Notes: generated by a model not told the origin, from the letters alone. A stretch of 26,810 nt of DNA from a virus (IMGVR_UViG_3300045119_000379:1-26810); one strand, 5' to 3'. Shown: positions 1-26,810, numbered from the stretch's first letter. A program made the numbers and translations.

Positions 1-176
1 CGATCGTGGCTGTGCTGCAGCCACAGACTGGAGAGGTTGATCCCGACGGCACCGCCGATCAGGGTCCACTCCCCCACCTCGAACACAAACCAGCCAGTGA
101 GGATCGAGGCGACGGCGCAACCCGCCGCCTCAGCGCACAGCGCGAGGCCCCAGATGAAGAGTCGGTGGCTGCTCAT
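1..176 (-). CDS. Small membrane protein, 3' end beyond window
   Basis: The ATG at 176 overlaps the stop of the phosphoesterase gene (ATGA), so this is the next cistron of the leftward operon. The visible 58 codons begin MSSHRLFIWGLALCAEAA and run off the left edge without a stop. Two hydrophobic stretches (about residues 6-30 and 36-52) are separated by a short acidic turn (FEVGEW), which suggests a two-helix inner-membrane hairpin. I do not recognise a family. Its place in a repressor-headed operon makes a role in the lysogen possible, for example superinfection exclusion, but nothing in the visible sequence shows this. Confidence 0.6.
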   Translation of the reverse strand, partial: MSSHRLFIWGLALCAEAAGCAVASILTGWFVFEVGEWTLIGGAVGINLSSLWLQHSHD

Positions 177-736
177 GCCGCCAGCTCCGCGATCTCCTCG
201 AACGAGACCGGGGTGAAGTTCCACGCATCGACGCCGACGTGGACCAGCCCAGGAGCGGAGCGCACCGCAGAGTGGGTGTGTCCGTGGACGATCGGCAGGT
301 CTCGCCAGGGGCGGAACGCCGCGTAGGTGTCGCCGTGGCGCTGGACGTCGGCCCCGGCCGGTGGGAAGTGGCAGAGCCGCATGAGCTGGCCCCCGATCGG
401 CACGACCACCGTCGGGGCGAGGACGGCAATGCCTGCTGCCTCGTAGCGTCGGACCGCCGTGGCGATCTTGCCGCGGGACGGGTGGCAGAGGTCGTGGTTG
501 CCGGGGACGAGCCGCTTGCGCCCCGCGAGTCGGGGGGCGTACCGCTCGGCCATCGGCAGCGACAGCGACAGGTCGCCCACGATGTAGACGGTGTCGGTCG
601 GGCCGACCCAGAGATTCCACCTGTCCACCAGCACCTCCCCCATCTCCTCGACGTCGCGGAACGGCCGGTTGCAGTGCCGTATGATGGCGGCGTGGCCGAA
701 GTGCTGGTCGCTGGTGGCCCACCTGCGCCCGCTCAT
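173..736 (-). CDS. Calcineurin-like metallophosphoesterase
   Basis: This 187-residue protein carries the full metal-binding set of the calcineurin-like phosphoesterase superfamily: D10 and H12 in TSDQHFGH, D55 in VGDLS, N80-H81-D82 in PGNHD, H123 in LCHFPP and H151/H153/H155 in HGHTH. Such enzymes use two metal ions to hydrolyse phosphomonoesters, phosphodiesters or cyclic nucleotides; the substrate here cannot be read from sequence. The ATG at 736 was chosen because it overlaps the upstream stop (ATGA) and places the SDxHFGH motif at the usual distance from the N terminus; an in-frame upstream extension overlaps the HTH gene and looks non-coding. Single-domain versions are common in phages, with nucleotide or RNA-end processing as usual suggestions. 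Family confidence is high, specific role unknown. Confidence 0.9.
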   Translation of the reverse strand: MSGRRWATSDQHFGHAAIIRHCNRPFRDVEEMGEVLVDRWNLWVGPTDTVYIVGDLSLSLPMAERYAPRLAGRKRLVPGNHDLCHPSRGKIATAVRRYEAAGIAVLAPTVVVPIGGQLMRLCHFPPAGADVQRHGDTYAAFRPWRDLPIVHGHTHSAVRSAPGLVHVGVDAWNFTPVSFEEIAELAA

Positions 737-1020
737 GGGTGCGCCTCGTGGTGCCTCCCGGCCGCGAGCCCGGCTCGATACTGCGCCTCGAACCGCAGCC
801 ATATTCGCGGTGTGATCCCCGTGGCGGCGGCCAACCGAGCCGCGATGTCGTGGGTGAGCGGCAGGTCTCCGGCGAGGAGGGCGGCCACCGATGCCTCGTC
901 CCACCGCCCGGCCGCGACGGCGAGCACCTTGGGCGACACGTGCATGTCGTCCATCCACTCCTGCAGCGTCTCTCCCGGGCAGCACACCCAGTCGGGATCC
1001 CAGGGCACCGAGGTGCTCAC
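733..1020 (-). CDS. HigA/VapI-type helix-turn-helix protein
   Basis: A 95-residue XRE-type DNA-binding protein of the HigA/VapI antitoxin class. The family pattern is visible in order: PGETLQEWMDDMHVSP (helix 1 and turn), an SVAALLAGDLPLTHDIAARL recognition region, then ATGITPRIWLRFEAQYRAGL, which matches the family's usual ending of a TGIP-x-WL motif followed by a Q-Y-rich helix. The start is GTG at 1020, overlapping the upstream stop (GTGA). No HigB-like toxin gene lies beside it; the neighbours are a Cys4 protein and a phosphoesterase. It may be an orphan regulator, or an antitoxin-like partner for a neighbour. Fold confidence is high; a toxin-antitoxin role is conjecture. Confidence 0.85.
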   Translation of the reverse strand: MSTSVPWDPDWVCCPGETLQEWMDDMHVSPKVLAVAAGRWDEASVAALLAGDLPLTHDIAARLAAATGITPRIWLRFEAQYRAGLAAGRHHEAHP

Positions 1021-1277
1021 GGGCCTGCCTCCGGCAGGAGGACGACCGCATCCAGCAGGCGGCGCAGGTTCTCGCTGCCCAGAAGTTCCTCTGCCTCAGC
1101 CGGTGTCGGGCGGCGCTGGGTGAGGTCGTCGGCGAAGATCAGCAGGCCGCCGCAGCGGACGCAGATGCCGCCGTCCCCTGGCTTCGGGACCGCGATGCCG
1201 GTGGGATCACTGACCGCGTCGAGGAGCTTCCCGCACCCGTACGGGCACGACACCGGCGGCACGTGGGAGGTTCTCAC
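1017..1277 (-). CDS. Cys4 zinc-ribbon-like protein, copy B
   Basis: An 86-residue protein with two Cys pairs, CPYGCG near residue 11 and CVRCG near residue 34, which would form a small zinc ribbon. A C-terminal helical part (RRPTPAEAEELL then LRRLLDAVVLL) follows. The GTG at 1277 overlaps the upstream stop (GTGA), so translation is probably coupled. The same plan, including GDGGIC-x2-CG and RRPTPAEAEELL, occurs in the gene at 1634-1936 (GDAGIC-x2-CG, RRPEPDEVAKLL), so the two look like paralogues on either side of an unrelated gene. Small zinc ribbons bind nucleic acid or protein; no specific function can be named. Confidence 0.75.
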   Translation of the reverse strand: MRTSHVPPVSCPYGCGKLLDAVSDPTGIAVPKPGDGGICVRCGGLLIFADDLTQRRPTPAEAEELLGSENLRRLLDAVVLLPEAGP

Positions 1278-1633
1278 GGCTCGCCCTCGTCGGCCGACGC
1301 TGCAACGTGACGATCCATCATCGCAAGCTCGTCGGCCTGCTGTGTCGGAGTGAGGCTCTGCCAGTAGGTTTCCCACTGCTCGCCCGAGTCGTCTTCGTCG
1401 GCGCCGAGCCACTCGACGTAGCGGCCTACTGCGGCGTCAACCTCAGGACTGTGCGGCGAGCACTCCAGGACGAGGTCCAGCGTGGTCTGGTGCGGGTCTG
1501 GGGGCAGGACGACGACGTTGGACGGTGGTGGCGCCACGGACCGCGCAGGCGTCTTCTCGCCCCGGTGCAGCCGGGACCGCCTGGACTTGCTGCGGGGCCA
1601 GTCCTGGGGGCGCATGTCCTCGAACCTGGGCAC
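1274..1633 (-). CDS. Hypothetical acidic protein
   Basis: The longest reading gives 119 residues from a GTG at 1633, directly after the TAG of the upstream gene and just downstream of a 15-G tract that could act as a G-rich ribosome-binding sequence. The ATG at 1615 (MRPQDWPRSK) is an alternative start with a GAGG only two bases away. The N-terminal third is basic (KSRRSRLHRGEK); the rest is acidic and probably helical (VDAAVGRYVEWLGADEDD, WETYWQSLTPTQQADELAM). I recognise no domain. The GTGA overlap with the next gene supports expression as part of the operon. Confidence 0.65.
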   Translation of the reverse strand: MPRFEDMRPQDWPRSKSRRSRLHRGEKTPARSVAPPPSNVVVLPPDPHQTTLDLVLECSPHSPEVDAAVGRYVEWLGADEDDSGEQWETYWQSLTPTQQADELAMMDRHVAASADEGEP

Positions 1634-1936
1634 CTACCCCCCCCCCCCCCCGGAACTTTCACCATCGGGGTCGCGGAGGCGTGCGACGAGGTCGAGTCCA
1701 CGGATCAGGTCGGGGTCGGTGAGGAGCTTGGCGACCTCGTCAGGCTCCGGCCGACGGGCCTGCCCGTCGGGGGCGTACATGAAGACGTAGCCGCATTCCC
1801 CGCAGATGCCAGCGTCTCCCGCGGTGGGGGGCGGGCTGTCCATCCGATCGCCGGTGATGCCGCTGGTGATGTTGAGAACGCGACTCAGGATGATGCCGCA
1901 GCGCGGGCACGGCGACTCGGGGTGGGTGGCGACCAC
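1634..1936 (-). CDS. Cys4 zinc-ribbon-like protein, copy A, ending in poly-Gly
   Basis: A 100-residue protein with CPRCG near residue 10 and CGECG near residue 46, probably a small zinc ribbon, followed by a helical segment (RRPEPDEVAKLL). It resembles the 86-residue protein at 1017-1277 in motif spacing and C-terminal helix. The GTG at 1936 has GGGGGAG upstream at suitable spacing; this start overlaps the 3' end of the repressor gene by 52 bases. The last five codons are GGG, made by an unbroken 15-G run that meets a TAG at once. One base gained or lost in that run would open either of the other two frames, so the C terminus is likely to vary or to be mis-assembled. Confidence 0.7.
   Translation of the reverse strand: MVATHPESPCPRCGIILSRVLNITSGITGDRMDSPPPTAGDAGICGECGYVFMYAPDGQARRPEPDEVAKLLTDPDLIRGLDLVARLRDPDGESSGGGGG
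1637..1651. repeat. 15-base C/G homopolymer
   Basis: Fifteen consecutive C on the plus strand (15 G in the coding strand of the leftward operon). No other run of this length was seen in the window. It lies at the very end of one gene and immediately before the next start codon, so changes in length alter the C terminus of the first and the spacing of a G-rich Shine-Dalgarno-like sequence for the second. Confidence 0.95.
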
Positions 1937-2439
1937 TCGTGCTCCCCCATTCCACCTGAGGGACGACCGCCGCGTCGGCGGGCCTCCCTACGGACGGCCG
2001 GTGGCACGGGCCGTCCGTCTGGACTGGTGTCTACGTCCGGCAGACGGGCATCTCCAGCCCGGTCCGACGGACTGTCGTCGCCGATCTCGTGGCGCTCACC
2101 TCGGTGCGGCATCTCGGGGAGGTCGCCGAGGGCGATCCACGCAATGTCGTGGTCGAAAGCGTACCCCCACGCCTCGGTGATCTTGATAGAGACCCCCTTG
2201 AGGTCCCGAGGCACCGCCTTGTCGTCCTCCCAGTTGCGCCAGGTCTGATCGGACACGCCGATAGTCCGTGCAGCACTAGCAGAACTGATCCGCTCCGCGG
2301 TCAACAGCCACCGGAGGCGTTGACCGAAGGTCGCCGTTGGCAGCGCGATGTAGCGCTGTGGCGCGCGACCTTCGGACGTGCCGTCTCGGGACACGGGGGA
2401 GGCCCCTTCCTGTCGGTGCAGACGCCGCGGAGACGACAT
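1885..2439 (-). CDS. Helix-turn-helix phage repressor (immunity candidate)
   Basis: An up to 184-residue protein with an XRE-like domain at about residues 38-105: TFGQRLRWLLTAERIS, then SAARTIGVSDQTWRNWEDD (helix-turn-helix with the usual S-x-x-T-W-x-x-W-E pattern) and a helical end (IKITEAWGYAFDHDIAWIALGD). The C-terminal 75 residues are polar, Pro/Arg/Asp-rich and probably disordered; there is no S24 self-cleaving peptidase domain, so classical RecA-driven cleavage is not expected. The gene is divergent from the early operon across a 103-bp control region, which is the normal place for an immunity repressor. Start choice: ATG at 2439 sits about six bases after a CATACC -10-like hexamer (possibly leaderless); GTG at 2394 has a good GGAAGGGG Shine-Dalgarno and is a real alternative. 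Confidence 0.85.
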   Translation of the reverse strand: MSSPRRLHRQEGASPVSRDGTSEGRAPQRYIALPTATFGQRLRWLLTAERISSASAARTIGVSDQTWRNWEDDKAVPRDLKGVSIKITEAWGYAFDHDIAWIALGDLPEMPHRGERHEIGDDSPSDRAGDARLPDVDTSPDGRPVPPAVRREARRRGGRPSGGMGEHEWSPPTPSRRARAAASS

Positions 2440-2444
2440 CTGCC

Positions 2445-2482
2445 GGTATGGGCAGAGTGGAACACCCCTCGTTTCTTGTCAA
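2445..2482 (-). promoter_or_regulatory. Candidate leftward (repressor) promoter
   Basis: On the minus strand TTGACA lies at 2482-2477. A weak CACTCT falls 17 bases downstream (2459-2454), and a CATACC at 2450-2445 ends six bases before the repressor ATG. CATACC is the same hexamer that serves as the -10 candidate on the rightward side. The spacing from TTGACA to CATACC is too long for one classical promoter, so either the first pair or CATACC alone may be used. Confidence 0.4.
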
Positions 2483-2514
2483 TACCAACACGCCGGGGCA
2501 CATACGTTGACAAG
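2475..2514. promoter_or_regulatory. Inverted-repeat operator between divergent promoters
   Basis: CTTGTCAA (2475-2482) and TTGACAAG (2507-2514) form a perfect 8-bp inverted repeat with centres 32 bp apart, about three helical turns. Each arm contains the TTGACA -35 hexamer of the promoter facing away from the centre. A protein bound to both arms would cover both -35 boxes. The repressor at 1885-2439 and the HTH protein at 2543-2770 are the obvious ligands. Confidence 0.6.
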
Positions 2515-2536
2515 TGGGGATAACCCCCTCATACCT
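2507..2536 (+). promoter_or_regulatory. Rightward early promoter, probably leaderless
   Basis: TTGACA at 2507-2512 is followed after 17 bases by CATACC (2530-2535). The expected transcription start, about 7-8 bases further on, coincides with the ATG at 2543, and there is no Shine-Dalgarno sequence before that ATG. A leaderless transcript, common in actinobacteria and their phages, is the simplest reading. The segment also holds a small dyad, GGGG-ATAA-CCCC, at about 2517-2528. Confidence 0.65.
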
Positions 2537-2542
2537 GTGGAC

Positions 2543-2770
2543 ATGACCCAGGTTCCCCAGCAACTCACCACAAGCGAGGCCGCGTCCGAGCTGGGGGTAT
2601 CCACCGAGACGGTGCGCCGCTGGTGCGATCAGGGGTTGCTTGAGTGCTACCGGCTGCCAGGCCGTCACCGGCGGGTGAGCGCGGCTGCCGTCGAGGCGCT
2701 GATCGGGCACGGCGTGACTCCCCGCAACACCGTCGGCGTCCCGCCCCGGCCCGCAGCGGCGGTGGCCTGA
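2543..2770 (+). CDS. MerR-like HTH protein (excisionase or Cro-like)
   Basis: A 75-residue protein with the short winged-HTH pattern of the excisionase/MerR-like (HTH_17) class: LTTSEAASELGVSTETVRRW (helix 1-turn-helix 2), CDQGLLECYRLPGRHRRVS (wing with the G-R-H-R-R basic tip) and AAAVEALI. The C-terminal 20 residues are Pro/Ala-rich. It is the first gene of the rightward operon and probably starts at the transcription start. Proteins of this type act as excisionases (recombination directionality factors) or as early regulators; as first gene next to the repressor operator, a Cro-like role fits equally well. The stop overlaps the next start (TGATG). Confidence 0.8.
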   Translation: MTQVPQQLTTSEAASELGVSTETVRRWCDQGLLECYRLPGRHRRVSAAAVEALIGHGVTPRNTVGVPPRPAAAVA

Positions 2771-2853
2771 TGCTCGACGTCCGGGGCGTGCTCGGCCTTG
2801 CCGTCCTGGCCCTCGTGGTCATCGTGATCTTGCACCTGCTCGGTGTGCTGTGA
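2770..2853 (+). CDS. 27-residue single-helix membrane microprotein
   Basis: The ATG at 2770 shares a base with the upstream stop, and the stop at 2851-2853 overlaps the next GTG (GTGA), so this very short frame is held by two couplings. It encodes 27 residues, almost all one hydrophobic helix (VLGLAVLALVVIVILHLLGVL) after a four-residue polar start. The double overlap is the main reason for believing it is translated. Function unknown; early phage membrane microproteins sometimes alter the host envelope or energy state. Confidence 0.6.
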   Translation: MLDVRGVLGLAVLALVVIVILHLLGVL

Positions 2854-3113
2854 CCGCCGCGCCCTACCAGCGCACCGCCAGTGAGCAGGCGACCCGCGAC
2901 GCGCTGGCACTGGCCTCCGAGGTCGCCCTGCTGGACCGCCAGCACGTCCTCTCCGACGCGATCACGGCGAGGACCGAAGAGCGGGACCGGATGACCCGGG
3001 ACGCCGCCGGGACCCGGGCCGTGCTCGGAGAGGTGCGGCACGACAGCGGGTTTGACGGACTCTCCCTCGCTACCCGGACCCTTGTCACCGATCGCCTGCG
3101 GGGTCTACGGTGA
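2850..3113 (+). CDS. Hypothetical helical early protein
   Basis: An 87-residue protein starting at GTG 2850, which overlaps the stop of the membrane microprotein, and ending in a GTGA overlap with the resolvase gene. It is rich in Ala, Arg, Asp and Glu and appears almost wholly helical (QATRDALALASEVALLDRQ, TARTEERDRMTRDAAG), with coiled-coil-like spacing. No domain is recognised. Its place directly before a Holliday-junction resolvase may suggest a link to DNA recombination, but this rests on position only. Confidence 0.65.
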   Translation: MTAAPYQRTASEQATRDALALASEVALLDRQHVLSDAITARTEERDRMTRDAAGTRAVLGEVRHDSGFDGLSLATRTLVTDRLRGLR

Positions 3114-3715
3114 CGACCACCTCGCTCCCGGCGGTCTCCCCCCAGGCCGTCGGGGGCGGGCACAGCTCCCGCGCAGGACTGCCGGTCGCGATCGGTCTGG
3201 ACCTGTCGCTGACCTCCACCGGCATCGCCTCCTCGGCCACCTTCCTCACCCGACTGGTCAAGTCCACCGGCCGGACCAGCGACAGCGTCGAGATCAAGAC
3301 CACCCGCATGATCAGGATTGCCGAGGAGATCGCGGGCCTGGTCCGCGGCGCCGATCTCGTGGTGATCGAGGGACCCGCCTACGCACAGGGCGCGATGTCC
3401 GGAGCGCACGCCAGGGCTGGCCTGTGGTGGATGGTCGCCTACGAGATGCACCTGCTGCGGGTGCCCGTCGCCGTCGCCACTCCAGGCCTGCTGAAGATGT
3501 ACGCGACCGGCAAGGGCAACGCCAGCAAGGAGGACGTCCTCGTCGCCGCGATCCGGCGGCTGCCCGGCTTCCACGGTCTGAATGACGAGGCCGACGCCGC
3601 GTGGCTCGCCGCGCTCGGGGCCGACCACCTCGGGCACCCGACCGTGGAAGTGCCTGCAGGACACCGGCGAGCGCTACTCAAGGTCGAGTGGCCCACCCTG
3701 GCGCGTGCCGCATGA
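3110..3715 (+). CDS. RuvC-like Holliday junction resolvase
   Basis: A 201-residue RNase H-fold nuclease of the RuvC type found in phages. Visible motifs: GLDLSLTSTGIA with first catalytic Asp D31; VVIEGPAY with E87; the loop ASKEDVL with K140; and NDEADAAWLAALG (residues 158-170), where D159 and D162 supply the last acidic site. Such enzymes cut four-way or branched DNA during recombination and before packaging. The start is GTG 3110, coupled to the upstream gene by GTGA. About 25 N-terminal residues precede the first strand and look disordered. It lies in a run of recombination and replication genes, which agrees with the assignment. Confidence 0.88.
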   Translation: MTTTSLPAVSPQAVGGGHSSRAGLPVAIGLDLSLTSTGIASSATFLTRLVKSTGRTSDSVEIKTTRMIRIAEEIAGLVRGADLVVIEGPAYAQGAMSGAHARAGLWWMVAYEMHLLRVPVAVATPGLLKMYATGKGNASKEDVLVAAIRRLPGFHGLNDEADAAWLAALGADHLGHPTVEVPAGHRRALLKVEWPTLARAA

Positions 3716-3906
3716 AGCGGCAGAAGGACCACGAGCTGATGACGCCGGAGGAAGTCGCAGAGCTGTACCGACGGCCCGTCGGAACGTTGGCCCAGTGGCG
3801 ATGCCACGGCCGTGGCCCCGTGGGCTTCCGGCTCGCTGGCCGAGTCATGTACCGGCGCACTGAGGTGTTGCGCTGGCTGGCCGAGCAAGAGGCGAGCAAT
3901 GCCTGA
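3712..3906 (+). CDS. Second small MerR-like HTH protein
   Basis: A 64-residue protein starting at ATG 3712 in an ATGA overlap with the resolvase gene. It shows the HTH_17/excisionase pattern: LMTPEEVAELYRRPVGTLAQWRCHG, then GPVGFRLAGRVMYRRTEVLRWLAEQ, with the G-R-V-M-Y-R-R-T-E-V core that follows the wing in this family. It is an alternative candidate for the excisionase; the gene at 2543 is the other. Proteins of this fold also act as transcription regulators. Confidence 0.8.
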   Translation: MKRQKDHELMTPEEVAELYRRPVGTLAQWRCHGRGPVGFRLAGRVMYRRTEVLRWLAEQEASNA

Positions 3907-4213
3907 CGCACAAGGGATGCCGGTCTCCGAGATCGCCTTCGACGAGTGGGCGGGCTGGATCTCAGAGCTGGACGAGCTGCGGGCACAGCGCGACGACCTC
4001 GACGCCCGGATCGAGAAGGTCGCCGAGGTCATCCAGGCGCACATGGGGGATCACACCGACGCCACGATCGACGACACCGTGGTCTATACCTGGCGCTGGG
4101 TCGAGCGGACCACGGTCGACGTCAAGTCGCTGCGCCGAGTCATCCCGGAAGTGGTCCTCGCCCCGTTCGAGGTCACGAGGGCGTCGCGGGTCTTCCGGCG
4201 GGTGCCGCGATGA
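3899..4213 (+). CDS. Exonuclease-associated small protein
   Basis: A 104-residue protein from ATG 3899, overlapping the previous gene by eight bases and the exonuclease start by ATGA. The N-terminal half is helical with a heptad-like section (ELDELRAQRDDLDARIEKVAEVIQ); the second half looks beta-rich: an acidic VVYTWRWVERTTVDVKSL section followed by VIPEVVLAPFEV and RASRVFRRV. The pattern of a helix, a T-W-x-W-x-x-x-x-x-x-VD-x-K-x-L strand and an R-x-F-R-x ending resembles the C-terminal extension of many YqaJ/lambda-exonuclease-type proteins. Here it appears as a separate gene directly before the nuclease, which suggests a partner subunit. This resemblance is from memory of the family and is moderate. 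Confidence 0.6.
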   Translation: MPDAQGMPVSEIAFDEWAGWISELDELRAQRDDLDARIEKVAEVIQAHMGDHTDATIDDTVVYTWRWVERTTVDVKSLRRVIPEVVLAPFEVTRASRVFRRVPR

Positions 4214-5061
4214 CCGCCGCGGTGATGTCGCCCGAGGCTCGCGCCGTCGCCGAGGCATTGATCGCCGCGGGACAGCTCGTCATTCCTCCTGCGCCGCAGC
4301 CACGAACCGTCCCCGCCCCACCGATGTTCGCAGAGCCGGAGGTTGCTCCTGGCGCTGACTTGCGACGTGAGCTTGCGGAGGCGATCCTGTGGCACAGCAA
4401 GAACACCGCTCGCAGCCTGCAGACGGCGCTCGGCCCCAGCGAGATCGGGGAGCCGTGCCTAGCGAAGCTGGCCCGCAAAATGCTGGACTGGCCGGTGACG
4501 AACCCGGACACGGACCCCCTGCCCAGTCTCGTCGGGACCGGCGCGCACGGGGTGCTAGAGCAGGTGTTCGGCCATCCCCGACACAATGGCCGCTACCTGG
4601 TCGAGCAGCGGGTGGTGTTCCAGCCCCCCGCCAACTCCGGGACGTTGGACCTGTACGACACGCACCGCGAGGCGGTGATCGACGCTAAGTTCCCCGGCGC
4701 GACGTCGATGCGGACGGCCAAGAACGTCGGGCCGTCGGTCGGCTACCGGACGCAGGTCCACGTCTACGGGCTCGGCGTGCGAAACAGCCTGGGCCGCACG
4801 CCCAAAGAGGTCGCCATCGCCTACTACCCGCGCGGCGGGCTCCTCACCGGCATGCACCTGTGGTGTGAGCCGTGGGACGAGGCGCTTGCCGTCGCGGCGC
4901 TGAAGCGCAAGGACGACCTGTTGCTCGCCCTGACCGGCCTCGACGTCGAGAACCACTCGGAGCGGTGGGCAGCGATCCCGATGACCGAGTCTCACTGCGC
5001 CTGGTGCCCGTGGCATTCCCCCGGCAGCACAGACCTTTCCGTCGGGTGCCCTGGCGCCTAG
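4210..5061 (+). CDS. Cas4/RecB-like PD-(D/E)XK exonuclease
   Basis: A 283-residue nuclease of the PD-(D/E)XK superfamily. Motifs: C83 in IGEPCLAKLARKML; H113 and E117 in GAHGVLEQVF; D147 in GTLDLYD; D158-A-K160 in VIDAKFPG; Q182 in RTQVHVYGLG; and a terminal C263-x2-C266 with C280. One Cys upstream of the nuclease core and three after it is the arrangement that holds a [4Fe-4S] cluster in Cas4 and AddB-type nucleases. In a phage early operon it probably resects double-stranded ends for single-strand annealing or replication. No cas genes or repeats are nearby, so a CRISPR adaptation role is not indicated. The start ATG 4210 overlaps the upstream stop; the first 50 residues are Pro/Ala-rich linker. 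Confidence 0.88.
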   Translation: MTAAVMSPEARAVAEALIAAGQLVIPPAPQPRTVPAPPMFAEPEVAPGADLRRELAEAILWHSKNTARSLQTALGPSEIGEPCLAKLARKMLDWPVTNPDTDPLPSLVGTGAHGVLEQVFGHPRHNGRYLVEQRVVFQPPANSGTLDLYDTHREAVIDAKFPGATSMRTAKNVGPSVGYRTQVHVYGLGVRNSLGRTPKEVAIAYYPRGGLLTGMHLWCEPWDEALAVAALKRKDDLLLALTGLDVENHSERWAAIPMTESHCAWCPWHSPGSTDLSVGCPGA

Positions 5062-5105
5062 ATACCCCCGCACGTCCAACGCACCGCCACACAAGGGAGA
5101 CCACC

Positions 5106-5594
5106 ATGTCCTTCGACGAACCACGCGCCCAAGGCCCGAAGGCCGAAGAGCTGCTCGGCCACCTGCTGATCGTCAAGCCGCTGGAGTACCGGACCGGCAT
5201 CGCCACCACCTTCGGGGAGACGGACGCGATCGACTGCGACGTGGACGACATCGAGACGGGGATGTCGCACGCCTGCCTGTTCTTCCAGGGCTTCCTGGTC
5301 GGCTCGTTCAAGGGCGGCATCGGCAAGACGTTCCTTGGGATCATCGTCAAGGGGATCGCGAAGCCGAGCCAGAGCCCGCCTTTCCAGTTCGAGTCGAAGA
5401 CCGGCGACCCGGCCGCGGTGGCTCGGGCCGAGCGGTTCCAGACGCTCCGGGCGGCGGGCGGTTTCTCTGCGCCGCAGGCAGTCACGGCACCCCCCGCAGC
5501 TACGCCGCCTGCCGTGAACCTCGACAACCTCTCACCGGAGCAATCAGCTGCCCTGCTGGCACAGCTGCAGGCCGGGGCGTCCCAGCCCGCCTAG
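5106..5594 (+). CDS. Hypothetical early protein, possible ssDNA-binding protein
   Basis: A 162-residue protein from ATG 5106 with GGGAGA seven bases upstream. Residues 1-110 look beta-rich (LLIVKPLEYRTGI, AIDCDVDDI, ACLFFQGFLVGSF, TFLGIIVKGIA), of the size of one OB fold. After that comes a linker and a flexible tail rich in Pro, Ala and Gln, ending in a short helix (LSPEQSAALLAQLQAG). A globular OB-size domain plus disordered tail, placed right after an exonuclease and before the primase-helicase, fits a single-strand DNA-binding or annealing protein. No diagnostic motif is visible, so the function is inferred from shape and position. Confidence 0.7.
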   Translation: MSFDEPRAQGPKAEELLGHLLIVKPLEYRTGIATTFGETDAIDCDVDDIETGMSHACLFFQGFLVGSFKGGIGKTFLGIIVKGIAKPSQSPPFQFESKTGDPAAVARAERFQTLRAAGGFSAPQAVTAPPAATPPAVNLDNLSPEQSAALLAQLQAGASQPA

Positions 5595-5603
5595 TGACCA
5601 CCC

Positions 5604-5653
5604 GGGAGGGCGGCTCCGTGCGGAAGGGGAAGCCGACACGGGGTCGCCCTCTC
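5604..5653 (+). terminator. Long RNA hairpin between early gene and primase
   Basis: A stem closes 5604-5612 (GGGAGGGCG) with 5645-5653 and continues through CCGTG (5616-5620) pairing with CACGG (5637-5641), then three more pairs around a bulged A, giving about 20 pairs. The pairs at 5605/5652, 5613/5644 and 5615/5642 are G-U in the plus-strand RNA but would be A-C mismatches in the other strand, so the structure belongs to the rightward transcript. A weak T-rich sequence follows, so it may be a partial terminator, an RNase stop or a translation element for the primase gene, which lacks a clear Shine-Dalgarno sequence. An origin-linked role cannot be excluded. Confidence 0.6.
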
Positions 5654-5684
5654 TGGTTCATTCCCCCTGCAGCACTAGCGCACC

Positions 5685-8144
5685 ATGAAGGACTCCGCCG
5701 TGCCCGCACTGCTCGCCCCCGCGCTCGCCTGGCATGACGCTGGCTGGTGCGTGGTGCCGATCAAGGCAGACGGCAGTAAGTCACCGGCCGTCGCGTGGAA
5801 AGACTACGGCACAGGCACGATGACCACCAGAGCGCAGGTCTCGGAGTGGTTCTCCGACGAGCGCTACGGCGTCGGCGTCGTGATGGGCGACGCCAGTGGT
5901 GGGGGCATGATGCTGGAGCTGGAAGCCCGCGCCGTCGCCGCCGGGGCGCCACAGCGCCTCGTCTCGATCGCGCAGGACAACGGGCTCGACGCCCTGCTCA
6001 CCCGCGTCATGCAGGGTGCCTGGGCTCGCTCCCCCAGTGGGGGGATGCACCTCTACATCCGCACCGAGGGCGCGACGCCGCGGAACCAGAAGCTCGCCAC
6101 CCGCGTCGGCGCCGACGGAGTCGAGGTGATCGCCGAGACCCGAGGACAGGGCGGACAGGCCGTCGTCCCGCCGACACCCGGACGGTTCCACCCGCTCGGC
6201 GGCACCGGCTGGGGCTGGATCCGGGGTGGTCCCGGAACGGCCGCGGTCCTGACGGGCGAGGACACCGAGGCCATCCTCATCCTGCTCTCGGCGCTGGACG
6301 AGCCCCCGCCTGCTGCTGCACCGCAGCGGTTCTCCTCCCCCACGCCAAAGGGTGACAGCGACGGTCCCGGCGTCGCCGACGATTTCAACGCCCGCACCAC
6401 CTGGGCCGAGATCCTCGGCCCGTCCGGCTGGATCATGCTCCGCACCCTGGGCTCGGTGAGCTACTGGCGCCGCCCCGGCAAGGACGACCCTGGGATCTCG
6501 GCGACCACCGGGCGCAACGAGTCCGACAACCTGTACGTGTTCTCCACCAGTGCAGGGCTTCCCACCGAGAAGGCGATGAGCCGGTTCCGGGTCTACGCGC
6601 ACCTGCGCCACGGGGGCAACGAGTCAGCGGCGGCCAAGGCGCTCTACGCCGAGGGGTACGGCAAACGCCCCACCACGCCCCCAGAGCTGCCAGCGCGGCC
6701 CCTGAGCCTGGTCCACTCCGCACCTGCCGCCCCGCCCACCACCGTCGGGAACACTGCGCTGGCGCTGCGGCCGGTACCTCGCACGATCCGCGAGAGTGAA
6801 GACGCCAACGTGAACCTCCTGGTGTCCAGCTACTCCCACCGCCTGCGCTACTGCCCGGAGCGAGGTCGGTGGCTGGCGTGGGATGACCGCCGGTGGGTCT
6901 GGCAGGCCGCCAACCACGGCGCCGCCGTCGAGGCCGCACGGGTGCTGGCGCGGGTGCTGCCCGAGGAGAGCAAGCCCGAGCTGGCGCACAAGATCCGCAG
7001 CCTGTCCGGACGGGGCATCCTCTCCGTCGTCGGCATCGCCGCAGCCGATCCCCGGATGGCCGTGAGCCTGTCCGACCTCGACGCTGATCCCTGGGCGCTG
7101 AACACCCCGGCTGGCGTCGTGGACCTTCGCACCGGCCTACTCACGCCGCCTGATCCCAACCAGCTCCATACCCGGGCGACAGCCTGCGCGCCAGGGGATT
7201 ACATAACGGATGGCGCCTGGGCAACCTTCCTCACCCAGACCTTCGGCGGGGACCAAACGCTGATCGACTACGTGCGTCGCCTCGTCGGCTACAGCGCCAC
7301 CGGCCAGGTCCGCGCCCACATCCTCCCCTTTGCCCAGGGGCCGGGCGGTGCGGGCAAGGGCAGCTTCCTGGAGGCAGTGCGCGGCGTTCTCGGCGACTAC
7401 GCCACCACCGCACCCGCAGGGTTCCTCATGGGCCAGCGGTTCGGACAGCATGAGACCGAGATCGCCCGTCTCGCCGGTGCCCGCTTCGTGCTGTGCAGCG
7501 AGGTCAACGAGGACGACCACTTCGACGAGCAGCGGGTCAAGCAACTCACCGGCGGCGACACCCTGACGGCCCGGTTCATGCGCCAGGACCACTTCAGCTT
7601 CGTCCCCACCCACCACCTGTGGCTGATGGGGAACAACCAGCCCGCCGTCCGCAACGGCGGACACGCCTTCTGGCGTCGACTGCGCCTGATCCCGTTCTCC
7701 CGGATCGTGCCGGAAGACCAGATCGTTGACGACCTGCAGGGGACCTTTGCCCGCGACTGCGGACCTGAGGTGCTGGCCTGGATCATCGCCGGGGCAGCGG
7801 AGTGCTACCGCGACGGGCTCGGTGAGCCGCCGTCGGTCAAGGTCGCCACCGCGGGCTACGAGCACGACCAGGACAGCGTCGGCCGCTTCACCGAAGACCT
7901 GTGCCTGATGACCGCGCCGGAGACGCCCGGGTACATGGTGCCGGTGGCGAGAGTCCGTGGGGCCTACGAGAAATGGTGCAGCGAGGCGGGCGAACAGCCG
8001 GTCTCGGCGAAGGCGCTGACGATGTCGCTCCGCAGCCGGTTCGGTGTCGTCAGCACGAAGGGCGCGAACGGCGTGCGCCACTACGACGGCCTGCACCTCG
8101 TCATCGCCGATCAGACGGAGGTGGAGCCATGGCAGAACCGCTGA
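5685..8144 (+). CDS. PrimPol-SF3 helicase replication protein
   Basis: An 819-residue two-part replication enzyme. The N terminus is a bifunctional primase/polymerase domain: WCVVPIKADGSKSPAVAWKDY, the acidic LELEA at 77-81, SGGMHLYI at 118-125 and GQAVVPPT near 158-164. The C-terminal half is a P4/D5-type superfamily 3 helicase: a D5_N-like region (about 370-540), Walker A GPGGAGKGS at 552-560, Walker B around LCSEVNEDD at 603-611, and LMGNNQPAV with the sensor Asn at 650-651, then FWRRLRLIPF. It would unwind phage DNA and synthesise primers. The start ATG 5685 has no obvious Shine-Dalgarno and follows a large hairpin. The stop overlaps the next gene by 16 bases. Fused primase-helicases of this type are common in actinobacterial phages and integrated elements. 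Confidence 0.93.
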   Translation: MKDSAVPALLAPALAWHDAGWCVVPIKADGSKSPAVAWKDYGTGTMTTRAQVSEWFSDERYGVGVVMGDASGGGMMLELEARAVAAGAPQRLVSIAQDNGLDALLTRVMQGAWARSPSGGMHLYIRTEGATPRNQKLATRVGADGVEVIAETRGQGGQAVVPPTPGRFHPLGGTGWGWIRGGPGTAAVLTGEDTEAILILLSALDEPPPAAAPQRFSSPTPKGDSDGPGVADDFNARTTWAEILGPSGWIMLRTLGSVSYWRRPGKDDPGISATTGRNESDNLYVFSTSAGLPTEKAMSRFRVYAHLRHGGNESAAAKALYAEGYGKRPTTPPELPARPLSLVHSAPAAPPTTVGNTALALRPVPRTIRESEDANVNLLVSSYSHRLRYCPERGRWLAWDDRRWVWQAANHGAAVEAARVLARVLPEESKPELAHKIRSLSGRGILSVVGIAAADPRMAVSLSDLDADPWALNTPAGVVDLRTGLLTPPDPNQLHTRATACAPGDYITDGAWATFLTQTFGGDQTLIDYVRRLVGYSATGQVRAHILPFAQGPGGAGKGSFLEAVRGVLGDYATTAPAGFLMGQRFGQHETEIARLAGARFVLCSEVNEDDHFDEQRVKQLTGGDTLTARFMRQDHFSFVPTHHLWLMGNNQPAVRNGGHAFWRRLRLIPFSRIVPEDQIVDDLQGTFARDCGPEVLAWIIAGAAECYRDGLGEPPSVKVATAGYEHDQDSVGRFTEDLCLMTAPETPGYMVPVARVRGAYEKWCSEAGEQPVSAKALTMSLRSRFGVVSTKGANGVRHYDGLHLVIADQTEVEPWQNR

Positions 8145-8371
8145 GGCCCAGCACGTGTCACCAGTGCGGCCGGACCTACCTGCCCACCCACCCATTGACG
8201 CTCTACTGCTCGCGCAGCTGCCGCCTGGATGCCCGCAACGCCCGCGCCAGGGACCGGACCAGCTGGGAGCGGGAGACGGCTGGCCTGCGCGCGATGCACG
8301 CCGAGGAGGCACGCGGGCAGCTCGTCCTCGTCACAGACGTCCCGCTGCCCCCGATCCCGGACCGGCCATGA
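8129..8371 (+). CDS. Small CxxC zinc-finger protein
   Basis: An 80-residue protein starting at ATG 8129, inside the end of the helicase gene, with GGAGGTGGA just upstream. CHQCG and YCSRSCR (residues 10-13 and 27-31) form a C-x2-C...C-x3-C site of the kind seen in small zinc-finger proteins that recognise nucleic acid or protein. The middle is strongly basic and helical (RLDARNARARDRTSWERE); the end is a Pro-rich tail. The ATG of the next gene overlaps its stop (ATGA). The specific function is unknown. Confidence 0.75.
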   Translation: MAEPLRPSTCHQCGRTYLPTHPLTLYCSRSCRLDARNARARDRTSWERETAGLRAMHAEEARGQLVLVTDVPLPPIPDRP

Positions 8372-8742
8372 GCATCCCGCTGTGGGTCGACAAGAACGCC
8401 ACTCTCACGGACCTAGCCCGGCGCTCCATCTGCCCACGCTGCCGAGCCCGGGTCCTGGAGGCCCTCGTGGACTGCTGGCGCACGCTCCTTGATCCCGTGC
8501 AGCTCGACGGGCTCGCCGAGCTGGCCGAGCTGATGGTGGGGGGTGCCACCTACGAGGTCTGGCGCAGCACCGGCAGCCGGTGGCGGGTCAACCGGCGGGA
8601 CCTGTTCATCCTGCAGGACAACCCGTTGGACCGGAAGCGGCCCGTGGTCGCCGAGCACCGCTGTTTCCCCGCCCGGGTGGGCGAGCGACTCCCCGAGAAG
8701 CCAGCAGGCCCCGTCTACAACCCCGACCATCCCCCCTTCTAG
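8368..8742 (+). CDS. Hypothetical protein with CPRC motif
   Basis: A 124-residue protein coupled to the preceding gene by ATGA. It has a CPRCRARV pair near residue 22 and further single Cys residues (DCW, HRCF), a helical middle (LDPVQLDGLAELAELMV) and a beta-like section (TYEVWRSTGSRWRVNRRD) followed by a Pro-rich end. A partial zinc site is plausible. No known family is recognised. Its place between two other Cys-rich small proteins suggests a set of related accessory functions. Confidence 0.68.
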   Translation: MSIPLWVDKNATLTDLARRSICPRCRARVLEALVDCWRTLLDPVQLDGLAELAELMVGGATYEVWRSTGSRWRVNRRDLFILQDNPLDRKRPVVAEHRCFPARVGERLPEKPAGPVYNPDHPPF

Positions 8743-8751
8743 GAGACGACC

Positions 8752-8775
8752 ATGGGACCGCAGGCGTTGCTGTGA
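8752..8775 (+). CDS. Seven-codon leader ORF coupled to next gene
   Basis: AGGAGA at 8742-8747 is the best-looking Shine-Dalgarno in this area, and it precedes an ATG at 8752, not the start of the long downstream gene. That ATG opens a seven-codon frame (MGPQALL) whose TGA overlaps the GTG start of the downstream gene (GTGA at 8772-8775). The mini-ORF may be a real coupling leader. A one-base indel separating an original ATG from the downstream frame is the main alternative. Confidence 0.45.
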   Translation: MGPQALL

Positions 8776-9179
8776 GCTTCGATCCGCTCGACCTCGCCGA
8801 GGTGTCGGCAGCGCTGCGGGAGGGCCGCTGGCTCGTCCACTACGCCCGCTGCGAGGAGTGCATCTCCAGCTGCCACCACGAGCCGTGCCAGTGGCACCCG
8901 TGGGCGGGCGTCGATGACCTCCGATGGGCCGCGGAGCACGGACACCCGGACCCCTCAGGGCAACGCTGCGCCTGTTTCTGCGCGGACGGGCCTCGGGACA
9001 TCGGCGACGCCCTGCAAGGCCCGCACGGACCGGCTGACGGCCGGGAGTGGATGGACGAGCCGGACGACGGGCCGGGCGAGGAAGCCACCGACGACGACGT
9101 GCTCTACGAGTACGGCGACGACGACCCGACCGATCCACCCGAGCTGCCCGGCGTCATCGACCTGAGGAGGGCGAGGTGA
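8772..9179 (+). CDS. Cys-rich, acidic-tailed hypothetical protein
   Basis: A 135-residue protein from GTG 8772. The first 80 residues hold many Cys and His in metal-site-like spacing: CEECISSCHHEPCQWHP and CACFCADG. The rest is very acidic (EPDDGPGEEATDDD, YGDDDPTDPPE) and probably disordered. Translation appears to depend on the upstream seven-codon ORF because the only strong ribosome site serves that ATG. The C-terminal acidic tail could mimic nucleic acid, but this is a guess. No family recognised. Confidence 0.68.
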   Translation: MSFDPLDLAEVSAALREGRWLVHYARCEECISSCHHEPCQWHPWAGVDDLRWAAEHGHPDPSGQRCACFCADGPRDIGDALQGPHGPADGREWMDEPDDGPGEEATDDDVLYEYGDDDPTDPPELPGVIDLRRAR

Positions 9180-9325
9180 AGACGATCAAGGAACGGGCAA
9201 AGGAGATCGCCGATTCCTGGCCGCCGTTCACCGAGGAACAACTCAGGCTCGGGCGTGCGCTGATCCAGCGGTCGGCCAGTCGACGTCAACCGAATCCGGG
9301 TCGAAGCCGGGACCGCGCCGCGTGA
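9176..9325 (+). CDS. Small actinophage-type protein next to integrase
   Basis: A 49-residue protein from GTG 9176, overlapping the upstream stop (GTGA) and preceded by GAGGAGGG. It begins with a short helix (KTIKERAKEIADSWPPFTEE) and a second helix (QLRLGRALIQR), then a basic tail. The I-A-x-x-W-P-P-x-x-x-E-Q pattern is often seen in very small proteins of actinobacteria and their mobile elements; the function is unknown to me. Its last 83 bases overlap the 3' end of the convergent integrase gene on the other strand. Confidence 0.6.
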   Translation: MKTIKERAKEIADSWPPFTEEQLRLGRALIQRSASRRQPNPGRSRDRAA

Positions 9326-10700
9326 CGGGCAGGATCCGCACGCGCATCCCGACGCCGTCCAGGAAATTGTGCTTCTCCTCGACCAGCATGCCCGCCCACG
9401 TCGACGCCGCCTGCTCGGTGTTTGCGAGGGCGTCCAGCAGCGCCGGGTCAATGTTGATTTGGCGCGGGCGTGCCCGCTTCTCGGCGTCGGCCAGCTTCGG
9501 GCGCAGCCCGGCAGTGATCCGCGAAAGCTGCGCGCCGGTGATCTCTTCCATCTCAAAGAGATCGGCAGCCTCAGCAAGGCGCGCCCGGATCGCGTCTGCT
9601 GCGTCAGCGGCAGCTCGCGCCCCGGTGTCATCGACGAGGAAGAGTGCGCGGGCGTCCGGCCGGGACAGCTTGTCGACCACGGCCGCGTTGATGAGCGCGT
9701 CCACGTAGTCCTCACGACGCCCGACACAGCCGTGGTGGTTGCAGGTGTAGAGCGGCCCGTCTGCGCGGACGTTCACCCGCAGGACCGAGCCGCAGGGGCC
9801 GCACTCTCCGACGCCGAAGGTCAGCATGTGCGCTCGACGTCCAGCGTGCTTGCGGGTCTTCCGTCGTGCCGGGTCGGAGAGCAACGCCACCACGCGGGTG
9901 TGCTTGTCCTGGTCTACGAGGGCGGGCCATGCCGCCTTTGAGAACGCCTTCCCGCCCACTGTGCGGATCCCGACGTTTGCCGGGCGAATGGCGATCCGAT
10001 GAGTAACCGACTGGTACCACCTCCCACCGTTGCGCGGGCTGGGGATCCCGCGCTCAGTGAGGTCTTGTGTGATCGAATACTGACCCTCGCCCGCAAGGAG
10101 CCGGTCCACGATCTCTCGCACGATCGGCGCCTGCTCAGGGTGCTCGACGTCATCCCAGCCGATGCGGTGGCCGCCCTGGTCGAAGAGGTACTCCCGGCGC
10201 CACCCGAACGCAACGCGACCGTTGGCGCGCCCTTCCTCGGCCCGCTGTCGCGCCTCGCGTGCGATGCGCTCCCCCTTGACTTCACTCTCGGCGGTGTCGA
10301 CCTCCCCCATGATCCCGCCGATCATCCGGCCCTGCGCGTCGGAGAAGTCGATGTCTAGGCCCTTGACACAGACGAGCCCCACACCCTTCGCCTGGAACAG
10401 CTCGAAACCTTCGGCGCGCTCCCGCCGGTTACGCCATATCCGGGACTGCATGTAGACCACGACGTGCCGGACTTCACCACGCCCGACGGCCGCCACGAGG
10501 GAGGCGTACCCGGGCCGGTTGTCCTTCTTGGACGCCGTGATGTCGTTGTCCTGGAACACATCTGTGATGTTCAGGCCGCGCCTTTTCGCCTCGGCGTGGC
10601 AGTCCTCCAGCTGGCGTGTGACGCCCCGCTGAAGGTCCCTCGGGTCCTCTGAGATCCGGACGTACAGGGCGCACTCGCTGTCATGGTCCGGTCTGCTCAT
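9243..10700 (-). CDS. int: Large serine integrase
   Basis: A 485-residue large serine recombinase. The resolvase domain shows YVRIS with nucleophile S17, DNDITASKKDNRPGY at 51-65, SRIWR at 86-90 and a long dimer-helix region (GEVDTAESEVKGERIAREAR). The recombinase domain follows (FGWRREY, ERGIPSPRNGGRWYQSVTHRI), then a zinc ribbon with C300-x2-C303 and C320-x4-C325 and a coiled-coil region (about 360-420). This enzyme joins attP and attB for integration and, with a directionality factor, excises the prophage. ATG 10700 was preferred over the in-frame GTG 10721, which lies inside the attP-like dyad; neither has a strong Shine-Dalgarno. It points left, towards and against the early operon. Confidence 0.96.
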   Translation of the reverse strand: MSRPDHDSECALYVRISEDPRDLQRGVTRQLEDCHAEAKRRGLNITDVFQDNDITASKKDNRPGYASLVAAVGRGEVRHVVVYMQSRIWRNRRERAEGFELFQAKGVGLVCVKGLDIDFSDAQGRMIGGIMGEVDTAESEVKGERIAREARQRAEEGRANGRVAFGWRREYLFDQGGHRIGWDDVEHPEQAPIVREIVDRLLAGEGQYSITQDLTERGIPSPRNGGRWYQSVTHRIAIRPANVGIRTVGGKAFSKAAWPALVDQDKHTRVVALLSDPARRKTRKHAGRRAHMLTFGVGECGPCGSVLRVNVRADGPLYTCNHHGCVGRREDYVDALINAAVVDKLSRPDARALFLVDDTGARAAADAADAIRARLAEAADLFEMEEITGAQLSRITAGLRPKLADAEKRARPRQINIDPALLDALANTEQAASTWAGMLVEEKHNFLDGVGMRVRILPVTRRGPGFDPDSVDVDWPTAGSAHARA

Positions 10701-10717
10701 GCACTGAAGGTACCCCA

Positions 10718-10757
10718 CCACTAGCTAACCTTAGGAAACGGTGAGGTTCGTTAGTGG
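10718..10757. other. Candidate attP (imperfect inverted repeat)
   Basis: CCACTAGCTAACCT (10718-10731) and AGGTTCGTTAGTGG (10744-10757) are inverted copies matching at 12 of 14 positions, around a 12-base centre. The dyad begins 18 bp upstream of the integrase ATG. A site of about 40-50 bp with partial two-fold symmetry beside int is what serine-integrase attP sites look like. An operator for int control could look the same. The crossover dinucleotide cannot be assigned from sequence alone. Confidence 0.6.
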
Positions 10758-10822
10758 TCACGTCCACCCGTGCGGCGTAGCGGGCCGGGAACGATACCGC
10801 GAGCAGGACGGCGAAAGGCGCC

Positions 10823-10837
10823 CCCCGACACCCGGGG
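10823..10837 (-). terminator. Possible terminator of late operon
   Basis: CCCCG and CGGGG flank a five-base loop, 45 bases beyond the stop of the last late gene; in the leftward transcript the stem is followed by GGCGCC and a short T run. The stem is short, and no long T tract follows. The 124 bases between 10758 and 10881 hold no convincing gene. Confidence 0.35.
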
Positions 10838-10881
10838 TTGAGGCCAGGTGGCGAGGGGCGGGTCGTGCGGGTCGGGATAGA

Positions 10882-11301
10882 TCAGGCGGCGCGGATGAGG
10901 TCTGCGGGGAGACCGAGACGGCGCCGCGCCCGCACTCCGGTCTCGTGGTTGTCGCCTCCCGCATCTCTCCCGCTACCGAGCCCCGGGGACTTGATCTTGG
11001 CAAACCGACCCTTGGGCAGCGCCGTACGGGGCGGGCGGCCAGCATGACCGATCCCGTCGAGGAGATCATCAAGGACCCAGGGACGGCGAGCGAAGGCGCC
11101 GAGCCAGACGCCCACCCCTTCTTCCTCGTCTACCGGCCGCACGAGGGCCGAGAGCACGGTGGCACCGGCCCGGATGTTGACCTCCTCGGCCCGGTGGGCG
11201 ATCTCGTAGGCGCACGGCCAGCACAGGCGCAGGATCGTCCGGACACCAGGAACGCGGATGCAATCAGGGCACCGAGAACCACACGACCGCTTGTCGGTCA
11301 T
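10882..11301 (-). CDS. Cys-rich hypothetical protein at end of late operon
   Basis: A 139-residue protein from ATG 11301, overlapping the holin stop (ATGA). The N terminus carries CGSRCPDC and then CWPC about 20 residues later, a probable Cys4 zinc site. A helical section (AYEIAHRAEEVNIRAGATVL) follows; the middle is acidic (DEEEGVGVW) and the last third is basic and Gly-rich. I recognise no family. As last gene of the lysis end of the late operon, near int, it could be a late regulator or an accessory gene. Confidence 0.68.
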   Translation of the reverse strand: MTDKRSCGSRCPDCIRVPGVRTILRLCWPCAYEIAHRAEEVNIRAGATVLSALVRPVDEEEGVGVWLGAFARRPWVLDDLLDGIGHAGRPPRTALPKGRFAKIKSPGLGSGRDAGGDNHETGVRARRRLGLPADLIRAA

Positions 11302-11495
11302 GCGATCGGCGCAGGAGGACTGGCGCTGTTCGGGACGAGGTAGACGACGGCTGCAGTAGCAACGGCGATGAGGCCGGTGGTCCACTTCTCGGCGGTGCCT
11401 GATAGGAGGCCGTCGGAGATGGCGACGGCAACGGCCCCGGCAGCGGCGGCGAGGAACTTACGGGCATCGGTGGTGATGGTGGTCAGGGTGGTCAT
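11298..11495 (-). CDS. Probable holin
   Basis: A 65-residue protein with two hydrophobic helices (about residues 14-32 and 40-54: AAAAGAVAVAISDGLL and GLIAVATAAVVYLVPN), a short polar loop (SGTAEKWT) and a small tail. The two-helix layout, with an Ala-rich first helix and a V-Y-x-V-P-N ending, is typical of the small holin-like proteins found beside endolysins in actinophages. The holin forms membrane lesions that let the endolysin reach the wall. The gene starts at ATG 11495, one base after the endolysin stop, with GGAGC before it. Confidence 0.75.
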   Translation of the reverse strand: MTTLTTITTDARKFLAAAAGAVAVAISDGLLSGTAEKWTTGLIAVATAAVVYLVPNSASPPAPIA

Positions 11496-11496
11496 G

Positions 11497-12258
11497 TCAG
11501 CTCCAGGGGACGGTGGGGATCGCGGCCAGCTGGCCGAGGTTGGACTGTTTGTCGATCAAGACTTGGAGGGTCTGCCCGGCGGCGAGCTGCGCGCCGAGGA
11601 CCACCGGACTCGGGACCGGGGCCTTGACCAGATGGGTGCCGTTGGTCAGGCGCATCTGCCAGACCTGGGTGTGATTGGTGACCCGAATGAGGCGGTGCGG
11701 ATGCCAGGGGTTGGGGTCGCCGCCCGGCGCCCGGTGGACGGGGTCAGGCTGAGGTGGGGGGTCATCGGCGAGACTGACGATCTTGCTGGTGTCGATGGCG
11801 CCGATGATGGTTCCGGCGCCCGCAGTCCAGGTGTGGGAGTGGACGCCGTCCCGTCCACCCGGGGAAGGGCCACTGTTCCCGCCGGTGGTCGACAGCGCCG
11901 AGCCCACCCGATCGGTGCAGACCTCCACATGCATGTTGGCTGGGTTGCCACTGAGGCCAGTGCCGTCCCACTGGAAGCCGATCAGGTCTCCCGGTTCTGC
12001 CTGCACCGACGGGCGCAGGATGCCGTGCTGCTGCGCCCAGGCAAACCCAGCGCCGACAGCCGCCGCGCCTTGCGGGACCCCGGTCTGCATGCTCGGCAGC
12101 GGGGCTCCCGCGAGCCGGAACACGGCATCGCAGAAGTCAAAGCACCAAGCCTCTGGTGGGCGGCCATCCCAGGTGGAGAACTCGTTGGCGTTCCCCGCAC
12201 CTTCGAGGTAGCCCACGAAGGAGTTGGCGACGGCCACGACGCTGGCACGGGTGGTCAT
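11497..12258 (-). CDS. CHAP-type endolysin
   Basis: A 253-residue lysis enzyme. The N-terminal half reads as a CHAP cysteine peptidase/amidase domain: C39 in EAWCFDFCDAV, GDLIGF at 90-95 and H110-V-E112 in NMHVEVC, followed by TTGGNSG and GAGTIIG. CHAP domains cut peptidoglycan peptide crosslinks or the Ala-muramic acid bond. After a Pro-rich linker (about 168-190) there is a separate beta-rich C-terminal region, probably for wall binding, of no family I can name. The start ATG 12258 has GGGAG upstream; a longer in-frame reading runs back through the coiled-coil gene and is not real. Next to the holin, as expected. Confidence 0.85.
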   Translation of the reverse strand: MTTRASVVAVANSFVGYLEGAGNANEFSTWDGRPPEAWCFDFCDAVFRLAGAPLPSMQTGVPQGAAAVGAGFAWAQQHGILRPSVQAEPGDLIGFQWDGTGLSGNPANMHVEVCTDRVGSALSTTGGNSGPSPGGRDGVHSHTWTAGAGTIIGAIDTSKIVSLADDPPPQPDPVHRAPGGDPNPWHPHRLIRVTNHTQVWQMRLTNGTHLVKAPVPSPVVLGAQLAAGQTLQVLIDKQSNLGQLAAIPTVPWS

Positions 12259-12274
12259 GGTGCTCCCGTCGAGA

Positions 12275-12901
12275 TCACTTGTGGTTGATGGCGTAGATGC
12301 CGAAGGCAACTGAGACGACGAACACCAGGAAGGTGAGCGCCGCAAGACTGAGCTGAAGGTTTGCCTTCTGCTGCAGGCGGTCCTCGACCCGGCCGTGCTC
12401 TTGCCCTTGACTGAGGTCCAAGCGGGGAGTGACTCTGCGTTCAAGTTCGATGATGGCCGCAGCGTTGCGGGCCGTGTCGGCAGCACTCTTCTCAGCAAGC
12501 GCATTGATGCGTTGCTCGGCCTCACTGCGGGGCATGAAGGTGTTGGCTTGGTCGGAGAGCTGTCCACGGAACTCGTTGACGCCCTCAAACCGCTTGTTGG
12601 CCGCTGCCTCTGCCTTGTCGACGGCCTTCTCGGCGGACAGCAGCGCAGTGGCGACGGCTCGCTCGGCGGCAGCCAAGGCGGCATGAGTGGCGAGCTGCTG
12701 GGCAGCGAAAGCGGCGTCAACCGCCTTGACCTGAGTGGCGTAGCGCTCGTCCAAGAGCGTCCGCATGTCGGTGATAGTCCGATGGCCCTCCTTCGCGCGA
12801 CGGTCCATCTGGGCCTGCAGGTCCGTAAACCGCTGCTGGACAGTCGCATGGAGGGTGTCGGTGGTCCAACCGCTCGGAGCGATCTCAGTCTCACCGCTCA
12901 T
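12275..12901 (-). CDS. Membrane-anchored coiled-coil protein
   Basis: A 208-residue protein with a long Ala/Glu-rich coiled coil (about 20-170) and one C-terminal transmembrane helix (LSLAALTFLVFVVSVAFGIYAI) followed by NHK. The section DERYATQVKAVDAAFAAQQ through AVDKAEAAANKRFEGVNEFRGQLSDQANTFMPR is a well-known conserved block in many phages and actinobacterial prophages, usually annotated only as a membrane protein near the lysis genes. Its role may be as a second holin-like or spanin-like factor; this is not established. The ATG 12901 overlaps the upstream stop by one base. Confidence 0.8.
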   Translation of the reverse strand: MSGETEIAPSGWTTDTLHATVQQRFTDLQAQMDRRAKEGHRTITDMRTLLDERYATQVKAVDAAFAAQQLATHAALAAAERAVATALLSAEKAVDKAEAAANKRFEGVNEFRGQLSDQANTFMPRSEAEQRINALAEKSAADTARNAAAIIELERRVTPRLDLSQGQEHGRVEDRLQQKANLQLSLAALTFLVFVVSVAFGIYAINHK

Positions 12902-14034
12902 CAGGTCTCCTGGGTCTGCAGCATGAAGGGCACACCGGGGAGACCAACGCTCACGTCGGCGGTGATCGTCACGGCCTCAGTGGTAGCGCCGTCGGGGGCT
13001 GTGATCGACAGGCTGGTGATCCGCGCGAGCATCTCCAGTCCTGCGCCACCAGCGGCCGGTGCGGGCCATCGTGGGTCGGTGATGCGGACCCGGATCTGGT
13101 CGCCGGTGCCGTAGGCGCCAAGAACGGGGTCCTGGTCGGCACGCACCACCAGCGTCAGCAGGCTGGTGGGGTAGGCCGCAGCTGCGTTCTCTGCCTGGGC
13201 AGCCTTCACCAGCGTCGGTAGGTCCAGAATGGATGAGTCGGACGTCACGGACTCCAGGAGCGGGTAGACGCCCACCAGTGGGGCGTCCGTGATGGACGTC
13301 TCCAGTTGTGCTGCTGCAGTGCCACTTCCGCTGTAGTACGACGTGACGTCGAGGGTGGTGGCGTCCTCGGGCAGTGTGTAGGAGACCACATTGCCGGGCA
13401 TCTCGAACAGCACACCGTTAGTGGCGTTCGGCGTGCCCTTAGCCGGGTAGAAGGTGCTAAACGTCGTGGTGGGCACCCCGGCCACATAGCTAGGGTCGAA
13501 GGACCAGTCGAAACCACCTGCGACAGTGCCAATGTCCTTGAGCGCGGTCTGAACCGTCTTCAGCTCGTAACCGTTCCACGTGTGGCTGATGGGCACACCG
13601 CAAGTGGTGGCGAGGACAATGACGCCGACACTGCCGCCCGCTACAGCCTGGGCCGTGGTGATGAGCGCCTGCGCCACAGTGAACTGGTCGACCGCCGTTG
13701 GGGAGTAGGTGGCGGTGACCAGGCGGCGAGCGAAGTACGACTCGAACTCGCTGGCCTGCAGGGTGAGTGCCCGGGACGTGCTGTCGTAGGTCCGCAGCCA
13801 CAGGATGCCGGACCAGACCAGCGTGCCGTCCCTGTCGACGTAAACCGCCGTGCGGCCGGGGACCGTGCAGGTGATGGGGTCGAGGGCCGACAGGCGCGGG
13901 TCCCCTAGGTCAAGAACACCGGTGAAGGAGCCGGGGCCGGACAGCGGACGAGTGAAAGTGACGCCGCGCAGAGGCAGCTCCGTCATCACCCCGCCGTGGA
14001 CGATGTCCACCATAAGGAAGCGGTAGGCGGCCAC
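12901..14034 (-). CDS. Minor tail protein (tail-tip hub type)
   Basis: A 377-residue tail protein, first residues VAAYRFLMVDIVHGG. The section DPITCTVPGRTAVYVDRDGTLVWSGILW is characteristic of the siphophage hub-like minor tail proteins (ReqiPepy6 Gp37-like group) that follow the distal tail protein. It probably forms part of the closed tail tip and helps penetration of the cell wall. The start GTG 14034 lies five bases after the upstream stop and is in frame; longer readings overlap the neighbour. Here it comes after the fibre-like gene, not directly after the distal tail gene. Confidence 0.75.
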   Translation of the reverse strand: MAAYRFLMVDIVHGGVMTELPLRGVTFTRPLSGPGSFTGVLDLGDPRLSALDPITCTVPGRTAVYVDRDGTLVWSGILWLRTYDSTSRALTLQASEFESYFARRLVTATYSPTAVDQFTVAQALITTAQAVAGGSVGVIVLATTCGVPISHTWNGYELKTVQTALKDIGTVAGGFDWSFDPSYVAGVPTTTFSTFYPAKGTPNATNGVLFEMPGNVVSYTLPEDATTLDVTSYYSGSGTAAAQLETSITDAPLVGVYPLLESVTSDSSILDLPTLVKAAQAENAAAAYPTSLLTLVVRADQDPVLGAYGTGDQIRVRITDPRWPAPAAGGAGLEMLARITSLSITAPDGATTEAVTITADVSVGLPGVPFMLQTQET

Positions 14035-14038
14035 CCGG

Positions 14039-14875
14039 CTAGACCTGACAGAGCACGATGGTCGCGGTAATCGAGTAGGCGTGGCCCCCAACGAGTCCGG
14101 TGATGGAGAACGTGCCAGGGCTGAACGTGGCAAGCACAATGGCCGAGGTTCCTGCCGTCACGTCGGTCAGCTTGATCACGACGTTGCCGAGGGCAGTCGC
14201 AACCCCCCCAGGCATGTTGGCGGATAGGGAGCCACCACCACTGGCCGTGAAAGTGCCAAAGATGTTGATGGCAGCGAGTGAGTACGCAAGGAGCGCCGCC
14301 GCGACAGTCAGCGAGATCGCGGTCCCCAACGCCCCTGTGGTGATGGGGTAGAACGAGCCGTATCCGGTGCTCGCTGCCATCACTCGTTTGTCTGTGATAT
14401 TCGCGTTGGTGATCGTGGTGACGTTGGCGCCGACTGCGATCGTCGCCAGGAGAAGGGAAGAGGCGGGAGTGGCGGGCGCGACCGGCGACACCGCAGGCGT
14501 TCCCGTCACCACGACGACCGATGCATCGGAGAACCCCGACCCGTCCTCGGCGGTGTCCCGGATACGTGCCACCACAATATCGATGCGGGGGTTGGTGGGG
14601 TTGCTCGCTGCGATAGCGACGGCAGGTAACGCAGCGTCGTTGTAGAGGTGATAGGAGCCCTGAGTGGTCGTTGACGTGCCCGTGATCCACGCGCCGCCTG
14701 GCTGGACCTGCACGGTCATATTCGGCGTCCCCTGTGCGTTCACCGAGAGGTCGCTGGCCGCAGTCACCCCGGAGCCAGTGCCGTGGACGAGCGAAGCCAG
14801 GGCCAGGCGAATGTTCTCCGACGGGTGGGCGACACCAGCGGTACTCAGCAGGGTGGGGACAGCTCTCACAGCCAT
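14039..14875 (-). CDS. Tail fibre-like minor tail protein
   Basis: A 278-residue protein from ATG 14875, with GGAGG before it. Residues 1-190 match the recurrent actinophage fibre N-terminal pattern: SENIRLALASLVHGTGSG, VQVQPGGAWITGTS, TQGSYHLYND, NPTNPRIDIVVARIRDT and TIAVGANVTTITNANITDKR. The last 90 residues are Gly/Ser/Thr/Ala-rich and likely the exposed tip, so this is the best receptor-binding candidate in the window. Its start overlaps the distal tail gene by 10 bases. Confidence 0.75.
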   Translation of the reverse strand: MAVRAVPTLLSTAGVAHPSENIRLALASLVHGTGSGVTAASDLSVNAQGTPNMTVQVQPGGAWITGTSTTTQGSYHLYNDAALPAVAIAASNPTNPRIDIVVARIRDTAEDGSGFSDASVVVVTGTPAVSPVAPATPASSLLLATIAVGANVTTITNANITDKRVMAASTGYGSFYPITTGALGTAISLTVAAALLAYSLAAINIFGTFTASGGGSLSANMPGGVATALGNVVIKLTDVTAGTSAIVLATFSPGTFSITGLVGGHAYSITATIVLCQV

Positions 14876-15744
14876 GCATTCCTCCAGGTGACGGTCATAG
14901 TGGCGGTCCCCGATGGGTCGGTGCCGATGAACTGGAGCGACTGAGAGATGTTGGGGGGCAGCTCGAACCACGTTGAGCCAGGGCCGACCGATCCCCGCCG
15001 CGATGCAATGCCATTGAGGACGACCGAGCGAGTGTCGAGGTCCACCACCAGGGAGTCCCCGGGGTTGAGGGACAACGTGGGGAAGCTCAGGGTGAGCCCC
15101 TGCGTCACGTTCACCACAGAGGGCACGGTGAGTGTGCCGCTAGCAGGCCCAGCAAAGGTGATCACGGGTCGGGACCCGAAGGTGCCCGCGTTGAGCACCT
15201 GCACCATTCCGGGGTTCGAGCCGCCCACCGGCGTCAATGGCGAAGTCCAGACGGTGACGAAGCCGCCTGCGGCAAGGGTCGGCTGCACACTGGCGGCCTG
15301 CCGGGTGATGTCATAGAGGCGGGGGTCGCTGGCGTACAGCTCCAGGGCGACGTCGGGTGCGCCGAACTGCAGGTCGGTGGTCAGTGGCATCGCCTTACGG
15401 CGCGGCCGAACGCTGCAGAACCGCTTGCCCTCCCCGGGCAGCATGAAGGCGAACGGCACCTCTGCAGGCCGGGGCACCATGATGGCTGCCAGGGCAGCCA
15501 GCGCCGCCTCCAGGGCCGCTGACGTGGCACCGTAGACGGTGAGGTCCAGGGTGATGGTTCTTCCGTCGGAGAGGTCGGCCCCGCGCCACACCCCATGGTC
15601 GGCGGACCGGCCGACGTCAGCGGTCCGCATGGACGGCAGGTCGAGCCCCGTCACTCCGTTGACGCCGTACGGGCTGGTGTCACCCAACAGGAGGCCCATC
15701 AGCTCGAACTGCAGCGGGCTGACGATGGTGTCCCCGGTAGCCAC
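14866..15744 (-). CDS. Distal tail (Dit-like) protein
   Basis: A 292-residue tail protein (297 from an alternative TTG at 15759). The N-terminal half (FELMGLLLGDTSPYGVNGVTGL, RGADLSDGRTITLDLTVYG, VPFAFMLPGEGKRFCSVRPRRKAMP) matches the Siphoviridae distal-tail/baseplate layout, and the second half is a beta sandwich with NAGTFGSRPVITFAGPASG and SLNPGDSLVVDL, as in galectin-like Dit extensions. It caps the tail tube and holds the hub. It directly follows the tape measure gene, the standard place. GTG 15744 gives a four-base offset after the upstream stop; the true start is uncertain by five codons. Confidence 0.8.
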   Translation of the reverse strand: MATGDTIVSPLQFELMGLLLGDTSPYGVNGVTGLDLPSMRTADVGRSADHGVWRGADLSDGRTITLDLTVYGATSAALEAALAALAAIMVPRPAEVPFAFMLPGEGKRFCSVRPRRKAMPLTTDLQFGAPDVALELYASDPRLYDITRQAASVQPTLAAGGFVTVWTSPLTPVGGSNPGMVQVLNAGTFGSRPVITFAGPASGTLTVPSVVNVTQGLTLSFPTLSLNPGDSLVVDLDTRSVVLNGIASRRGSVGPGSTWFELPPNISQSLQFIGTDPSGTATMTVTWRNAWL

Positions 15745-15745
15745 C

Positions 15746-17554
15746 TCAGGCCGCCGCAAGGGCGCCGACGCGGACCCGCCAGGCCAGCTCGTCGGCGATG
15801 TCAGCAGCGGTGGTGGCGGGCTGGCTCATGATGATCTGTCCAACCAGCGGCCCCGACGGTGCCCCGCCCCCACCTAGCTTGTCGTTCGGGATGATTGTGC
15901 CGTTCCCGTTGGGCACGAACAGCTCCGGGCCTTGCTCGCCGACGAGGTGCAGCATGCCTGCGGCGACAGGGCCGCCGAGGGCGACGTGCGGGATCTTCGG
16001 GACGCTGATGGTCTGGCCGCCGATCTTGCCAACACCGGGAATGTGGGTGTTGATCGCGGGAATGGTGAAAGACAGGCCGTTCCAGGCGTCGATAACCCAG
16101 TTGATCGCGCTCTTGAACGCGCTGGTGATCCCGTCGAACATGCCGTCGAAGGTGTGCAACAGGCTGCCGGGCAGCCCTTCCCAGAAGGACAGCTCACTCT
16201 TCCAGGCGGTCTTAAACCAGCCCGTTACGGTGGCCCAGGCGTCCTTGATCCCGTCCCACATGGAGGAGAAGAACTCCCCAGTGGCGTGCCATGCTGCCTT
16301 GATCTCGGTGCCCATCGTGGTGAAGGCACCGACGATCGGACCGAAGACCTTGTCTCGTAGGAAGTCCCAAGCGACGCCTGCAGCCGCTTTGATGTCGCCC
16401 CAGACCTCGTCCCAGTGCTTGTACAGCTCCAGCAGCGGCAGGAGCGGCGTGGCGATCACGGCGACGATCAGCACAATGTGATCGGCAATGAAGTGGTACG
16501 CATCCTCAGCGATGGCCTTGATGAACCCCCAGACCTGCTGCCAGTGGTTGTACAGCTCATAGGCAGCGATCCCGATGGCGGCGACAGCGAGCCCGATCGG
16601 GCCGAGAGCGAGAGTCGTTGCAGCCCCGGCCTCTTCGCCTGCGACGGCCATACCCTCCTCTGCCGCACCAACGCCGAGGAAGCCTGCGACCCAGGTAGCG
16701 AAGGACACAACGGACTCGGCCGCCCCGGCGAGGAGCTGGGCGACCCAGGCGGCGATGCTGACGGTGAGGACGCCGCCGATCAGCGCCGCGAGGGCATAAG
16801 CCACATTGATGTGCTTCTCGAACCAGCTGACGACTGATTCCACGATCCCGGCGAGCTTCTCCAGTATGGGGATCAGTGCCAGCCCGATGTTCTTCGCGAC
16901 GTCTTCTAGCTTCGTCTTCAGGGCCAGTGTCTTTCCGGCGAAGGTCTCAGCGGTGCGGGCCGCGTCGCCCCCGTACATGGCGGACAGCTTCTTGAGCGCC
17001 TCGGTCTGGCTGATGGTGGTGCCGTCGGCGTTCTTCGTGGCGATGCCCAGCTTGCCGAGGAGCGCGACGTGCCCGGTCGCGACCTTGGTCAAGATCGCGG
17101 TGGCGTCGGCAAGGCTGATGTTGCGACCGGCGGCGATGTTCGCTGCCAGAGTCATCTCCCCGAGCGCCTGCCCGGTGTTGTGGGTGGCGGCGACAAGCGG
17201 CGCCAACGCTGATTCCACCTCGGAGTTGCTGTGTCCGAAGCCTTCCAGGGTGGACTCGACCGAGGCGACCTGCGGCTGGAACTCCTCGAACGAGGCCCCG
17301 GTGTTAGCGATGGCACCTTCGAGCCGCGCGTGGCTCTTCTCGAACTGGTCGGCCATCTCCAGCGACATCGCGCCGACGGCGACTCCCGCGGTTGCCAGCC
17401 CGGTGAACGCAGCCTTACCGACGTTCGACAGCTTGTCCATGCTGCTCGCGCCATGACTAGAGAGGTGCTCAAGCTCCTCTCCTGTCTCGCGCGCCTTGGC
17501 GACAAGCTCGCTAGTGATGAGACGCAGCTCCATCGACGCAACGCGACTCACCAT
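15746..17554 (-). CDS. Tape measure protein
   Basis: A 602-residue tape measure, rather short for siphophages; at about 0.15 nm per residue it predicts a tail near 90 nm. The N-terminal 230 residues form a phage tail tape measure domain (AAFTGLATAGVAVGAMS, ADQFEKSHARLEGAIANTGAS, LAANIAAGRNISLADATAIL, LLGKLGIATKNADG). Hydrophobic stretches follow (about 250-320). Aromatic repeats come next: LYNHWQQVWGFIKAIAEDA and LYKHWDEVWGDIKAAAGVA are clear copies. The C terminus has the usual GGPVAAGMLHLVGEQGPELF pattern. The start is ATG 17554. It sets tail length and is ejected ahead of DNA. Confidence 0.92.
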   Translation of the reverse strand: MVSRVASMELRLITSELVAKARETGEELEHLSSHGASSMDKLSNVGKAAFTGLATAGVAVGAMSLEMADQFEKSHARLEGAIANTGASFEEFQPQVASVESTLEGFGHSNSEVESALAPLVAATHNTGQALGEMTLAANIAAGRNISLADATAILTKVATGHVALLGKLGIATKNADGTTISQTEALKKLSAMYGGDAARTAETFAGKTLALKTKLEDVAKNIGLALIPILEKLAGIVESVVSWFEKHINVAYALAALIGGVLTVSIAAWVAQLLAGAAESVVSFATWVAGFLGVGAAEEGMAVAGEEAGAATTLALGPIGLAVAAIGIAAYELYNHWQQVWGFIKAIAEDAYHFIADHIVLIVAVIATPLLPLLELYKHWDEVWGDIKAAAGVAWDFLRDKVFGPIVGAFTTMGTEIKAAWHATGEFFSSMWDGIKDAWATVTGWFKTAWKSELSFWEGLPGSLLHTFDGMFDGITSAFKSAINWVIDAWNGLSFTIPAINTHIPGVGKIGGQTISVPKIPHVALGGPVAAGMLHLVGEQGPELFVPNGNGTIIPNDKLGGGGAPSGPLVGQIIMSQPATTAADIADELAWRVRVGALAAA

Positions 17555-17579
17555 GTGGCTCGGCCCCGTTCCTGCTGTC

Positions 17580-17960
17580 TCAGAGGTGGAACTCGGCGTC
17601 CCACTCAGGCGTGACGATCGGTCCGAGGTCGAAAGCGTCGGCTGCCGGGGCGAAGAACGGGAAGTCGGCTTCGAGTTTTCCGATGTAGGGGCTCACCTCG
17701 TCAGAGATCGCGCTGACGGTGGCGGTGTAGCCGTCCGGCGTGCGACGGGTGATCTCGGCATGGACTGCCTGTTGGGTCCGGCCAGTGATCCGGTTCGGTC
17801 CAGGGCGCCCATTCATGTTGGCGCGGACCATGTCTCGTAGTCGTTGACTGGCGGTGCTCATCGCTCGGGCGGTGGCGGCGTCCTCGCGAGCGACCATCGC
17901 GGCAATGGCCGCCTTGGCCTCAGCGAACCCAGTGGTGGTGACTTCGATGCCGTCGCTCAC
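17580..17960 (-). CDS. HK97 gp10-like tail completion protein
   Basis: A 126-residue protein with an N-terminal helix (FAEAKAAIAAMVAREDAATARAM), RDMVRAN, a beta section with RTGQ-like spacing (NRITGRTQQAVHAEITRR, TATVSAISDEVSPYIGKLEADFPFFAPAADAF). The G-x-L-E-x-D-x-P-F-F-x-P ending is the familiar signature of HK97 gp10/minor capsid-type neck proteins. These normally lie between the connector and the tail terminator; here the gene sits between the tail chaperones and the tape measure. GTG 17960 overlaps the stop of the chaperone extension (GTGA). Fold call is moderate; position is odd. Confidence 0.65.
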   Translation of the reverse strand: MSDGIEVTTTGFAEAKAAIAAMVAREDAATARAMSTASQRLRDMVRANMNGRPGPNRITGRTQQAVHAEITRRTPDGYTATVSAISDEVSPYIGKLEADFPFFAPAADAFDLGPIVTPEWDAEFHL

Positions 17961-18157
17961 TTCATCGCCTCCAGTTGCTCACAGAGCACGGCGAAGTCCC
18001 AGACCCGCATGGTGTCGACGGTCTGGGGCGGGAGGTGGAAGTGGAGAGCGAAGCGAGTCAGGTAGCGGGCTCGGAGAGTGGTGGCGTCAATGTCTCGTTG
18101 ACGGGCACGACTGCTGCCTCGGCGGCCTCCTCGACCGCCTGCGGAGGGTCCTGTGCA
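17957..18157 (-). CDS. Tail assembly chaperone, second (-1) frame
   Basis: After the first chaperone frame stops at 18058, an overlapping -1 frame stays open from 18157 to a TGA at 17957-17959. Its readable end, RDIDATTLRARYL...PPQTVDTMRVWDFAVL...LEAMK, looks like protein, has no ATG or GTG start until close to the end, and its stop overlaps the next gene (GTGA). This is the usual layout for a G-T type ribosomal frameshift product that helps tail-tube assembly on the tape measure. No classical slippery heptamer (such as GGGAAAx) is visible in the overlap, so the slip site is unresolved. Confidence 0.65.
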   Translation of the reverse strand, partial: CTGPSAGGRGGRRGSSRARQRDIDATTLRARYLTRFALHFHLPPQTVDTMRVWDFAVLCEQLEAMK

Positions 18158-18435
18158 TCACCTGCGGTAGCTGCCTTCGCGGCCTGGATCGCGTCACCGT
18201 AGGCACTGGCGAACGCCATGACCCGGATGTCGAGGTCGGCGATCGGGACACCCTTCCCGCTCTGGGAGTGGGCGAGCCAGGCGAGCGCGGTGACCGCCTT
18301 GGCATCCATCTTGCTGACGGCGTCCATCCAGGGCAACAGCGTCAGCCCGGTGTAGCCCTGGATCACGATGGCCTGTTTGGTCGTGATCTCGTCGGTGTCG
18401 CAGGTGTACTCGACGCCCTCGAACTCCAGTCGCAT
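18058..18435 (-). CDS. Tail assembly chaperone, first frame
   Basis: A 125-residue protein from ATG 18435 (MRLEFEGVEYTCDTDEITTKQ), directly after the tail tube gene stop. It has the alpha-rich build of gpG-like chaperones (QAIVIQGYTGLTLLPWMDAV, KAVTALAWLAHSQSGKGVPIADLDI) and an Ala/Glu-rich, probably flexible C terminus. Its neighbours, tail tube before and gp10-like plus tape measure after, are as expected. An overlapping -1 frame continues beyond its stop. Confidence 0.85.
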   Translation of the reverse strand: MRLEFEGVEYTCDTDEITTKQAIVIQGYTGLTLLPWMDAVSKMDAKAVTALAWLAHSQSGKGVPIADLDIRVMAFASAYGDAIQAAKAATAGDAQDPPQAVEEAAEAAVVPVNETLTPPLSEPAT

Positions 18436-18436
18436 G

Positions 18437-19612
18437 TCAGACCGCCGAGTCGGCGCTGACGAGGTTGATGCCGAGGGCGGGAACGCCGGTACCAGGATCC
18501 AGCGCAACGTAGTCCACGCTGTATTGCACCGTGTCTCCGCCCTTGAGGTTCGGGCTGGCGTCGTCGTACTTGACCGAGGGAAGCGTGATCGCGATGGCCT
18601 CGGACAGCCCGGAGGAGAAGCACAGCACGAGGCTGGCTGTGGCGTCGGAGAAGAACTTCGACACGAAGACCGAGTCGTAGAAGTCCACCGTCATGGAGCC
18701 CGAGATGGGCGCGAAGTCGCCCTGAATCTGCTCGGCCTTCAGACCACCAGAGGAGAGGTGGTTGAGCGCCGTCTTGAGCTTGTTGTCGATCACCAGCGAG
18801 AAGTCCACGACCTCAGCGCAGATGACGCCATCGACGGCGAGGTAGCCGCTGATGAAGCTGAAGACATCAGACGTCGCGGTGTAGGCGGCAGTGGCGAGAG
18901 CTGTTGCAGTGGTGGCATTCTGCGCGTCGACGGCCACTTTCGCCGTCACGAGGTCGTCGGCCTTGCACGACAGGGTCAGAGTCGCAACCTTGCACCCGTT
19001 GAAGGTGTACGGCACGACCGTGCCGCCAAGCTGGGTGACGCCCTTCTGGACGGTGAGGCTCTTCAGGCTCGCGCCGTCGGCGTAGGTGTGCTTCTGGACG
19101 AAGGCCGCAGCGCCACCGTTGACGAGGACCGTGGCACCGTTGGCGTGGGCGTAGGTCAGCGCAGCCACGGTCGGAGTGAGGCCGGGGGTGGCGAGCACCA
19201 CCCGGACCTCGGGAGTAGCTCCAGCGGAGTCGATCGTCAGGACGTCCCCGAGGGCCACCGCAGCCCCGGTGGTCACAACCACCGCACCGACGACTGACAG
19301 TGCCCCCAGCGTCGTCGCAGAGCCGGGAGTGACCGGCGTGGTCCCACCCAGCGCGCTCTCCAGCCACAACCCGAACCCGCGGGACGGAACCGCCATGTCC
19401 ACGTCGCCCGCGGCACCAACGGTCGTCGGCACTCGACGGATGGCCCGGCTAACACGACCACCGGCGCGGATGCCGTCAGCTTGCTTCGTGTTCTTCTTGT
19501 AGTCGATCGTCTCGTCGGTGATCTCGACCCCGCGGGTGGCCGTGGCCGGAACTGCCCAGGTCGTCTCTCGGGCGATCGTGAGCTGTCCGCCGAGCGCGCT
19601 GCCGATTGTCAT
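18437..19612 (-). CDS. Major tail tube protein
   Basis: A 391-residue protein from ATG 19612, which overlaps the upstream stop (ATGA) and has GAAGGG nearby. The N terminus (GGQLTIARETTWAVPATATRGVEI) and later GLWLESALGG, VQKHTY..., GCKVATLTLSCKADDLVTAKV and NLKGGDTVQYSVDYVALD match the phage tail tube family of actinophages. A Val/Gly/Thr-rich section at about 95-165 (GALSVVGAVVVTTGAAVAL, TYAHANGATVLV) looks like an added surface domain. It polymerises around the tape measure. Located just before the chaperones, as expected. Confidence 0.9.
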   Translation of the reverse strand: MTIGSALGGQLTIARETTWAVPATATRGVEITDETIDYKKNTKQADGIRAGGRVSRAIRRVPTTVGAAGDVDMAVPSRGFGLWLESALGGTTPVTPGSATTLGALSVVGAVVVTTGAAVALGDVLTIDSAGATPEVRVVLATPGLTPTVAALTYAHANGATVLVNGGAAAFVQKHTYADGASLKSLTVQKGVTQLGGTVVPYTFNGCKVATLTLSCKADDLVTAKVAVDAQNATTATALATAAYTATSDVFSFISGYLAVDGVICAEVVDFSLVIDNKLKTALNHLSSGGLKAEQIQGDFAPISGSMTVDFYDSVFVSKFFSDATASLVLCFSSGLSEAIAITLPSVKYDDASPNLKGGDTVQYSVDYVALDPGTGVPALGINLVSADSAV

Positions 19613-19830
19613 GAGGGGGTCCCTTCAGAGGGCGCGAAGACGGGCGGGGAGGTTCCGGCGGGCGGTGCGGCCTCGGCGAAGTCGTCACCGAGCAAGGTCT
19701 CTGCGATCTCGTCCGGGATCTCGATCACCTCACCGGCGGGCCAGATGGCCCCGGCGGGCAGGAGCGCGGCGAGGGCGGGCACGTAGAGCCCGTCCGGGAC
19801 GCCCTGCGGGCTCACGTTCTGTACGCGCAT
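19609..19830 (-). CDS. Small hypothetical protein of head-tail region
   Basis: A 73-residue protein from ATG 19830. It begins MRVQNVSPQGVPDGLYVPAL, followed by AGEVIEIPDEIAETLLG and a Pro/Ala/Ser-rich tail. The pattern V-x-N-V-S-P-x-G ... V-x-x-G-E-V-I-E-I-P-x-x-x-A-x-x-L-L is recurrent among small proteins encoded between tail terminator and tail tube in actinophages; I know of no proven function. Its stop overlaps the tube start (ATGA). Confidence 0.75.
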   Translation of the reverse strand: MRVQNVSPQGVPDGLYVPALAALLPAGAIWPAGEVIEIPDEIAETLLGDDFAEAAPPAGTSPPVFAPSEGTPS

Positions 19831-19840
19831 CTCTGGCCTC

Positions 19841-20326
19841 TCATCGGATGACGTTGCGGACGGCGATCCCGAAGGTGAAAAGGCAGGTCCAGCCGTCGCT
19901 GTTGGCCTCCTGCTGGAGGTTGTGGTTTGAGACGGTGGTGGACGTGGCGACCAGGCCTCCGCTGGAGGGATCGGCCTGGACCGCAGCGACAATCACAGCG
20001 TGGGTGGCGAGGCATCGGTCCCTCGCTGTCTTCAGCGCGCTGCCGTCCTGGGTGTAGACGAAGCACAGGAGGTCGAAGGTCTCGTCCCGGCTGGTGCCGC
20101 CCACCGTCCGCCATGCCTGCTGCCCGGTCGCGCCGGTGTTGAGGTCTCCCCCGTCGTCAGGCTCGGTGGCTCCGATGCAGACGATGGCGTTGCCCTGGTC
20201 GATGTTGGCGCCGCCCATCGGGCCGTCGATGATCAGGGTGGTGGGATCACCGGCGAACAGGGCAGTCAGGGTCGCAACCCAGTAGTCGATGGCCGAGCCG
20301 ATGGTGGTGGCGGCAGTGGCGACCAT
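19841..20326 (-). CDS. Tail terminator protein
   Basis: A 161-residue protein from ATG 20326, one base after the connector stop. It has the alpha/beta order of siphophage tail terminators: an N-terminal helix (TTIGSAIDYWVATLTALFAG), strands around AIVCIGATEP, GQQAWRTVGGTSRDETFDLLCFV, a helix (ALKTARDRCLATHAVIVAAVQ) and a closing strand (CLFTFGIAVRN). It caps the tail tube so that the head can dock. Position between connector and tail tube supports this. Confidence 0.8.
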   Translation of the reverse strand: MVATAATTIGSAIDYWVATLTALFAGDPTTLIIDGPMGGANIDQGNAIVCIGATEPDDGGDLNTGATGQQAWRTVGGTSRDETFDLLCFVYTQDGSALKTARDRCLATHAVIVAAVQADPSSGGLVATSTTVSNHNLQQEANSDGWTCLFTFGIAVRNVIR

Positions 20327-20327
20327 C

Positions 20328-20939
20328 TCAGGCGATGCCGGGGATGCGGAGGTTCCCGGCGAGCTGTTCCACTACCCGGTTCGGGACCCAGAAGCCCATG
20401 GTCGGCTGTGCGTCCTCGGCACCTGCCATCGGCCGTCCCAGTTGCTTGCGGGGGCCGCGCTGCGGGTCGTAGTTGAACGCGAGGAGGTCGAGCGCGGCTC
20501 TCTTGACGTTCGGGGGCACGGTGGCGAATCCAGCGGTGTAGACGGCGTGGACGTTGCGGCGACCGCGAGCGAAAGGTGCTGCGGTGCCGAGGCGTCGCCG
20601 GGTGACGATGCCAGTGGAGGTCTCCAGGGAGTAGCCGTAGCCGTCGACTACCGGCGCGGTCCCGTCCTGCGGTTCGGCTGAGAGCGTCTGCAGGATGGTG
20701 CCGTGGACCATCTCGGTGAGCGTCGCGAGGGACAGGACTGGCGTGTTTCGTAGGACGAGCTGCCAGGAGCCACCGTCGTGGTACTCGTCGAAGTCCGCCG
20801 GGATGATCGGCCCGGTGTAGAACTCGACCACGGCGGTGACGCCAGAGATGAAGTCCTGCAGCTCGGCGTCGTGGGTGGTGTCGGCCGCGTTCATGTTCAG
20901 GGCCAGCTTGACGTCGGGCAGTGCAACGAGGTCGGCCAC
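20328..20939 (-). CDS. Head-tail connector (gp6-like)
   Basis: A 203-residue protein from GTG 20939, with GAGGAGAG upstream. It follows the gp6-like connector layout: LVALPDVKLALNMNAADTTHDAELQDFISGVTAVVEFYTGPI (helices), a beta part (LRNTPVLSLATLTEM, RRNVHAVYTAGFATVPPNVKRAALDLLAFNYDPQRG) typical of HK97-type adaptors. It would sit below the portal ring and link to the stopper or tail. No separate stopper gene is apparent between it and the tail terminator. Confidence 0.85.
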   Translation of the reverse strand: MADLVALPDVKLALNMNAADTTHDAELQDFISGVTAVVEFYTGPIIPADFDEYHDGGSWQLVLRNTPVLSLATLTEMVHGTILQTLSAEPQDGTAPVVDGYGYSLETSTGIVTRRRLGTAAPFARGRRNVHAVYTAGFATVPPNVKRAALDLLAFNYDPQRGPRKQLGRPMAGAEDAQPTMGFWVPNRVVEQLAGNLRIPGIA

Positions 20940-20969
20940 CGTCTGCTCTCCTCGTCTGTGGTGGTGCGC

Positions 20970-21004
20970 CGTCGGGAGACCCTGCGGGGCAGAGCCTCCC
21001 GACG
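20970..21004 (-). terminator. Hairpin after capsid gene (late-operon attenuator)
   Basis: CGTCGGGAG (20970-20978) pairs with CTCCCGACG (20996-21004), and the stem continues to a three-base loop at 20986-20988, 16 pairs in total. The pairs at 20979/20995 and 20981/20993 are G-U in the leftward RNA but would be A-C mismatches in the rightward RNA, so the stem belongs to the late transcript. It starts 9 bases after the capsid stop. There is no T tract, so it is more likely an attenuator or an RNA stabiliser keeping capsid mRNA abundant than a full stop. Confidence 0.7.
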
Positions 21005-21012
21005 GTTCGAGA

Positions 21013-22443
21013 TCAGAGCTGGAGGACCCGGAACGCGGTCGGGTCGGTGATGTTGGCGCCGACCCGCCAGGTGGCGAACCAGCCGCGCTGCCCCGTCGGC
21101 CGCCCGGTGGTCGGGTCGAAGACGTTGGGCACGAACTCCAGGCTCACACCAATGCGGTCGTAGATCAGGTACTGCGAGAAGTCCCCTGCGAGAAGGACAT
21201 TCTTCCCGGCGACCTGGGTGGAGTCCATCGCGCTGGCCTCGTAGATGCTGCGGCCCAGCAGGACCTCAGGCAGGTTGCCACCAAGGTTGGCCCAGAACGA
21301 GCCACCACCGTAGATGTCCATGCGGCGGATCACGTCGAAGATCGCGTAGTTCGCGATCCAGGAGGACGTCTTGCGGTAGCGCGGCGGAACGGCCACCAGC
21401 AGGCCGTCCACGTCGGCCCGGTTGCCGGTGGTGAAGGCGCCGGGGGTGCTGCTGATCACTTTGGATCCTGCGACGGCGGCCACCGCGGCGACGACGCCCC
21501 AGGGCTGGCCGGTGCCGGATCCGGTGGCGAACGCTGCCGCCTCCAGCCGGTCCTTCGCATCTGCCACCAGCATCGGAATCTGCGTGGCAATGTTCGTGTC
21601 CTCCAGCGCCTCGTAGGACCCGAGCACGTAGGCGTCCGCCAGAAACGCCGTGATCGCAGGCTGAGTGAACGTCGGCGTGGCGTCCGCCGCTGCGGCACCT
21701 TCCGCCTTCCACTCGGCGTTGACACCTGCACTGGTGATCCCGTGCCACTGGTTCGAGGTCCCGGTCTCCACTCGGCTGATCTGACGGAACGGGTTGGCGC
21801 TGCCCGCGTTGGTCAGGATGATGGTCGGGTCGAGAAGGAACGGGATCAGGTAACCGCCGTTGGCTCCCGCCGTGCTCATCGCGGCGCGCATGGCCTCGGC
21901 CTCGTCGCGCTCCAGCATCGACCCGAAGGTCTCTGGGTGCTCCAGGTACTTCTGGAAGCCTGAGCGGTAGGCGGGACTGCCAGTCAGCAGGATGTGGCGG
22001 GCGATCCCACCGGCCCGGCCGTCACGCTGCACCAACTGGGTGGCCTGCTCGCGAGCCGAGTCCTGCGCCTCGTCGGCGGCTTCCTCGATCGCAGTCAGAG
22101 CGGCGGCGCGCATGTCGGCGCCGGGCATGAACCCGCGGGAGATCCCGTCGAGGTTCTCGAACACGTTCCGCTTGACGATCACTTCCGGGGCACCGCCGCT
22201 GAAACCGTTCTCGACGCCGGGGGCGGCGTTGCGGACGGCCTCGATCGCAGCAGAGCGGGCGGTGATCTTGGCGGCGAGCGGAACGCGCTCGGTCTCCAGG
22301 ACGTCCCACTCGCTGATCAGGCCATCGGCGCGGGTGGCGTCCTCGTCGGTGGGCTCAGGCAGGGCCTCGATCTCCAGCAGCGAGGCGCGCATGGGCGCCT
22401 GAGCTGCCAGGATCGCGGCCAGGCGGATTTCGTCGGGCGTCAT
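21013..22443 (-). CDS. Major capsid protein (HK97 fold)
   Basis: A 476-residue capsid protein. Residues 1-140 or so are helical, acidic and basic (LLEIEALPEPTDEDATRADGLISEWDVLETERV), the delta/scaffold-like part normally removed by the protease. The HK97 core follows: GGYLIPFLLDPTIIL, NPFRQISRVETGTSNQWHGIT, AEWKAEGAAAADATPTFTQPAITAFLADAYVLGSYEALED, ATGSGTGQPWGVV, SSWIANYAIFDVIRRM and LVGD-like AGDFSQYLIYDRIGVSLEF. It self-assembles into the icosahedral shell. The ATG 22443 overlaps the protease stop, and a strong hairpin follows the gene. Confidence 0.95.
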   Translation of the reverse strand: MTPDEIRLAAILAAQAPMRASLLEIEALPEPTDEDATRADGLISEWDVLETERVPLAAKITARSAAIEAVRNAAPGVENGFSGGAPEVIVKRNVFENLDGISRGFMPGADMRAAALTAIEEAADEAQDSAREQATQLVQRDGRAGGIARHILLTGSPAYRSGFQKYLEHPETFGSMLERDEAEAMRAAMSTAGANGGYLIPFLLDPTIILTNAGSANPFRQISRVETGTSNQWHGITSAGVNAEWKAEGAAAADATPTFTQPAITAFLADAYVLGSYEALEDTNIATQIPMLVADAKDRLEAAAFATGSGTGQPWGVVAAVAAVAGSKVISSTPGAFTTGNRADVDGLLVAVPPRYRKTSSWIANYAIFDVIRRMDIYGGGSFWANLGGNLPEVLLGRSIYEASAMDSTQVAGKNVLLAGDFSQYLIYDRIGVSLEFVPNVFDPTTGRPTGQRGWFATWRVGANITDPTAFRVLQL

Positions 22444-23321
22444 TGGGGGCTTCCCTTCAGGATTCGACCCATCGAGATGAGGGTCTTGGCGGGTAGCCGA
22501 CCCGGGTGCCCGTTGGGCGGCCCGTCGGTCCCGGCCCCTGGAGGGGTGGGGGTCTCACTCGTCGGCCCGAGACGGGTGGCGAGGTTCTGCAGGTGTTGCA
22601 TCCGCCAGCCGTGCGGCTCCGGCTCGTCCGCGATGATCTCGGCGAGCAGGGTCCGTGCGGAGTCGGCGTCGGCGTCGGTGATGGTCAGCGCCCGCACGAT
22701 CGGGTCGAGGGCGCTGTCATCGGCCGACAAGATGAGATCGAGAAGGCGCTGGTCCTGCCCCAGGAGCCCCTGTGCCGCACGCACGCCGACGATGCCAGCT
22801 TCGGGGTACGCGGGGAAAGGGGTAGGCCCGTACTCCTGCATGCGGACCTCCTGGCGCGTCACGGTCTGCAGCTCGCCGGAGCGGTTGGCCCGGTAGCCGC
22901 CGCGGGGCGCGGGGGGGTCGGAGCGGAGGAAGCCACCAGAGAAGGACTGGCCGCGGATGGTGCCGGACTTGATCCCCTCCAGCACCTCGTCAGCGAGCGG
23001 GGTGGCGTTGTAGCGGGTCGAGGTGAACAGGCCCCGCCGGTCGGCCGTGACCTCCAGCGGCACGCCGAGCGGCATAGAGAACCGCTCGCTCGGTGTGCGG
23101 TGGACAGTCATCCCGTGGTTGAACAGGACTTGGAAGCGAGTCCCGTTGTCCGACAGCGTCTTGGCGAACGCGGTAGGCGCAATCCGCTCGTTGTAGGTGC
23201 CCTCGCCGTCGGTGATCTTGACCGGCTGGTCGAAGACCGCGGCGTAGGCATCTACGGTCCGGCCGTCCCCACCGCTGCGGATCGAGACGTCCTCCAGGGG
23301 AAAGGTTCTGGTGAAGTCCAC
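22440..23321 (-). CDS. Prohead protease (HK97 U35 type)
   Basis: A 293-residue head maturation protease. Residues 1-175 hold the family pattern: FPLEDVSIRSGGDGRTVDAYAAVFD, AFAKTL, VLFNHG (catalytic His), RRGLFTSTRYN, the serine region SGTIRGQSFSGGF and EYGPTPFPAYPEA. The C-terminal 110 residues are mixed helical and Pro-rich and may be a scaffold-like extension. It cleaves the capsid delta domain and other head proteins during maturation. The start is GTG 23321 with GAGGA upstream. Directly before the capsid gene, as expected. Confidence 0.92.
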   Translation of the reverse strand: MDFTRTFPLEDVSIRSGGDGRTVDAYAAVFDQPVKITDGEGTYNERIAPTAFAKTLSDNGTRFQVLFNHGMTVHRTPSERFSMPLGVPLEVTADRRGLFTSTRYNATPLADEVLEGIKSGTIRGQSFSGGFLRSDPPAPRGGYRANRSGELQTVTRQEVRMQEYGPTPFPAYPEAGIVGVRAAQGLLGQDQRLLDLILSADDSALDPIVRALTITDADADSARTLLAEIIADEPEPHGWRMQHLQNLATRLGPTSETPTPPGAGTDGPPNGHPGRLPAKTLISMGRILKGSPQ

Positions 23322-23366
23322 AGGAGATTCCTCACTGATCCGTAGCGATGGGGGTGGGTGTCGGAG

Positions 23367-23675
23367 TCAGACGGTCGGCGGCACGTCCGCCGGGGGCACG
23401 GCGACGGGGGAGGCATCCGGGTCGGCGGCCTTCGTGGCGGCCAGGAACGCTTCGAGCTTGTCGGCGGCGGCCTGCACCGCGGGGTCCACGTGGGTCGCGC
23501 CCGAGACGGCGGCGACCAGCTCGGTGAGAAGGGTGGTGATCTCGCTCTCGGCGTCAGCCTCGGCGGTGACGAAGTCGGCCATGATCGTTGCGTTCCTTTC
23601 GGTGAGGTGGAGCAGGTGTGCGGCCCAGCCAGGTAGCCGGTCCTTGTCGTCGTACTTACAGAACTCGCATCTCAC
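23367..23675 (-). CDS. Small acidic protein with alternative start
   Basis: The frame from GTG 23675, coupled to the portal stop by GTGA, gives 102 residues. The first 31 (CEFCKYDDKDRLPGWAAHLL) contain one CxxC pair. The rest starts at an internal ATG 23582 (MADFVTAEADAESEITTLL) with AAAGGA somewhat upstream; this 71-residue part is acidic, helical (TTLLTELVAAVSG, VQAAADKLEAFLAAT) and followed by a Pro/Ala tail, and is a recurrent small protein in siphophage head regions. Either one fused protein or two products from the same frame may be made. Function unknown. Confidence 0.7.
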   Translation of the reverse strand: MRCEFCKYDDKDRLPGWAAHLLHLTERNATIMADFVTAEADAESEITTLLTELVAAVSGATHVDPAVQAAADKLEAFLAATKAADPDASPVAVPPADVPPTV

Positions 23676-24973
23676 AGCGCCACCTTCGGTCCCTTCGGCT
23701 GTGCCACAGGGGGTTTGCCGTCCGGGTAGAGGGCCGTCGGGATGGCTCCGGTGTGCTTCAGCAGCGAGAGGTCACCCGAGGTCAGTGCGTCCGTCACAGA
23801 CTGCGGCTCGTAGCCGCTGGTGATGAGTGCCTGCGCGGCAAGGGAGAGCGTCTGCACCGTCTCAGCGCGGGCCTGCTCGCCCTCTCGCAGAGCCGAGATG
23901 TCGGAGGTGTCGTACCAGAGCTGCGAGCCGTCAGGAACGGTCACGAGCTTGGAGAGGCTGGCGCACGCCGAGCGCCACTGCGGGCGTGCCCACAGGTCGG
24001 CGAAACGGCGCATCGCCTGCTGGTAGTTGGAATAGGTGGCGGCTGCCAGCCCTTCCTTGAGGCCGACGATGATGCCGGGCACCCCGCCTGCGACGGCTAC
24101 CCGGTTCTCTCCGGCCGCCTGGACGTTGGTAAAGTCCATCTCCTGGAAGTCCTTGCCGACGACGGTGAGGTCGGCGCCTTCGTCGATGACGACTGTGCCC
24201 CAGGCATGCTCGGGACCCTGGTGCTTGCTCTCGAACTGAGCCCGGATCTCCTCGGCCTTCCCCGGCGCGAGACGGCCCTGGTATTTGATCATGAGGTTGG
24301 GCGTCGCGGCGTTCTCGAAGAACGCTTGCTTGTGCCGAGTCATCGCAATGTCGGAGTTGATCTCCCGCAGGACCGGCGTCAGCCACGACATCCCCCGCCA
24401 GTGCGCGAGCGGATCGGGGATCGGGCTCCAGTGCGCGACATCATCGACGCCGACGAACTCGGTGGAGTCGTCGATCATCCCGCCCGGCGAGTGCAGGTAG
24501 CCGACGACCTTGCGGACGCCGTCCACCACGTTGCTGATGATGTTGACGTGGTCGGGTCGCCACCGCTCCAGCTGGTCCACGGAGCGGCGCACGATAAAGG
24601 CGTTGCCTGCGAGCGAGACGTCCTGCTCCATGCGGGCGAACATCTCGCCAGTAGTTGCTCCAGGCCAGGGGTTTTCGAGAGGCTCCAGCGCCGGTGTGCC
24701 GTAGAGCTTCTTGCTCGCGAGGTCCCGAAACTTAAACGTGGCCTCAGTGAAGAGGCTCATCCGGGCCAGGATCACACCAAAGACGACCGCGTTTCCGCCG
24801 TAGCCAGCCTCAGCGAAGGACCGGAAGACCGGCAGGATCGGCTCCGAGAGGCCCTTCGGGAAGGTGCTGGTGAGCATCTGCCCGCCGGTGTAGTACCCGC
24901 CGACGTAGCCAGGCCCCTGCTCGTCGCCCGAGAGCATCGTGCGACCGGAGAACCGGGACGCGAGCCGGGTCAC
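23672..24973 (-). CDS. Portal protein
   Basis: A 433-residue HK97-type portal from GTG 24973, overlapping the small membrane-protein stop (GTGA). Recognisable sections: RSFAEAGYGGNAVVFGVILARMSLFTEATFKFRDL, PWPGATTGEMFARMEQDVSLAGNAFIVR, DDVAHWSPIPDP, GMSWLTPVLREINSDIAMTRHKQAFFENAATPNLMI, and PGIIVGLKEGLAAATYSNYQQAMRRFADL. The portal forms the 12-fold ring through which DNA enters and leaves. Large terminase and protease genes flank it in the standard order. Confidence 0.93.
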   Translation of the reverse strand: MTRLASRFSGRTMLSGDEQGPGYVGGYYTGGQMLTSTFPKGLSEPILPVFRSFAEAGYGGNAVVFGVILARMSLFTEATFKFRDLASKKLYGTPALEPLENPWPGATTGEMFARMEQDVSLAGNAFIVRRSVDQLERWRPDHVNIISNVVDGVRKVVGYLHSPGGMIDDSTEFVGVDDVAHWSPIPDPLAHWRGMSWLTPVLREINSDIAMTRHKQAFFENAATPNLMIKYQGRLAPGKAEEIRAQFESKHQGPEHAWGTVVIDEGADLTVVGKDFQEMDFTNVQAAGENRVAVAGGVPGIIVGLKEGLAAATYSNYQQAMRRFADLWARPQWRSACASLSKLVTVPDGSQLWYDTSDISALREGEQARAETVQTLSLAAQALITSGYEPQSVTDALTSGDLSLLKHTGAIPTALYPDGKPPVAQPKGPKVAL

Positions 24974-25116
24974 CTCGGCACCTCGTCATCCCAGAGCAGG
25001 GCGACGGCGGCCACCGCGATGCCGAGGACGATGAGACCAGCCGCGGGCAGCATCAGTGCGACGCCGACGGAGATGCTCCCGGCCGCGAAGGTCAGCGCCG
25101 CGAGTCGTACGCGCAT
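24970..25116 (-). CDS. Small two-helix membrane protein
   Basis: A 48-residue protein from ATG 25116, with GAGGGG upstream, 10 bases after the terminase stop. Two hydrophobic segments (about 5-22 and 25-42: AALTFAAGSISVGVALML and AAGLIVLGIAVAAVALLW) and an acidic end (DDEVPR). Such a membrane hairpin between terminase and portal is known in several actinophages but not explained. The stop overlaps the portal start. Confidence 0.65.
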   Translation of the reverse strand: MRVRLAALTFAAGSISVGVALMLPAAGLIVLGIAVAAVALLWDDEVPR

Positions 25117-25126
25117 CCGGTGCCCC

Positions 25127-26554
25127 TCAGAGGAAATGGACACTCGGCGCAATGTCGAGTGTCTGGGTGAGGCCCCAGACCGCCAGCGTGACGGCGATCA
25201 GCGGCGTGAGATCGACACCGACCCGCTTGCGGTCCCATGCCCAGGCGTCGCCGAACGGTCGCTGCCGGGCGCCGAGGATGGCAGTCAGCAGCTCGGGCTG
25301 ATGGGTGCCCTGGTGGCGCAGCGTGCCCGCCATGACGGAGTCGTAGAAGCCGCCACACGCCTGCCAGTAGTCCCGGCCGCGCATCGGGATCACCCGCAGG
25401 CCCGCCTCGGTCAGCGGACCGACCAGAGTGCCTGCCGGAGAGCCCGAGTCGATGACGAACCCACGGCCGCCATGGGTTTCGTCGAGCTGGACGCAACGGT
25501 CCACGATCCACGCGACGTCCGGGTCATTGTCGATCACCTCGACGTGGACGGCGCCGTCAGCCCGTGCTCCGGCAACCCCGATCGAGGCGCGCGAGCGGTC
25601 CGGGGTGACGTCGATGGCGTAGACGGGCTCTCCGGTGATCCCGGAGCGCATGTCTGTCAGGCTCTCCCAGACGCCAGCGCCGAAGACGCCACCGCCGACC
25701 GCCTCGTCGTGCCAGAGCCCGAGGCGTTCCCGAGCAAAGTCCTCAGGGTCCAGGACCAGCTCCGCCTCGATCGACTCCTCGGTGAGCCGGATCCCGAGCC
25801 CGGGGTTCGCACAGGCCCAGCCGTCCCGGTCCAGGGGGTCGGTCCCGGCAGGTACGGACCACTCGGAGTAGGCCAGCCGCGACCCCTCACCAGCGACACC
25901 GCGAGCCCGAAGACGCGCCAGCACATCAGACTCCGGGAACCCGGCGCTGCCCACGTACCACGTCTGCGCGTTCGGCCGGGCGCTCTGGGTCGGCAGCAGA
26001 CCCGCCACCGTCTTGCTCGACAGGTGCATCGCCTCGTCGAAGATCACCGTGTCGGCCGAGAAGCCACGGCCGGACTTGACGCTGCGGGCAATGAACATGA
26101 GCCGCTGCCCATTGGTCAGCTCGATCATCTCGCCCTGATTGCCACCGACAATCCGCTTTACTCGGCGGGTGAAGTCGTCGGAACTCTCGACCAGGGAGCG
26201 GATGCGGAGGAAACCTTCATGCGCCGTCTTGAACTGGTGCGCCGTGTGCAGGATCAGGCGCTCTCCGAAGAGGAAGAGCCCGGCCAGCTCTCGGCATTCG
26301 AGGATGGCGCCTTTCCCGTTCTGCCGTCCGACCACGAGGCCGACCTCACGAGCTGCCCACAAGCCGTCCGGGCGCTCACCGAGGGACCCGGTGATCACGT
26401 CTTGCTGCCACTCGTCCAGGTGAAGGCCCGCCATCGCAGACAGCTCGATCGCCTCTGTCCCAGCGGAGGTGCTGAACGCTGGCAGGCAGGAGATCCGTGG
26501 TTGCTGCGCTCCTCTACGCGGACTGTCGAGCACCGCGGCGGGCTGCGAGGTCAT
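25127..26554 (-). CDS. terL: Terminase large subunit
   Basis: A 475-residue packaging motor. ATPase part: VGRQNGKG as Walker A (about 74-81), LHTAHQFKTAHEGF, SGRGFSADTVIFDEA as Walker B with the catalytic Glu, and LLPTQSARPNAQTWYVGSAG as motif III. Nuclease part: YAIDVTPDRSRASI, GFVIDSGSPAG and a final VGVDLTPLIAV (acidic residues of an RNase H-like fold). It cuts concatemeric DNA and drives it into the prohead. The ATG 26554 lies 41 bases inside the small subunit gene. The N-terminal 35 residues are extra and low-complexity. Confidence 0.95.
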   Translation of the reverse strand: MTSQPAAVLDSPRRGAQQPRISCLPAFSTSAGTEAIELSAMAGLHLDEWQQDVITGSLGERPDGLWAAREVGLVVGRQNGKGAILECRELAGLFLFGERLILHTAHQFKTAHEGFLRIRSLVESSDDFTRRVKRIVGGNQGEMIELTNGQRLMFIARSVKSGRGFSADTVIFDEAMHLSSKTVAGLLPTQSARPNAQTWYVGSAGFPESDVLARLRARGVAGEGSRLAYSEWSVPAGTDPLDRDGWACANPGLGIRLTEESIEAELVLDPEDFARERLGLWHDEAVGGGVFGAGVWESLTDMRSGITGEPVYAIDVTPDRSRASIGVAGARADGAVHVEVIDNDPDVAWIVDRCVQLDETHGGRGFVIDSGSPAGTLVGPLTEAGLRVIPMRGRDYWQACGGFYDSVMAGTLRHQGTHQPELLTAILGARQRPFGDAWAWDRKRVGVDLTPLIAVTLAVWGLTQTLDIAPSVHFL

Positions 26555-26756
26555 CTATGGAGTCCTTCGCCTTCGGGGCCGTGTCGCGCAGGGCGGACAG
26601 CGTCACTCGCAGCTCCTTGACCATCGCCGGGACGGCCGAGGGCGTGAATTTGCCAAGGTCAATGCACCGAGAGAGCTCTAAAGCGGCCTGGCCTTCAGGT
26701 GAATCGGTGGCCTGAAGCCGCTCTAATTCGAGAACGGTAGCGTCGTGAACGCTCAC
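26514..26756 (-). CDS. Probable terminase small subunit
   Basis: An 80-residue protein from GTG 26756 with GGGGAGGA upstream. It begins MSVHDATVLELERLQAT, followed by SPEGQAALELSRCIDLG, AVPAMVKELRVTLSAL and a charged SIDDLAARRGARQSA. This is the layout of the short TerS-like proteins found before the large terminase in actinophages. It would bind the packaging start site and load the motor. Its small size and lack of a clear HTH leave room for doubt. First gene of the late operon in this window. Confidence 0.75.
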   Translation of the reverse strand: MSVHDATVLELERLQATDSPEGQAALELSRCIDLGKFTPSAVPAMVKELRVTLSALRDTAPKAKDSIDDLAARRGARQSA

Positions 26757-26778
26757 GAATTCCTCCCCAAAACCAAAT

Positions 26779-26805
26779 CCAAAAATGGCCGGGGTTCTTT
26801 TTCGG
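26779..26805 (-). promoter_or_regulatory. AT-rich hairpin before terminase genes
   Basis: On the minus strand CCGAAAAAG pairs with CATTTTTGG (eight of nine positions, one A-A mismatch and one G-U pair) around a nine-base loop. The section 26757-26810 is much richer in A/T than the rest of the window. It may mark the start of the late operon, a terminator for whatever lies upstream or a packaging (cos/pac) element; the window ends too soon to decide. Confidence 0.45.
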
Positions 26806-26810
26806 CTGAC

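Follow-up and report, generated by a model that had tools for sequence, protein, structure and literature searches.

The DNA analyzed here is the IMG/VR virus fragment IMGVR_UViG_3300045119_000379:1-26810 (26.8 kb, 68% GC), referred to as a whole as the window, and is probably the near-complete genome of a small temperate actinophage. Read from its high-coordinate end, the minus strand encodes the terminase large subunit, portal, head protease, major head protein, and head-tail adaptor, followed by tail genes that include the tape measure, then lysis, and then a serine integrase (9243-10721). The plus strand from 2543 to ∼9180 carries an excisionase/MerR-type HTH gene, a RuvC-like resolvase, an exonuclease, and a primase/polymerase, and relatives of the primase were found in Arthrobacter phages of the Bridgettevirus group and in prophages of several actinomycete genera. 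Past the immunity region and opposite the early genes, the terminal end of the genome (1-2439) is taken up by a block of seven minus-strand ORFs. The first encodes a Cro/C1-type repressor and the six cargo ORFs behind it encode, in order, a Cys4 protein (CysA), an acidic orphan, a second Cys4 protein (CysB), a HigA-family protein, a metallophosphoesterase, and a fragment of a membrane protein (Table 1). Codon-position GC is coding-like in the six cargo ORFs, with GC3 between 0.84 and 0.91.

Table 1. Features of the block and of the adjoining gap
Feature	Position	Strand	Evidence or comment
Candidate operator, inverted repeat CTTGTCAA-24 nt-TTGACAAG	2475..2514		between repressor and HTH gene
Cro/C1-type repressor P0001, 184 aa	1885..2439	-	phrog_2328 transcriptional repressor 2.5e-9
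CysA, Cys4 zinc-ribbon protein P0002, 100 aa	1634..1936	-	CPRC and CGEC knuckles; phrog_16769 3e-3
15-nt G homopolymer, G15 (C on + strand)	1637..1651	-	3' end of cysA, just before the CysA stop
Acidic orphan P0003, 119 aa	1274..1633	-	GTG start straight after the cysA stop; pI 4.7, GC3 0.84
CysB, Cys4 zinc-ribbon protein P0004, 86 aa	1017..1277	-	phrog_24566 2.9e-5
HigA-family HTH protein P0005, 95 aa	733..1020	-	NCBIfam TIGR02607 7.9e-9, below cutoff; PDB HigA 4mcx 1.4e-8
Calcineurin-like metallophosphoesterase P0006, 187 aa	173..736	-	phrog_547 1.4e-38 over residues 2-185
Membrane protein P0007, first 58 aa	3..176	-	hydrophobic throughout; cut at contig end
Excisionase/MerR-type HTH_17 protein	2543..2770	+	Pfam HTH_17 7.5e-13; phrog_66 excisionase and regulator 1.3e-8

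A sequence-only reading of this DNA had described six same-strand genes behind a repressor, nearly all held together by ATGA or GTGA overlaps. The gene count was borne out. Overlaps of 4 nt are present at four of the six junctions, as GTGA between the acidic gene and cysB and between cysB and the HigA gene, and as ATGA on either side of the phosphoesterase gene, but the repressor and cysA overlap by 52 nt, and cysA and the acidic gene abut exactly, TAG being followed directly by GTG. The protein identities that it proposed also fared well. The two Cys4 proteins are indeed related, the HigA likeness is seen in both profile and solved-structure matches (Table 1), and the phosphoesterase retains its metal-ligand motifs; the predicted membrane protein is hydrophobic along its length, but what is present is merely a 58-residue fragment that ends with the contig.

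The repressor P0001 matches the immunity repressor of Brevibacterium phage AGM (tblastn 7e-3, phmmer 1.1e-6) and is divergent from the early excisionase-type HTH gene, the arrangement by which an immunity repressor is recognized. In the Brevibacterium phages AGM1-AGM16, too, a related repressor diverges from an excisionase, but one small ORF and a 198-nt gene annotated as integrase lie behind it, not the present cargo. From about residue 113 on, the repressor frame (its C-terminal 70 residues) has no third-position GC peak and is not coding-like, whereas the CysA frame has a GC3 of 1.0 within the 52-nt overlap. The tail of the repressor therefore either lacks constraint or is mis-framed through a sequence error.

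The inverted repeat in the 103-nt gap between the divergent genes has perfect 8-bp arms, each with an outward-facing TTGACA, and its perfect half-site occurs in the window at these two places only. The repeat is a candidate operator. A scan of positions 1-3000 recognized no full match to a sigma-70 promoter, a terminator scan found none, and predicted RNA structure in the gap was no better than in shuffled sequences.

Relatives of the cargo proteins

CysA and CysB are true paralogs, with 40% identity and phmmer E values of 5e-8 and 1e-7 in searches against 26,048 ORFs. By profile match and predicted fold, CysB belongs to phrog_24566, a family of small proteins typified by Mycobacterium phage Marvin gp28; it matches the family profile and carries both CxxC knuckles, and CysA, which reaches only 0.041 with the same profile, is tied to the family as the paralog of CysB. 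The CysB model is of modest quality (pLDDT 70). It has the second CxxC in a short β segment and ends in a helical tail, and its best named viral neighbor is Marvin gp28 (TM-score 0.72). The two proteins are of equal size and have the same CxxC...CxxC layout, but Marvin gp28 is a single-copy protein encoded in a left-arm block of small ORFs with no repressor adjoining. The acidic protein P0003 has no phage match at E ≤ 1, and the membrane fragment P0007 has neither a family nor a phage match at this threshold.

P0005 appears to have the HigA fold and matches the HigA family profile with 35.2 bits, below the curated cutoff of 47.7. No cognate HigB was detected, as both PF05015 and PF09907 were absent from the whole window in a profile search in which the positive controls matched. 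The upstream neighbor of P0005 is a zinc ribbon, whereas a RelE/ParE-family toxin adjoins the nearest HigA relative from an actinomycete plasmid. Despite the likeness of P0005 to the antitoxin of HigBA modules, a HigBA toxin-antitoxin module is rejected because HigB is found neither upstream nor elsewhere in the window.

The metal ligands of the metallophosphoesterase P0006 (D10, H12, D55, N80, H81, H123, H153, and H155) are invariant, and its model is confident (pLDDT 87.7), with 1xm7, an Aquifex protein of unknown function, as the nearest solved structure, followed by PptH and LpxH. The family phrog_547 comprises 1,031 phage records from very different contexts, and in Streptomyces phages of 125-130 kb its genes are not beside a repressor. 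Relatives such as Streptomyces phage Annadreamy gp221 and Arthrobacter phage Liebe gp66 share 37%-44% identity with P0006 over the full length and keep all metal ligands, but their genes are not located behind a repressor; Liebe gene 66 adjoins an HNH gene, and SuMoo gene 74 is near a gene for an RtcB-like RNA ligase. The family seems to be useful to phages generally and tells little about prophage defense.

Two phage phosphoesterases with known roles belong to a different family. Bxb1 gp47 is the recombination directionality (excision) factor for the Bxb1 integrase. For mycobacteriophage A10ZJ24 gp48, which is expressed early, a counter-defense role has been reported (PMC12287305). Both proteins are members of phrog_221. 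They have the superfamily and its signature motifs in common with P0006, but they are of 255 aa and fall in another PHROG; P0006 gave no profile match to phrog_221, and BLASTP against the two proteins returned E values of 0.5-0.7 over scraps of motif only, which is no significant alignment. P0006 as an excision or counter-defense factor of the phrog_221 kind is rejected because the family differs, and judged by these comparisons the roles of Bxb1 gp47 and A10ZJ24 gp48 cannot be transferred to it.

To place the gene set as a whole, every gene of the block was searched with phmmer against 90 other loci (12 with a relative of the phosphoesterase, 73 with a relative of the primase, and 5 named phages). 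Relatives came up only for the phosphoesterase, for the flanking early genes, and, weakly, for the repressor. In these loci CysA, CysB, and the HigA-family protein had no relatives, and the acidic gene had a single chance-level match. The set was not found beside another repressor, nor in ∼110 related loci, and in 12 viral and 12 genomic neighborhoods (the latter covering ∼1.5 kb on each side) none of the other cargo lay next to the phosphoesterase. P0001, P0004, and P0005 had no relatives in viral contigs, and a zinc-ribbon alignment search of viral contigs returned the Marvin group alone. Among actinomycete genomes, P0001 gave weak partial matches only, and the zinc ribbons gave one weak partial match in 397 genomes, absences of such short proteins being soft in a search that had no control genome with a certain member. 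The cargo set is so far private to the present phage on these searches; sampling and divergence may account for the lack of relatives, particularly in the case of the orphan genes. Two of the loci (L050 and L047) keep a similar pair of repressor and divergent HTH gene but have a tyrosine integrase behind the repressor instead of the present cargo, and the slot behind the repressor is therefore variable.

A homopolymer at the end of cysA

The oddest feature of the interval, which the sequence-only reading did not mention, is the run of 15 G residues directly ahead of the stop codon of cysA. Other runs in the window reach 7 at most, only 0.004 runs of at least 15 are expected from the base frequencies, and G/C runs in 1.78 Mb of related loci extend to 8 at most. 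In the other two frames at the tract, translation continues across the start of the acidic gene for dozens of codons. As in simple-sequence phase-variable loci, a long homopolymer is placed where slippage would shift a reading frame.

Slippage at the tract might act as a switch within an operon expressed in the prophage, a tentative proposal that we consider unlikely. If it were true, the gain or loss of one G would make translation of CysA read through its stop codon and over the GTG at which the abutting acidic gene starts. The C terminus of CysA would change and the acidic gene would lose its translational coupling, so that cargo expression would differ among lysogens of one and the same phage. 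We know of no actinophage in which a simple-sequence switch acts on prophage cargo, and a limited literature search found no actinophage precedent. Studies on Helicobacter canadensis (PMC2823697) and Mycobacterium tuberculosis (PMC11898584) describe simple-repeat tracts near gene ends that switch C termini or expression. In IMG/VR viral contigs, neither a second copy nor a tract-length variant of the site was found, in a scan that may omit near-identical records, and RNA structure at the tract was not above that of shuffled sequences. A fault of assembly or sequencing is possible. An assembly misjoin at the poly-G is less likely, because the coding frames enter and leave the tract cleanly and because joining by the usual assembly k-mers would take a longer run.

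A proposed accessory operon behind the immunity repressor

The reading that we favor, with a probability of roughly 0.6, is that this small temperate actinophage has in the block a mosaic operon of accessory ("moron") genes, located downstream of the immunity repressor and cotranscribed with it in the prophage. A promoter in the divergent gap would drive the repressor and the cargo leftward, and the repressor would bind the TTGTCAA/TTGACAA inverted repeat there and shut off the rightward early genes. Since the scan of positions 1-3000 recognized no sigma-70 promoter, the transcription unit is a putative one. Translation of the downstream cargo would be coupled at the 4-nt overlaps. The products would act independently rather than as one machine. 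The HigA-like protein would be an orphan regulator or would counteract HigB-type toxins of the host as an antitoxin, the phosphoesterase would be a small phosphodiesterase for nucleotides or RNA ends, of use to a phage in any setting, and the zinc ribbons would serve as adaptors to nucleic acids or proteins. That the other cargo genes do not travel with the phosphoesterase in the viral and genomic neighborhoods inspected is as expected for independent genes. The left end of the operon is missing from the contig, and DNA beyond the contig could encode a functional partner such as a toxin or an effector.

The location at the genome end, opposite the early genes, would also suit an accessory region that is expressed upon infection or induction, in counter-defense or in nucleotide or RNA salvage, and not mainly in the prophage. 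Relatives of the phosphoesterase in end or early regions of other phages, such as Liebe gene 66 and SuMoo gene 74, are consistent with such a role, and a different phage phosphoesterase is indeed early and counters host defense (PMC12287305). The common strand and the tight junctions with the repressor nevertheless favor co-expression with it, no separate promoter was recognized, and we regard expression mainly outside the prophage as rather unlikely.

The sequence-only reading had offered the same genes for testing as a regulator-effector-membrane set, with a role in defense as inference. Spelled out, the operon would be a single prophage system for defense or superinfection exclusion, with the HigA-like protein as its regulator, the phosphoesterase as its effector, and the membrane protein to deliver or anchor the phosphoesterase. 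The place behind the repressor and the presence of a membrane protein speak for such a system, and a precedent for the location exists in Gordonia phage CarolAnn, where the λ rexAB-like cargo genes 43-44 are cotranscribed with the repressor and where the site can hold defense (PMC6426606). In both phages the cargo is on the strand of the repressor, directly behind it, and includes a membrane protein, but the cargo is unrelated: no DUF4747/RexA-like protein was found in Pfam scans, and P0007, which would have to take the place of the RexB-like membrane protein, is a fragment with no phage match. CarolAnn 43-44 is, by analogy, a precedent for cotranscription only, and CarolAnn (PMC6426606), together with Sbash and the related lysogens described with it (PMC6426596), shows that a role in defense neither requires linkage to the repressor nor follows from it. 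PADLOC recovered no family for any of the seven proteins at E ≤ 1, and a known prophage or anti-phage defense system is rejected on this result. The comparative search that had been proposed as a check retrieved the gene set from no other phage, within the limits of divergence and of the collections covered, and this is one of the outcomes that the sequence-only reading had named as refuting it. With HigB absent as well, the phosphoesterase family found widely in large phages away from repressor operons, and the membrane gene a fragment, the defense set is unsupported, and a single system of this kind is distinctly improbable.

That P0006 is the directionality factor of the phage's own serine integrase, as Bxb1 gp47 is for the Bxb1 integrase, is suggested by the co-occurrence of a serine integrase and a phosphoesterase in one phage, but it is highly improbable given the difference in family, the lack of significant alignment, the destabilizing effect that an excision factor behind the repressor would have on lysogeny, and the presence of an excisionase-type HTH gene at 2543-2770.

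Apart from the homopolymer tract, the arrangement is an ordinary one. As an accessory operon, the block adds one more unlinked cargo set to the known pattern of repressor-linked accessory operons, and it serves as a warning that defense is not to be read from position alone. If the tract at the end of cysA is variable, it would constitute a simple-sequence switch over prophage cargo.

Repressor end and G15 tract

Over the final ~70 residues of the repressor (1885-2103, minus strand), the usual peak of GC at the third codon position is absent from its frame, and the final 52 nt of the ORF are coding-like in the frame of CysA, the Cys4 zinc-ribbon protein. Either the tail is free of constraint or an error has shifted its frame. 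A run of 15 C (1637-1651; G15 on the coding strand) was observed where CysA stops and the acidic orphan gene starts, compared with a maximum of 8 for G/C runs in 1.78 Mb of related loci. This tract is possibly a slippage switch or an assembly fault.

Phosphoesterases

In Microbacterium phage SuMoo (L116, 3983-6051), a phosphoesterase of phrog_547, the family of the window's calcineurin-like enzyme, sits a short distance upstream of the gene for an RtcB-like RNA ligase, a proximity that hints at a role for the family in RNA-end repair. The phages with other phosphoesterase-like ORFs (L050, L047) also have related repressors.

Integrases

Despite having a serine-type integrase, the window carries an excisionase-type HTH gene beside its repressor; this gene may act in early regulation, or its product may serve as a directionality factor of an unusual kind. 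The order of repressor and integrase in L050, where the two genes overlap, and L047 may represent an integration-dependent immunity layout.

Coordinates of the compared features
Locus	Position	Feature
Window	2543-2770	Excisionase-type HTH gene, adjoining repressor
Window	9243-10721	Serine-type integrase
L050	2224-3429	Other phosphoesterase-like ORF, then conserved small ORF (NIVEERA..HYG)
L047	1188-2219	Same arrangement
L050	4225-5570	Related repressor/HTH pair, then tyrosine integrase directly behind repressor
L047	2829-4065	Same arrangement as L050 4225-5570
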